DNA from: an uncultured SAR86 cluster bacterium
GTDB taxonomy: Bacteria; Pseudomonadota; Gammaproteobacteria; Magnimaribacterales; D2472
Length of the DNA: 56,587 nt
Assembly: GCA_902560315.1 (NCBI GenBank)
Contig: CACELG010000006.1
Span: forward strand, 1-56,587
Reading direction: 5' to 3'
A model generated the notes under the pieces. The model was not told the DNA's origin and searched no databases. It saw only the letters and a list, made by a program, of their open reading frames with translations. Both the position numbers and the translations under genes were made by a program. Each line of letters opens with the position of its first letter. Position 1 is the first letter of the stretch. Shown here piece by piece: positions 1 through 56,587 of the stretch.

Positions 1-2206
1 AATATAAACCTTGAGTAGCACATAGTCTGATAAGGTCAGTTGTACCAACAGTACCAACTGCGTTATCAATTTCAATGCTCCAATAGTCTACAGTCATTGT
101 TAAACCATCAATTGGATCAATAACCGCACCGATTGTCCATGACTCAGATGTTTCTGGTTGTAGATTTGGATTACCACCATAAAGTGTTGGAATCTGAACT
201 AAGTTAGATACATATCCTGTTGCTGGAACGCCATTTGCTTGACAAGAAGCAGTAGCCTGTCCACCTGATGCAGTATTATCATCACAAGCATCATCAGCAG
301 TAGGATAGCTTAAGAATGTACCACCATATAAATCAGGAACTGATGGAGCTCTAAAAGCCTCTGAGAATGTACCTCTAAGTTCAACTTGATCGCTTACCGC
401 ATATTGGAAACCAACCTCTGAATTAGTAGTATCACCAAATGTTGAATAATCTGAATATCTTGATGCAAGTGAAACCTCTAGATTACCCTTTACATACAAT
501 AATTCGACAAACATATCATCAACTTCATAAGAACCTGATGTATTTAAAGAAGAACCAGCAGTAGTAATACCTTGAAGGATAAGACCATCGTTAGTAGTTG
601 AACCACTGTCTTCTCTGTACTCATAACCAGCAGCGAAAGATAATGTATCGCTTCCTGGTACAGCACCAGAAATTGTAGCACCGTAGTTCTTCTGCTCGTT
701 TTCACCCATTCCGTAAGAATCCCAGTCGCCTGAAATATACTGAAGCATTTCAGGTGTTACTGCACCCTTTCCAAATATGTTTAATGGAACACAAGAGCTA
801 GAAATTGAAGTATTTGCATCAACACCACACTTTAGGTCGCCATTTGCATCGAAGTAAGTAGGACCTGCAGCATCACGAACTTTCTCAAGGTTAAAGTATC
901 CTCTTGAAGTTATATCAGCATCATTTCTACCGAAATTAAAGAAAGCAGTCCAGTTCATACCGTTGCTTAGCTCACCTTCTAGTCCCATTACAAGTCTATA
1001 CACATTAGTATCTCTATCGTCTAATCTTTGTGCATTTTCGACCATTCTTCTTCTCCAGTCATCAATTTGAACTGCAGAACCGTTAACCATATCTAGGTTA
1101 CCGTCAGCATCAAACTTAGGACCGAAAGTCATGTTGTAGTAGTTATCTGCTGTATATGGAGCAGGAACACCAAAGAATGCTAAAGGAGCTAAAGGCTCAA
1201 AAGCAAGTGCTCTTTTACTTTCAACATTAGAAAATAGGACTTCAGCAAAAAATGAAAGAGTATCACTAATCTGATAGTTACTGTTCATTGTGAAGCTATA
1301 TTTTTCTTGAGGTGTTCTTAAGTAGTTAACTGGATTGTAGTTATAAGCATCTGTTCCAGTCCAAGCTCTGAAGTCGCCATATTCTGGTCCTAATGTATAA
1401 CTTCCATTTGGGCCAAAAGCTCTAACCCATGGAGGAGCTGAACTACCACCTGGATAACATGCTAAAGCACAATTAGATCCATCAACTCTTGCATCATCAG
1501 AAGCAAAATAAGCTGGAGCCCATACTTCAGTGTTAGACCAAGGCTGTTCTGACATAAAAGCACCAAAGTTTTCACTTGAAGTGAATCCAAATACTGTGCT
1601 TCCTCTATCACTTTCTGTGCCAACAACTACACTAAATTCTTGGTTACCCATGTTAGTGTCCTGTGAATCACTTTTAAATAGATCAACAGTTACTCCGTCA
1701 TGAGATTTTTTAGTAATAATGTTAACAACACCAGCCATAGCATCTGAACCGTATATAGCAGAAGCACCGTCTTTTAGTACTTCGATACGCTCAATCATAG
1801 CTGTTGGTATGTGAGAAAGGTCAGGAGACGCTGCTGCGCCGTTACCCATTGGTACAACTCTTCTTCCGTTTAATAAAAGAAGTGTTCTAGATGATCCAAT
1901 ACCCCGTAAAGAGTATCTAACACCACCAGATCCACCGTTGTTAGTATTTAAAGTAGGAAGAGAACCCTGCGTTGCACTGATTTGTCTTAAAACCTCACCA
2001 AGATCAGTTAATCCTGATTTTTTAATGTCATCTGCGCTAACAACAGTAACTGGAGCTGACGTTGCTACTTCAGGTCTAGCAATTCTAGAACCCGTAGTAA
2101 TAACTTCCTCTATATCAGCACTCTCGTCCTGAGAAGCTACATCCACATTAAAAGCACTAAATGTTACGACTAATGTGAAAAGTAGGTAATTTTTATAATT
2201 AAACAT
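1..2206 (-). CDS. TonB-dependent receptor, partial (C-terminus beyond window)
   Basis: This is an outer-membrane TonB-dependent receptor that imports an unknown substrate using TonB energy. About 735 N-terminal residues are visible; the reading frame stays open to base 1, so the C-terminal barrel strands lie outside. It starts at the ATG ending at 2206, preceded by a good ribosome site (AGGGGA), and begins with a signal peptide (MFNYKNYLLFTLVV...). An acidic segment with EEVITTGSRI leads into the plug domain, which carries LLLLNGRRVVP and the plug motif IERIEVLKDGASAIYGSDA. Several spaced cysteine pairs in the barrel region suggest disulfide-stapled outer loops. It is divergent from fabI. The family is certain; the substrate cannot be read from sequence. 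Confidence 0.95.
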   Translation of the reverse strand, partial: MFNYKNYLLFTLVVTFSAFNVDVASQDESADIEEVITTGSRIARPEVATSAPVTVVSADDIKKSGLTDLGEVLRQISATQGSLPTLNTNNGGSGGVRYSLRGIGSSRTLLLLNGRRVVPMGNGAAASPDLSHIPTAMIERIEVLKDGASAIYGSDAMAGVVNIITKKSHDGVTVDLFKSDSQDTNMGNQEFSVVVGTESDRGSTVFGFTSSENFGAFMSEQPWSNTEVWAPAYFASDDARVDGSNCALACYPGGSSAPPWVRAFGPNGSYTLGPEYGDFRAWTGTDAYNYNPVNYLRTPQEKYSFTMNSNYQISDTLSFFAEVLFSNVESKRALAFEPLAPLAFFGVPAPYTADNYYNMTFGPKFDADGNLDMVNGSAVQIDDWRRRMVENAQRLDDRDTNVYRLVMGLEGELSNGMNWTAFFNFGRNDADITSRGYFNLEKVRDAAGPTYFDANGDLKCGVDANTSISSSCVPLNIFGKGAVTPEMLQYISGDWDSYGMGENEQKNYGATISGAVPGSDTLSFAAGYEYREDSGSTTNDGLILQGITTAGSSLNTSGSYEVDDMFVELLYVKGNLEVSLASRYSDYSTFGDTTNSEVGFQYAVSDQVELRGTFSEAFRAPSVPDLYGGTFLSYPTADDACDDNTASGGQATASCQANGVPATGYVSNLVQIPTLYGGNPNLQPETSESWTIGAVIDPIDGLTMTVDYWSIEIDNAVGTVGTTDLIRLCATQGLY

Positions 2207-2456
2207 ACAATTCCCCTGTAGTTTTTGTTAAATGTTAATGAATAAACACGCAAAAATACGCGCCCATTCACGTCATGTCAGACATTGTTTCAGAGTTTTT
2301 TGTATAAATCTACATTTATTTTCAATTATTTATAATTAATTATAAGTAAAGCATATATATTTAAATCAAAGTTATTGCATTTATTAAGCAATTAAATATT
2401 AACGTTTCATCTATTTTTCTCTTACAATGTAAAAATAATTAATAAATATCTAATTT
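2207..2456. other. Divergent intergenic region between TonB receptor and fabI
   Basis: This 250-bp region, the longest non-coding stretch here, is very AT-rich and must hold promoters for both flanking genes. I see a candidate minus-strand promoter (separate entry) overlapped by an 11-bp palindrome ATGTCAGACAT at 2275-2285. On the plus strand TACAAT at 2423-2428 could be a -10 box for fabI, but no convincing -35 box sits upstream of it. I see no small open reading frame or RNA gene. Confidence 0.5.
2253..2281 (-). promoter_or_regulatory. Candidate sigma70 promoter of the TonB receptor
   Basis: On the minus strand CTGACA (2281-2276, 5 of 6 to the -35 consensus) is followed after 17 bp by TATTTT (2258-2253, 4 of 6 to the -10 consensus). 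The -35 box lies inside the palindrome ATGTCAGACAT (2275-2285), an arrangement expected of an operator. No transcription data are available, and AT-rich DNA yields chance matches. Confidence 0.4.
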
Positions 2457-3248
2457 ATGCTCCTTAAAAACAAGAAAATATTAATCTCTGGTCTAGCAAA
2501 TAAATACTCAATTGCTGCTGGAATAGCCTATGCAATGCATCGTGAAGGAGCTGAATTAGCTTTTACTTACCAAAATGAAAGATTGTTAAAGAATCTTAGA
2601 CCAATAGCTGATGAATGTGGTTCAAATATCTTGATTGAATGTGATGTATCAAATGATGATTCAATAAAATCTTCATTTGAAGAATTATCAAAAAAATGGA
2701 AAAAGTTTGATGGTTTTGTTCATTCTATTGGCTTTGCCCCTGCTGATCAACTTGAAGGTGACTTTCTTGAAGTAACTAATCGAGAAGGCTTTAAAATTGC
2801 GCATGACATAAGTTCATATAGTTTTACAGCAATGGCAAAGGAATCTAAGTCTATGCTTAACGAAAATTCAGCTTTACTTACCCTCACCTATCTAGGATCA
2901 ACACAAACAATGCCTAATTACAACGTTATGGGTCTTGCTAAAGCTAGTTTAGAAGCAAATACAAGATTCTTAGCTGCATCATTAGGAAAAGATAATATTC
3001 GTGTAAATGCTATATCAGCAGGTCCAATTAAGACTCTAGCAGCTTCCGGTGTTAAAAATTTTAGAAAAATGCTATCTCAACATTCTAATAAAGCTCCGTT
3101 AGGTAGAACTGTAACTGCTGAGGAAGTTGGAAATGTAGCAGCATTTATGTGCTCAGACTATGCAAGTGGTATTACAGGAGAAATTACTTATGTTGATGCA
3201 GGATTCAATATAGCTGCAATGCCACTGAACGAGTTAAACGATGATTAA
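2457..3248 (+). CDS. fabI: Enoyl-[acyl-carrier-protein] reductase (NADH), FabI
   Basis: FabI reduces trans-2-enoyl-ACP in the last step of each fatty-acid elongation cycle in the cytoplasm. The 263 residues match the usual FabI length (about 262). The N-terminal Rossmann region reads [20 protein letters not shown], followed by [13 protein letters not shown], typical of FabI. The catalytic residues are visible as Tyr145 (TLTYLGS), Tyr155 and Lys162 (YNVMGLAK). The C-terminal region [19 protein letters not shown] is also conserved. It is the first gene of a four-gene plus-strand run; its stop overlaps the next start by 8 bp, so translational coupling is likely. It is probably an essential lipid synthesis gene. 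Confidence 0.97.
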
Positions 3249-3864
3249 AAAATCTTATGAAAAATATGTGCTACCAAAGCTTCTAGATTGTTGTTGCTCA
3301 ACTAAACCAATAAACTATCAAAGAAAAAAAATTGTTCCAAATGCTAGTGGTAATATTTTAGAAATTGGAATTGGATCAGGTTTAAACCTTCCATTTTACG
3401 AAAAATCAAAAATTAACAATCTATATGGTATTGATCCATCAAGTGAATTATGTGATATGGCAAAAAAATCAGCATCTGATCATGAAATAGATGTTAATTT
3501 GTTAATTAATGGAGCTGAAGAAATTGAATTACCAAAAGATTCAATAGACACAGTTGTTATGACATACACCTTGTGCACTATTCCAAATCCAATAGAGGCA
3601 CTTAAAGAAATTAAGCGAGTAATGAAAGCTGATGCAAAAATGCTTTTTTGTGAACATGGAACTGCACCAGATAAAAATATACTTAAATGGCAAAATAGAA
3701 TTAATCCAATATGGGGAAAGCTATTTGGTGGATGTAATATTAATAGAGATATACCAAGTATTTTAAAAGAAAGTGGTTTCAAAATTAATACACTAGATCA
3801 AATGTACCTTCCTAGTACACCTAAAATAGTTGGTTACAACTACTGGGGCGAAGCAACCAACTAA
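3241..3864 (+). CDS. Class I SAM-dependent methyltransferase
   Basis: This is a cytoplasmic methyltransferase of 207 residues. The SAM-binding motif I is clear (EIGIGSG, residues 41-47), with the acidic residue after strand 2 at Asp65 (YGIDPSS). The later block [20 protein letters not shown] resembles the UbiE/phospholipid N-methyltransferase group. An unusual Cys17-Cys18-Cys19 cluster lies near the N-terminus. The substrate is unknown: a lipid headgroup, quinone or small molecule would fit equally well. It overlaps fabI by 8 bp and is followed 4 bp later by the thiolase-like gene, so it probably belongs to a lipid-related operon. Confidence 0.85.
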
Positions 3865-3868
3865 ACTT

Positions 3869-5317
3869 ATGAGCAATAGACCTGTTGTGGTTGGATTAGG
3901 AACTATCCAGCAAAAAGGTAACTATGACGAACTTGATGAAGCTCTCATATTAATGGATAAAGCCTTTAAGAAAGCTATTAGTGATAGTACAAACAGCAAT
4001 ATTACAGAATACATAGATGAAGTTAGGGTTCCAAAAGGATTTTGGAGATATAGAGATCCTGGTAAGTGGGTTGCTCAAAACAATAATATCAAATCAGTCC
4101 AAACAACTGTAACGAAAGTAGGAATACTTCAACAAAACCTAATCAATACTGCATGTAATAAAATTCAAAATGGTGAAATCAGGGCTAGCTTAATTTTAGG
4201 TGGTGAGTCCCGTTTTAAAATGCTTAGATCATCAATTGAAAAAAAAGATTATGTTGAAACCCCTTTAATAACGAATCCAGATATTTACGATAAATCATCC
4301 GAAGAACTTCAATTAGATATTGAAGAAAAAGAGTTGGGTTCAATGGCTGTTGGTTATTATGCAATACTAGAAAGTGCATTTAGGGCTTCGTTAAATAAAG
4401 ATATAAAAAGTCATAGCGAATACATTTCAAAAATGTATTCTCATTTTTCAAAAGTAGCTTCCGTTAATGACGATGCATGGATTGATAATCCTCTAAATCC
4501 ATCTGAAATAGGATATGTAAGTAGTAAAAATCCATTAATGGCATTTCCATATAACAAAAATCACTGTTCTAGTTGGAACGTTAATCAATCATGTGCAATT
4601 ATTTTATGTTCAGAGGCTGTTGCCGATAAACTCAAAGTACCTTTTGAAAAAAGAGTGTACCCTCTTGCCTCATCTGAAACTAGTTACATGATTCCAGCAC
4701 TTCAAAGACCTAATTTAATTGAACCAATGGGTATGAAGCTTGCCGCAAATTTTATTTTAAATATTTGTAAAGAAAATAATCTTGATATTGATATGTATGA
4801 TTTATACAGCTGCTTTCCTGTTGCGGTTCAAATGTTTGCAAAATTTTTAAAAATTACAGATATCGATCAAATGACTATTACTGGAGGGATGCCATTTGCA
4901 GGCGGTCCTTTAAATAGTTTTGTACTTCATTCAACAACAAAATTAATATCAAGAATAAGAGAGATGGATAAAGGAATTGGTTTGGTTACTGGTGTATCTG
5001 GAATGATGACAAAACAATCCTATTCTTTGTGGTCAAAAAATCCAAATATTGATTTTATTCATAAAGATTTTACAAACGAAGCTAAAAACAAAGAAATACC
5101 TATTGAAATATCAAACATAACTGAGGGGAACGGAAAAATTATAGGATATACGATCATAAATTATGATTCAAAACCTAAAGCTATAATGTATATAAATGCT
5201 TCAGATGGTAAAAGAAAATTGATTACTTCCTCTGATAAATCTATTATTAAATTAATGGAGAATAAGGAATGGATAGGAAAAAAAATATATTTCAAAGAAA
5301 ATCAATTGGTTTCATAA
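3869..5317 (+). CDS. Thiolase-like protein (acetyl-CoA acetyltransferase family, TLP1 type)
   Basis: This 482-residue protein has a thiolase fold followed by an extra C-terminal domain from about residue 415, as in thiolase-like protein type 1. I chose the ATG at 3869 (MSNRPVVVGLGTIQQ), which leaves a 4-bp gap after the methyltransferase; an in-frame ATG at 3830 would add 13 residues with no thiolase character. DLYSCFP resembles the SCP2-thiolase active-site block, but the position of the usual GHP histidine motif reads GGMPFAGGPLN, and the C-terminal CxG motif reads GVSGMMTKQ. The normal Claisen catalytic set is therefore incomplete. It may bind acyl-CoA without classical thiolase activity. 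The 3' end overlaps the amidohydrolase gene by 49 bp. Confidence 0.8.
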   Translation: MSNRPVVVGLGTIQQKGNYDELDEALILMDKAFKKAISDSTNSNITEYIDEVRVPKGFWRYRDPGKWVAQNNNIKSVQTTVTKVGILQQNLINTACNKIQNGEIRASLILGGESRFKMLRSSIEKKDYVETPLITNPDIYDKSSEELQLDIEEKELGSMAVGYYAILESAFRASLNKDIKSHSEYISKMYSHFSKVASVNDDAWIDNPLNPSEIGYVSSKNPLMAFPYNKNHCSSWNVNQSCAIILCSEAVADKLKVPFEKRVYPLASSETSYMIPALQRPNLIEPMGMKLAANFILNICKENNLDIDMYDLYSCFPVAVQMFAKFLKITDIDQMTITGGMPFAGGPLNSFVLHSTTKLISRIREMDKGIGLVTGVSGMMTKQSYSLWSKNPNIDFIHKDFTNEAKNKEIPIEISNITEGNGKIIGYTIINYDSKPKAIMYINASDGKRKLITSSDKSIIKLMENKEWIGKKIYFKENQLVS

Positions 5318-6714
5318 CTTTTGTATTAATAAGTAATATTATTATTGCTGAGGATATTATCCACAGTATCAATGAACATAAACACAATTTTGAAGATGTA
5401 GCTTTAGAAATATGGGAGTTTGCTGAATTAGGATATCAGGAAATAAAAAGTTCTAATAGATTAGCAGAATCTCTTGAAAATCAAGGTTTTAAAATAGAAA
5501 AGGGAGTAGCAGGCATCCCTACTGCATTCATTGCAGAGTTTAATAATGGTGGTCCTGTTATTGGAATTCTTGGGGAATTTGATGCTCTTCCCGGTCTCGC
5601 TCAGACCAATTCTCCATTTAAAGAAGTTATAAATAATTCTACGGGTGCTGGTCATGCTTGTGGGCATCATTTATTTGGTGCAGCTTCAGCATGGGCTGCA
5701 GTTGCTGTTAAAGAATGGTTAGTAAAAAATAATATAAAAGGAACGATTAGATTTTATGGAACTCCTGCCGAAGAAGGAGGTTCTGGAAAAGTTTATATGG
5801 TAAGAGAAGGTTTATTTAAAGATGTTGACGTTGTTCTCCACTGGCATCCTGATGATAACAATAGTGCAAATTCAAGAACATCAAATGCCAATAAGTCAGC
5901 AAGATTTACATTTAATGGTATTTCAGCTCACGCTGCAGGGTCTCCTGAACAAGGTAGATCTGCTTTAGATGGTGTTGAGGCAATGAATCATATGGTGAAT
6001 ATGATGCGTGAGCATATTCCTCAAGAATCCAGAATTCACTATGTTATTACCAAAGGAGGTCTTGCACCGAATGTTGTACCTGATATTGCAGAAGTTTATT
6101 ACTATGTAAGGCACCCTAAGATGACTGTTGTTGATGAATTGTTTTTGAGGGTTGCAAATGCTGCATCTGGTGCTGCAATGGGGACTGATACAAATATGTC
6201 ATATGAAGTTATGCATGGAAATTTTTCACTTCTTCCAAATGATACTATTCAAAAAATTGTTCATAAAAATCTAGAATCATTTGGTGGTATTACATATGAC
6301 GAAATTGAAAATAAGTATGCAAATGAAATTTATAAAACATTTATTAAGCCTGATAATGAAATTGGTTCTCAAGAAAATATTAGACCATTTAGAACCTCGC
6401 ATGGATATGGATCTACAGATGTCGGTGATGTTAGTTGGAATGTTCCTACAGCAGGTCTAAGGACTGCTACGTGGGTTCCTGGAACAGCTGCTCATTCATG
6501 GCAAGCTGTGGCATCTGGAGGTACATCAATTGGTCTTAAAGGAGCGGAACTAGCTGCTAAAGTTTTAGCAAAAAGTGCTGTAGAAATTTTTTCAGACCAA
6601 ACAATTATTGAACAAGCTAAAAAAGAACAAAGAATAAGAGTTGGAGAAAATTTTAATTACAAACCATTACTTGGTGATAGAAACCCACCATTAGATTATA
6701 GAAAAGTTAATTAG
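5269..6714 (+). CDS. Secreted M20 family amidohydrolase, AbgB-like
   Basis: This zinc-dependent hydrolase cleaves an amide bond, as in p-aminobenzoyl-glutamate hydrolase subunit B or N-acyl-amino-acid deacylases. It has 481 residues, the length of AbgB. Metal-site motifs are GEFDALPG (103-108 region), GHACGHH with Cys131 and His133, PAEEGG with Glu168-Glu169, and HWHPDD near His193. The N-terminus (residues 11-27, hydrophobic, ending IIIAED) looks like a signal peptide, so a periplasmic location is likely, unlike cytoplasmic AbgB. The start lies inside the thiolase-like gene (49-bp overlap) and no other good start precedes the signal peptide. It converges on ggt with an 8-bp overlap. The substrate is inferred only. 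Confidence 0.88.
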   Translation: MDRKKNIFQRKSIGFITFVLISNIIIAEDIIHSINEHKHNFEDVALEIWEFAELGYQEIKSSNRLAESLENQGFKIEKGVAGIPTAFIAEFNNGGPVIGILGEFDALPGLAQTNSPFKEVINNSTGAGHACGHHLFGAASAWAAVAVKEWLVKNNIKGTIRFYGTPAEEGGSGKVYMVREGLFKDVDVVLHWHPDDNNSANSRTSNANKSARFTFNGISAHAAGSPEQGRSALDGVEAMNHMVNMMREHIPQESRIHYVITKGGLAPNVVPDIAEVYYYVRHPKMTVVDELFLRVANAASGAAMGTDTNMSYEVMHGNFSLLPNDTIQKIVHKNLESFGGITYDEIENKYANEIYKTFIKPDNEIGSQENIRPFRTSHGYGSTDVGDVSWNVPTAGLRTATWVPGTAAHSWQAVASGGTSIGLKGAELAAKVLAKSAVEIFSDQTIIEQAKKEQRIRVGENFNYKPLLGDRNPPLDYRKVN

Positions 6715-8416
6715 ATTGAGTTGATACACCAGCATTAGGCCTTCTTAAATCAGCAAAACCATAGTTTACTCCTTCAGATATATGTATGCTTTGAGTGCTA
6801 CCTATTGTATTTTCATATTCTGTCTTATGACCCATACTCTTTAGTCTTCTCACAATATCTCTGCTCACTGCCCTCTCATGTTCAAGGCCTTCATAAGGCC
6901 AATCTTTATGAATTCTTGGAAGCATTGTTGCTTCACCAATATCTAAATTAAAATCTATAACACCTGTAATTACTCTGAGAATTGCAGCCGGAATATCAGA
7001 CCCACCTGGTGAACCAGTGATTAAAAATAAATCATCATTTTTATCGAAGATAATTGTTGGTGCCATGGTGCTCATTGGTTTTTTACCAGGCTCAAATCTA
7101 TTTCCAGGACTTGCACCCCTCCCTATATCATTCTTATCCCCATATCTATAAGCAAAGTTATTCATTTGGCTATTCATTAATATTCCGGTTTCAGGGATTG
7201 TCACTCCAGATCCAAAAGATAGACCAAGTGTATAAGTGTTTGACACTGCGTTTCCTTCCTTATCAATTATAGAAAAATGAGTTGTGTCCTTGCTTTCTTT
7301 TGGTTTTTTAAAAGCCTTTACATCTTCAACTGGACTTGCTTTATTTGAATCTATTGAACTTATAAGCTCTTTAATTCTCTCAGTTGATAGTAAATCTGAA
7401 ATTGGAACATCAAAATAATCAGGATCTCCAACAAAATGAGATCTATTGTTATGACCTCTTCTTAGAGATTCTGCTAAAAAGTGGTATGTTTTAGTTGAAT
7501 CGCTTTTATATTTATTAATATTAATATTATTGAGAATACTCAAAGATGTTAATAAAGTAATACCGCCTCCTGATGGAGGAGCCGCAGTAAAAACTTTATA
7601 ACCTTTATAATTTATAGCGATTGGCATTCTAAAAAAAGATTCATAATTTTTTAAATCTTCATGAGTTATTAATCCATTGTTTTGATTCATTGCATTGACA
7701 ATCTTGTCAGCAATTTTACCTTCGTAAAAACCTTTAATACCATTTTTTGAGATTTCCTTAAATGTATTAGCTAAATCAGGTCTTTTCATGATTGAAAATT
7801 CTTTTAATGGTTCGTTATCTTTAAAATATATAGAATAAGATTCCTTGTCACTTTTAAGTTGTGGTGTTACATCAATGACGTAACTTAAATCACTTGAAAC
7901 AACTATACCTTCTTCAGCTTGAGCTATAACAGGCTTCATAATTTCTTGAAGATTTAATCTTCCAAAGTTCTTATGGGCCTCGAGTAATCCATAAACAGTT
8001 CCAGGAACTGCCGAGGCTAAATATGTGTAATCCACCCTCTCCCATCTTTTTGAATTTCTTTCAGGTATTTTTTTTGTTCCAAGCAATTTTTCAATTGATG
8101 CGTTTCTTGGTGATTTACTTCTATAATCAATATAGAAAATTTCATCCTTTTCTTTTATATAAATTAGCATAAATCCGCCGCCGCCTAAGTTACCAGCTCT
8201 TGGTAAGGTGGTTGCAAGAGAAAAACCAACTGCAACCGCAGCATCTACTGCATTTCCTCCCATTTCTAAGATTTCTATACCGATATCAGACGAAAGAGTG
8301 TTTTGACTTACAACCATTCCGCTCTTACTTGAAGTTGGATGAAATGGATGAGGGTAATCTATATAGTCTGTAGCTTTAATAAATGAGAAGAATAATATTA
8401 AAACTATAAATTTCAT
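6707..8416 (-). CDS. ggt: Gamma-glutamyltransferase
   Basis: This periplasmic enzyme cleaves or transfers gamma-glutamyl groups of glutathione and related peptides. The 569-residue proenzyme has a short signal peptide (MKFIVLILFFSFIKA). It should self-cleave before Thr378 in DTTHFSII, the N-terminal nucleophile of the small subunit. Other family blocks are GGNAVDAAVAVGFSLA, PRAGNLGGGGFML and, near the end, TGSPGGSDIPAAILRV. It shares one base with the stop of the upstream transporter gene (TAATG), so the two are cotranscribed. With the neighbouring secreted amidohydrolase, the transporter and the TonB receptor it suggests scavenging of glutamyl compounds; that link is inference. Confidence 0.96.
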   Translation of the reverse strand: MKFIVLILFFSFIKATDYIDYPHPFHPTSSKSGMVVSQNTLSSDIGIEILEMGGNAVDAAVAVGFSLATTLPRAGNLGGGGFMLIYIKEKDEIFYIDYRSKSPRNASIEKLLGTKKIPERNSKRWERVDYTYLASAVPGTVYGLLEAHKNFGRLNLQEIMKPVIAQAEEGIVVSSDLSYVIDVTPQLKSDKESYSIYFKDNEPLKEFSIMKRPDLANTFKEISKNGIKGFYEGKIADKIVNAMNQNNGLITHEDLKNYESFFRMPIAINYKGYKVFTAAPPSGGGITLLTSLSILNNININKYKSDSTKTYHFLAESLRRGHNNRSHFVGDPDYFDVPISDLLSTERIKELISSIDSNKASPVEDVKAFKKPKESKDTTHFSIIDKEGNAVSNTYTLGLSFGSGVTIPETGILMNSQMNNFAYRYGDKNDIGRGASPGNRFEPGKKPMSTMAPTIIFDKNDDLFLITGSPGGSDIPAAILRVITGVIDFNLDIGEATMLPRIHKDWPYEGLEHERAVSRDIVRRLKSMGHKTEYENTIGSTQSIHISEGVNYGFADLRRPNAGVSTQSN

Positions 8417-9852
8417 TAGAATATAAGTGGTGCAAAATAATAAGCAAAAATTGTCACAACCAATATCCCTATTATATTTAAGGCGAATCCAGCTCTCATC
8501 ATTGTAGCTATGGTAAATTTATTTGATCCATAAACTATAGCGTTAGGTGGAGTTGCAACTGGCAACATAAATGCACAACTTGCAGCCAAACAAACTGGTA
8601 CTGTTAAAGAAACTGGCAGAACCCCTATCGCAATAGCTAAAGCTCCGAAAACGGGAAGGAAAGTTGTTGTAGTTGTTACATTGCTTGTTATTTCAGTTAA
8701 AAATATTATTAAAGTAGCTACAGCTAATATTAAAATTATTGGAGGAACTGTATTAAGAATTAATAAACTATTACCAATCCATATCCCTAAACCACTTGAA
8801 CTAATTTGAGCAGCAAGTGATAAACCTCCTCCAAATAATATTAATAAACCCCATGGCAAGTCTTTTGATCTTTCCCATTGAAGAAGATCACCTTTTTTAG
8901 AAGCTGATGGAGTCATAAAAATTAATATAGCAGCAATAATAGCTATACCTGCATCAGTTAGACCAGAAAGGAAATCTATTTTATTAAGCAAGGTTCTTGT
9001 CACCCAGGCAAAAACAGCTAGTCCAAAAATTACAGAAATTCTTTTTTCATCTTTTGTAAAAGAACCCATATTTGAAAGCATTGTTTTTAATTCATTTCTT
9101 GCTTCTATGGATGCAATAAAATTTATTGGAAAAATATATCTAGTCAAAATTAACCATGCTCCAAATAACATTATTGAAGCTAATGGAACTCCTAACATCA
9201 TCCAATCAAACATAGAGATTTCAATACCATAGGTGTCTTGCATGAATGCACTAAAGACGATATTTGGAGCTGTTCCTATTAATGTTGACATGCCTCCAAT
9301 AGTTGCAGCATATGCTATACCTAATAATAGAGCTGTATCAAAATTAGATTTATCTTTATCAGTAAGTCCAGGGATTGTTTCTGACATAACACCGCATACA
9401 GCTAAACCTATTGGTAATAACATTAATGTTGTTGAGGTATTCATAACCCACATACTGATTAATGCTGCTACCAACATAAATCCACCAACAAGTTTCTTAC
9501 CACTTGATCCAACTAAAATTATCATCTTTAAAGCGATTCTTTTATGAAGACCAGAATTTTCAATACCAAGGGCCAACATAAATCCACCTAAAAAAAGATA
9601 AATATTTTTATTTGCATAGGGAACAGCTGCACTTTCAAATGATGTCACTCCTAATAAAGGAAAAAGTGCTAAAGGTAATAAAGCAGTTATTGCTACAGGT
9701 ACTGTTTCTGTTGCCCACCAAATTGCCATTAAAACTGCAACAGCTGCGACGTCCCATCCAATTTCACTCAAACCAGAAGGTGCTGGAGAAAACATCATGA
9801 TTAGAAATAAGCCTATTCCAATACTAAAGCCTTTCTTTTTATATGCTGACAT
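8416..9852 (-). CDS. DASS/SLC13 family sodium:dicarboxylate-type transporter
   Basis: This is an inner-membrane secondary transporter of the divalent anion:sodium symporter family, which usually moves dicarboxylates such as succinate, fumarate or malate. It has 478 residues and many hydrophobic segments. Family signatures include WWATETVPVAITALLPL near residue 45, GIAYAATIGGMSTLIGTAPN (first substrate/sodium motif), TEITSNVTTTTTFLPVF and LPVATPPNAIVYGSNKFT (second motif). Its stop overlaps the ggt start by one base. A glutamate- or dicarboxylate-type substrate released by ggt would fit, but the family cannot be resolved to a substrate by eye. Only 21 bp separate its start from the terminator of the upstream TonB receptor gene. 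Confidence 0.92.
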   Translation of the reverse strand: MSAYKKKGFSIGIGLFLIMMFSPAPSGLSEIGWDVAAVAVLMAIWWATETVPVAITALLPLALFPLLGVTSFESAAVPYANKNIYLFLGGFMLALGIENSGLHKRIALKMIILVGSSGKKLVGGFMLVAALISMWVMNTSTTLMLLPIGLAVCGVMSETIPGLTDKDKSNFDTALLLGIAYAATIGGMSTLIGTAPNIVFSAFMQDTYGIEISMFDWMMLGVPLASIMLFGAWLILTRYIFPINFIASIEARNELKTMLSNMGSFTKDEKRISVIFGLAVFAWVTRTLLNKIDFLSGLTDAGIAIIAAILIFMTPSASKKGDLLQWERSKDLPWGLLILFGGGLSLAAQISSSGLGIWIGNSLLILNTVPPIILILAVATLIIFLTEITSNVTTTTTFLPVFGALAIAIGVLPVSLTVPVCLAASCAFMLPVATPPNAIVYGSNKFTIATMMRAGFALNIIGILVVTIFAYYFAPLIF

Positions 9853-9873
9853 AAATTTATTATAAGATAAAAA

Positions 9874-9896
9874 AAAGGGAGCTAGATGCTCCCTTT
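9874..9896 (-). terminator. Intrinsic terminator of the TonB receptor gene
   Basis: A perfect 9-bp stem AAAGGGAGC / GCTCCCTTT encloses a 5-nt loop. On the minus strand it is followed by a T-run (complement of the A-run 9869-9876). It lies 14 bp past the receptor stop and just before the DASS transporter start, so the transporter and ggt either rely on read-through or have a promoter overlapping the terminator. Confidence 0.85.
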
Positions 9897-9910
9897 AAAA
9901 TATTTAGCAA

Positions 9911-12868
9911 TTAAAACCTTACTCTAAGTTCTAATTGATGAATCATTCCTAAATCTTGGTGAATATCTGAGAAATATCCTTGATATCCATCTGCAAGAGG
10001 AGCTCTTTCATCTTCAAAGTTTTTAATTGTGTACTTAACTCTGGCATCCTTACCATCTAAATCAAATTTAGCCCACACAGCAATATCCTGTGTAGTCATT
10101 TCTGGAACAATATAACCTCTTCCGTTAACTGTACCGAATTTAGATTGAATAAAGTCACCTTTTGTTAAGGCTGACAATGAAGCACCCCAATTACCTGCAT
10201 TGTAGTAAATTTTATAAGAGTGTTTTTCTTCAATATTACCGTCTTTACCCAACAGATCACCAAAACCTTGAAGTGGAATTGATTCTGGAATAGTTCCGTT
10301 ATCAGCTAAAGCCTGCATTGCAGCAAACTGTGATGTAGCTTCTTGATCAAACTCATCAGTAAACGATCCATTGTATTTAAATGTAAAGTCTCCAATTGAG
10401 TAAACAATTGCTACATCCATACCTTCAATGGTTCTTGTTGCTAAGTTTAAATATTCATCAGTAACCTGATTAACCTGACCTCTAGGACAAATTCCTGCTG
10501 CAGCAAATGCTGCATCAAGTGTTGGCTCTGATCCATCAGTTAGCTCAATATCATCATTGCCATCATAGTCATCTAAACCAGTAAGTGCTGGGTTTCCAAC
10601 GAACGATGAACAATTACTATTTCCAGCTAATATTCTTAAAGCTAAGTCATATACAGTATGATTCTCTCTACCGAATAGTCCAATTGTGTCTTCTTTTTCA
10701 ATTGACCATAAATCTGCAGTAACTGTTAAGCCATCTACGAATGATGGTTGTAAAACAATACCAACAGATGAGTTAGTTGATTTTTCAGACTCTAAGCCAT
10801 CATCTACAGATTTTGCTTTACTGTATCTTTGTACTGTTTGATCCCAATCATCAGCACCAATATATTTATAAACAAAGTCCTCACGAGTAGCAACCCTTGT
10901 TACTTCTTGTTGGTGGATTTGAATTAAATTTGGAGCTCTAAGTGAAGTTGAAACAGAACCTCTTAAACGAACACCATCTGTAACATCCCAACCTATAGCA
11001 AATTTACCCACTGTTGTTGATCCTACATTTTCCACGTCTTCATATCTAACTGCGGCTTGTGCTGCAATTGAATCAGTAATTGGAATTTGCATTTCCATAA
11101 ATAGTGAATCAACATTTCTTTCACCAATAGTATCTGTTGATGGACTACTTCCAATTACAGATGATACGAATGGATGAGTAAGGCCACTAGAGCCAGTATA
11201 TAAAACACTACCGTCTAGTAATGGATCTCTATCATCCACATATGACTCATGTCTAAATTCACCACCAATTAGCATAGCAACATCGCCAGCTTTTGTTGAA
11301 AATACATCTGGTTTAGAAAATTTGAAATCTAAAATTCTTAATTTACTAGTATCATTTCTATAAACATTTACTAGAGCTCTTTCAATACCAGCAGCATTAA
11401 CATCAAAGAAGTTAATAGCATCTGGTGTAGGGTCATTTAAGCCCGCTACGAATTCAACAGCATTTATACGATTAGCAGTAGAATCTTCCATAGTTGCCTT
11501 ACTTATTACTATACCAGTATCCCAATCCCAACCTGAATCTAGTTCACCTCTAAAACCAAGAACAAATCTAGCAGTATCTTTTTGGTTATCAACTTTTCTT
11601 TGAAGATTGCTTGGTCTCCATCCATCTACAAACCAAGTTCTATTGACATCATGTCCAGTTGCATCTTCAATTTGCTGAGCCCAATAATTGTCTCTGATAT
11701 AAAATTTTTGGACTGAAAATATCCCACCAGATTCTTTATTTTTCTGATACTCAGAAGTATATCTTCCAATTTCAGCATACATTTCATTACCACTTTTCAT
11801 TTCATGGTTAATAAAGATAAATAAGTTCTGTCTTTCTAACTCACCTCTTGCATCTCTAAGCAAGTTAACATTCTGATAATATCCAGAACCAGATGAATCA
11901 GGATGAAGACAAGTACCGTAACCAGTGTTAATTGTATTTGAAGCACCATCACAAGTTGAAACTGCATTACCAGTTAATGCATCAATTCCAATTAGAGGAA
12001 ATATTTGAGTTTCACCTCTGCTATCAGTGAAGAAATCTGTTCCTGATCTATCTAATTGCATATAACGGTATGAATAACAGTTTCTTAAGTTATTATTACC
12101 TCGAAAATCTTCGTTTTCAGAAGATACATCTTGTCTATAGTCACATCTTGACCATCTAGGATCTTCAGTAGCAGGAAGTCTATCTCTTTGATAGTAATCA
12201 TAGGAAATACTTATATTTGATGCACCACCATTAAAGTCTGTGCCCCATTTGAAATTTAATCTGTTGCCTGCATTTGGATCAAAATTATCAAATTCAGATA
12301 CACGAACTTTAAATTCCATTCCTACGTAGTCTGTATCAAGAACATTATTGACAACACCTGCAACGGCATCTGCTCCATAAATAGCGGAAGCACCATCTCG
12401 TAAAACTTCCACTCTATCTAAGTTTAGAACTGGTATAGCTTGAGAGTTTACAGTCATTGTTGGAATGTAGTCTTCTCCAATAAGTTCTGTTTGATATCCA
12501 GCATTATTTACAAGCCTTCTACCATTAAGTAAAACAAGCGTATTACCTACACCCATATTTCTTAGATTATAAGCACCAACATCACCCCTTGCAGCATTAA
12601 CACCACCAGAAGTCTCTTCAGATTCGTTAAAGAAGTTATTTCCTTGCTCAACCATATTCTCAAGCAGCTCATCACCACTATCGATACCTAGAGCATCAAC
12701 ATCTTCAGCACTTATAATAGATACGGGCAATATACCTGTGATTTTTGCCCCTTTAATTTGAGAACCAACAACTACAACCTCTTCTACGTCTGTATCAGAG
12801 CTATCTTGTGCCAATAATGCAAAAGGCATTAATAGCATGATTGTTAGTAAATACTTTAAATTATTCAT
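9911..12868 (-). CDS. TonB-dependent receptor
   Basis: This complete outer-membrane TonB-dependent receptor has 985 residues. A signal peptide (MNNLKYLLTIMLLMPFALLA) is followed by DVEEVVVVGSQI and a plug domain with LVLLNGRRLV and VEVLRDGASAIYGADAVAGV. The barrel ends in LELRVRF, with the terminal phenylalanine used by the BAM complex for insertion. Repeated cysteine pairs occur in the barrel region. The start is supported by AGGGGA about 8 bp upstream. It has its own promoter and terminator, so it is probably monocistronic. The DASS transporter and ggt lie directly downstream on the same strand, suggesting a related nutrient, though substrate is not determinable here. Confidence 0.96.
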   Translation of the reverse strand: MNNLKYLLTIMLLMPFALLAQDSSDTDVEEVVVVGSQIKGAKITGILPVSIISAEDVDALGIDSGDELLENMVEQGNNFFNESEETSGGVNAARGDVGAYNLRNMGVGNTLVLLNGRRLVNNAGYQTELIGEDYIPTMTVNSQAIPVLNLDRVEVLRDGASAIYGADAVAGVVNNVLDTDYVGMEFKVRVSEFDNFDPNAGNRLNFKWGTDFNGGASNISISYDYYQRDRLPATEDPRWSRCDYRQDVSSENEDFRGNNNLRNCYSYRYMQLDRSGTDFFTDSRGETQIFPLIGIDALTGNAVSTCDGASNTINTGYGTCLHPDSSGSGYYQNVNLLRDARGELERQNLFIFINHEMKSGNEMYAEIGRYTSEYQKNKESGGIFSVQKFYIRDNYWAQQIEDATGHDVNRTWFVDGWRPSNLQRKVDNQKDTARFVLGFRGELDSGWDWDTGIVISKATMEDSTANRINAVEFVAGLNDPTPDAINFFDVNAAGIERALVNVYRNDTSKLRILDFKFSKPDVFSTKAGDVAMLIGGEFRHESYVDDRDPLLDGSVLYTGSSGLTHPFVSSVIGSSPSTDTIGERNVDSLFMEMQIPITDSIAAQAAVRYEDVENVGSTTVGKFAIGWDVTDGVRLRGSVSTSLRAPNLIQIHQQEVTRVATREDFVYKYIGADDWDQTVQRYSKAKSVDDGLESEKSTNSSVGIVLQPSFVDGLTVTADLWSIEKEDTIGLFGRENHTVYDLALRILAGNSNCSSFVGNPALTGLDDYDGNDDIELTDGSEPTLDAAFAAAGICPRGQVNQVTDEYLNLATRTIEGMDVAIVYSIGDFTFKYNGSFTDEFDQEATSQFAAMQALADNGTIPESIPLQGFGDLLGKDGNIEEKHSYKIYYNAGNWGASLSALTKGDFIQSKFGTVNGRGYIVPEMTTQDIAVWAKFDLDGKDARVKYTIKNFEDERAPLADGYQGYFSDIHQDLGMIHQLELRVRF

Positions 12869-12904
12869 AAAAATCCCCTTTAATGAAACAGTTAAATTAC
12901 GCTT

Positions 12905-12934
12905 ATTATAGGCATTAGACCAATTATATGTCTA
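12905..12934 (-). promoter_or_regulatory. Sigma70-type promoter of the complete TonB receptor gene
   Basis: On the minus strand TAGACA (12934-12929, 5 of 6) and a perfect TATAAT (12910-12905) are separated by 18 bp, 36 bp before the start codon. An inverted repeat TAGAC-N9-GTCTA covers the -35 box and part of the spacer and could be an operator. The rest of the 124-bp gap to gltX shows nothing else I can name. Confidence 0.6.
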
Positions 12935-12992
12935 CTTTTGTAAATATTATTTATGTATTATATTTATAGATAATTAGATTAATTAATAATGT

Positions 12993-14378
12993 CTATAAGT
13001 GATTTAATAAATGATTGACTCTCTCAATTGATTTTTCTCTACCAAATATAGCTAAAGTTAGACCTAACGAAGGTGATTTAGTCGAGCCTGTAAGAGCAAT
13101 TCTTATTGGTTGGTTTACAGCTGGCACTGATAATTCATTTTGCGTTTGAAATTCCTTTAAAACAATATCAATAGAATTTTCGTCCCAATTGTCAATATTT
13201 ACAAAAACCTCTTTTAGACTATTGAGTATTGATTTATCTTTGATGAACTTAGTTATTGCCTTTTCATCATAGCTTTCAATTTCTCGATAATATGGAATTA
13301 AAGACTCTGCTATTCCTGAATAAGTGTTATCAGAAGTTCTCATAGACTGAATTAATAAATCTACATCATGATGATTATTGATATTGATATTTAATTTATC
13401 TAAAAAAGGTTCTAATTGATTTTTAAAATCTTCTAAAGATAAATTTGCAAGATGTTGAGAGTTTAACCAATCTAGTTTAGAAATATCAAAAATTGCACCA
13501 GCTTTTTGAACTTCTTTAATATCAAAATCTTTAATGAGATCATTTAAATAAAATATCTCCTTATCTCCTTTTGACCAACCCAGTCTAGCCAATGTATTTA
13601 AAATTGCAGAATCTAAATAGCCTTTTTCACGATATTCTTCCAGACTTGTTGCAGCATTTCTTTTTGATAATCTTTTTTTATCTGTTCCAAGTACTAAAGG
13701 CAAATGAGCATATTCAAGCTCCGGATATCCAAGTGCATTTTGAATGTGAATTTGTCTTGGAGTATTGCTAATGTGATCTTCACCTCTGATAACAGTGGTT
13801 ACTTTTTGTTCATAATCATCTACAACATTACATAAATGATAAGTTGGTGTCCCATCACTTCTTAACAAAATGAGATCATCGAGCTCATTATTATTAAATT
13901 TTATTTCGCCTCTAATAATATCATTAACTATGATATCTCCATCCTCAGGTGTAGCTAGCCTCAATACTGTTTTTTCTGAACGTTCCAAGCCAAGATTTCT
14001 GCTTCTTCCATCATACATTGGCTTAATCCCAGCAGCAGTTTGCTCATTTCGCATTTTATCTAATTCTTCAGGAGAACAATCACACCAGTATGCATTACCT
14101 GACTCAATAATTTTTTCTGCAGCTTTTGTGTATATCTCATTTCTTTCTGATTGATTTATAGGTTTTTGATCTGGCGATAGTCCAATTGACGATAAATTAT
14201 CGAGAATATCTTTTTCATATTCTTTGGTTGAACGCTCTCTGTCAGTATCTTCAATTCTTATAAGAAATAGTCCATCATTCTGTTTTGCATAAACATAATT
14301 AAAAAGCGCTGTTCTTACTCCTCCAATATGCAATGTTCCTGTTGGGCTTGGAGCAAATCTTGTGATAACTTTTTTCAT
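12993..14378 (-). CDS. gltX: Glutamyl-tRNA synthetase
   Basis: GltX charges tRNA-Glu with glutamate in the cytoplasm. The 461 residues match the bacterial length. The class I HIGH motif is at residues 9-20 (APSPTGTLHIGG) and the KMSKS-type loop at 235-239 (KRLSK). A CDCS cysteine cluster at residues 99-102 is a remnant of the zinc-binding insertion. RIEDTDRERS near residue 41 is typical of GluRS. Its start overlaps the dnaQ stop by 4 bp (ATGA), so it is translated from a common transcript with dnaQ and rnhA. This order looks like a compaction product rather than a functional grouping. Confidence 0.97.
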   Translation of the reverse strand: MKKVITRFAPSPTGTLHIGGVRTALFNYVYAKQNDGLFLIRIEDTDRERSTKEYEKDILDNLSSIGLSPDQKPINQSERNEIYTKAAEKIIESGNAYWCDCSPEELDKMRNEQTAAGIKPMYDGRSRNLGLERSEKTVLRLATPEDGDIIVNDIIRGEIKFNNNELDDLILLRSDGTPTYHLCNVVDDYEQKVTTVIRGEDHISNTPRQIHIQNALGYPELEYAHLPLVLGTDKKRLSKRNAATSLEEYREKGYLDSAILNTLARLGWSKGDKEIFYLNDLIKDFDIKEVQKAGAIFDISKLDWLNSQHLANLSLEDFKNQLEPFLDKLNININNHHDVDLLIQSMRTSDNTYSGIAESLIPYYREIESYDEKAITKFIKDKSILNSLKEVFVNIDNWDENSIDIVLKEFQTQNELSVPAVNQPIRIALTGSTKSPSLGLTLAIFGREKSIERVNHLLNHL

Positions 14379-15094
14379 TTAAATTTTCTCCATATAGCAC
14401 TTACAGAATGTTTTTTTTCAATTTCAGCCACTCTACTTTCATGGGCCTGAATATCATCTTTGCAGGTATTAATTTTTGGTAAATTATCAATTTTTTCTAT
14501 TATAAGATTGTCTGAATCTATGTTTTTATTAGACGATACTGTCCCATTTGTAATAAATTCAAACTTGCTCTGGCCACCAGTAAGTTGCATATAAACGTCA
14601 GCCAAAATATTTGCATCAAGCAAAGCCCCGTGGAAGGTTCTGTCATAACCTGAAACATCATATCTTGTTGCTAAAGCATCTAAAGAGTTTCTTTGGCCTG
14701 GAAATTTGTCTCTAGCAATGGTTAAAGAGTCTTCTACTTCACAAATTTCTTCAATTTTTGGGTAGCTTGTAGAAGCTAATTGCAGCTCATTATTTAAAAA
14801 ACCTAAATCAAATGGAGCATTATGAATAACCAAAGTAGCTCCTTCTATAAAATTGATAAACTCCTCAGCGATTTCATCAAAAGAAGGTTTATCCTCCAAA
14901 TCTTGATTAGTAATGCCATGTACTTTTGAAGCTTCTTCATCGATTAATCTTGATGGGTTAAGGTAGCTATGGAAATGATCTTCTGACTTTTTTCGATCAT
15001 TTAATAAAACTGCGCCTATTTCAATTACGCGATGTCCTTGCTTAACCTCTAGTCCAGTTGTTTCGGTATCTAGTACTATATATTTTTTTGCCAT
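14375..15094 (-). CDS. dnaQ: DNA polymerase III epsilon subunit (3'-5' proofreading exonuclease)
   Basis: DnaQ edits mismatched 3' ends within the replicative polymerase. The 239-residue protein has all DEDDh residues: Asp9 and Glu11 (VLDTETTG), Asp96 (HNAPFDLGF), and His155 with Asp160 (HGALLDANIL). The C-terminal part beyond about residue 185 is the less conserved segment that contacts the alpha subunit in the family. It follows rnhA by 2 bp and overlaps gltX by 4 bp. The rnhA-dnaQ pairing is common in proteobacteria, though in E. coli the two genes are divergent. Confidence 0.96.
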   Translation of the reverse strand: MAKKYIVLDTETTGLEVKQGHRVIEIGAVLLNDRKKSEDHFHSYLNPSRLIDEEASKVHGITNQDLEDKPSFDEIAEEFINFIEGATLVIHNAPFDLGFLNNELQLASTSYPKIEEICEVEDSLTIARDKFPGQRNSLDALATRYDVSGYDRTFHGALLDANILADVYMQLTGGQSKFEFITNGTVSSNKNIDSDNLIIEKIDNLPKINTCKDDIQAHESRVAEIEKKHSVSAIWRKFK

Positions 15095-15096
15095 TT

Positions 15097-15528
15097 TTAA
15101 AGATTATCTATTCCTTTGTTTGCAAGCGCATCTGCGATTTCATTCTTTTTGTGTCCTGAATGTCCCTTAACCCAATTCCATTTTATATTGTGTTTAGAAA
15201 CAAGTTCATCTAATTCCATCCATAAATCTTTATTCTTAACATCTTTTTTTGCTGAATTCTTCCAGTTATTTTTTTTCCAACTTTCAATCCATGAAGTTAT
15301 TCCATCCATAACGTATTTAGAATCGGTTGTAAGATTAACCTCGCAAGGTTCTTTTAAAAGTTTTAATCCTTCTATCGCAGCTTTTAGCTCCATCTGATTA
15401 TTGGTTGTTTCTTTTGCACCTCCAAAATATTCTTTCGATATGTTTTCATACTCTATTAACACTCCCCATCCACCAAGACCAGGATTTCCTCTGCATGCAC
15501 CATCGGTATAAATATTTACTGTTTTCAT
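15097..15528 (-). CDS. rnhA: Ribonuclease HI
   Basis: RNase HI degrades the RNA strand of RNA-DNA hybrids. With 143 residues it is slightly shorter than the E. coli enzyme (155). The catalytic set is complete: Asp9 (YTDGACRGNPG), Glu47 (NNQMELKAA), Asp69 (TTDSKYV), His123 (KGHSGH) and Asp133 (EIADALA). It is the first gene of rnhA-dnaQ-gltX. Its start is only 22 bp from the start of divergent gloB, so the promoters of the two must overlap each other or lie within coding sequence. Confidence 0.97.
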   Translation of the reverse strand: MKTVNIYTDGACRGNPGLGGWGVLIEYENISKEYFGGAKETTNNQMELKAAIEGLKLLKEPCEVNLTTDSKYVMDGITSWIESWKKNNWKNSAKKDVKNKDLWMELDELVSKHNIKWNWVKGHSGHKKNEIADALANKGIDNL

Positions 15529-15550
15529 AAAATTAAATTAGAATTTGCAT

Positions 15551-16315
15551 ATGTTAAGTGTAGAGCCAATAAAAGCATATGATGATAATTATATTTGGTT
15601 AATATCAACTAATGAAGGGTCAATAGTCGTTGATCCAGGAGAATCAGAAAAAATAATCAAAGCTATTGATGAAAATAAAATAGACTTAAAGGGAATTCTC
15701 ATAACACATCATCACTATGATCATACAAATGGACTTAAGGATTTATTAAAAAAAAATGAACTTGATGTATATGGTCCTATAAATAACATCAATGATATTA
15801 ATAAAAAAGTAAGCGAGTTAGATAAATTTTCAATTATTGGAATAGAATTTGAAGTTATAGAGATACCAGGTCATACCCTAGACCATATAGCCTTTTACTC
15901 ATTTAATAATGGAAGTCCAGTTCTTTTTTGTGGGGATACACTTTTTGCAGGTGGTTGTGGTCGAGTTTTTGAGGGCACATACGAACAGATGTTTGAGGCT
16001 TTAAAGAAAATATCTAAATTTCCAAAAAATACGAAAGTTTATTGTGGTCATGAATATACCTTATCAAACATTAAATTTGCGCTCGAGGTAGACCCAAATA
16101 ATGAAAAGCTTCAAAGTGAATTTGAACATGTTCAAAGTTTAATTAAATCTAATACTCCTTCTCTTCCTACAACTATTGAAAAAGAATTAGATTTAAATCC
16201 TTTTTTAAGATGTAATAATTTAGAGATACAGAAAAATATTATCGAAAGATTTAATGTAGGTGATAACGAATTTGAAATTTTTACTGCAATAAGAAAATGG
16301 AAAGACAACTACTAA
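15551..16315 (+). CDS. gloB: Hydroxyacylglutathione hydrolase (glyoxalase II)
   Basis: GloB hydrolyses S-lactoylglutathione to lactate and glutathione, completing methylglyoxal detoxification. The metallo-beta-lactamase signature THHHYDH is at residues 52-58, with further metal ligands in GHTLDHIAFYS, FCGDTLFAGGCGR and YCGHEYT. The ATG at 15551 gives MLSVEPIKAYDDNYIW, aligning with family N-termini; a TTG two codons upstream is possible but unneeded. Length is 254 residues. It overlaps mltD by 19 bp. Presence of this enzyme and of ggt implies the cell handles glutathione. Confidence 0.96.
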   Translation: MLSVEPIKAYDDNYIWLISTNEGSIVVDPGESEKIIKAIDENKIDLKGILITHHHYDHTNGLKDLLKKNELDVYGPINNINDINKKVSELDKFSIIGIEFEVIEIPGHTLDHIAFYSFNNGSPVLFCGDTLFAGGCGRVFEGTYEQMFEALKKISKFPKNTKVYCGHEYTLSNIKFALEVDPNNEKLQSEFEHVQSLIKSNTPSLPTTIEKELDLNPFLRCNNLEIQKNIIERFNVGDNEFEIFTAIRKWKDNY

Positions 16316-17760
16316 TAACTATATTGATTTCATTTTTATTTTTTGGCTGTCAACAAGTTGAGGTTAGGCAAAATAATACTAATGAAAAAATTAATAAGCC
16401 CTCAGATATTTTAATTAAGGGGCCTAAATACGAAAACATTTGGGAATATATTAAAAAAAATAATTCATCAAAAAATGAAATTGTTTTAAATGATCAGGTT
16501 TTGTCTTATATGAATAATCATTTAAAAGATCTTGATAAGTTTGAAGAATATTTAAATGATTCATACTACTTTATTTTCTTTGTGATAAATGAACTTGAAA
16601 ATAATAATCTTCCAATTGAATTAGCAATTATTCCTTATATTGAAAGTAATTATGATCCATTTTCAATATCACCATCTGGGGCTGTTGGAATGTGGCAATT
16701 TATGCCAAGAACAGGAAGATTATATAACCTCAATAGATCATGGTGGAATGAAGACAGACATGATCCATTTAAATCAACTGAAGCTGCAGTGGGCTATTTA
16801 AAATATTTATACGAAAGATTTGATGAGGATGTATATATTACTATTGCGGCTTACAACGCAGGCCCCTCTCTTATTGATAGACGAATAAATCAAAACAGAA
16901 GAAAAGGAGATGATGTTGATTTTTGGTCACTAAATGTTCCTACTCAAACTGAAAACTATGTTCCCAAATATATAGCTTTAAGAGAATTAATTATAAATTC
17001 AGATTCCTATGGTATTAAAATGCCCGAAATTCCATACGAACCGGTTGTAAGAAAAGTTGTAATCCCAAGTCAGGTTGAAGTTTTAGCCTTAAGTGAATAT
17101 TTAGAAGTAAAACCTGAACTTTTATATAAATTAAATGCGGGTTATACAAAGTGGGCATCAGCACCAAAAGATGAGAGTGTATTTTATATACCCCTTGAAA
17201 AGTATTATTTGTTTGAAAGTGATAATAATCCCTTTAAAGATGTTAATCAGATTAATTGGATATCTCATATTGTTAAAAAAGGAGATAATCTTTGGGATTT
17301 AGCGATGAAGTATGATACCGAAGTAAAAATAATTAAAGAAATTAATTATTTAAATGATGATCTTCTTTCAATTGATGACACATTGTTAATTCCATTAGGT
17401 AAAACTAAATCTAATAGCTTTATTCCTTATGAGATGTATATCGTCTCTGAAGGAGATTCATTATGGAGTATTGCTAGGAAATATAATTTAGAGGTTCGAG
17501 ATTTAGCAAGAATGAACTCGTTAAATGAAAATGAATATTTACAACTAGGCCAACAACTTTCAATTGGAAATAAAAATATACATAGAAATATGGAATCAAA
17601 AAAAAGGACTATCCTTTATTCGGTTAAACAAGGAGATAATCTCTATAAAATATCAGAATTATTTGATGTAACAATTAAAAGTATTAAAGAAATTAATAAT
17701 TTTAATGAAACAACATTAATGCCAGGTCAGATTATAAAAGTAGCTATAAGAGCTTTTTAA
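16297..17760 (+). CDS. mltD: Membrane-bound lytic murein transglycosylase D with three LysM domains
   Basis: MltD cleaves the glycan strand of peptidoglycan, forming 1,6-anhydromuramic ends. The N-terminus has a lipoprotein signal with FFGC and acceptor Cys18. The SLT domain holds catalytic Glu116 (IPYIESNYDP), then SGAVGMWQFMPRTG and AAYNAGP near residue 185. Three LysM repeats follow at about 324-366, 381-423 and 441-483, each with the GD-N/S-L pattern (KKGDNLW, SEGDSLW, KQGDNLY). Length is 487 residues. Its start lies 19 bp inside gloB, a gloB-mltD order also seen in E. coli. It converges on oppC with a 4-bp overlap. Confidence 0.95.
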   Translation: MERQLLITILISFLFFGCQQVEVRQNNTNEKINKPSDILIKGPKYENIWEYIKKNNSSKNEIVLNDQVLSYMNNHLKDLDKFEEYLNDSYYFIFFVINELENNNLPIELAIIPYIESNYDPFSISPSGAVGMWQFMPRTGRLYNLNRSWWNEDRHDPFKSTEAAVGYLKYLYERFDEDVYITIAAYNAGPSLIDRRINQNRRKGDDVDFWSLNVPTQTENYVPKYIALRELIINSDSYGIKMPEIPYEPVVRKVVIPSQVEVLALSEYLEVKPELLYKLNAGYTKWASAPKDESVFYIPLEKYYLFESDNNPFKDVNQINWISHIVKKGDNLWDLAMKYDTEVKIIKEINYLNDDLLSIDDTLLIPLGKTKSNSFIPYEMYIVSEGDSLWSIARKYNLEVRDLARMNSLNENEYLQLGQQLSIGNKNIHRNMESKKRTILYSVKQGDNLYKISELFDVTIKSIKEINNFNETTLMPGQIIKVAIRAF

Positions 17761-18608
17761 TTGTCAGATGTTTTTGGATCTAAGGCGTCTCTTAAACCAT
17801 CTCCAAAAAAATTAAGTGCAAAAAGTGTAATAGTAAAAGTTATTCCTGGATAAATAAGTAGCCAGCTATATTCTTCCATAGACTCAACACCATCTTTTAT
17901 TAAAGTTCCCCAGCTACTCATTGGGGGTTGAATGCCAAGTCCAAGAAAACTTAAAAAACCTTCAAGCAGCATAACTTGAGGAATTGTAAGTGTGGCGTAT
18001 ACGGCAATCGGCCCAAGAATATTTGGTAACAAATGTTTTCTAAACATAGATAAATTTGAAACCCCCATAGCTCTTGCAGCCATTACAAACTCTTGATTTT
18101 TTAATCCTATTACTTGACCTCTTACAATTCTAGCCATAGTAAGCCACTCAACAGCTCCAATAGCTCCAAAAAGTAGCCATAAATTTCTACCAAAAATTAC
18201 CATTAATAAAATTATAAAAATAATAAATGGAAGGCCATATAAGACATCAACTATTCTCATCATAATTGAATCTACCCTTCCCCCAATGTACCCAGCAACT
18301 ATTCCCCACGTGACACCAATTACTAATGCAACTCCAGTTGCAACAAAACCAACAAGTAATGAGATACGAGCACCATACAAAATTCTACTTAACAGATCTC
18401 TTCCTAAGATATCAGTTCCAAGCAAATGATCAGCTGAGGGTGGACTAGCACCTAAATTTAAATCTTGAAAAGAGTATGAATATGGGGCTATCCATGGTGC
18501 CAGAGCAGCCAGAATAATTAACATTATTAATATAAAACCACCTATCATTGCAGCCTTATTTCTAGAGAGTCTGTAGATAGCGTCAGACCAAAGAGAATTA
18601 TTGTTCAT
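17757..18608 (-). CDS. oppC: Oligopeptide ABC transporter permease, OppC type
   Basis: This is an inner-membrane permease (283 residues) of a peptide/nickel-class ABC importer. It begins with the OppC-type N-terminal segment (NKAAMIGGFILIMLIILAAL), followed by the GTDILGRDLLSRILYGARIS block. The EAA-like loop is ARAMGVSNLSMFRKHLLPN. It is cotranscribed with oppB (4-bp ATGA overlap) and oppA. No ATPase gene (OppD or OppF type) follows: the next gene is convergent mltD. The complex must therefore use ATPases encoded elsewhere. Confidence 0.93.
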   Translation of the reverse strand: MNNNSLWSDAIYRLSRNKAAMIGGFILIMLIILAALAPWIAPYSYSFQDLNLGASPPSADHLLGTDILGRDLLSRILYGARISLLVGFVATGVALVIGVTWGIVAGYIGGRVDSIMMRIVDVLYGLPFIIFIILLMVIFGRNLWLLFGAIGAVEWLTMARIVRGQVIGLKNQEFVMAARAMGVSNLSMFRKHLLPNILGPIAVYATLTIPQVMLLEGFLSFLGLGIQPPMSSWGTLIKDGVESMEEYSWLLIYPGITFTITLFALNFFGDGLRDALDPKTSDN

Positions 18609-19528
18609 GAGGCATCTCTAGATCTTGGATTTAACCATAGGGCAGCTAAATCTGACATTAAATTAAAAAATACTATCATTGCTGAAAAGAATATTGTTGT
18701 TCCAAGAATCATTGTGTAATCTCTATTAAATGCAGCTTCTACATAGAACCTTCCAAGACCTGGAATCTGAAAAATAGTTTCTACAACAAAAGACCCAGCT
18801 AAAAGTCCAGCAATCGCAGGTCCTAAAAATGAAACAACAGGTATTAATCCACCTTGCATTGCATGTTTTATAACAACCATTCTTTCTGTTAGTCCTTTTG
18901 CTCTAGCAGTGCGAATAAAATCTTGATTTAAAACTTCTAACATGCCTCCTCTGCTGAGTCTTGCAATGTAGGCAGCATAGGCAAATCCTAGTGTTATAGA
19001 TGGTAATATTTTATCGCCTGGTAATTGACCCCAACCTGATACTGGTAAAAGTTCAAGATTAATACCAAAAATTAAAACTAATAATGGTCCCATTAAGAAT
19101 GTTGGCACACATATACCAATCATAGCTATTGCCATGGGTATAAAATCTAAAACGGTATTTCTTTTTAACGCAGCCAGAACTCCAGAAAAAACTCCCATTA
19201 ATAAAGCAATTAAAATCGCGTAAAAAGCTAATTCAAAGGTTACAGGAAGACCTGTTGCGATCATTTCAGTGACAGATCTACCCGGGAATCTAAAAGAAGG
19301 TCCTAAATCACCCTGTATCAAACCTGACATGTAATCTACATATTGTTCCCAATTAGATGCATCAAGATTATACGTTTCATTTAAGTTTTTTAAGACCTGT
19401 GGAGAAACAGCCCTATCAGCATCAAAAGGACCACCTGGTGCAATTTTTATAAGAAAAAAAGTAATACTTGCAACAGCAAATAGCACCGGAATTGCTAATA
19501 AAATTCTCTTAAAAAAAATTGATATCAT
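18605..19528 (-). CDS. oppB: Oligopeptide ABC transporter permease, OppB type
   Basis: This is the partner permease (307 residues). The N-terminus RILLAIPVLFAVASITFFLI and the motif APGGPFD are standard for OppB/DppB. The EAA loop reads RTARAKGLTERMVVIKHAM, and LLAGSFVVETIFQIPGLG precedes the last membrane segments. It starts 6 bp after oppA and overlaps oppC by 4 bp. It should form the heterodimeric membrane channel with oppC. Confidence 0.94.
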   Translation of the reverse strand: MISIFFKRILLAIPVLFAVASITFFLIKIAPGGPFDADRAVSPQVLKNLNETYNLDASNWEQYVDYMSGLIQGDLGPSFRFPGRSVTEMIATGLPVTFELAFYAILIALLMGVFSGVLAALKRNTVLDFIPMAIAMIGICVPTFLMGPLLVLIFGINLELLPVSGWGQLPGDKILPSITLGFAYAAYIARLSRGGMLEVLNQDFIRTARAKGLTERMVVIKHAMQGGLIPVVSFLGPAIAGLLAGSFVVETIFQIPGLGRFYVEAAFNRDYTMILGTTIFFSAMIVFFNLMSDLAALWLNPRSRDAS

Positions 19529-19534
19529 CTATGA

Positions 19535-21151
19535 TCAATCTCTTTCTAAATAAATAAATTTAGGGTGATGATGATCTAAAATATGAGGACTAAAACCTTT
19601 AACATCAGGTGATAGTTGGTAAGCTCTTACATAAGTATACAAAGGTATGACTGGCATATTTTCTATAAGAATTTCTTCAGCTTGATACAGCAATTCATAC
19701 CTCTCAGCTTGATTATTTATTGTATTAGCTTTTTCAACCAAAGCATCATATTCCATATTCTCCCAACCAGTTTTATTATTACCACGGTTAGGTCTCATTA
19801 AATCAAGAAAGGTATTTGGATCCTCATAATCTCCAATCCACCCTGCTCTTGATATTTGGAAATCACCAATCATTTCTCTATTAAGATAGACTTTCCAGTC
19901 TTGGTTAACTAATTCAACTTCAATACCCAAATTAATCTGCCACATTTGCTGAACTGCTAAAGCCAATTTTCTGTGATCTTCATTTGTATTAAATAAAATT
20001 TCTAGTTTTGGAAAAGGATTTTGTTCTGAAAAACCAGCTTCTTCAAGTAATGATTTTGCAAGTATTGGATCAAATGGGATCTCGGTATTTGGCTGATAAC
20101 CATTAGAACCAGGAGGTGTAAATGAATAGGCAGGAATCTGTCCACACTTGGTAACTTTATCTACAAGTAATTGTCTATCAATTGAATATGCTAAAGCTTT
20201 TCTTACTCTCACATCTTTAAGCACTTCATTTTCAGTATTAATCCTATAAAAGTACGTTCCCATGTATGGGTCTATTCTTAAATTTGGATTTTCTTCTATA
20301 TAAATTGGGCATTTTTGAGAAGGTAAAGTGCTTGTTAAGTGAAGTTGGCCTGCCCTAAACATTCTATCTTCTGTCATTACATTTGATACTGGATAATAAT
20401 GTATTTCATTTAATCGAACCATTGATGCATCATAATAATGCGGGTTTTTTTCAACAACTATCTTATTATTTAATTCCCATGTTTTTAATTGAAAAGGTCC
20501 ATTGCAAACAAAGTTTCCTGGCCTTGTCCATTCTCCATTTCTATCGTCAATATCACCGAATTTAAGAACAGTATCTTTGTGGACTGGCCATGTACTGTAA
20601 TGACTCAGAAGGCCTAAAAAAAATGGAGTTGGATTTTTTAAATTTACTTTCAAAGTATGTTTGTCAACTGACTTTACTCCAACTTGATTAAAATCATCTA
20701 TAAGTCCATTGTGATATTCGTATGCACCCACAAGGTAATAAAGCATATCGGGATATTGTGATCCTAAGCTTGCTGTTAATATTCTTTTCCATGACCAAAC
20801 AAAATCATCTGCTGTCACAGGCTCGCCGTTTGACCATTTTGCATTTTTATTAATATTAAAAATATATTCTTTACCATCATCACTTATGGTCCATGATTCT
20901 GCAGTTCCAGCCATATAACCATTCATATCATTTGGATTTGGATTTGGTATTGTTAAACCCTCACATAGACTAATTAGAATATGATGTTCTGGAACTCCTG
21001 TAACAATATGTGGGTCAATGCCTTGAGGTTCGGAACCATTACCATGATGATAAATCTGATTTTCTAGTCCTGAATCAACAGGATTGATGTTCTCAGAGCA
21101 ACTAGTAATAAAAATAAAAATTAAAGGAATTAAATACAGTTTACTTTTCAT
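19535..21151 (-). CDS. oppA: Oligopeptide ABC transporter substrate-binding lipoprotein, OppA type
   Basis: This periplasmic binding protein (538 residues) belongs to SBP family 5. A lipoprotein signal ends at FITSC (Cys18), so it is probably anchored to the inner membrane. Family features include GNGSEPQGIDPHI at the mature start, the signature region TAESWTISDDGKEYIFNINK and the lobe-2 repeat KALAYSIDRQLLVDKVTKCG. It resembles E. coli OppA/MppA more than DppA. It starts 12 bp downstream of ppiD. Ligand class (oligopeptide or murein peptide) is inferred from family; with mltD nearby, murein peptide uptake is possible but unproved. Confidence 0.93.
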   Translation of the reverse strand: MKSKLYLIPLIFIFITSCSENINPVDSGLENQIYHHGNGSEPQGIDPHIVTGVPEHHILISLCEGLTIPNPNPNDMNGYMAGTAESWTISDDGKEYIFNINKNAKWSNGEPVTADDFVWSWKRILTASLGSQYPDMLYYLVGAYEYHNGLIDDFNQVGVKSVDKHTLKVNLKNPTPFFLGLLSHYSTWPVHKDTVLKFGDIDDRNGEWTRPGNFVCNGPFQLKTWELNNKIVVEKNPHYYDASMVRLNEIHYYPVSNVMTEDRMFRAGQLHLTSTLPSQKCPIYIEENPNLRIDPYMGTYFYRINTENEVLKDVRVRKALAYSIDRQLLVDKVTKCGQIPAYSFTPPGSNGYQPNTEIPFDPILAKSLLEEAGFSEQNPFPKLEILFNTNEDHRKLALAVQQMWQINLGIEVELVNQDWKVYLNREMIGDFQISRAGWIGDYEDPNTFLDLMRPNRGNNKTGWENMEYDALVEKANTINNQAERYELLYQAEEILIENMPVIPLYTYVRAYQLSPDVKGFSPHILDHHHPKFIYLERD

Positions 21152-21163
21152 AATTAAAGCTCT

Positions 21164-23038
21164 CTAAAATATTAGGTTATTAAGATTTACTCTGGCTGTT
21201 TGAAATACATCTTCATTAATAATCTGTGACATTTTTGTTGATATAACATCTTCTCCGAATGAAGTATATTCACTTAAGACCTCATCAATTTCTGTCTCAG
21301 AAGGAGAATTAAATTTAACTATATCTAGAATATATTTATCACGATTATTTGCGTCACTTAATATACGAATGCCACTTTTTGAATTAAAAACTTTACTTAA
21401 TACCTCACGAGGTAATAAAGAAGAATACCTTTTTACATCAACAAAAGATTCATTAATAACATAGTTGTATGCTCCAATAAATTCAGCTATTTCTTCGTTG
21501 TTAGATATACTATTTAATTCTTCACTTAGAAGTGAAATTTTTTCTTCAGCCTTAAATTCTGATAAAAGTGTTGAAACTTCTTCAACAACATCTTCATATT
21601 GTTGTAATTGTGGCTCGTTAATACTATTGATGGATACAATTATAATTCTGTCAGTTAATTCAATAGCAAATGGCTGGTTCATTTGAGCTTCAGATGAAAA
21701 GAGATAATCTTTGATTTGAGAATCTGTAAGCTCAAAGTCATAGTTTGCTTTTGTATACAAATTTGTACTATTAATGTTTTTTGATAATGTCTCAGATATT
21801 TCAATTAATGAGCTGTTTTGTAGAATCATATCTTCAGACTCTTTGAAATCATCCTGCATTAATGCAAATGATTCGGTTTCAATTAAATCATTAATCAAAT
21901 CATCCTTAACTTGTTCTTCTGATAAAGGCTCCTCAATATTTTTTTCAGTAACTTTTATAATGTGGAAGGTGTCATCAAGTTCAACCACTTCGCTTATTCC
22001 ATTTAAATTTAAGCCTTGAATTGCTTCATCAAATTGAGGAGGAAAAATATCTTTTTCAAAATATTCTAAATCACCCCCAATATCTTTAGTTACGATATCT
22101 TCACTATATTCACTTGCAATAATTGTGAAGTCATTTCCTTCTTTTAATAAATTTTCAATATTTAATATAGACTCAAATGCCAGATCTCTTGAGTCGTAGT
22201 TCGTTTTATCGATCATTATATGAGAAATTCTTATTTGAGCGCTATTATCAAATCTTGTTAGATATTGATTATATGCACTTTCTAAATAGGTATCAGGAAT
22301 TTGGACATCTTGATTGTAATCAGACTGGACGAGAGTAATATATTCAAAGCTTCGTTCTTCATCCGAGAAAAATAATATTTGATTATCATTATAATAATCT
22401 AGTAATTCTTTTGGTGAATTAATTATTTCTGACATAAGTCCATCGAAACTAATCTTAATAAAATTTATATCTGAAGATTTTTCGAATAAGCTAACCAGCT
22501 CTAATAGTTCAGCATCAGTTACAAAATTAATTGTATTAAAAGAGGTTCTAAAAAGCTCAGCCGCAGCAAAATTTGTCATAACATCTATATAACCTTCTTT
22601 GGTATATCCATTTGAATTAACTTGTGCTTCATATACTCCTTCATTAAAAATTCCATCTACTTGAAAGATTGGACTTTGGATAATCATTTTTTTTGTTTCA
22701 ACTTTAGTTGATTCATTAACAAAGCCTAAAGATTTTGCTCCTGCTTCAAGAACTTTTTGAAGTATTAATTCTTGTTTAATAGACTCAGATTTAAAATCTT
22801 CATCTAACATATCAAAATTAAAATCATCTCCGTATATACTTTTAAATCTCTGAACCGCAGAGCCTGAAGCTATTTGAATATCATTTTCAGTTACATCTTC
22901 ACCGTTGATAGTTCCAAAAGAACCACTGAATGCTGTACCTAAAGATCCAGTACCCAAAAAAACAAATGGTATTGCACAAATAAGCACTACTATTAGTAGT
23001 CTCGGTCCAGTAAGAAAATTTCTAAGTGATTCCATCAT
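21164..23038 (-). CDS. ppiD: Peptidylprolyl isomerase D (periplasmic folding factor)
   Basis: PpiD is an inner-membrane anchored periplasmic chaperone acting on proteins leaving the Sec channel. The 624 residues carry one membrane helix at about 13-29, a SurA-like N-terminal chaperone region, and one parvulin domain at about 267-365 (RISHIMID ... GGDLEYFEKDIFPPQFDEAI ... FHIIKVTE). The C-terminal chaperone region follows. Its position after hupB in the tig-clpP-clpX-lon-hupB order supports the identification. The sequence is acidic and divergent from enterobacterial PpiD, which is normal for this protein. Met1 or Met2 could be the start. Confidence 0.93.
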   Translation of the reverse strand: MMESLRNFLTGPRLLIVVLICAIPFVFLGTGSLGTAFSGSFGTINGEDVTENDIQIASGSAVQRFKSIYGDDFNFDMLDEDFKSESIKQELILQKVLEAGAKSLGFVNESTKVETKKMIIQSPIFQVDGIFNEGVYEAQVNSNGYTKEGYIDVMTNFAAAELFRTSFNTINFVTDAELLELVSLFEKSSDINFIKISFDGLMSEIINSPKELLDYYNDNQILFFSDEERSFEYITLVQSDYNQDVQIPDTYLESAYNQYLTRFDNSAQIRISHIMIDKTNYDSRDLAFESILNIENLLKEGNDFTIIASEYSEDIVTKDIGGDLEYFEKDIFPPQFDEAIQGLNLNGISEVVELDDTFHIIKVTEKNIEEPLSEEQVKDDLINDLIETESFALMQDDFKESEDMILQNSSLIEISETLSKNINSTNLYTKANYDFELTDSQIKDYLFSSEAQMNQPFAIELTDRIIIVSINSINEPQLQQYEDVVEEVSTLLSEFKAEEKISLLSEELNSISNNEEIAEFIGAYNYVINESFVDVKRYSSLLPREVLSKVFNSKSGIRILSDANNRDKYILDIVKFNSPSETEIDEVLSEYTSFGEDVISTKMSQIINEDVFQTARVNLNNLIF

Positions 23039-23059
23039 AGTGGCGATATTATAGAATAA

Positions 23060-23085
23060 AAAAAGGGTGCATAAGCACCCTTTTT
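23060..23085 (-). terminator. Intrinsic terminator of hupB
   Basis: An 11-bp stem AAAAAGGGTGC / GCACCCTTTTT encloses the loop ATAA. On the minus strand the hairpin ends in a T-run, 13 bp past the hupB stop. It separates abundant hupB mRNA from ppiD, whose start is 22 bp further on, so ppiD depends on read-through or on a promoter hidden in this gap. Confidence 0.85.
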
Positions 23086-23098
23086 AAAAGAAAAAAAT

Positions 23099-23386
23099 TT
23101 ATGCTGGGTTTCCAGCTTTTACAGCATCTTTTAAAGCTTTACCAGCTTTAAATCCTGGGACATTAGAAGCTGAGATATGCATTGAAGCACCTGTTTGAGG
23201 ATTCCTTCCCTCTCTAGCAGCTCTATGTCTGACCGAAAATGTTCCAAAACCTACTAAAGCAACTGAATCACCGTTGCTTAGTGCACCCGAAATTCCATCT
23301 AAAACCGCGTCTACAGCATTACCTGCTTGAGACTTTGACATATCAGCGCTACTTGCAACTGCATCAACTAAATCTGATTTATTCAT
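23099..23386 (-). CDS. hupB: DNA-binding protein HU
   Basis: HU is a small dimeric histone-like protein that bends and compacts DNA. The 95 residues include the N-terminal helices [11 protein letters not shown], the core [22 protein letters not shown] and the arm/tail region [19 protein letters not shown] is the conserved start of the beta-arm; the proline-bearing arm tip is altered ([12 protein letters not shown]), within family variation. A ribosome site (GAGGAG) precedes the start. The 88-bp gap to lon has a TTGACT -35-like box (minus strand 23460-23455) with only a weak -10 match, so hupB probably has its own promoter. Confidence 0.97.
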
Positions 23387-23474
23387 ATTTAAATACTCCT
23401 CTGTGATAATTTATTTAATAAATACCTTTCTATGAAAAGCTTTTTATCGTTAAAAGTCAAGTAAATAAAGGGTT

Positions 23475-25871
23475 TTAGTGAGCTTGTTTATTTTCCGATT
23501 TTTTGGGCGCTTTTGGTTTTTGACCTTTAATTTTTTTTGACAAAGGAGTTGGCTCATCAATAAGCGCAGCTGAAATTACTTCATCAATCCATTCAACTGG
23601 AATAATATTTAAAGATTTTGTAATTTGTTTAGGAATTTCTTGAAGGTCTGGTTCATTTTCTTTTGGAATTATAACGTTCTTAATTCCTCCTCTTTTAGCC
23701 GCCAAAAGTTTTTCTTTTAAACCACCAATTTTAAGAATTTGGCCTCTAAGCGTTATCTCACCAGTCATGGCAGTATCTGCTTTAACGGGTATACCAGTAA
23801 AAACTGAAATTAATGAAATAGCCATTGCTCCTCCAGCACTAGGCCCATCTTTAGGAGTAGCACCTTCAGGCACATGTATGTGAACATCATATTCCTCGTA
23901 AAAATTAGTTTTTATTCCAAGCGATTCTGCTCTAGATCTAACAACAGTTAATGCTGCTTGAATTGATTCCTGCATAACATCACCCAATGAACCTGTTTTA
24001 ATTATTCTACCTTTACCATCAATATGTGATGCTTCAATTGTTAATAACTCACCGCCTACTTCTGTCCATGCTAATCCAGTAACTTGTCCTATAGCATTAT
24101 CTTTTTCAGCAACACCATATTTAAATTTCTTTACTCCAGAATATTTCTCTAGGTTTTTTGTTGATATTGAAGTTGGTGTTGTCTTTGATTTATCTTCAAT
24201 TAATCTCTGTTTAACTACTTTTCTCAAAATTCTTGCTATTTGTCTTTCAAGCCCTCTAACTCCAGCTTCTCTTGTGTAAAATCTAATTAGAGAAAGAATT
24301 ACATTTTTATTAAGTTTAATTTCATTATCTTTAAGGCCGTTTCTGGTCATTTGTTTTGGTAATAAATATTTTTCAGCAATATTAATCTTCTCGTCTTCTA
24401 TGTATCCAGGGATTCTAATAATTTCCATTCTATCTAAAAGAGGTGTTGGAATATTTAGGCTATTTGCAGTACAAACAAACATTACTTCAGATAAATCATA
24501 ATCTACCTCAAGGTAATGATCGCTAAAAGTATTATTTTGTTCTGGATCTAAAACCTCTAATAAAGCTGACGCCGGATCTCCTCTGTGATCCATACCTATC
24601 TTATCAATTTCATCTAACAAAAAAAGTGGATTCTTAACTCCAACCTTAGAAAGTTTTTGAATTATTTTTCCCGGCATCGAACCTATATAAGTTCTTCTAT
24701 GACCTCTAATTTCAGACTCATCTCTAACACCACCGAGTGACATTCTTACAAATTTTCTATTAGTGGCCCTTGCTATGGATTCACCTAATGATGTTTTTCC
24801 TACTCCTGGTGGGCCAACTAAGCATAAAACAGGAGCTTTCATGGATTTTACTCTTTTTTGGACAGCTAAATATTCAACAATCCTTTCCTTAACTTCTTCA
24901 AGCCCATAGTGATCTTCTTCAAGAATCTCCATTGATGCTTTAATATCGGATTTTACTTTGGATTTTTTCTTCCATGGAACATCAACTAAACAATCAAGAT
25001 ATGTTCTAACAACGGATGCCTCTGCAGAAGATGGAGCCATATGTTTAAATTTTGCTAGTTCACTTTTAGCTTTCTTTAAAGCTTCTTTACTCATCCCAAC
25101 TTCATGGATCTTTTTTTCTAAATTTTCTAACTCGTCGCCTTCTTCACCAATTTCACCTAACTCTTTTTGAGCTGCCTTAATTTGTTCGTTTAGGTAATAT
25201 TCTCTTTGAGATTTTTCCATTTGTTTTTTGACTCTATCTCTAACCTTCTTTTCAACATCTACAACATCTAATTGAGATTCTAAAAAAGTTAATACTTTCT
25301 CTGCTCTATCTTTTAAATTAATGGTTTCCAATATTTCTTGTTTTTTTGAGGTATCAATTGGTAAATGCCCAGTAATTGTGTCCATCAATCTTGATAGCTC
25401 ATCTAAAGAGTCAACAGTTGAAACAATTTCTGGTGGAATTCTCTTTGTAACAGTTATATAGTCTTCAAACTTTGCTTTAATTAATCTTGTAAGGTTTTTG
25501 GATTCGCTTTCTTTAAGAGGTATATCATCTTCTTCTTTAACTCTTGCAATTGTGTATTGGTCTTTTTCAATAATTTTTTCTATTGAACACCTTTTAAAGC
25601 CTTCTACTAAAACTTTCATAGTACCGTCTGGAAGTTTAATTAATTGAAGCAGGTTACTTATTGAAGCATATTGGTATATATCTTTAGCTTTTGGATTCTC
25701 TTTTCCAGCTTCTATTTGAGTAACTAAAACAAGTTTTTTATTTGAAGACATTGCAACATTTAATGCTTCAACAGATTTTTTTCTACCTACAAACAACGTA
25801 GTTACTATCCCAGGGAAAACTACTACGTCTTTTAAAGGTATTAAAGGTAAATCAGATTTAATATCACTCAT
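23475..25871 (-). CDS. lon: ATP-dependent protease Lon
   Basis: Lon degrades damaged and short-lived regulatory proteins. All domains are present in 798 residues: the N-terminal substrate-binding domain (LPLIPLKDVVVFPG), a coiled-coil linker, the AAA+ module with Walker A GPPGVGKT at 353-360 and Walker B FLLDEIDK, and the serine protease domain with the Ser678 (DGPSAGG) and Lys721 (GGLKEKLLA) dyad. The C-terminal tail is rich in Lys and Pro. It starts 30 bp after clpX in the conserved protease operon. No sigma32-like promoter is evident directly upstream. Confidence 0.98.
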   Translation of the reverse strand: MSDIKSDLPLIPLKDVVVFPGIVTTLFVGRKKSVEALNVAMSSNKKLVLVTQIEAGKENPKAKDIYQYASISNLLQLIKLPDGTMKVLVEGFKRCSIEKIIEKDQYTIARVKEEDDIPLKESESKNLTRLIKAKFEDYITVTKRIPPEIVSTVDSLDELSRLMDTITGHLPIDTSKKQEILETINLKDRAEKVLTFLESQLDVVDVEKKVRDRVKKQMEKSQREYYLNEQIKAAQKELGEIGEEGDELENLEKKIHEVGMSKEALKKAKSELAKFKHMAPSSAEASVVRTYLDCLVDVPWKKKSKVKSDIKASMEILEEDHYGLEEVKERIVEYLAVQKRVKSMKAPVLCLVGPPGVGKTSLGESIARATNRKFVRMSLGGVRDESEIRGHRRTYIGSMPGKIIQKLSKVGVKNPLFLLDEIDKIGMDHRGDPASALLEVLDPEQNNTFSDHYLEVDYDLSEVMFVCTANSLNIPTPLLDRMEIIRIPGYIEDEKINIAEKYLLPKQMTRNGLKDNEIKLNKNVILSLIRFYTREAGVRGLERQIARILRKVVKQRLIEDKSKTTPTSISTKNLEKYSGVKKFKYGVAEKDNAIGQVTGLAWTEVGGELLTIEASHIDGKGRIIKTGSLGDVMQESIQAALTVVRSRAESLGIKTNFYEEYDVHIHVPEGATPKDGPSAGGAMAISLISVFTGIPVKADTAMTGEITLRGQILKIGGLKEKLLAAKRGGIKNVIIPKENEPDLQEIPKQITKSLNIIPVEWIDEVISAALIDEPTPLSKKIKGQKPKAPKKSENKQAH

Positions 25872-25901
25872 TAAGTAAATATAGGGATTATTGAATAAAT
25901 A

Positions 25902-27158
25902 TCAATTACCGGATGAGGTTTTTTTTGATTTAGTTTTTAATAGCTTTATTGGCTCAGTTTTAGATATTACACTATTCTCATCTATTATAACTTTTTCTAA
26001 ATCATCATCAGGAAGATTAAACATGGTATCCATGAGTATTTCTTCCAAAATAGACCTTAAACCACGTGCGCCTGTTTTTCTCTTAATTGCTTGTTTGGCA
26101 ATTTCTTTAAGGGCTTCATCACGAAACGATAACTCAACATTGTCAATTTCAAATAAATGACTATATTGATTAACAAGAGCATTCTTGGGTTCTTTTAGAA
26201 TTCTGACTAAAGCATTCTCATCAAGTTCGTGAAGGTTTGATATAACAGGCAGTCTTCCAACAAATTCTGGAATTAGTCCAAATTTAACAAGATCTTCAGG
26301 CTCTAAATCATCTAAACTTTTACTGATTTGACTAACATTAGATTTTGAATCAACATCAGCGCTGAAGCCAATACCTTTTTTATTAGTTCTTTGATCTATC
26401 ACCCTATCAAGACCAGAAAAGGCTCCCCCACAAATAAAGAGAATGTTTGATGTATCTATTTGAATAAATTCTTGTTGTGGGTGCTTTCTTCCTCCTTGAG
26501 GCGGGATAGAAGCAACTGTTCCCTCAATTAACTTTAATAAAGCTTGTTGAACTCCCTCTCCAGAAACATCCCTAGTAATAGAAGGATTATCAGATTTTCT
26601 AGCAATTTTATCTATCTCATCTATATAAACTATTCCCAGTTCAGCTTTTTCAGGATCATAATCTGCTTTTTGGAGAAGTTTTTGTATTATATTTTCAACA
26701 TCTTCACCAACATAGCCTGCTTCTGTAAGAGTAGTAGCGTCTGCGATAGTAAAAGGTACATTCAGAATTTTAGCTAATGTTTGGGCAAGTAAAGTTTTAC
26801 CACTTCCTGTTGGTCCTAAAAGCAATACATTACTCTTTTGAAGTTCCACATCATCTTTAATATTAGTTTTATTGAGTCGTTTATAATGGTTATAAACTGC
26901 AACTGATAAAGTCTTTTTTGCTTTCTCTTGTCCAATAACATATTCATCTAGTTGGTTATAAATTTCTAAAGGCGACAAAACAACATCAAATGGAAGCTCT
27001 TCATCGTTTTTAATTTCTTCTTCAATAATGTCATTACAAAGATCGACACATTCATTGCATATATATACACTTGGGCCTGCAATGAGTTTTTTAACTTCAT
27101 CTTGAGACTTACCACAAAATGAGCAGTTTAATTTATTAGATTCTGATTCTTTAGTCAT
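25902..27158 (-). CDS. clpX: ClpXP protease ATPase subunit ClpX
   Basis: ClpX unfolds substrates and feeds them to ClpP. The N-terminal zinc-binding domain uses Cys12, Cys15, Cys34 and Cys37. Walker A GPTGSGKT is at 115-122, Walker B YIDEIDKI follows, and the ClpP-contacting IGF-type loop is visible as [10 protein letters not shown]. Sensor 2 is in [17 protein letters not shown]. Length is 418 residues, as usual. It starts 5 bp after the clpP stop, so both subunits come from one transcript. Confidence 0.98.
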
Positions 27159-27163
27159 ATTTC

Positions 27164-27763
27164 TTAGCCTCTTTCTTCAAGAATGCTATCAACTATCCCA
27201 TAGGACTTTGCTGCTGTAGCATCAAGAAAGTTATCTCTGTCTGTATCCTTTTCAATTTTTTTAATAGTGTGGCCAGTATGTTTTGATAATATCTCATTAA
27301 CAATCTTTTTCATATGAAGTATTTCTTTAGCATGAATTTCAAAATCAGAAGCCTGTCCTTGAAATCCACCCAAGGGTTGATGAATCATTATTCTCGAATT
27401 GGGTAACGCAAATCTTTTTTTCTTATCTCCACCAGCTAATAATAAAGCACCCATGCTAGCAGCCTGACCAATACATAAAGTTGATATGGATGGTGTTACA
27501 AATTGCATGGTATCGTATATCGCAAGACCAGCAGAGATGCTACCACCAGGAGAATTAATATAAATAGATATATCTTTTTCAGGATTCTCAGATTCTAAAA
27601 AGAGTAACTGAGCTACAACTAAATTAGAAATATAATCATCAATTGGTCCAGATAAAAAAATAACTCTCTCTTTTAAAAGACGAGAATATATATCAAAAGA
27701 TCTCTCTCCTCTTGGAGTTTGCTCTATTACCATTGGGATTAGAGCTGATTGCATGTCTGTCAT
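27164..27763 (-). CDS. clpP: ClpP protease proteolytic subunit
   Basis: ClpP forms the tetradecameric serine protease chamber. The 199 residues carry the catalytic triad Ser103 ([11 protein letters not shown]), His128 ([10 protein letters not shown]) and Asp177 (DTDRDNFL), with spacing identical to the E. coli enzyme. The oxyanion-hole region [17 protein letters not shown] is intact. A short N-terminal propeptide is likely. It starts 7 bp after the tig stop. Confidence 0.98.
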
Positions 27764-27770
27764 ATTAAAC

Positions 27771-29066
27771 CTATCTGTTTGCTAATTCTGAAAATTTTAT
27801 CACTTTCTTCTTTGATTTAAGAACATTTTCTAATTTTTCAACCAATTGCTTCTCTAAAACAATCATTCTGAATTGCTCAAGTTGTTGCTGTTGTCCCAAT
27901 ATCCATTGTTTATATTGTTCTGGATCTTTGTACCTTTTTGATTCTTCATCAATAAAATTATCGATTTGTTCCTTCTCAACTTTGATTTCAAAATGATTAA
28001 TTAATTCTGCAAATAATAAATCTAGCCTAACTCTTTTTTCTGCTTTCTCCATAAAAGTATCAATAGGAAATAAATCATCGCCAGCATTTTCTTCAGTATG
28101 CCCAATTCTCATTAAGGCATCTTTTCTCATTAAATCAGCTTGCTCTTTTACAGTTGAATTAGGGGTTTTAAAATTATTTGTTTTTAGAAGTGTTTCATAC
28201 ATTGATTCTTTTGATAATTCTTTCTCTTGGGTGATTACTTCATTTTTCATTCTTTCAGTAATCTCGCTTCTAAATTCTGATTTATCTTTAATTTCCATTT
28301 GAAGTTTTTTAAATAGCTCTTCATCAATTCTTGCTTCAGTTATTTCTTGAACATTTTTAAGATCTATTTCGAACTCAGCTTTTACTCCTGCTAAATCATT
28401 TTTAAAATAATCATTAGGAAAGGTGCATTCAAGAGAAAATTTTGATGGTTTCTTACCAACAATGCCATCTTCAAAGCCAGGTATCATCGAATTACTACCA
28501 AGGATAAGTTTAAAATCTTTTGCAGAATTCCCTTCAAATTCCTCTCCATTAATTTTGCCTAGAAAATCAATAATAACCTGATCATCTAGTTTTGCTTTCC
28601 TCTCTACATCCTTCCATTCACCATATCTTTTTTTAATATCATCAATTGCATTATCAATATCTGAATCGTCTACTTCTATCGCAAACTGTTCATAATTATT
28701 CCATCTAGAGAACTTTGGTTTAATTTCTGGAAATACCTCAACAGTAGCAGAATAAATAATATTCTTTTTAGGATCCTCAGAGTCTATTGAAACTTGAGGA
28801 GAGGATGCTGGTCTTACTTTGTTATCTGTAATAGCCTTTGGATATGATTCTTGAATAAGTTCATTAATAACTTCATTATGAATTGACTGTCCATATCGTT
28901 GCTCTAAAACTTCTTTTGGAACAGCACCTTTTCTAAATCCATCAATCTTTGCTTTTGTTTTTATATTTTTAATTTTAGAACTAAATTTATCGTTATATTC
29001 TGAAGTAGGAATACTTACCGTAATTTTACGCTCTAAGTCTTTTAATTTTTTTATATTAACTTTCAT
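27771..29066 (-). CDS. tig: Trigger factor (ribosome-associated chaperone)
   Basis: Trigger factor binds the ribosome exit tunnel and shields new chains. I place the start at 29066 ([15 protein letters not shown]), with ribosome site GGTGAAAG just upstream; an earlier in-frame ATG at 29129 would run through the tRNA-His gene and is not credible. Domains in 431 residues are the ribosome-binding domain with the [17 protein letters not shown] signature, the FKBP-type isomerase domain ([18 protein letters not shown] ... [11 protein letters not shown]) and the C-terminal chaperone arms. It leads the protease/chaperone operon, 18 bp downstream of tRNA-His. Confidence 0.97.
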
Positions 29067-29084
29067 TCTTTCACCTTCTGTAAA

Positions 29085-29162
29085 TGGGGCGAGCGATGGG
29101 GTTCGAACCCACGGCCTCCGGAGCCACAATCCAGCGCTCTAACCAACTGAGCTACGCCCGCC
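29085..29162 (-). tRNA. tRNA-His (GTG)
   Basis: The minus strand folds into a full cloverleaf. The acceptor GCGGGCG pairs with CGCTCGC, with the extra 5' G (G-1, base 29162) that marks tRNA-His, and CCA is encoded. The anticodon stem CTGGA/TCCGG encloses TTGTGGC, giving anticodon GTG. The T-loop GTTCGAA is standard. It lies between the GST-like gene and tig on the same strand, so it is likely cut from a longer transcript. Confidence 0.97.
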
Positions 29163-29199
29163 ACAAGACTCGGTATTATAGTTTAATTAAAATTATTAT

Positions 29200-29865
29200 C
29201 TATTTTTTTGAACTATAGTTTTTTGCTGGAAAGAATGCTGTTTCAGCACCCTCTTCCCATATCTCATAAGTATGCATTATTTCTTCAAATAATTTTGAAT
29301 CTAAAAAATTATTCAATAGTTTTTTAACTTTAGTGATTTCATTTTGAGAATCAAACCAACTTGAATTAGCTATTCTAAATTGTCTAATAAATGGCAAAAT
29401 TGATATATCTAACTTATTTAATTGATCTCCAAAGCACCATTCACTATTAAAAATTAAGCTCTCTAAATTATTTAAAATCTTGAGGCATTGATTTTGATGG
29501 AATTCTAGATCTACATCCTTATATCTTGTTGAATACTTATATCTATCTAAATGATATTTAAATTTATTATCAAAAATATTTATTAGCTGCTCAGTTAAAT
29601 CGATTTCATTTTGCTCTATATTGCCTTCAAATACATTATCTATACTTAAAACCCAATTTATAATATCTAAACTTTCATCAATTACTTTATTCTTTGTTAT
29701 TAAAACTGGCACGGTTCCTTTTGGAGAAGCTTTCAGCATATGATCAGGTTTATTGTTTAATCTGACCTCTCTTATTTCACACTCAATGCCTGCAAGTTTT
29801 ATTGCCATTCTTGCTCGCATTGCATAGGGGCATCTTTTAAATGAGTATAAAATTGGATAATTCAT
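29200..29865 (-). CDS. Glutathione S-transferase family protein
   Basis: This cytoplasmic protein of 221 residues has a thioredoxin-like GST N-terminal domain followed by an all-helical C-terminal domain. The start reads ILYSFKRCPYAMRARMA, with a CPYA active-site motif (Cys12) as in glutaredoxin-2-like and SspA-like proteins. The cis-proline strand KGTVPVL and the glutathione gamma-Glu contact DES are present. The substrate is unknown; it may be a glutathione-dependent reductase. It starts 4 bp after the trhO stop and is probably cotranscribed with it. Confidence 0.85.
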   Translation of the reverse strand: MNYPILYSFKRCPYAMRARMAIKLAGIECEIREVRLNNKPDHMLKASPKGTVPVLITKNKVIDESLDIINWVLSIDNVFEGNIEQNEIDLTEQLINIFDNKFKYHLDRYKYSTRYKDVDLEFHQNQCLKILNNLESLIFNSEWCFGDQLNKLDISILPFIRQFRIANSSWFDSQNEITKVKKLLNNFLDSKLFEEIMHTYEIWEEGAETAFFPAKNYSSKK

Positions 29866-29869
29866 ATTA

Positions 29870-30808
29870 TTATCTTAAAACCTCTTCTTTAGGTCCTATA
29901 TGTTTTTGGTTTCGTTCTTTGGCTAAATCAACCTGCTTTTGTCTGCTCTTATATCTTAATTTTTGTTCTTCTGATGTTTTATCAAAACATTCTGGGCAAG
30001 CAACTCCACGAATATACTTTTTAGATTTTTTGTCATTATCAGTTATAGGCATTCTACATCCATGACACATATCATAGGTACCTTGAGACAAATCATGTTT
30101 AACTGAAACCCTATCATCAAATACAAAACACTCACCCTGCCATCTGCTTTTCTCTTTTGATACAGACTCAAAGTATTTTAATATTCCTCCCTTAAGATGG
30201 TATACATTCTTAAAACCTTTTTCTTTCATTAAAGAAGATGCCTTTTCGCATCTAATACCACCAGTACAAAACATTGCTATATTTTTATTATTTTTTTCAT
30301 GAGCAGTGAATTTGTTTTTTTTTAACCACTTTGGGAATTCTCTAAACTTAGTTGTATTAGGATTTAAAGAATTTTTAAATGTTCCTATGGAATATTCATA
30401 GTTATTTCTAGTATCAATAATAATGGTATTTTTATCATCAATAAGATCGTTCCAATTTTCTGGCTCTACATATTCTCCAGCTGATTTAGTTGGGTCTATT
30501 GATTTATCGCCTATGGTAACGATTTCTTCTTTTAATTTAACTTTAAGTCTTACAAACGGATTTTTATCTGATGAAGAATATTTAATATCTAAATCATCAA
30601 ACCCCTTATAGCTCTTAATATAATTTAAAGCTTTTGAAAGATTTTCATTATTAGATGAAGAGATTGTCCCATTAATACCTTCATCGCCAACTAATATTGT
30701 TCCATAAATAGAAAATTGTTTTAATTTTTTACGAATTTCATTATGGAAACTCAATGAATCAAGCACTTCTGTAAATTTATATAAGGCAGCAACTTTATAC
30801 ATAAACAT
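29870..30808 (-). CDS. trhO: tRNA uridine(34) hydroxylase TrhO
   Basis: TrhO makes 5-hydroxyuridine at the wobble position of tRNAs, using oxygen; this is then converted to mo5U/cmo5U. The N-terminal acylphosphatase-like domain (VGDEGINGTIS) is followed by a rhodanese domain with catalytic Cys181 in MFCTGGIRCEKA. A C-terminal cysteine-rich segment (MCHGCRMP ... ACPEC) is typical. Length is 312 residues; Met1 or Met3 can be the start. It begins only 6 bp after the encoded CCA end of tRNA-Arg, and tRNA-Pro(TGG), a known class of cmo5U target, is just upstream. Confidence 0.94.
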   Translation of the reverse strand: MFMYKVAALYKFTEVLDSLSFHNEIRKKLKQFSIYGTILVGDEGINGTISSSNNENLSKALNYIKSYKGFDDLDIKYSSSDKNPFVRLKVKLKEEIVTIGDKSIDPTKSAGEYVEPENWNDLIDDKNTIIIDTRNNYEYSIGTFKNSLNPNTTKFREFPKWLKKNKFTAHEKNNKNIAMFCTGGIRCEKASSLMKEKGFKNVYHLKGGILKYFESVSKEKSRWQGECFVFDDRVSVKHDLSQGTYDMCHGCRMPITDNDKKSKKYIRGVACPECFDKTSEEQKLRYKSRQKQVDLAKERNQKHIGPKEEVLR

Positions 30809-30814
30809 TAAAAA

Positions 30815-30891
<77 letters not shown>

Positions 30892-30892
30892 T

Positions 30893-30969
30893 TGGTCGGG
30901 GTAGTAAGATTCGAACTTACGACCACTCGCTCCCAAAGCGAGTGCGCTACCAGACTGCGCTATACCCCG
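30893..30969 (-). tRNA. tRNA-Pro (TGG)
   Basis: The minus strand gives a 77-nt cloverleaf. The acceptor CGGGGTA pairs with TACCCCG, with C1-G72 characteristic of bacterial tRNA-Pro, and CCA is encoded. The anticodon stem CTCGC/GCGAG encloses TTTGGGA, anticodon TGG. It is the first gene of a minus-strand run tRNA-Pro, tRNA-Arg, trhO. A weak TTGCTT-N17-TAATAT promoter-like pair lies in the 79-bp gap to divergent folD. Confidence 0.97.
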
Positions 30970-31048
30970 AGGGTGCAAATATTAAAGTTTATATAATAAA
31001 TAAGCAATCTTCGTGGGCATAAATATTAATTAATGAGATAATATTAGC

Positions 31049-31891
31049 ATGTCAGCATTAAAATTAGATGGAAAAAATTTATCAGCAATTTCAGAGGATT
31101 CTATAAAAAATAGGGTTTCTGATTTGTTGAAGAAAAGTATAAACCCAACACTAGCAACAATTTTAGTTGGGGCTGATCCTGCATCTGAGACTTATGTAAA
31201 AATGAAAAGAAATACGTGCGCAAGGGTTGGCATGAAATCTATTGCTGTTGAACTCCCAGAGAATACTACCACTGAAGAGTTGCTAGATAAAATTCAAGAG
31301 CTTAACAATGACGAAAATGTTCATGGCATATTATTACAACATCCCGTTCCTACTCAAATAGATGAAAGAAAGTGTTTTGATGCTATTGACGTAAAAAAGG
31401 ATGTAGATGGAGTTACATGTCTTGGTTTTGGTAATATGAGTATGGGTATAGATGCTTATGGGTCATGTACACCAGCAGGTATAATTAGGCTAATTGAGCA
31501 TTATAAAATTGATGTACAAGGTTTAAATGCAGTTGTAGTTGGCAGAAGTCCTATTCTTGGAAAACCGATGGCGATGATGCTTCTAAATTTAAATGCTACT
31601 GTAACTATTTGTCATTCAAGAACACAAAATATTGATACTATTATTAAAAATGCTGATTTAATAGTAGGCGCAGTTGGGATTCCGAAATTTATAAAATCAA
31701 ATTGGATTAAAAAAGAGGCTATTGTTATAGACGCTGGCTATCACCCAGAGAAGTGTGGGGATATAGACTTAGACGGAATAGAAGATATTGCTAGTGCCTT
31801 TACCCCAGTTCCAGGAGGTGTAGGACCAATGACTATAAATACTTTGATACTGCAAACTCTTCAATCTGCTGAAAAAAGCTTAGCAAATTAA
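31049..31891 (+). CDS. folD: Methylene-THF dehydrogenase / methenyl-THF cyclohydrolase
   Basis: FolD interconverts 5,10-methylene- and 10-formyl-tetrahydrofolate in one-carbon metabolism, supplying purN further along. The 280 residues contain [14 protein letters not shown] with the catalytic Tyr/Lys pair, the cofactor-binding block [18 protein letters not shown] and the C-terminal signature [10 protein letters not shown]. The substrate loop reads LQHPVPTQI where most homologues have a leucine-rich version. It is a single-gene unit divergent from the tRNAs and converging on the DUF4389 gene with a 4-bp overlap. Confidence 0.96.
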
Positions 31892-32241
31892 TTTTCTTTT
31901 TGTTCTGATGTTATATCTTCATTTTCTGATAATACTTCCTCTGTCTCATCAGCTTCAATTATAATCTCTTCATCAGAATTATTTTTGAATGGAAATGGTT
32001 TTTCTTCCGTTTGGAATAATAAAAAAGCTAAAGAATCATCAAAAAATTCAATAATATAAGAATTTATATTTGCTATGGAAATGTTCACTTTGGATGTGAA
32101 TAGAACAAAAAGAAATTGAATAAATGCCAGTCCAATTGCAATTGTTAAAGCAAAATTAATTACAAAAGCATAAAGAACCATAAATAAAAATCTAACCCAT
32201 TTGCTAGTTTTTAATATTTCGTCTTTATTAATAGTTTCCAT
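31888..32241 (-). CDS. DUF4389 membrane protein
   Basis: This is a small inner-membrane protein (117 residues) of unknown function. The N-terminal helix region [19 protein letters not shown] is followed by a second hydrophobic stretch ([12 protein letters not shown]) and then an amphipathic part ending in EEKPFPF, the pattern I associate with DUF4389. The C-terminal 35 residues are highly acidic and probably disordered. It starts 3 bp after gpsA on the same strand. Confidence 0.75.
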
Positions 32242-32244
32242 AAT

Positions 32245-33255
32245 CTAATGTTTAAATTCTACATCAACTTCATGAGGATTATTTAGCAAATCATCAATTA
32301 TTGATTCAGGTGATGCTTCTTTATAAATTATATTATACATTGATTCAACAAGAGGCATTTTAATATTAAGCCTTGATGATTCATTTCTTACAATCTCAAG
32401 GGTTCTAACTCCTTCAGCGACTTGGCCAACTTTATTTTTTGCTTCTAATAAGGTCATTCCTGAGCCTATGTTAAATCCAAGCTGATAATTACGAGATAAA
32501 TTAGACATGCATGTAGCAACCAAGTCCCCCATTCCTGATAAACCGAGAAATGTTATTGGATTAGCTCCTTTCGCTACAGCAAATCTACTCATCTCAGCCA
32601 TACTTCTGGTTAGTATCAATCCTATAGCATTTTCACCAACTTCAAGAGATTCTGCCATACCACATACAACTGCATAAATATTTTTTAAAGCCCCAGCAAG
32701 CTCTACTCCTTGCATATCTTTGCTTGAATATATCTTGAAATGTTTAGAAGATAGAGCAGACTTTACTTTAATCAATAAATCATCATCTGAACTTGCAATA
32801 ACAGTTCCAGCAAGCTTATTTTCAGCTATTTCTTTAGCTAAGTTTGGTCCACTTAAAACTCCAATTTTATTTTTTATTTTTAATGAAATAATCTCAGATA
32901 GAGATCTATAAGGATTATCTAGAATGCCTTTTGTACATGAAATTATAAAAGAATCAGGATCTATAAAATCAGATATTCTATCTACAATCTTCTCGAAAAT
33001 AATACTTGGTGTTGCAATAAAGATAATTTCAGCATTCTCAAGAACTTCATTTAAATTATCTGAAGCCACAATATTTTCAGATAGTTTTAATTCTGGATGA
33101 TAAGAAGTATTTGCACCCTCTGAATTAATTCTTAAAGCTTGGTCTGAATCTCTAACCCAAAGAGAAACATTGAATCCATTAGATGCTGCAAGATTTGCTA
33201 GCACTGTTCCAAAGCTCCCACCTCCAAGAACTGCTACTTTATTTAATGAGATCAT
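32245..33255 (-). CDS. gpsA: Glycerol-3-phosphate dehydrogenase [NAD(P)+]
   Basis: GpsA reduces dihydroxyacetone phosphate to sn-glycerol-3-phosphate, the phospholipid backbone precursor. The 336 residues have the dinucleotide motif GGGSFG near residue 11, the block SGPNLAKEIAENKLAG, the catalytic lysine region VELAGALKNIYAVVCGMAE and the substrate-binding GLSGMGDLVATC with SRNYQLG. It lies between DUF4149 (11 bp upstream) and DUF4389 (3 bp downstream), all probably in one transcript that may also include upstream tRNAs. Confidence 0.97.
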   Translation of the reverse strand: MISLNKVAVLGGGSFGTVLANLAASNGFNVSLWVRDSDQALRINSEGANTSYHPELKLSENIVASDNLNEVLENAEIIFIATPSIIFEKIVDRISDFIDPDSFIISCTKGILDNPYRSLSEIISLKIKNKIGVLSGPNLAKEIAENKLAGTVIASSDDDLLIKVKSALSSKHFKIYSSKDMQGVELAGALKNIYAVVCGMAESLEVGENAIGLILTRSMAEMSRFAVAKGANPITFLGLSGMGDLVATCMSNLSRNYQLGFNIGSGMTLLEAKNKVGQVAEGVRTLEIVRNESSRLNIKMPLVESMYNIIYKEASPESIIDDLLNNPHEVDVEFKH

Positions 33256-33266
33256 CTATGTAATTA

Positions 33267-33674
33267 TTATAAAGTGGTCACTCTAAAAATTTGCATTATT
33301 GCAATGACCATAATAACCAAAGTATTAAAAACACTTAAATTATGAAGCCATTTAAACAAATTATCCCATCCCCTATCTCTAGCGATGTTAGTTAAAGGTA
33401 TAATTATGTAACCTAAAAAAGAAAAGAATACTGCAATGATAGCTGCGTATATATCAAATGTTTTAAAAAACAAATACGATATTAATAAAGCAAGTAGAGT
33501 TATTAAAAAAAGAAGCAAGTAATATCTTGGAAAAATTTTTCTTAAAAATTTTGATGCATTCTCATTATCTAAGACCTTAAAAACTACAGGAGCTGTCAAA
33601 AGCACTTGAGCAAAAATTATTCCCAATACCAGTGAATAACAAAGTATCAACAAACTTATAATTAATGTATTCAT
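33267..33674 (-). CDS. DUF4149 membrane protein
   Basis: This is an integral membrane protein of 135 residues with about four hydrophobic segments. The middle AFVFFSF-like region (AAIIAVFFSFLGYIIIPLTN) and the loop DRGWDNLFKWLHNLSVFNTL, with a Trp-Leu-His stretch, agree with the TMEM205-like DUF4149 family. The function is unknown. It starts 13 bp past the CCA end of tRNA-Asp and precedes gpsA. Confidence 0.7.
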   Translation of the reverse strand: MNTLIISLLILCYSLVLGIIFAQVLLTAPVVFKVLDNENASKFLRKIFPRYYLLLFLITLLALLISYLFFKTFDIYAAIIAVFFSFLGYIIIPLTNIARDRGWDNLFKWLHNLSVFNTLVIMVIAIMQIFRVTTL

Positions 33675-33687
33675 ATCTATCTATTAA

Positions 33688-33762
33688 TGGCGGTCCGACG
33701 GGGAATCGAACCCCGAACGCCGCCGTGACAGGGCGGAATTATAACCGTTTAACTACCGGACC
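33688..33762 (-). tRNA. tRNA-Asp (GTC)
   Basis: The minus strand gives a 75-nt cloverleaf. The acceptor GGTCCGG pairs with TCGGACC with one G-T pair, and CCA is encoded. The anticodon stem CCGCC/GGCGG encloses CTGTCAC, anticodon GTC. The D-loop is short, which explains the length of 75. It is the second tRNA of a Val-Asp pair, 48 bp apart. Confidence 0.96.
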
Positions 33763-33810
33763 ACTTTCAAGGTTGCATATTATATGTTCTATATAAAAGT
33801 TCAACCTAAA

Positions 33811-33887
33811 TGGTGGGTGATGACAGGTTCGAACTGCCGACCCTCTCGGTGTAAACGAGATGCTCTACCAAACTGAGCTAATCACCC
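33811..33887 (-). tRNA. tRNA-Val (TAC)
   Basis: The minus strand gives a 77-nt cloverleaf. The acceptor GGGTGAT pairs with ATCACCC and CCA is encoded. The anticodon stem TCTCG/CGAGA encloses TTTACAC, anticodon TAC. tRNA-Val(UAC) is another typical cmo5U tRNA and so a likely substrate of TrhO. It lies 66 bp downstream of the EamA transporter gene. Confidence 0.97.
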
Positions 33888-33915
33888 TAACCTTCTTAAT
33901 TCGCATTTAAGGGTG

Positions 33916-33934
33916 CTAATAATACTATTATTAG
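33916..33934. repeat. Perfect AT-rich palindrome upstream of tRNA-Val
   Basis: CTAATAATA and TATTATTAG are perfect 9-bp arms around a single central base. An A-run follows on the plus strand. It lies between the EamA transporter stop and the 5' end of tRNA-Val. It lacks the G+C-rich stem of an intrinsic terminator; it could overlap a tRNA promoter (TATTAT) or be a protein site. Confidence 0.5.
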
Positions 33935-33953
33935 AAAAAAATAACATTATTTG

Positions 33954-34850
33954 TTAGGTTTGTTTTTGTTGATTTCCAGTTAAATTAATTCTTGCTAAAT
34001 AGATACCAAAAAGTGCAACAAATACAAATATAATTTGAGTTATATTTAAAATTTCACCAAATATAAATGCAGCTAAAATAGTTGCTGTAATGGGTTGCAT
34101 TAAAAGTCCAATAGATCCTTCTGAAGCAGAAATTTTTCCAATTCCATGAGTAATTAAATATTGACCTCCAAATTGACATAAAACTGCAAGTAGTAATAAA
34201 TTTATCCATTCAAACGAAGTGGATGGAATCATATTTCCACCTTGAATAAGCATTGGAATTATTGAAAATAAACAACAAAATAATGTTGTATAAAAAATTA
34301 TGTTTAAGGAATTTTCTTTACCTAGTTTTGCAATTATCAATAAATACACTCCATAAAAAAAAGCTGCAATCAAACAGAGTATGTCACCAATAACTCTCCC
34401 AGTAGCATAATTATTTGAAAAATAAATTAACCCTAGTATTCCAATATAAGTAATCAAGAAAGATACAACAAAACTCCTTGAAAGTTTTTCCCTAAAAAAT
34501 ATATAACCAAGAATAGCTACAAAGACTGGGGAAGAATTAACTATTATAGTTGCATTAGATACAGATGTTATATTCATACTGTAATGCCAAAGAGTTAAAT
34601 CAGTTGTAAATGCTAAAGATGCTAGCGCAGCAAAAAAAATTGTTTTACTGTCATTTACAGTGAACTTAAATTTTTTATTTAATCTTATATTTAGTAAAAA
34701 TAAAAAAGGTATAGCTAGCAACATCCTATAAAAACTAATTGCTGATGATGACAACATGCTCCACTTAACAAAAATTGGTGCAAAGCCAATTAGTACTGCT
34801 CCAAGTGTGAGGATAAGAAAGTGATTTGTTCGCTGAAAATTAGTTTTCAT
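33954..34850 (-). CDS. EamA/DMT family transporter
   Basis: This inner-membrane protein of 298 residues has about ten transmembrane segments in two EamA repeats. The first repeat begins LILTLGAVLIGFAPIFVKWS and includes SNATIIVNSSPVFVAILGY, and the second begins near GDILCLIAAFFYGVYLLIIA and includes GSIGLLMQPITATILAAFIFGE. These are typical of drug/metabolite exporters. The substrate is not predictable. It is divergent from xseA with 17 bp between starts. Confidence 0.92.
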   Translation of the reverse strand: MKTNFQRTNHFLILTLGAVLIGFAPIFVKWSMLSSSAISFYRMLLAIPFLFLLNIRLNKKFKFTVNDSKTIFFAALASLAFTTDLTLWHYSMNITSVSNATIIVNSSPVFVAILGYIFFREKLSRSFVVSFLITYIGILGLIYFSNNYATGRVIGDILCLIAAFFYGVYLLIIAKLGKENSLNIIFYTTLFCCLFSIIPMLIQGGNMIPSTSFEWINLLLLAVLCQFGGQYLITHGIGKISASEGSIGLLMQPITATILAAFIFGEILNITQIIFVFVALFGIYLARINLTGNQQKQT

Positions 34851-34867
34851 AAAGTTATACTTTCAAT

Positions 34868-36232
34868 ATGACTAGTAACATTGTAGTGCAGAATGATGAA
34901 ATTATCTCAGTAGGCGAACTAAATAAATCTGCAAAATATTTATTAGAAAATAACTTCGACAATGTTTCTGTAGTTGGTGAAATATCAAATCTTTCAAGAC
35001 CCAGTTCAGGGCATATCTACTTCACATTGAAGGATGAGGAAGGAGCAATAAGATGCGCAATGTTCAAAAACCAAAATATGAAATTAAATTTTTCACCTGA
35101 AAATGGAGATCAGTGTGTGCTTAAGGGCCAAGTTAGTATTTATGCTCCGCGAGGTGACTATCAATTAATAGTAAAAACTATTGAGCCTGCAGGTGCTGGA
35201 AATCTAATGCAACAATTTGAAAAGCTAAAAAATAAACTTAAAAATGAGGGATTATTTAGTTTGGATAATAAAGTAGATATACCTATCTCACCTAATCACA
35301 TTGGGGTTGTAACTTCATCATCAACTGCTGCATTTCAAGATATTATTTCAACTGTTAAAAGAAGAGCACCAAATTCTAAAATTTCATTAAGTGATGCCAT
35401 AGTTCAGGGTGACAATGCCCACGTCAGTATTATTAATGCGCTAAATAGAATAATTTTGTACAACGAGAAAAATCCTAGTAATAAAATTGATGTCGTCATT
35501 CTTGCTAGAGGCGGCGGTTCAATAGAAGATCTTTGGTGCTTTAATAATGAAGATTTGGCAAGAGAAATTTTTTCATACCCAATTCCAATCATATCTGGAG
35601 TTGGTCATGAAATTGATTTTACTATTTGTGACTTTGTTTGCGATATTCGAGTTCCTACTCCAACAGCATCTGCAGAGCTTGTCACTGAATTTAATTTTAA
35701 ACTCGTTGATAAGTTAGACGAATTTAAATTAAGGATAAATAAAAACATAAGAGCTTTTATTGAAGACTTAAAACAAAATCTAGATTTTAATCGATCAAGA
35801 TTAAAAGATCCTTTGTCCTTATTGAGAGAGAAAAATCAATATTTAGATAGTTTGGACCTAAGAATGCAGACACAGCAAAAATCAATAATTAGTCATAAAA
35901 AGAATCAAATTGAAAAAATTGATTCTCAGATTAGTTTTAACAATCCAATTAGAAAATTAGATCTTATAAAAAATAAATTTACCCAAGTCCATGAAAGACT
36001 TCATAGAAATATCAATGAAAAAATAATGCTAAATAAAAATTTAGTTGATAAATTACTTAAAAATATAGAAATACTCAGTCCATTATCAATATTAGATAGA
36101 GGATATGCGATTGTTACTAATAGCAAAGGTGAAGCAATAAAGTCTTTCACAGATGTCAGCAAAGGAGAAATTTTAAAAACTAGATTAAATGAAGGCTCTC
36201 TTGATGTTGAAGTAATAAAAAATGAAAAATAA
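34868..36232 (+). CDS. xseA: Exodeoxyribonuclease VII large subunit
   Basis: XseA degrades single-stranded DNA together with the small subunit XseB, which is not in this window. The 454 residues start with an OB-fold domain (VVGEISNLSRPSSGHIYFTL, GAIRCAMFK). The catalytic core follows (GVVTSSSTAAFQDII, VVILARGGGSIEDLWCFN, PIISGVGHEIDFTICDFV), then a long coiled-coil region (about 275-400) and a C-terminal region LSPLSILDRGYAIV. It overlaps the M23 peptidase gene by 11 bp. Confidence 0.96.
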   Translation: MTSNIVVQNDEIISVGELNKSAKYLLENNFDNVSVVGEISNLSRPSSGHIYFTLKDEEGAIRCAMFKNQNMKLNFSPENGDQCVLKGQVSIYAPRGDYQLIVKTIEPAGAGNLMQQFEKLKNKLKNEGLFSLDNKVDIPISPNHIGVVTSSSTAAFQDIISTVKRRAPNSKISLSDAIVQGDNAHVSIINALNRIILYNEKNPSNKIDVVILARGGGSIEDLWCFNNEDLAREIFSYPIPIISGVGHEIDFTICDFVCDIRVPTPTASAELVTEFNFKLVDKLDEFKLRINKNIRAFIEDLKQNLDFNRSRLKDPLSLLREKNQYLDSLDLRMQTQQKSIISHKKNQIEKIDSQISFNNPIRKLDLIKNKFTQVHERLHRNINEKIMLNKNLVDKLLKNIEILSPLSILDRGYAIVTNSKGEAIKSFTDVSKGEILKTRLNEGSLDVEVIKNEK

Positions 36233-37007
36233 GATTAAAAATTTTTGTCTTTGTTACATATGTTTAATTTCATTTTCCATTAATGCAGAAAGATTTGGAG
36301 ATCCTGGCGAAATAATTGCTGTAAAAGCTTCGGGTGATGATATTGATAAATATTTAACAGTCGAAATTAATGAATCTCTTTATAAATTAATACCACTGCC
36401 ATTCGAAAAACAAAATGAATCAATATATGTTGATGATGAAAAAATAAATATTAATCAAAAAGACTTTGGTGAATCTAGAATTACTATTGAAAATAATTCG
36501 ATGGTTAATCTAAGTAAAGAAGATTCTGACAGGGCTTTCAAAGAATCTAAAATTATACAAAAAGCACTTAATAACTATTCAAAATTTTTAGTGCCTGATT
36601 TAAATTTTATGAATCCGGTTAAGGGGATTATCTCAAGCAGATATGGTAAAAAGAGATATATAAATAACCAACCCAGGTCTCCACATTTATCTTTGGATAT
36701 TGCTGCAGCCGAGGGAACAAAAATTGTGACTCCTACAAAAGGTAGAGTAATTTTAGTAGGTGATTTCTTTTATGCAGGAAATTACATAATAATAGATCAT
36801 GGTTATGGCTTATTAACTTCATATAGTCATTTATCAAAAATATTTGTCGAGGAAAATCAAATTGTTACCAAGGGTGAAAAAATAGGTGAAGTTGGTTCAA
36901 CTGGACGAGTAACGGGGCCCCATCTTCATTGGACTGTATACTTAAATAAGGTAAGAATTAATCCAGAATCATTAATTAAAGAGGATTATTTAGAAAGCCT
37001 TCTTTAA
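36222..37007 (+). CDS. M23 family metallopeptidase (peptidoglycan endopeptidase)
   Basis: This LytM-type protein has a signal peptide (ends SINA, residue 22) and acts in the periplasm on peptide crosslinks. The N-terminal half is an all-beta accessory region; the catalytic domain spans about 125-255. The zinc ligands are complete: His155 and Asp159 (PHLSLDIA) and His236 in GPHLHW, with His203 (YSHL) and His234 also conserved, so it should be an active hydrolase rather than an EnvC/NlpD-type activator. It overlaps xseA by 11 bp and converges on the TlpA-like gene with an 18-bp overlap. Confidence 0.93.
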   Translation: MKNKIKNFCLCYICLISFSINAERFGDPGEIIAVKASGDDIDKYLTVEINESLYKLIPLPFEKQNESIYVDDEKININQKDFGESRITIENNSMVNLSKEDSDRAFKESKIIQKALNNYSKFLVPDLNFMNPVKGIISSRYGKKRYINNQPRSPHLSLDIAAAEGTKIVTPTKGRVILVGDFFYAGNYIIIDHGYGLLTSYSHLSKIFVEENQIVTKGEKIGEVGSTGRVTGPHLHWTVYLNKVRINPESLIKEDYLESLL

Positions 37008-37442
37008 ATCAGAAAAAATTACATTTAAATCGTCTTTTGTTTGAGGTCTAAATAGTGACAATGCAAGATTACCATCTGGGTTTATGAAGAATGTAGCTGG
37101 AACGGCTGGCGGAGTTTGAATGCCCCATATGTCTCTTGGGTGCGTAACTATTGAAGGGACTTCTATATTAAACTTTTTAGCTACAGGTTTCAGATCATCC
37201 TCATCAAGCTGATCAAAATTAAAAGTGAAGACTAAAAGATCATTATTTTCTTTTGCAAACTCATTAAGCTCTGGTATTTCCTTAATACATGGTGCACACC
37301 AATCAGCCCAATAGTTTATAACAATCCAATTGCCATTTAGTTTATCTAAATTAGTATCAGACCCATTAAAGATTTCAATGTCATTGTTCTGACAGCTTAT
37401 CACTATCAACAAGCAGAAAAGTTGTATAATTCTATTCTTCAT
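36990..37442 (-). CDS. TlpA-like thiol-disulfide oxidoreductase lipoprotein
   Basis: This periplasm-facing thioredoxin-fold protein has 150 residues. I favour the ATG at 37442 (MKNRIIQLF), giving a lipoprotein signal with VISC at Cys17; an ATG three codons upstream is possible. The redox centre WCAPC has Cys49 and Cys52. The cis-proline loop PPAVPATFFINPDG is present. It probably reduces or oxidises disulfides of envelope proteins and could receive electrons from the DsbD-like protein at 49657. It is a single-gene unit divergent from wrbA. Confidence 0.92.
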   Translation of the reverse strand: MKNRIIQLFCLLIVISCQNNDIEIFNGSDTNLDKLNGNWIVINYWADWCAPCIKEIPELNEFAKENNDLLVFTFNFDQLDEDDLKPVAKKFNIEVPSIVTHPRDIWGIQTPPAVPATFFINPDGNLALSLFRPQTKDDLNVIFSDLKKAF

Positions 37443-37478
37443 CGCGTACATAATATAATTAATACTTGAAAAGTAAAC

Positions 37479-38075
37479 ATGGAAAAGAATTTTTTATTAA
37501 TCTTATTTTATTCAGCATCTGGATCTGTAAAGAATCTAGCACACGCAATAGCTGATGGTGTTGAGGAAACTGAGATGAAAGTTAGAATTAGAACAGTCCC
37601 AAAAATATCAGCAAAAAATGAAAAAGTTGAAGCTACTGTTCCTGATTCTGGAGAAATATATTGTAATAAAGAAGATCTTATAAATTGTAGTGGCATTGCG
37701 ATAGGGTCTCCTACAAGATTCGGTTCTATTGCTTCACCACTTAAATATTTTCTTGATTCAACAGGAGACCTTTGGGCTACAAATGTACTTGAAAATAAAC
37801 CTGGAATTGCTTTTACCTCAACGGGTTCAATGCATGGAGGTCAAGAAACAACATTGAATAGTCTTATAACTTTTATGTTGCATCATGGAATGATTGTTGC
37901 TGGTACGCCTTATTCTATTGATGAACTCAATAAAACCAAATCTGGTGGAACTCCATATGGCCCATCTCATGTTGAGAGCTTTAATTCATCAAATGACTTA
38001 ACAAAGGATGAATATGAAATCGCTAGAAAAACAGGCATTCGACTGGCCGAGATAGCAATAAAAATCAATGCTTAA
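37479..38075 (+). CDS. wrbA: NAD(P)H:quinone oxidoreductase, WrbA-type flavoprotein
   Basis: WrbA is an FMN-binding flavodoxin-fold protein that reduces quinones by two electrons. The 198 residues equal the E. coli length. The FMN phosphate loop is FYSASGSVKNLA, the second block is GSPTRFGSIASPLKYFLDST, and GSMHGGQETTLNSL is the WrbA-specific third block. The C-terminal part DEYEIARKTGIRLAEIA matches the family end. It overlaps the DUF2069 gene by 8 bp, a pairing common in Gammaproteobacteria. Confidence 0.95.
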   Translation: MEKNFLLILFYSASGSVKNLAHAIADGVEETEMKVRIRTVPKISAKNEKVEATVPDSGEIYCNKEDLINCSGIAIGSPTRFGSIASPLKYFLDSTGDLWATNVLENKPGIAFTSTGSMHGGQETTLNSLITFMLHHGMIVAGTPYSIDELNKTKSGGTPYGPSHVESFNSSNDLTKDEYEIARKTGIRLAEIAIKINA

Positions 38076-38400
38076 GATACAAAATTATAAAAACCTAACT
38101 CATATTATTTTTTTAAGTCTCATTTGCACAAAACTCATAAGTGTTCAACAAGGAAGAATTGAAATCACATTATTTCTTTCATGGATAGCACCACTTCTTT
38201 TTTTTTATTTTTATATTAATATGCTTAGAATTAGAGCTTATCAGTGGTTTTGTTTTATTCTTTTAATTTATTTTCTATCTTCATCTTTAAGAGTTTTTGG
38301 TACTAATGCATATTGGCTTGATATTATGGAATTATTATTAATTTGTTCTTTGTTTACGCATATTATGTTTGGACCAAAAACAATTAAAAACATGAACTAA
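38068..38400 (+). CDS. DUF2069 membrane protein
   Basis: This is an integral membrane protein of 110 residues with about four transmembrane segments. The central RAYQWFCFILLIYFLSSSLR is the characteristic DUF2069 block. The function is unknown. Overlap with wrbA by 8 bp indicates cotranslation, and this pair is conserved in other Gammaproteobacteria. sppA follows after 58 bp. Confidence 0.8.
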   Translation: MLKIQNYKNLTHIIFLSLICTKLISVQQGRIEITLFLSWIAPLLFFYFYINMLRIRAYQWFCFILLIYFLSSSLRVFGTNAYWLDIMELLLICSLFTHIMFGPKTIKNMN

Positions 38401-38458
38401 AATGCGTTTACTTAATCAAAGTAATAACATATCATCATATTCCTTTTTGGAGAATTAA

Positions 38459-40297
38459 ATGAGTAAAGCACAATCATTATGGTCTAAGGCTGATAATTTC
38501 TTATCGTTATCAAGAAAAATATTAGTTAACTTAATTACAGCTATAGTATTAATTGTTCTTACGTTTTCAATTATTGGTGGGATTGGTTCTATATTTACAC
38601 AAGAGGAAAGCATATCTACTAAAGACAAAATTTTATGGTTCAAACCAATTGGTGTTGTTGTTGATAAATCTTCAAGTTCTTCAACATCATTAGATTCTCT
38701 TATTCTTGGTTCGGTAGACGTTCAACAACATGAGCTTGATGATTTGATTGAAGTTTTAAGTAATGCTGCTATTGATGATGAGCTAGCTGCAGTCTATGTA
38801 AATGTTTCTGAACTTGGAATGTATTATGCTTCTGCTTTTGAGATCGCAAATGCAGTAAAAAATATAAAAGATAGTGGGAAAAGAGTAATAGCTTATGGTC
38901 AAAATTATGGAAATAATGCTTATTTAATTAGTTCGCAAGCAAATGAAATAATTCTAAATAAATATGGTCAAATATCATCTTTTGGATTTTCTAGAAAAAG
39001 AGAATATGTTAAAGATTTTTATGAAAATATAAAACTTAATCAACATGTTTTTATAGCAGGAGAATGGAAAACAGCTCCTGAACCATTTACAAGAAATGAT
39101 ATGTCTGAAGAAGATAAAAATGCATGGAACGATTTTGCTGAACCATTATGGAACAAAATGACCACATATATTGAAAATGCAAGAGATCTCCCTAATGGCA
39201 CATTACAAGATTATGGTGATTCTTTTTGGCAATTAGCTTTAGAAGAACCTGAAGCTTCTCAGTCTGCACTTAAAAAAGGTCTTGTTGACAAAGTTTTTAC
39301 TGTCGAAGAATTGAGGCATTGGTTATTTGAAGAGTTTCCAAATCAAGATGATGATATAAATAAGTTACCTGATTCAATATCTATTTATGACTATTTATCT
39401 ACGATAGAGTCTGAAGAAAATAATTCAGAAAATAAAATAGCTGTTATACATGTTGAAGGAGCTATAACCATTGGCGAATCAACATATGGAATCGCTGGAT
39501 CAGATACTATTGTTAAAAATATAAGAAAGGCTATAAAAGATAAGTCTGTGAAGGCGCTCGTATTACGTGTAAACAGTCCTGGAGGAGGAGTTTATGCCAG
39601 CGAGCTAATCACAAATGCATTAAGTGAATTCAAAGAAACAGGCCGTCCTATAGTGAGCTCAATGGGAGACATTGCAGCCTCTGGTGGCGTTTGGGTTACT
39701 ACCCTATCTGACGAAATTTGGGCAAAAAATGAAACTCTCACTGGATCAATAGGAGTATATGCAACTCTTCCAACATTCGAAAACCTATATGATTGGATTG
39801 GAGTTCAAGTTGATGGTGTAAGCTCTACTAAAGCTGCTGAGTGGGATCCTAGAATGCCAATGCCAGAAAGTGTTACGAATGGGATTCAATCATCAGTTGA
39901 TGATATCTATGAAAAATTTGTAAATAAGGTTTCTGATAATAGAAGTATGAGATACGAAGAAGTTCATGCTGTTGCTAAGGGAAGAATATGGTCCGGAGAA
40001 AAGGCTATTAAATTAGGTTTAGTGGATAAAATAGGTGGTCTTGAAGATGCTTTAGATTCAGCATCAAAATTTGCAAATATTGAGGATTACAAAGTGATTA
40101 GATATTTTAAAGAGTTGGATCCACTAGAAGTTTTTATTGCAGAACTTATAGATAATTTAGATATGAATATAGATTTAGGGAAGAATTCTAAAAAAATATT
40201 AACTATATTAAATGATGGATATAAATTTATTGATAATAAGAAAGATGTGAATATGATTTCATATTGTTTTGAATGTGAGTATTTTTTACCTAAATAA
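38459..40297 (+). CDS. sppA: Signal peptide peptidase SppA, 67 kDa type
   Basis: SppA is a membrane-anchored periplasmic serine protease that clears cleaved signal peptides. The 612 residues form two tandem ClpP-like halves, as in E. coli SppA. One membrane helix lies at about 21-42. The Ser/Lys dyad is present: Lys204 (GEWKTAPEPF, first half) and Ser408 (GDIAASGGVWV, second half). TLTGSIGVYATLP and RVNSPGGGVYASE are further signatures. A ribosome site (GGAG) lies 8 bp before the start. It converges on hda with an 8-bp overlap. Confidence 0.96.
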   Translation: MSKAQSLWSKADNFLSLSRKILVNLITAIVLIVLTFSIIGGIGSIFTQEESISTKDKILWFKPIGVVVDKSSSSSTSLDSLILGSVDVQQHELDDLIEVLSNAAIDDELAAVYVNVSELGMYYASAFEIANAVKNIKDSGKRVIAYGQNYGNNAYLISSQANEIILNKYGQISSFGFSRKREYVKDFYENIKLNQHVFIAGEWKTAPEPFTRNDMSEEDKNAWNDFAEPLWNKMTTYIENARDLPNGTLQDYGDSFWQLALEEPEASQSALKKGLVDKVFTVEELRHWLFEEFPNQDDDINKLPDSISIYDYLSTIESEENNSENKIAVIHVEGAITIGESTYGIAGSDTIVKNIRKAIKDKSVKALVLRVNSPGGGVYASELITNALSEFKETGRPIVSSMGDIAASGGVWVTTLSDEIWAKNETLTGSIGVYATLPTFENLYDWIGVQVDGVSSTKAAEWDPRMPMPESVTNGIQSSVDDIYEKFVNKVSDNRSMRYEEVHAVAKGRIWSGEKAIKLGLVDKIGGLEDALDSASKFANIEDYKVIRYFKELDPLEVFIAELIDNLDMNIDLGKNSKKILTILNDGYKFIDNKKDVNMISYCFECEYFLPK

Positions 40298-40970
40298 CTT
40301 CTTTGATTAACGGAACAGTAATTTTTCTTTTAAGCTGCATTGAGGTTTTATCAAGTTTATTAATTATATTTATAAGGTCAGATATATTTCTTTTTGAATG
40401 AGTAACAAGATAATTAATCTCTTTTTCGCCAAGATTAATTGATCTTAAATTACAAATAAAATTTATAGCATCATTTAACTTATCTTTACTTACAGGGAAA
40501 AGCTCTACATGATCCATTTTTTTAATTCTAGAAATTAGGTCTTTTAAATCAAATTTAATCGATGAGGGGTTGAGAGCTGAAGAAAAAATTAATCTGCATT
40601 TTGAAATTAAACAATCATTGATGAGATTAAATATAGCAATCTCCCATTCTTTATCGGAGTTAATTAAATCAATATCATCTATACAAATTAAGTCTAAATT
40701 ATCTAATGAATCCATGAAGCTTATTCCATACTTCATAACTTCTGTAATTGGTACATATAAAGAAGATTTATTTTTTGAGGCATAGAAATTACAAACTGAC
40801 TGTAGCAAAAATGATTTTCCAGTTTTTTTTATGCCATACAAAAAAAGATCATCATCCCCTTCTAATAAATTTTTTTTTAATCCAAAATTTTTAGGGTCAA
40901 AATAAAAATCATCAGACGAAGCTATATTTCTCTTAATCCATGGGAAAGTAAGCTGTTTTGGTTTATTCAT
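40290..40970 (-). CDS. hda: DnaA regulatory inactivator Hda
   Basis: Hda promotes DnaA-ATP hydrolysis when bound to the DNA-loaded sliding clamp, preventing re-initiation of replication. The N-terminal clamp-binding motif QLTFPW (residues 6-11) is present. The AAA+ domain has Walker A GIKKTGKS (46-53) and Walker B CIDDIDLI, followed by EWEIAIFNLIND. Length is 226 residues. The gene order DUF2066, CDP-alcohol transferase, hda opposite purM is the usual gammaproteobacterial context. It overlaps the upstream gene by 8 bp. Confidence 0.92.
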   Translation of the reverse strand: MNKPKQLTFPWIKRNIASSDDFYFDPKNFGLKKNLLEGDDDLFLYGIKKTGKSFLLQSVCNFYASKNKSSLYVPITEVMKYGISFMDSLDNLDLICIDDIDLINSDKEWEIAIFNLINDCLISKCRLIFSSALNPSSIKFDLKDLISRIKKMDHVELFPVSKDKLNDAINFICNLRSINLGEKEINYLVTHSKRNISDLINIINKLDKTSMQLKRKITVPLIKEVI

Positions 40971-41514
40971 TATGGTAAGTTTTTAGATCAATTATCCAAT
41001 TATAAGCATAAACAATTAAGCTCAACACTGTGATTACTAGTATAAATATATCTAAAGTAAATAAAGCAAAATCCACATTAAAAATCTCTTTGAGAAAAAT
41101 AATTGCTATATAAATAATCTGCATTGTCGTAGTAAATTTTCCAAGAAAATTAGGTAATGGTGTGTCTGATTCAATTAATGTCATTTTAATAGCTGCGCCT
41201 AAGAGAATAGCTACGTCTCTACTAATAAAAATAATAAAAATATAAAATGGAATAAACTGGTTTAGCCACAATATAAATATTGTTCCAGATAAAAGCAATT
41301 TGTCTGCAATAGGATCTAACATCTTTCCAAGCGAAGTTTGCCAGCTCATCTTTCTTGCTAAGAAGCCATCTAAACCATCTGTGATAGAGGCAATGAGGAA
41401 AAAAATAATACTAATTTTAAAATTACCAAGATATATATTATTTAGTATTGGGTATATTAAGCCTATTCTAACTAGAGATAATAAATTGGGAATAAAAATA
41501 AAATACTTGCTCAT
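40963..41514 (-). CDS. CDP-alcohol phosphatidyltransferase (PgsA-like)
   Basis: This integral membrane enzyme of 183 residues transfers a phosphatidyl group from CDP-diacylglycerol to an alcohol. The complete motif D-x2-DG-x2-AR-x8-G-x3-D-x3-D is visible at Asp46, Asp49-Gly50, Ala53-Arg54, Gly63, Asp67 and Asp71. By length and motif context it may be phosphatidylglycerophosphate synthase, but the acceptor is not fixed by the motif. It overlaps DUF2066 by 4 bp and hda by 8 bp. Confidence 0.9.
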   Translation of the reverse strand: MSKYFIFIPNLLSLVRIGLIYPILNNIYLGNFKISIIFFLIASITDGLDGFLARKMSWQTSLGKMLDPIADKLLLSGTIFILWLNQFIPFYIFIIFISRDVAILLGAAIKMTLIESDTPLPNFLGKFTTTMQIIYIAIIFLKEIFNVDFALFTLDIFILVITVLSLIVYAYNWIIDLKTYHNE

Positions 41515-42545
41515 TTTTTATAGCTCAACTCTAAGCTTGATGACTCATCATAAATATTAATAATATCAAAAAAATTATTTTCAGAAACCTCTTCAATGAA
41601 AGAGTTGAGATTTCCATACACCTCCAATTGATAGTAAATAGTATCTAAATTAAATTTATTAATATTAATATCTTTAGCGCCAATAAGACTCTCAATCAAT
41701 TCTTTAGATTTTTGATAGTCTTGATATGTGCTTACATTTTTAATTGAAATATTAACTAAGCTTCTTTGGGTTGTATCTATTAGGCTATTATTTAGAAGTC
41801 TGTCTATCACATCATCGGTAAAATTAATAAATTTTTCCATAAAGATATTTGTAAAATTTTCATTATTAGAATTAAATTTAATATCCCCATTTGATGACCA
41901 TTCACTAATTCCTATTTTTGCTACATCAATAATAATAAGCTCGTCAAAAATATATTTATCATCAAAAAATTTTCTTGAATTGATAAGTTTTTTATAGTTT
42001 TTTAGTTCATTGATATCGAAAAGATCGAGCTCAGGTAGTTCGAGGAATACGGCTCTAGATAGAGTTGTTTCTTTTAAATAATTTTTTATTAGTAAATCGA
42101 TTTCTGATTTTGATTGTGACTGTGTCAAAAAATATGGTTTTGCTGATCCCGAATCTATATTTATAAGAAATAAAATAACAGGTCTAGAATTACCAATCAA
42201 AGGAATTGATAGTTCATTAAATTTTTCAACTAATAGATTTTTATCAAAGTTTACTTCTAAAAAGCTTTTGTTTTCAAAGTTTTTTATTGAGTAACTAATA
42301 ATAAAATCTTTTCTTAAATTCCCAGCATTTATTATTTTCCATACATTTGAAGGTGATTTTTTTCCACTAAGCCTATAAACCATTGTGTTAAAAGAGTTAT
42401 TTATTGATTTTTCAATTTCTGATGCGCTCTGAATTGGTTCATAAACCTGAAAAAGTTTATCAAACTCCTTTCCAAAGCATGTATTAGAAAAGATAATAAG
42501 GCAGAATATAGTATGTTTTATATATCTCACATTATTTAATATCAT
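41511..42545 (-). CDS. DUF2066 domain protein, exported
   Basis: This predicted periplasmic protein of about 344 residues belongs, by context and by the conserved N-terminal repeat region (LFQVYEPIQSASEIEKSI, YRLSGKKSP), to the DUF2066 family. I choose the ATG at 42545, which gives a signal peptide ending near TCFGKEF; the ATG at 42566 would overlap the purM start. The function is unknown. It forms a tight operon with the CDP-alcohol transferase and hda and is divergent from purM with 14 bp between starts. Confidence 0.75.
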   Translation of the reverse strand: MILNNVRYIKHTIFCLIIFSNTCFGKEFDKLFQVYEPIQSASEIEKSINNSFNTMVYRLSGKKSPSNVWKIINAGNLRKDFIISYSIKNFENKSFLEVNFDKNLLVEKFNELSIPLIGNSRPVILFLINIDSGSAKPYFLTQSQSKSEIDLLIKNYLKETTLSRAVFLELPELDLFDINELKNYKKLINSRKFFDDKYIFDELIIIDVAKIGISEWSSNGDIKFNSNNENFTNIFMEKFINFTDDVIDRLLNNSLIDTTQRSLVNISIKNVSTYQDYQKSKELIESLIGAKDININKFNLDTIYYQLEVYGNLNSFIEEVSENNFFDIINIYDESSSLELSYKK

Positions 42546-42559
42546 ATAAGGTATTCTAA

Positions 42560-43591
42560 ATGACAAAAGAAATTATAGAAAATGATCCATACAAATCAGC
42601 GGGTGTTGATATAGATGCTGGCAATGATTTAATAAATAAAATTAAAAAAGATGTTGCTGCCACTCAAAATAATAATGTTTTAGAAAACATTGGTGGTTTT
42701 GCAGGCATGTATAAACTAGATAATAATTTTAAGAACCCGGTACTAGTTGCATGTACTGATGGAGTTGGTACAAAAGTCTCACTTGCTCAAGAATACAACG
42801 ATTTATCAGGTATTGGACAAGATCTGGTTGCAATGTGTGTGAATGATCTAATTGTTTGTGGTGCTGAACCTCTTTTCTTTCTTGACTATTACGCCTCTTC
42901 TAAACTTAATGTGGACGAAGCGTCTTTAGTGATCAAAAGTATTGCTAAAGCGTGTTTAGATTCAGGTTGCTCTCTCTTAGGAGGAGAAACGGCTGAAATG
43001 CCAGGACACTATATTGATAATAATTTTGATTTAGCAGGATTTTCCGTTGGTTGTGTTGATGAGAAAAAAATATTAAATGATAAGAATGTTAAAGTTGGAA
43101 ATATTCTAATTGGTATTGAATCCAGTGGCCCACACTCTAATGGATTCTCATTGATTAGAAAAATTATTAACGATTCCCAGTCTCCAAAAACTCTAAAAGA
43201 GGATATGGTTAAACAAGTTCTTAAGCCAACTATTTTGTATCCAAACCTCATAATGAGTTTAATAAAAGATTTCAAAGTTAACTCTATTTCTCATATTACT
43301 GGAGGTGGCTTACTAGAAAACCTTCCTCGATCTATTCCAGATAATCTATCTATTGAAATAGATGAAGCCTCATGGGAAATACCAAAAATATTTCAATGGC
43401 TTAAAGAAGAAGGAAACCTATCAAATAATGAAATGTATAGAATTTTTAATTGTGGTATCGGAATGGCACTATTTGTTGAAAATGATGATTCATCAAAAAT
43501 AATGAATAAAATATTGCAGATGGGACATAAGTGCTTTCAGATTGGTGTGGTTTCTGAAAAAAAAGACAATGATTCAATAAAATTTTTCTAA
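42560..43591 (+). CDS. purM: Phosphoribosylformylglycinamidine cyclo-ligase (AIR synthase)
   Basis: PurM closes the imidazole ring to give aminoimidazole ribotide in purine synthesis. The 343 residues start with YKSAGVDIDAGNDLI, and show DGVGTKVSLA, GIGQDLVAMCVNDLIVCGAE and GGETAEMPGHY, all diagnostic. HITGGGLLENLPR and CGIGMALFVE lie in the C-terminal half. An AAGG ribosome site precedes it. purN follows after 4 bp. The 14-bp gap to DUF2066 leaves no room for separate divergent promoters and no room for a purine riboswitch. Confidence 0.98.
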   Translation: MTKEIIENDPYKSAGVDIDAGNDLINKIKKDVAATQNNNVLENIGGFAGMYKLDNNFKNPVLVACTDGVGTKVSLAQEYNDLSGIGQDLVAMCVNDLIVCGAEPLFFLDYYASSKLNVDEASLVIKSIAKACLDSGCSLLGGETAEMPGHYIDNNFDLAGFSVGCVDEKKILNDKNVKVGNILIGIESSGPHSNGFSLIRKIINDSQSPKTLKEDMVKQVLKPTILYPNLIMSLIKDFKVNSISHITGGGLLENLPRSIPDNLSIEIDEASWEIPKIFQWLKEEGNLSNNEMYRIFNCGIGMALFVENDDSSKIMNKILQMGHKCFQIGVVSEKKDNDSIKFF

Positions 43592-43595
43592 TAAA

Positions 43596-44246
43596 ATGAA
43601 AAAAATAGCTGTCTTGATATCTGGTAGTGGTTCTAATTTAGAGGCAATCGTAAAATCCTGTAACTCCAATCTAATTAATGGTGTGGTTGTAAGTGTTATA
43701 TCGAATAATCCTAATGCGTATGGATTAATTCGTGCTAATAATTTTAAGGTTAATACTAAGATTATTAATCATAATGAATTCGCTTCAAGAAATGAATTTG
43801 AAAAAGTATTAGGCGAATACTTAGATCAACTAAATGTTGATTTAATTGTATTGGCAGGTTTCATGAGAATACTTGGTAAAAAAATTATAAATAAATTTTC
43901 ATCTAAGATGATAAACCTACATCCATCACTATTACCTCTATACCCAGGTTTAAATACGCACGAAAAAGCTTTATTAAATAATGACAAAGAACATGGTATT
44001 TCAATACATTTTGTTTCAACTGAATTGGATGCTGGGCCTATGATTGCTCAAGGAATAATTAATATAGATAATGATGAAAAAATAGAGACATTAATTGATC
44101 GAATTCATAAAATAGAACATAAATTGCTACCTGAAATTATAAGTGAAATTTGTAAAGACAATATTTATATCGAACAAAATATAGTTAAATTTAAAAATAT
44201 TAATTTAAAAGGTAAAAATATTTATATTAAGAATTATGAAGTTTAA
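43596..44246 (+). CDS. purN: Phosphoribosylglycinamide formyltransferase
   Basis: PurN transfers a formyl group from 10-formyl-THF to glycinamide ribotide, the third step of purine synthesis; folD in this window makes its cofactor. The 216 residues have AVLISGSGSNLEAIV (phosphate binding), LAGFMRILG, and the catalytic block NLHPSLLPLYPGLNTHEKAL plus GISIHFVSTELDAGPMI. It follows purM by 4 bp and overlaps the DUF3108 gene by 11 bp. Confidence 0.97.
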   Translation: MKKIAVLISGSGSNLEAIVKSCNSNLINGVVVSVISNNPNAYGLIRANNFKVNTKIINHNEFASRNEFEKVLGEYLDQLNVDLIVLAGFMRILGKKIINKFSSKMINLHPSLLPLYPGLNTHEKALLNNDKEHGISIHFVSTELDAGPMIAQGIINIDNDEKIETLIDRIHKIEHKLLPEIISEICKDNIYIEQNIVKFKNINLKGKNIYIKNYEV

Positions 44247-44913
44247 GAAACTATTTTTATTATTATTACCTTTTAATTTTCTATTATCTGAAATACCAGC
44301 CTATAGTGCAAAATATAATTTTGAATCAGATGAAATTTCAATTACTGGAATAAGGGAATATAAAAAAAGTAGTAATGGTGATGAAATAAAATTTGAAGCA
44401 TCGAATTTGTTTGCTTCTTTATTTTTTTCTTCTAAATTTAAAATTAATAAAAATGTTGTCGTTCCAAATACCTATGATATTAAAATTAGGCCAAAATTTC
44501 TTAATAGAGATCAATCAATTAAATTTAACTATGAAGATAATATAATTAATTCCATAGGTATGAATATATGGGAGACATCTCTTAGTGAAAATAATATATT
44601 TGACCCATTGAATGTTCAGATAATGATAAGAAACTCAGTTAAAAATGGCCTTAAAGAATTTAATTTAAACATTATTGATATGGAAAATGGTGGCTACAAA
44701 ACATATAGTTTTAGGTTAGTAAAAAATGAAGAATGTGAATTTAGCAACAAAAAATATAACTGTTATGTTATTGAACGTACTCAAGAAAACAGTAAAAGAA
44801 AAGTTGTCTATTACTTAGCTGAAGGTTTAGAGTTTATGTTTCTAAAAATAATAGATTCTAGTCCTGAAAGAATAAATAAATTAGAGTTAAGGGAAATACT
44901 AAGTTTTGGGTAA
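44236..44913 (+). CDS. DUF3108 domain protein, exported
   Basis: This predicted exported protein of 225 residues has a signal peptide ([20 protein letters not shown]) and a beta-rich body with ATYNF-like opening ([17 protein letters not shown]) and a C-terminal part reading [22 protein letters not shown]3108 gene after purN is common in Gammaproteobacteria, which supports the call. The function is unknown. It converges on dcd with a 15-bp overlap. Confidence 0.7.
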
Positions 44914-45468
44914 AGTTACGCCTGTTTGTCCTTGATATTTACCCCCACGATCCTTATAGCTTATTTCACATTCTTCGTCAGATTCAAAGAAAAGCATTTG
45001 CGCGACACCCTCGCCAGCGTATATTTTAGCTGGTAAATTTGTTGTATTTGAGAATTCTAGAGTTACATGACCCTCCCACTCTGGTTCAAGAGGTGTTACG
45101 TTCACAATAATGCCACACCTAGCATAAGTTGATTTACCTAAACATACAGTAAGAACATTTCTTGGAATTTTGAAATATTCAACCGTTCTGGCTAATGCAA
45201 AAGAATTTGGAGGGATTACGCATATATCAGAATCGATATCTACAAAACTTTTTTCATCAAAAGATTTAGGATCAACTACAGCTGAATGTATATTAGTGAA
45301 AACCTTAAACTCATTTGAACACCTTACGTCATATCCATAACTAGAAACACCATATGAAATTAATTTATTTCCATCATCATCAAGTCTTACTTGATTTTTA
45401 GAAAAAGGTTTTATCATGCCGTTTTTCTCAGACATTTCTTGTATCCATTTATCAGACTTAATCGACAT
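44899..45468 (-). CDS. dcd: dCTP deaminase
   Basis: Dcd deaminates dCTP to dUTP, the main route to thymidylate in Gram-negative bacteria. The 189 residues contain SYGYDVRC, the substrate loop [20 protein letters not shown] with the catalytic Glu, [13 protein letters not shown], and the C-terminal lid [18 protein letters not shown]. It overlaps recR by 11 bp, at the end of a minus-strand DNA metabolism run. Confidence 0.97.
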
Positions 45469-46054
45469 TAATTTCTACACGTCCTTCTATTGCACGAGCA
45501 ATAGTTGTTCCATCAACATACTCTAACTCTCCTCCAATTGGAATTCCATAAGAAATTCTTGAAACCATAGCATTTTTTACATGATCTTTAATAAATATTG
45601 CTGTTGCATCGCCTTCTACAGTGCTGCTAGTCGCCAATATAACTTCTTTAATATCTTCACTATCAATAATTTTTAATAGGTCATCAATTCCTAAATCTTC
45701 TGGCCCAATATTATCGATTGGTGAAAGCCTACCAAGTAAAACAAAATATTTACCTCGAAAGCCACCCGTTGATTCGATCGCAAGGACATCTGAGGGACTT
45801 TCAACTACACATATACTTTTCGAATCTCTTGAAGTATCAGAACAAATATCGCATATAGGTTTTGACGTTAACATTCTACATCTTGAACATCTTTGAATAT
45901 TTTCAACAGCTTGATTAAGAGTATTAGCTAAGATGCTTGCTCCATCTTTATTTCTATCTAATAGATAAAGTGCCATTCTTTGAGCTGATTTTTTACCCAC
46001 ACCTGGAAGAATAGTTAAAGCATTTATAAGTTCTGTTACTAAATCTTGGTTCAT
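45458..46054 (-). CDS. recR: Recombination mediator protein RecR
   Basis: RecR works with RecO (and RecF) to load RecA at single-strand gaps. The 198 residues have a helix-hairpin-helix ([17 protein letters not shown]), a Cys4 zinc finger (Cys56, Cys59, Cys68, Cys71), a Toprim domain ([14 protein letters not shown]) and a Walker-like C-terminal region with [14 protein letters not shown]. It overlaps dnaX by 4 bp; the ybaB gene that usually sits between dnaX and recR is absent here. Confidence 0.97.
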
Positions 46055-47631
46055 TTTATTGGTTTAATAGTATCAGCTTTTATTTTTCCATTAAATTTAT
46101 TAATGAAATTCTGAATTTCTTTATCTTCATTAATATCAGTTTCAGCAAATCCTTTTTCGATATTTTTATTATTTTGCTCCTCTTCAATTGGTGAATTTAT
46201 AACATCGCCAACTTCAATTTTTATACTTATACTCTCAGAGAATTTATCCTGTAAAATTGTTTTAAATTCTGAAATTATATTTTCAGGTACCTCATTCATT
46301 TCAGAGCTTGAACAAAGTATTAGCGAATTATCTCTATAGGAGTTCAGCGACATATTCCCAAAGTAATTTCTTGCAAAAGGACTCATCTCAAGTGAATTAA
46401 ATAAAGCTACCCATTCGTCATTATTATTTATTGAGAAACTTTTATTATTATCTTTAATGTCAGATTTTTGTACATCTAATTTGTTATTATCAACTTTTTT
46501 TAGAGTTTTTTTTTCTGAATTGTTTGTTTCATTTGAATTGCTGTCATTTGATAGCTTTTGAAGTGGATTAAAAGTTAACATTCTTAATAAGCATATTTCT
46601 AAGGCCTCTTTAGGACTAGGATGAACAGAGAATTTTGAAAAAGAATTCATAGCAATTTCATAAAGCAATTGATTAAATTCATTATCAATAAGGCTTGCTA
46701 AATGTTTTATTCTTTCGTCTTGTGAGTTATTTAAAACCTGCTCTAAAGAAATTTGATGAAGGATAGAAATAATATCTTTTAAAATAGAATCATATTCTGG
46801 AGATAATTCTTCTATTTTTGATAATAAGTCAAAGACAGATACTCCATCTCCATCAATTACAGAATTAATTAATCCTATTAATAATGAATCATCGATAGTT
46901 CCTAGTAATGCCTTAACTTGATCTTGTAACAGTTTTCCATTTCCATGTGCTATAGCCTGATCGAGTAAAGTTAGTCCATCTCTTACTGAGCCATTTGCTG
47001 AATTTGCAATCAAGGCAAGACTTTCATCGTCCGACTGAATTTTTTCATGTTTAAGTATTTTTTTAAAATGATTAAATAGTAATTCCTCATTAACTGTCTT
47101 TAAATTAAGTTGTAAGCATCTAGATTGGACGGTTTTTGGAATTTTCTCAGGATTAGTTGTTGCAAATATAAATACAACATGTGCGGGAGGCTCCTCAAGT
47201 GTTTTAAGAAGCGCATTAAAGCTTGCAGCCGAAAGCATATGAACTTCATCAATTAGATAAATTTTAAATCTTCCTTTAGCAGGTTTATATTCTACGGTTT
47301 CAATTAAATCTCTAATTTTATCAACTTGTGTATTTGAAGCTGCATCGATTTCTAAAAAATCTACACTTCTACCAGCTGAGATTTCCATAGTATTTGAGCA
47401 CTTATTACATGGGTTTGAAGTTGGTTTAGAGTCGCTATCGCAATTCAAACATTTTGCTAAAATTCTAGCGATCGTGGTTTTTCCTACTCCTCTTGTGCCC
47501 GAGAAAATATATGCTTGGTGAATTTTTTCTTGATCAATGCTATTTACCAAAGCTTTAACAACATGGTCCTGCCCAACAACTTCATCAAAATTAGTTGGTC
47601 TATATTTTCTTGCTAAAACCTCATAAGACAT
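46051..47631 (-). CDS. dnaX: DNA polymerase III subunits gamma/tau
   Basis: DnaX is the clamp-loader ATPase; the long tau form also links polymerases and helicase. The 526 residues include Walker A GTRGVGKT (45-52), zinc cysteines Cys61, Cys64, Cys75 and Cys78, Walker B IYLIDEVHMLS, sensor/arginine-finger block SRCLQLNL region and domain III to about residue 360. A linker rich in Ser, Asn and Lys follows, then the C-terminal tau-specific part. At codons 373-380 two A-runs form slippery sites (separate entry) that would produce a gamma form of about 380 residues. It overlaps recR by 4 bp and starts 9 bp after recX. Confidence 0.97.
   Translation of the reverse strand: MSYEVLARKYRPTNFDEVVGQDHVVKALVNSIDQEKIHQAYIFSGTRGVGKTTIARILAKCLNCDSDSKPTSNPCNKCSNTMEISAGRSVDFLEIDAASNTQVDKIRDLIETVEYKPAKGRFKIYLIDEVHMLSAASFNALLKTLEEPPAHVVFIFATTNPEKIPKTVQSRCLQLNLKTVNEELLFNHFKKILKHEKIQSDDESLALIANSANGSVRDGLTLLDQAIAHGNGKLLQDQVKALLGTIDDSLLIGLINSVIDGDGVSVFDLLSKIEELSPEYDSILKDIISILHQISLEQVLNNSQDERIKHLASLIDNEFNQLLYEIAMNSFSKFSVHPSPKEALEICLLRMLTFNPLQKLSNDSNSNETNNSEKKTLKKVDNNKLDVQKSDIKDNNKSFSINNNDEWVALFNSLEMSPFARNYFGNMSLNSYRDNSLILCSSSEMNEVPENIISEFKTILQDKFSESISIKIEVGDVINSPIEEEQNNKNIEKGFAETDINEDKEIQNFINKFNGKIKADTIKPIK
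46490..46515 (-). promoter_or_regulatory. Predicted dnaX frameshift/slippage site (gamma form)
   Basis: On the minus strand the codons GAA AAA AAA ACT CTA AAA AAA GTT contain an A9 run (46514-46506) and an A7 run (46501-46495). A -1 shift at either run reaches TGA at 46492-46490 within five codons; loss of one A from the A9 run reaches TAA even earlier. All yield proteins of about 376-380 residues that end just after domain III, as E. coli gamma (ribosomal -1 shift) and Thermus gamma (A9 transcriptional slippage) do. No downstream stem-loop was obvious. Confidence 0.6.
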
Positions 47632-47640
47632 AGCAAAAAA

Positions 47641-48093
47641 TCATACCATGTTATTGGTAAAAACTGATTCTATTTCTTTAAAACCAAATCCTCTATTTTG
47701 AAGAAAGCTTTTTTGTTTTAATATTTCTTTAGTATCAGAACTAGGTCCATCTTTAAATTTTTTCATGAAAGCCAGTTTGGCTGTCTTCTTCCAACCACCC
47801 TCTTCAGAAATTATGGTTTCTGTTACTGACTCATTTACGCCTTTAGATAATAATTCATAAGAAATTTTTTTTGGTCCAAATCCTTTTCTTTTTCTATTAG
47901 AAACATAAGCCTCGGCAAACCTTTCATTATTTACAAGATTATTTTCTTTAAGCTTAGTAAGAACAGAGTGTACGACTTCCTTATCATCAAAGCGTAAGAG
48001 AAGCTTCTCTTTAATTTCCTTTATTGAATGTTCCCTTCTTGAAAGAAGGTCTAGCGATTTATTATATATATTGTTGAATATGTCATCAGACAT
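47641..48093 (-). CDS. recX: Regulatory protein RecX
   Basis: RecX caps and inhibits RecA filaments. The 150 residues are built from three-helix repeats: LDLLSRREHSIKEIKEKLL, the conserved NNERFAEAYVSNRKRKGFGP and the C-terminal FLQNRGFGFKEIESVF. recA is not adjacent, unlike in many relatives. The gene shares one base with the stop of the preceding lipoprotein gene and runs into dnaX after 9 bp. Confidence 0.93.
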   Translation of the reverse strand: MSDDIFNNIYNKSLDLLSRREHSIKEIKEKLLLRFDDKEVVHSVLTKLKENNLVNNERFAEAYVSNRKRKGFGPKKISYELLSKGVNESVTETIISEEGGWKKTAKLAFMKKFKDGPSSDTKEILKQKSFLQNRGFGFKEIESVFTNNMV

Positions 48094-48551
48094 TATTCAG
48101 ATGGTATAACTCTTGATTTGCCGTTTCTTCTTATAATTCTAACTCTTTGATCATTAAAGAAAGAATAAGCACCTATCTCTTGAATAATTGAAACAAAGCT
48201 TCCGTTGTCTGTTTCAATCAATAATTCAATTCCTTCCCTTTTATTAGCAGCAATTTCCGAACCAATTGAAGCTCCTACCACAGCACCTAAAACAGTTGCA
48301 ATATCTTGTTCTGGTTCAGAATCTGTAATTTCTTTTCCAATTTTCCCACCAATTGCTGCTCCTGCAATAGCTCCAACCTCTCTGTCATCTTCAATTGTTA
48401 CTCTATTGGTATCCCTAATGGTTCCAAAAACAACATATTGTTGTTTTTGGGCATCTGATCTAGAAACTACTTCAGGCTGTAAAGAATTAACGCTGCTAAC
48501 ACATGAAGTTGTAACGATAATTGAAATTAATCCGACAAATAGTTTATTCAT
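48093..48551 (-). CDS. Glycine-zipper 2TM lipoprotein (SlyB/17-kDa antigen-like)
   Basis: This envelope protein has a signal peptide ending in TTSC, a plausible lipoprotein cysteine. The core holds two glycine-zipper segments, GAIAGAAIGGKIGKEI and LGAVVGASIGSEI, as in SlyB and Rickettsia 17-kDa proteins, and then a C-terminal beta region (RVRIIRRNGKSRVIPSE). I chose the ATG at 48551 (152 residues), which couples to the upstream stop; an ATG at 48566 would add five residues. It likely sits in the outer membrane. Confidence 0.85.
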   Translation of the reverse strand: MNKLFVGLISIIVTTSCVSSVNSLQPEVVSRSDAQKQQYVVFGTIRDTNRVTIEDDREVGAIAGAAIGGKIGKEITDSEPEQDIATVLGAVVGASIGSEIAANKREGIELLIETDNGSFVSIIQEIGAYSFFNDQRVRIIRRNGKSRVIPSE

Positions 48552-48951
48552 TATTCTTTTCATCATTTAGTTTATAGTATCGTAAAAGATCTTCTTTTAT
48601 TACAAAATATTTTCTATTTTTTTCAAATCCATCCAGAAGTTTGACTTCATAAATTTTTTCAAAGTGCTTAGACTTTATAATTTGAACTCTATCTCCTTTG
48701 TTAAGTCGAACTAAGTTTCTTGAATCAACAATAGAGAATCTATCCCAATCAGAAAACGTTCTTGCTTGATATGTGTTGTGAGCATCATTTGGAAAAAAAT
48801 ATAATACTTTGCTTGTGGAAGGTGTCAATTTATTACTTTTTGCATCTAAATACCATGTTTGTCCCTCTTCAATAAGTTGTTTTTTTTCTTCAGCAAAAGA
48901 AAAGCAACTAAAGAGGAAGATAGATGTGTAAAAAATGATTTTTGTCTTCAT
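48544..48951 (-). CDS. Secreted protein of unknown function
   Basis: I do not recognise this 135-residue protein. A signal peptide (MKTKIIFYTSIFLFSCFSFA) is followed by a mostly beta, charged domain with aromatic residues (GQTWYLDAKSN, LYFFPNDAHNTYQARTF, LNKGDRVQIIKSKHFEKIYEV). The latter piece has the look of an SH3-like barrel, but I cannot confirm it. It is the first gene of the minus-strand run to dcd and overlaps the glycine-zipper gene, suggesting a shared envelope role. Confidence 0.7.
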   Translation of the reverse strand: MKTKIIFYTSIFLFSCFSFAEEKKQLIEEGQTWYLDAKSNKLTPSTSKVLYFFPNDAHNTYQARTFSDWDRFSIVDSRNLVRLNKGDRVQIIKSKHFEKIYEVKLLDGFEKNRKYFVIKEDLLRYYKLNDEKNNE

Positions 48952-49016
48952 ATTATTTTATAAATGAATTTAATAAATATTCTATAAGGATATTTTAAAA
49001 ACAAAAAAAAATAAAG

Positions 49017-49044
49017 CTTGAAAAAGGTAAAAAAGACTCCAAAT
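49017..49044 (+). promoter_or_regulatory. Sigma32-type heat-shock promoter of hsp20
   Basis: CTTGAAA (49017-49023) matches the sigma32 -35 consensus exactly. After 13 bp, CTCCAAAT (49037-49044) matches 6 of 7 defined positions of the -10 consensus CCCCATnT. It lies 95 bp before the small heat-shock protein start, in the 187-bp divergent gap 48952-49138. Nothing else in that gap is recognisable apart from an AAGGAGG ribosome site at its end. Confidence 0.65.
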
Positions 49045-49138
49045 AAGTTTTGATGAAAATGCCATAACGGATTTTCACATTAACAAGTGTACGCTTTAAA
49101 GATACACATTTATAAAGTCGCTTTTAAGGAGGACTATT

Positions 49139-49591
49139 ATGATACTTAATTTTACAGACCCATTTTTTACCACTCGTGTATTAGGGTTCGAACCTTTGTT
49201 TGATAGATTACAAAGACTCTCAGAGTCAAATGATCGTTCATCAAGCTATCCACCATACAATATAAGCAAAGATGGTAATTTTTTTGCTATAGAAGTTGCA
49301 GTTGCTGGATTGTCAAAAGATGATATACAGATTGAGCTTGCTGATGGAGTTCTTTCCGTAAGTTATGACGGCCCAAAAACTGAAGTAATAAATGGTGAAA
49401 ATAAGGTTGTTTATCAAGGAATTGCTCAAAGAGCCTTTAAACAACAATTTACTTTATCAGAAGATGTTGTTGTTCAAGGTGCAGAACTAGTTAATGGTTT
49501 GTTATCTATTAATTTAGAAAAGATCATACCTGATGAAAAGAAGCCTAGAATGATTGAGATTAAATCACCAAAAAGAATCTCAAATAAATAA
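49139..49591 (+). CDS. Small heat-shock protein, Hsp20/IbpA family
   Basis: This cytoplasmic ATP-independent holdase has 150 residues. The alpha-crystallin domain runs from about 38 to 135, with AVAGLSKDDIQIELADGVLS, the IbpA-type QGIAQRAFKQQFTLSEDV and NGLLSINLEKIIP. The C-terminal oligomerisation motif IEI is present. A strong AAGGAGG ribosome site, better than most in this window, precedes the start, and a sigma32-like promoter lies upstream, so it is likely heat inducible and highly translated. Confidence 0.96.
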   Translation: MILNFTDPFFTTRVLGFEPLFDRLQRLSESNDRSSSYPPYNISKDGNFFAIEVAVAGLSKDDIQIELADGVLSVSYDGPKTEVINGENKVVYQGIAQRAFKQQFTLSEDVVVQGAELVNGLLSINLEKIIPDEKKPRMIEIKSPKRISNK

Positions 49592-49607
49592 CACATATAT
49601 AGTGAAA

Positions 49608-49628
49608 TGGGGTGCATAATGCACCCCA
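49608..49628 (+). terminator. Hairpin after hsp20 (possible weak terminator or 3' stabiliser)
   Basis: A perfect 9-bp stem TGGGGTGCA / TGCACCCCA encloses the loop TAA, 17 bp past the hsp20 stop. There is no T-run on either side, so it is not a standard intrinsic terminator. It may protect hsp20 mRNA or partly separate it from the DsbD-like gene. Confidence 0.45.
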
Positions 49629-49656
49629 AATGTTAAATAGGATAAAATTACAATTA

Positions 49657-51627
49657 ATGAAATTACTTAAAATATCCTTTCTATTATTTTTTTGCTTAGC
49701 TATAAATGCAGTGACTATTGATACCGGTCATGCAAATGTCTCTTTGGTAAAGTTTGAAAATATTCAAAAAGGTCAAAGCCAAACTCTAATTGGTATTAGA
49801 ATGGATATGCAAGAGAATTGGCATACCTACTGGAAAAATCCTGGTGATTCAGGAGGTCCAATAAAAGTTAAATGGTCTCATGATGATAATATTTCAATAA
49901 GCGAGTTATATTGGCCAACTCCAACTTTAATCCCATATGAACCACTAATGACATATGGGTATAAGAATTTTGTAATTTTTCCCTATGAGATTGATAATTC
50001 CAATGATAAAAATTCATATATTGAGGCAAATATAGATTTTTTAATTTGTGATGATATTTGTGTTCCAGAAAAAGCATTAATCAAAACAAATCTTAATGAA
50101 ATAAAAAATGATACTTCGCTATATGATTGGTTTTTAAAGGTTCCATCTCAGACACTTCCTATAAAGGCATCACTAGATAATGAGTTCATAAATATAAGGT
50201 TTTCTTGGCCTTTTGATGTTAGTTCTGCAATATTTTTTATAGATGATCAAGATATAGTCGAACATGCTTCAGATCAAAATCTTATCAAAGAAGAGAACAA
50301 TTACCTGCTTAAGATTAAAAAATTAGATGATCTTAAATCTTTTGAATATCTTTCTGGTGTGATGTCAATTAATGATAATGAAAGTTTTATCATAGATGCT
50401 GAAATTCAAAATTCTACTGAAAACTCTCTAAATATTTCGTTTTTGCAAGCTTTAATTTTTGCTTTTGTAGGCGGCTTAATTTTAAATTTAATGCCATGCG
50501 TTTTTCCTATAATTTCTTTAAAAGTTCTAAGTTTTGTTTCAATGAGCAATCAATCTCCATCAAAAATTAGAGCTCATGCTTTATCGTTTTGTGCTGGAGT
50601 GATGATTTCATTTCTTCTTATCGGATTTGCAATGATTTTACTAAAACAAGCTGGTTTATATTTGGGCTGGGGATTTCAATTACAGTCCCCACTTATTGTT
50701 GGATTGCTTAGTTTATTAATGTTTGTAATTGGTTTGATACTTCTTACAGATATAAATATAGGCTCAGCATTTACAAGACTTGGAGGTATAGGAACTAGTG
50801 GAAGTTTAGTTGGCTCCTTCTCCACAGGTATTTTAGCTGTTATTGTTGCCTCACCATGTACAGCACCATTTATGGGTGCAGCCCTTGGTTATGCATTAAT
50901 TCAACCTTCCGGAATAACTTTACCAGTATTTTCTGCTCTAGGCCTTGGTTTTGCATTTCCCTATTTTGTATTATCGGTCTCACCAAGTTTAATAAACTAT
51001 CTACCGAAACCAGGTAATTGGATGGTTGCTTTAAAAGAATTTTTTGCATTCCCGATGTTTGCAACATCAATATGGTTAATATGGGTATTTAGCGTACAAA
51101 CATCATCAAATGAAGTAATTTTTCTTTTAATTACAATTTTAATGATTTCTTTATTAATTTGGCTTGCGACAAAGCTTCATAAATTAAGTTACAGACTAGT
51201 TATTTTTGCTATTGCAATTTTTGTAATTTTCTTCCAATTCAGAGACATTCCTTCAAACGAAATTCAAACTACAAAAGATTTAAAACTTGAAAATTATGAT
51301 TATGTTCAATGGAATAAAAATATAGAGAATGAATATCAAGACAAAAATCAAGCTTATTTGATTAATTTTACTGCTGCGTGGTGTATTACATGCCAAACAA
51401 ATGACAAAATTGCCTTATCAAGGCCAAATGTAAAAGAATACATTTATGAAAATAATATCCAATACATTATTGCAGATTGGACTAACAAAAATGATGAAAT
51501 TCTAAAAACTCTTGAATCCTACAACAGAAGTGGAGTTCCGTTATACATTTTTTGGAAACCAGGCATGAGTGAATCAGCTATTCTTCCAGCAATACTTACT
51601 GAACAAATTTTGCTAGATAGTTTCTAA
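49657..51627 (+). CDS. Thiol:disulfide interchange protein, DsbD/ScsB-like
   Basis: This inner-membrane protein carries electrons from cytoplasmic thioredoxin to periplasmic thiol proteins. I start at 49657 (MKLLKISFLLFFCLAINA), which gives a clean signal peptide; an ATG at 49630 or GTG within the preceding hairpin is less likely. In 656 residues it has an N-terminal immunoglobulin-like domain with Cys131 and Cys135 (LICDDICVPE), an eight-helix membrane domain with Cys281 (LMPCVFP) and Cys401 (ASPCTAP), and a C-terminal thioredoxin domain with Cys576 and Cys579 (AAWCITC). The N-terminal type (ENWHTYWKNPGDSGGP) is ScsB-like. It may serve the TlpA-like lipoprotein at 36990. Confidence 0.94.
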   Translation: MKLLKISFLLFFCLAINAVTIDTGHANVSLVKFENIQKGQSQTLIGIRMDMQENWHTYWKNPGDSGGPIKVKWSHDDNISISELYWPTPTLIPYEPLMTYGYKNFVIFPYEIDNSNDKNSYIEANIDFLICDDICVPEKALIKTNLNEIKNDTSLYDWFLKVPSQTLPIKASLDNEFINIRFSWPFDVSSAIFFIDDQDIVEHASDQNLIKEENNYLLKIKKLDDLKSFEYLSGVMSINDNESFIIDAEIQNSTENSLNISFLQALIFAFVGGLILNLMPCVFPIISLKVLSFVSMSNQSPSKIRAHALSFCAGVMISFLLIGFAMILLKQAGLYLGWGFQLQSPLIVGLLSLLMFVIGLILLTDINIGSAFTRLGGIGTSGSLVGSFSTGILAVIVASPCTAPFMGAALGYALIQPSGITLPVFSALGLGFAFPYFVLSVSPSLINYLPKPGNWMVALKEFFAFPMFATSIWLIWVFSVQTSSNEVIFLLITILMISLLIWLATKLHKLSYRLVIFAIAIFVIFFQFRDIPSNEIQTTKDLKLENYDYVQWNKNIENEYQDKNQAYLINFTAAWCITCQTNDKIALSRPNVKEYIYENNIQYIIADWTNKNDEILKTLESYNRSGVPLYIFWKPGMSESAILPAILTEQILLDSF

Positions 51628-51672
51628 AGTGACATACTTAAGTAATATAATACTGACAAAATTAATATAATA

Positions 51673-52380
51673 ATGAATATGTTTGGTACTCCTTTTGAAA
51701 TATTTGGCACAGTTCATTTACTAACAATAATTGCAGTAATTGCTGTATCAGTTTTATTACCAAAGATTTATAAGAGCAAATCTGATAGTCAAAAATCTTC
51801 AATGAATAAAATTATTGCAGGTGTAATCGCCTTGCATGTGATTATTTCTCCTTATAAAGATCTTTATCTTCTTGCGAACCCTTATGATTGGAGAGAAACC
51901 ATACCACTTCATATGTGTGATTTATCAGAGATATTTCTCATTTGGTTTCTATTAGGTGGGCCAAAAATCTTATATTTATGTGCTTTTTTTTGGGGCCTTG
52001 GTGGAGCATCAATGGCTATATTGACTCCAGATATTAGCCATCATGATTTAGATTATATTTTCTTCATGATTGGTCATGGAATGATAATTGTAGGGATTAT
52101 GTATGCAACTGTAGCACTTGGAAATAGGCCTTATGCTAAAGATATTTTAATTGTATCTGCAATAACAGCATTTATATTATTACCAATTGTTTATGTAATA
52201 AATATCTTGTTAGGCGAACCAGCTAACTTTTGGTATCTGGTAGCTAAACCAGACGGTGCATCTCTGATGGATATGTTTCCAGAGCCGCCATATCATTTGC
52301 TTTATACAACACCTCTTGCAATAGCAGTTTTTTATTTGATATATCTTCCTTATTTTATTAAAGATAGGGCTACAAAATAA
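51673..52380 (+). CDS. YwaF/TIGR02206-like membrane protein
   Basis: This integral membrane protein of 235 residues has about seven transmembrane segments. The family-type features are FGTVHLLTII at the start, PLHMCDLSEIFL in the middle and HDLDYIFFMIGHGMIIVG, with conserved His residues facing the membrane. The function is unknown. It follows the DsbD-like gene by 45 bp and precedes mscS by 11 bp. Confidence 0.75.
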   Translation: MNMFGTPFEIFGTVHLLTIIAVIAVSVLLPKIYKSKSDSQKSSMNKIIAGVIALHVIISPYKDLYLLANPYDWRETIPLHMCDLSEIFLIWFLLGGPKILYLCAFFWGLGGASMAILTPDISHHDLDYIFFMIGHGMIIVGIMYATVALGNRPYAKDILIVSAITAFILLPIVYVINILLGEPANFWYLVAKPDGASLMDMFPEPPYHLLYTTPLAIAVFYLIYLPYFIKDRATK

Positions 52381-52391
52381 ATCTTAATAAT

Positions 52392-53477
52392 ATGGATAAT
52401 TTTTTAAAACTAATTACTGAAGTGTGGAATACAGGTTTCTTAGGTATTGATTTAGGTTCTATTATTTCTTCTCTTGCAGTTATTTTGTTAGCTTTTCTTT
52501 TTCGAGGATTTATTATTTCAATAATTTTAAATGCTCTTGGGAGGCTTGCTGACAGTACAGAATCTAAAATTGATGATGAAATATTGAATGCTTTAAGAAG
52601 ACCAATTGGTCTTATTCCAATAACAATTGCTTTATATATATGTACATTGATTTTGCCTCTTGATGGATTAATTGGAGATATTGCTACAAATATTGTGAAA
52701 GCATTTGTTATTTTTACTATTTTTAGTGCTCTTGCAAATAGCGTAAAGCCTATTTTTGAAGCCTTATCAACTAGTTCGTGGTTAACAGCATCAATGCAAA
52801 TGTGGTTAGAAAGAGCGTCAAAATTTATAGTCTGGGTAATAGGAATAGCAATCATATTAGACATATTTGGCATTCAAATCGGCCCTCTTGTTGCTGGATT
52901 AGGGTTGTTTTCTGTTGCAGTTGCGTTGGGAGCTCAGGATTTCTTTAAAAATCTAATTTCAGGAATATTAATAATTGGTGAACATAGATTCCAACCAGGC
53001 GACAGAATTGAAGTTAGTGGTCAACTTCATGGAATTGTTGAAACCATTGGTTTTAGATCAACAGTAATTAGAACTTTTGATACTGCTCCAATGGTTATAC
53101 CAAACAAAGATCTTTCTGATGTTAAAGTGATCAACCATGGTGAAATGATCAATAGAAGGATTAATTGGAAGATTAATCTTATTTATTCAACAAATGTTGA
53201 ACAACTTGAATCAATAAGAAATGAAATTAAACATTACATTATTAAAAGCAATGACTTTACTACAGATGGTGATTTAGATCCTGTTGTGAGAGTCGTTGAG
53301 TTAGGTGGTAGTTCAATTGATTTAATGATTGTAGCCTATGCTGATCCAATGGGGTTTGCTGCGTTTAATGAAGTTAAAGAAAATTTAATTTTTAATATCA
53401 TGAAAATAGTTAAAAATAATAAATCAGAATTTGCATACCCTTCTACATCACTATATGTAGAGTCCATGCCAAAATAA
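52392..53477 (+). CDS. MscS family mechanosensitive channel
   Basis: This inner-membrane channel of 361 residues protects against osmotic downshock. Three to five N-terminal helices precede the pore helix AGLGLFSVAVALGAQDFFKN. The beta domain follows with IIGEHRFQPGDRIEV, GIVETIGFRSTVIRTFD and VIPNKDLSDVKVINH, and then a C-terminal alpha/beta domain. It is smaller than MscK types and close to YbdG/YnaI-like sizes. It precedes the SLC13 permease by 9 bp. Confidence 0.94.
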   Translation: MDNFLKLITEVWNTGFLGIDLGSIISSLAVILLAFLFRGFIISIILNALGRLADSTESKIDDEILNALRRPIGLIPITIALYICTLILPLDGLIGDIATNIVKAFVIFTIFSALANSVKPIFEALSTSSWLTASMQMWLERASKFIVWVIGIAIILDIFGIQIGPLVAGLGLFSVAVALGAQDFFKNLISGILIIGEHRFQPGDRIEVSGQLHGIVETIGFRSTVIRTFDTAPMVIPNKDLSDVKVINHGEMINRRINWKINLIYSTNVEQLESIRNEIKHYIIKSNDFTTDGDLDPVVRVVELGGSSIDLMIVAYADPMGFAAFNEVKENLIFNIMKIVKNNKSEFAYPSTSLYVESMPK

Positions 53478-53486
53478 AAATGTCCC

Positions 53487-55253
53487 ATGAACGATCAGAT
53501 TATTCTTTCATCTACCTTAGTTGCCCTTCTTTGTTTATTTATATGGGGTAAAATTCGTTATGATGCTCTTGCTGTAGGAGCGCTATTTGTTCTTGTAGTT
53601 CTTGAAATAATTCCAGCTAATGAAGCGTTTGCTGGATTTGCCCATCCTGCTGTAATAACTGTTGCGCTTGTCCTTATAATTAGCCAAGGGTTGAGTAACT
53701 CAGGTATAGCTGGACTTGTTGGAAAATTAATTGGAGGAAGAGAATTTACTGAAATTCAATTCTTAATCGCCCTTCTTTTTATTGCTGCAATTCTATCTTC
53801 ATTTATAAATAATATTGGTGCATTAGCAATACTATTACCAATCACATTGAATATATGCCAAAAGATGAATTGGCACTCCTCCAAATTTTTAATGCCACTT
53901 GCCTTCGCGTGTATTTTGGGAGGAATGAATACAGCAATTGGCACACCTCCAAATATAATTATTTCTGAATATAAAGCCTCAATCTCTTCATCAGGATTTA
54001 ATTTTTTTGATTTTTCTTATGTTGGACTTGTGATAACTTTTATATGTATTTTATTTATTGCTTTTATTGGTAATAAACTCATTTTTTTAAGAAAAGATAT
54101 TCCATCCAATGAGCATCTAATAAATCTTAAAGGTTATTTGTTTGAAGTGCTTGTAAATGAAGGAAGTTCATCTATAGGCATGACTTTATATGCATTTAAA
54201 ACGCAAGCTGGGGAAGATACTGAAATTCTTGGAATAGTTTCAGAGAGTGGATCAGTAAAGAAAGTTCAGAACAATATGAGAATAAAAGCAGGTCAAATTC
54301 TTGTAATTAAAACTCCGCCTGATGATATAGGTAACATACTCGATATCTTTGATTTTTCAATTCCAAAAGAACTTCACTCATTTGATGAAGACGATCTTGA
54401 AGAAATTGAAGTTATGATTACTCCTGGATCAAGACTTATAGGAAGAAAATATGACTTCTTTTTAAAACTAGCATTTGAAGAACTTAATCTTTTAGGGTTA
54501 TGGAGAAAAGGTTCTAAGTATAGAACAAGACTTACAAGAGAAACCTTTAAAGCTGGTGATGTTTTACTTTTAGGTGTTAGAGATCTAGCCGAAGAAGATG
54601 TTTCTAATAAAATTAAACATTTGGGCTTAATGCCTCTTAGACAAAGAGAACTTCAAACAATTCCAAGCAGAAGTAGACTTTTTAAAGGATTAATTTTCTT
54701 TGCGCTATCAATATTTCTAGTTTCATTTAATTATTTAAGTGCTGCGCCAGCATTTTTATTGTGCGTGCTTGCTTTTGCACGAATAAAAATTATAGATAGT
54801 AACTTTTACAGAAATATTGATTGGCCAATTATTGTTATGCTAGCCGCAATGATTCCAATTGGAACAGCTCTTCAATCAACTGGTGTAAGTGCTTTGATAG
54901 CAACATCAATATCTCAATATGCAGCAGATTTAAGTCTGTTTTGGATACTTCTTATAATTTTAATTGTCACTATGGCAACGACAGATATTATTAATAATGC
55001 CGCAACTGCAGTCATAATGGCACCAATATCCACAGGCATTGCAATAGAGTTAGGTTATGCAATTGAGCCGTTCCTTATGGTTGTAGCTGTTGGGGCAAGT
55101 TGTGCTTTTCTTACACCAATAGGACATCAATGTAATACTGTTGTAATGGGTCCAGGTAATTATAAGTTTACTGACTATTGGCGTATGGGCTTGCCCATGG
55201 ATATTCTTATAATAATAGCAACTATACCCATGATTCTTTTTGTTTGGACTTGA
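53487..55253 (+). CDS. SLC13 family permease with RCK_C (TrkA-C) domains
   Basis: This inner-membrane transporter of 588 residues has two halves of an ion-transporter fold separated by a cytoplasmic insertion (about 205-385) containing two RCK_C-like domains (SSIGMTLYAFKTQAGEDTEI, VMITPGSRLIGRKYDF). The membrane motifs are SSFINNIGALAILLPI, GGMNTAIGTPPNIIISEY, TTDIINNAATAVIMAP and FLTPIGHQCNTVVMG. Similar proteins carry sulfate or other anions, but substrate is open. Its stop shares one base with the start of the small gene that follows. Confidence 0.92.
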   Translation: MNDQIILSSTLVALLCLFIWGKIRYDALAVGALFVLVVLEIIPANEAFAGFAHPAVITVALVLIISQGLSNSGIAGLVGKLIGGREFTEIQFLIALLFIAAILSSFINNIGALAILLPITLNICQKMNWHSSKFLMPLAFACILGGMNTAIGTPPNIIISEYKASISSSGFNFFDFSYVGLVITFICILFIAFIGNKLIFLRKDIPSNEHLINLKGYLFEVLVNEGSSSIGMTLYAFKTQAGEDTEILGIVSESGSVKKVQNNMRIKAGQILVIKTPPDDIGNILDIFDFSIPKELHSFDEDDLEEIEVMITPGSRLIGRKYDFFLKLAFEELNLLGLWRKGSKYRTRLTRETFKAGDVLLLGVRDLAEEDVSNKIKHLGLMPLRQRELQTIPSRSRLFKGLIFFALSIFLVSFNYLSAAPAFLLCVLAFARIKIIDSNFYRNIDWPIIVMLAAMIPIGTALQSTGVSALIATSISQYAADLSLFWILLIILIVTMATTDIINNAATAVIMAPISTGIAIELGYAIEPFLMVVAVGASCAFLTPIGHQCNTVVMGPGNYKFTDYWRMGLPMDILIIIATIPMILFVWT

Positions 55254-55459
55254 TGGACGAAAAATTTAAAAGGCCTAATAGGCTTACTGGCAAACCGTTT
55301 GAACCAGGATTTGAAAGTGAAGATGGAAGATTTTTTCTAAGGTATTTAAACAAGCATGGTAATGACGGTTATTATTTAGAAGAATGGAAAAAAGATATAA
55401 ATAGTTTTATTAAAAAAGCTAATGAATTAAATATTAATTTCGACTTAGATCAGCAATAG
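55253..55459 (+). CDS. Small conserved-looking protein, function unknown
   Basis: This 68-residue protein starts at the ATG in TGATG, where it shares one base with the stop of the SLC13 permease gene; a longer upstream frame is only the permease gene read out of frame. The composition is soluble and charged, with RLTGKPFEPGFESEDGRFF and YYLEEWKKDIN. The N-terminal phrase resembles small proteins carrying a TGKPFxxG...EDG..F pattern, but I cannot name a family. It overlaps the convergent serine hydrolase gene by 26 bp. Confidence 0.65.
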   Translation: MDEKFKRPNRLTGKPFEPGFESEDGRFFLRYLNKHGNDGYYLEEWKKDINSFIKKANELNINFDLDQQ

Positions 55460-56587
55460 AATCAATAATTTCTGGATATTGAAGATAAAATTCATATGAC
55501 TCACCATCTTCTGCAGTAACTGGTGAGATTACATCTGTGCCGGGCTCTATAGATCCTGATTCTATTAGCTTTCTACCAATACTAATAGCATTCTCAATGC
55601 CAGCCCACCTTAAGTATTTCATAATTCCCCATTTTTGAATTGAGCCAGAGTCCTGTTGGTTGTATTTGGTAATGCGTGTAACTACTAGATCATTTTCTCT
55701 ATCAACAAATGTAAATTGTCCAAATTTTCCACTTGTATTAAAAATTTTTGACTCTTCATCATATTTTGATACCCACCAATGAAGTGAATAATATCGTTTG
55801 TAATCAGCCCATCTATTAGGTGTTTCCCATACTACTTTAAATGTTTCATCTATAAACTCTTTAGAGATTATCTCTTGGTCATTCCAGGTACCGTTTCTCG
55901 AAAATAATAGGCCAATTTTTGAATAATCTCTTGCCGACATATCAACACAGCAATAGGTCATTACATTACCATTTTCATCTTTCCATAATTTATAGTCTTT
56001 TATTGATAATGGTTGTAATATTCTTTCTTCAAAAAGCACATCAGCCTTCTTACCAGTTGCCTGAAACAATATATCACCCAAGAGCATTGAATTAACATTG
56101 TTATATTCGAACATTATCCCAGCATCTTTCTCAACACCTACATTTTTTGCATATTTAAGATGGTCTGATTGAAAAAACATTTTTTCATGTTCATGACTTG
56201 GGAAATCTAGACCACTAGACATGTCCAAGAGGTCTCTTATAGTTATTTTTGATCTTTCATCACCAAAATAATCTAAATAATTTGAAACATTTTCATCAAG
56301 ACTTTCTATCTCTCCTTTATCTAATGAAATTCCTATAAGTGCTGCATAATAGCTTTTCGCCATAGACCAAGATGTACCATGAGATGTATTGTTATAACCA
56401 TCAGCATATCTTTCACCAATAATCTTTCCGTTTTTAATTACAACAACAGCAGATGTTGAGTCATCTGAAAATGATATATCTAAAAGCTTATTAATTTTTT
56501 CCGAGCTAACGCCTTGATTTTCTGGTGTTGAAATTTCCCAATTTTCAGATTGAGGAAAATATCCTGCATATATATTTAATGTAAAGA
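55434..56587 (-). CDS. Serine hydrolase, beta-lactamase/NylB-like family, partial at N-terminus
   Basis: The frame stays open to the window edge, so the start is missing; about 383 residues are visible. The SxxK nucleophile motif SMAK lies at 56366-56355, in the context TSWSMAKSYY. The YxN motif is YNN (FEYNNVNSML), and the third motif region reads SGKFGQ. This set is typical of class C beta-lactamase-related serine hydrolases such as 6-aminohexanoate-dimer hydrolase, not of classical resistance enzymes. The substrate is unknown. An in-frame Met within SMAK (56363) must not be taken as the start, as it would remove the nucleophile. Confidence 0.9.
   Translation of the reverse strand, partial: FTLNIYAGYFPQSENWEISTPENQGVSSEKINKLLDISFSDDSTSAVVVIKNGKIIGERYADGYNNTSHGTSWSMAKSYYAALIGISLDKGEIESLDENVSNYLDYFGDERSKITIRDLLDMSSGLDFPSHEHEKMFFQSDHLKYAKNVGVEKDAGIMFEYNNVNSMLLGDILFQATGKKADVLFEERILQPLSIKDYKLWKDENGNVMTYCCVDMSARDYSKIGLLFSRNGTWNDQEIISKEFIDETFKVVWETPNRWADYKRYYSLHWWVSKYDEESKIFNTSGKFGQFTFVDRENDLVVTRITKYNQQDSGSIQKWGIMKYLRWAGIENAISIGRKLIESGSIEPGTDVISPVTAEDGESYEFYLQYPEIIDSIADLSRN

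Follow-up and report, generated by a model that had tools for sequence, protein, structure and literature searches.

Two routes from dnaX to the truncated gamma protein are well documented, a ribosomal one in Escherichia coli and a transcriptional one in Thermus, and the textbook case in Gammaproteobacteria is ribosomal. We asked which route, if either, is used by the dnaX gene of an uncultured SAR86 cluster bacterium, located in a 56,587-nucleotide stretch of contig CACELG010000006.1 (assembly GCA_902560315.1; hereafter the window). A sequence-only reading had pointed to two closely spaced runs of A's in this gene, one of nine bases and one of seven, and proposed that the lineage combines both types of site at one place. 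A literature search returned no paper mentioning SAR86 together with dnaX. The relevant features are:

46051..47631, minus strand: dnaX (DNA polymerase III subunit tau/gamma), one open reading frame of 526 aa encoding tau, assigned by Pfam and TIGR02397
46561..47631, minus strand: domains I-III, common to tau and the predicted gamma (codons 1-357; Pfam matches 20-357; folded confidently in the structure model)
46438..46557, minus strand: disordered, hypervariable linker with the A-run (codons 359-398; pLDDT < 50 and alignment)
46066..46425, minus strand: C-terminal domain V (alpha-binding), in tau only (codons 403-522; DNA_pol3_tau_5; folded in the model)
46506..46514, minus strand: A9 run, putative slippery element (codons 373-376, GAA AAA AAA ACT), judged by conservation and third-base changes
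46495..46501, minus strand: A7 run, lineage-specific, with synonymous breaks in L007, L008, L009 and L011
46500..46502, minus strand: TAA closing the +1 frame (one A lost or two gained), from frame reading and frame-closure counts
46490..46492, minus strand: TGA closing the -1 frame (one A gained or a -1 ribosomal shift), the predicted end of a 380-aa gamma, from frame reading and frame-closure counts

The gene assignment was supported by domain content. Pfam models DNA_pol3_delta2, DNAX_ATPase_lid, DNA_pol3_gamma3 and DNA_pol3_tau_5 matched the protein, the last on codons 403-522 with 31.3 bits against a cut-off of 28.8. The DnaX (tau/gamma) family is recognized by its N-terminal model and domain III, and both were found in the window protein (TIGR02397 dnaX_nterm, 425.7 bits, cut-off 250; PF12169, 46.5 bits, cut-off 24.4). 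The closest matches of the gene were SAR86 single-cell and MAG contigs. Full-length tau, read in the zero frame, has 526 aa and a mass of 59.1 kDa, and residues 359-398 are the sole disordered segment (pLDDT < 50) of its predicted structure. With a linker of only ~40 residues (46438..46557, minus strand) separating domain III from domain V, SAR86 DnaX seems to have no counterpart, or only a very short one, of the DnaB-binding domain IV known from E. coli tau. Downstream, recR (45458..46054, minus strand) has a start codon that overlaps the stop of dnaX as ATGA, and in most relatives the two are no more than about 10 nt apart; because ribosomes terminating at gamma would not reach recR, its translational coupling may depend on the translation of tau.

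On the minus strand the zero frame at the site reads TCA GAA AAA AAA ACT CTA AAA AAA GTT GAT, with 4 bases separating the A9 run (46514..46506) from the A7 run (46501..46495). In the -1 frame the A9 run is followed by NSKKS and then TGA (46492..46490), one codon past the A7 run, while loss of one A leads to L and then TAA (46502..46500). The predicted product is 380 aa long (ending SEKKNSKKS, 42.3 kDa) with one A gained or after a -1 ribosomal shift, and 376 aa long (ending SEKKL, 41.9 kDa) with one A lost. The sequence-only reading had described two in-frame runs at 46490-46515, an early stop in each shifted frame, a short form of about 380 residues and 42 kDa, and a position just past domain III. 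All of this agrees with our own reading of the frames, which puts the A9 run where domain III meets the linker.

The search for dnaX covered 34 genomes at the level of the genus, 107 at that of the family and 203 at that of the order; the conservation set comprised 132 distinct intact genes from four families and 21 sampled genera, the zero-frame tau being intact in all. A run of A9 to A11 was present within codons 345-382 in 131 of the 132 genes, in 20 of the 21 genera and in all four families, with A9 in 36 genes, A10 in 93 and A11 in 2, lengths that may be miscounted in MAG assemblies. The linker around the run is hypervariable in the SAR86 alignment, and the run itself was lost once on the protein tree. 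Along that tree, residues at the 5' edge of the run were replaced about 21 times and those at the 3' edge 22 times, and the run changed phase on 16 occasions and length on 11. That the run outlives changes of edge, phase and length points to selection on run length rather than on codon phase or peptide. The one gene of the order set without an A-run (L198/L327, genome G162) had no A_AAA_AAR site closed within 10 codons; this genome may have lost gamma or may make it another way.

The expectation that the A9 run is kept against synonymous change was borne out by this near-universal presence and by the third bases, which are frozen. On the tree, third-base changes numbered 0 at Lys column 382 and 1 at Lys column 381, compared to 16, 19, 20 and 22 at four other near-invariant Lys columns, and Glu column 380 had 0 compared to 9-30 at other Glu columns. 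Codons can be frozen by other constraints too, as K9 near the start codon shows (3 third-base changes). Lys codons wholly inside the runs were AAA in 292 of 292 cases, with AAG at 23% elsewhere. Since A's were used to locate the run, this count is partly circular; the alignment-column test is independent of this. With proteins fixed and synonymous codons drawn at random, one gene per genus, a run of at least nine A's was expected in 9.7 of the 21 genera and seen in 20 (P = 2e-7). The A9 run, at the boundary between domain III and the linker, is thus under strong selection.

A separate constraint was observed two codons 3' of the run, at alignment column 385 in the motif T-Y-Y-W-AAA: of the 77 genes with Lys there, nearly all use AAA, with a single change on the tree. 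The stops draw on the first bases of this codon and not on the third, and so do not account for its third-base constraint.

These results bear on the possibility that the run is unprogrammed, a product of AT bias and a conserved Lys-rich linker peptide (EKKN), with slippage as mere noise. The genomes are AT-rich and the linker is Lys-rich, and for the window gene alone, given its protein, a run of at least nine A's is expected with a probability of ~0.6. However, third positions are frozen at the run and not elsewhere, residues beside it vary freely without loss of the A's, the per-genus P value is very small, the rest of these genomes avoids long A-runs (see below), and AT-rich members of the class outside the order (L324, GC 0.30; L331, GC 0.33) are without the run. 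An unprogrammed origin is strongly disfavoured, and we give it very little probability.

Both shifted frames are closed soon after the run, in keeping with what had been proposed for this gene, and the early stops are conserved. A -1 stop lay within 8 codons of the run in 131 of 131 genes (82% in shuffles) and a +1 stop in 95% of genes (52% in shuffles), all-gene counts that are inflated by common descent. The fair figures are those per genus: with one gene per genus, the mean distance to a stop was 3.0 codons in the +1 frame compared to 10.8 in shuffles (P < 0.001), and 3.05 codons in the -1 frame compared to 5.1 (P = 0.02). Counted in this way, closure is strong in the +1 frame and modest in the -1 frame. 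Losing one A or gaining two leads into the +1 frame, whereas a -1 ribosomal shift does not; that this frame is closed therefore points towards transcription.

The main rival to transcriptional slippage is programmed -1 ribosomal frameshifting at an A_AAA_AAA heptamer in the run, which would make gamma without extra stimulators. Every A9 run, whatever its phase, holds such a heptamer in frame, and the -1 stop within 8 codons in all 131 genes would also fit a ribosomal shift. Only tRNA-Lys UUU was found among 26 tRNA places of the incomplete window genome, and a single tRNA-Lys UUU is said to favour ribosomal shifting (PMC5009743). In addition, A_AAA_AAG with a stop after it is the site in some relatives that lie outside SAR86. 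However, the heptamer needs seven bases in one phase, yet SAR86 runs are never shorter than 9 and their phase drifts. SAR86 does not generally use A_AAA_AAG, which is reported to be far more prone to shifting in E. coli (PMC5009743): A_AAA_AAG with a -1 stop does not occur in the window, where the heptamer is A_AAA_AAA, and only genes of genus g3 end in AAG, their CAA AAA AAA AAG containing A_AAA_AAG. Closure of the +1 frame would be useless to a -1 ribosomal shift.

Signals that assist ribosomal frameshifting were also looked for. No downstream stem-loop was detected, the mean minimum free energy over 50 nt being -3.3 kcal/mol in SAR86, -5.1 in control windows and -19.1 in E. coli; hairpins were compared by absolute energy and not by z-score, since the E. 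coli hairpin, being GC-rich, has an unremarkable z-score of 0.17 against shuffles. No internal Shine-Dalgarno sequence was found ~10 nt upstream (+0.4 kcal/mol in the window compared to -7.4 in E. coli), and across SAR86 the mean energy was -2.45 compared to -1.88 in controls. Rfam RF00382 had no match in the window or in 14 SAR86 loci, with the E. coli dnaX control at 96.8 bits. A7 runs, moreover, are not avoided in the genome, which also speaks against ribosomal shifting as the source of gamma. Taking both sides together, we consider this route unlikely.

The frequencies of A-runs were compared with expectations obtained by shuffling synonymous codons within each gene, using 369 sampled ORFs of the window genome (G000). 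There were 284 A7 runs compared to 248 expected, 17 A9 runs (in 16 of the 369 ORFs) compared to 31.4, and 0 runs of at least ten A's compared to 11.7. Runs of at least ten were likewise scarce in the ORFs of G112 (0 compared to 6.8) and G082 (2 compared to 14.7, one of the two being dnaX). Avoidance in ORFs concerns runs of at least ten A's and not A7 or A8; in the window genome A7 is ordinary and A9 lies at the border of avoidance. The A9 and A7 pair within one genome is therefore weak evidence, and it is the order-wide conservation of A9 that counts. Transcript insertions have been found to rise exponentially with the length of A/T runs (PMC5574713). Runs of at least ten A's are scarce between genes too (2 seen compared to 6.9 expected in four genomes), so their avoidance may partly reflect replication slippage.

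Run length in dnaX might also be tuned by lineage, such that the gene keeps about the shortest run on which its RNA polymerase slips and its length tracks the avoidance threshold of the genome, A9 in family f3 and A10 in family f2. In the f2 genome G112, A9 runs numbered 17 compared to 16.6 expected, with A10 in those f2 dnaX genes that were read; sampled ORFs of the f3 genome G176 had 0 A9 runs compared to 4.2 expected, and A9 is the run in most f3 dnaX genes. Exact A10 runs number 0-14 per genome on both strands, a count that includes the dnaX run in several of the genomes listed. If the tuning is real, dnaX would be one of few permitted slippery genes; the f2/f3 comparison rests on small numbers, and we regard tuning as a lead of rather low probability.

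The second run behaved differently from the first. The A7 of the window, CTA AAA AAA GTT, occurs only in a small subclade (L002, L003, L010 and L013) of the group encoding LKKV, whereas neighbours L007, L008 and L011 have CTC and L009 has CTG, which leaves A6 with LKKV kept; the -1 TGA stays across the group although the A7 is broken. A second run of at least seven A's within 22 nt of the site was found in 17 of 131 genes (13%), compared to 3% in the C-terminal part of genes, and such runs go with Lys-rich linkers. We do not accept the A7 as another programmed site. Synonymous breakage with the peptide intact is the very pattern that had been named in advance as refuting the proposal, and the idea of two site types at one place falls with it: the A7 is neither conserved in the order nor avoided in the genome, and the hallmarks of the E. 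coli site are absent. The evidence favours one slippage site rather than a mixture, with a ribosomal contribution at the A9 itself being possible.

In two genomes the length of the run disagrees with the reading frame. L113 (G004) has A8, one A short, and L164 (G040) has A11 where its relatives have A10; each dnaX is broken exactly there, with both halves otherwise intact. These changes may be assembly errors, natural variants or alleles rescued by slippage. They would also suit a contingency locus, in which replication slippage toggles dnaX between tau and gamma-only alleles. However, the frame at the run is kept in nearly all other assemblies, the broken genes of G077 and G073 are disrupted elsewhere too, tau is expected to be essential, and homopolymer errors of assembly would look identical to contingency alleles. 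Of the explanations considered we find this one the least probable.

The most probable explanation, at roughly 0.68, is that the A9 run serves for programmed transcriptional slippage, as in Thermus thermophilus dnaX, and has been passed down throughout the order. Transcription is favoured because length is selected beyond the heptamer, phase drifts, both frames are closed, only long A-runs are avoided and stimulators were not found. Whichever route is used, selection very likely maintains the site for the sake of a truncated product. RNA polymerase copying A9 to A11 would add A's in vivo and less often lose them. Messages with the templated number of A's, or 3n more, would yield full-length tau, and all others would meet a stop within a few codons in either shifted frame and yield gamma, consisting of domains I-III and a short tail ending in the linker, without the alpha-binding domain V. 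From known DnaX biology, this gamma would be a clamp-loader subunit unable to hold the polymerase through domain V; we infer that it is made and stable, in some ratio to tau. Slippage and ribosomal shifting could also act together.

Slippage of the Thermus type is further marked by mRNA that is heterogeneous in its number of A's and by gamma and tau made at about 1:1. SAR86 is abundant in the surface ocean, and existing metatranscriptomes could reveal slippage by their A counts. If the explanation is correct, the transcriptional route arose within Gammaproteobacteria and has been stable over long evolutionary time. The conservation also argues strongly, on comparative grounds, that even a streamlined genome gains from retaining a gamma form. 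For annotators and assemblers it carries a caution, that the A-run of SAR86 dnaX should not be "corrected".

Outside SAR86 the site is rare. No run of at least nine A's after dnaX codon 345 was found in 23 genomes of the class outside the order (one per family), and only 4 of 72 further gammaproteobacterial loci had one (L042, L063, L069 and L104); the trait is therefore not general in Gammaproteobacteria. L063 (JAQWPL010000001.1) has A_AAA_AAG with an immediate -1 TGA at codons 382-391 and an A10 six codons on, which makes it a real double-site candidate. A second dnaX, L114 (G007:C1; 42% identical), carries an A12 run at codon 356, followed one codon on by a -1 stop, and probably comes from a contaminant contig.

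Several known systems resemble the SAR86 site. The E. coli dnaX frameshift (-1 ribosomal, RF00382) occurs in the same gene at roughly the same place, gives a gamma of domains I-III with a short tail, and shares the single tRNA-Lys UUU; unlike E. coli, SAR86 mostly lacks A_AAA_AAG, shows no internal Shine-Dalgarno sequence, hairpin or RF00382 match, and has the +1 frame closed too. A GeneTack cluster of two-ORF dnaX genes with A10, attributed to programmed transcriptional realignment, likewise has poly-A at the tau/gamma boundary, but those genes need the shift for tau, whereas in SAR86 tau is in frame and the shift would give gamma (PMC3711429). Blochmannia, also AT-rich gammaproteobacteria with poly-A in dnaX, has frameshifted poly-A tracts for which slippage has been invoked and more than 100 coding tracts of at least nine A's; its dnaX indel lies downstream of the gamma site, in contrast to the conserved in-frame site of SAR86, whose genomes avoid runs of at least ten A's (PMC3017870). 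The favoured reading is modelled on Thermus thermophilus dnaX, where, in the accounts of Larsen et al. (2000) given in PMC1088944 and PMC5009743, transcription slips on an A9 run with stops in both frames. As in that system, SAR86 has a sense-strand run of at least nine A's after the clamp-loader domains, tau in one ORF, near stops in both shifted frames and a predicted gamma without the C-terminal part; unlike it, the run varies from 9 to 11, the phylum is unrelated and the genome AT-rich, and slippage is predicted from sequence.
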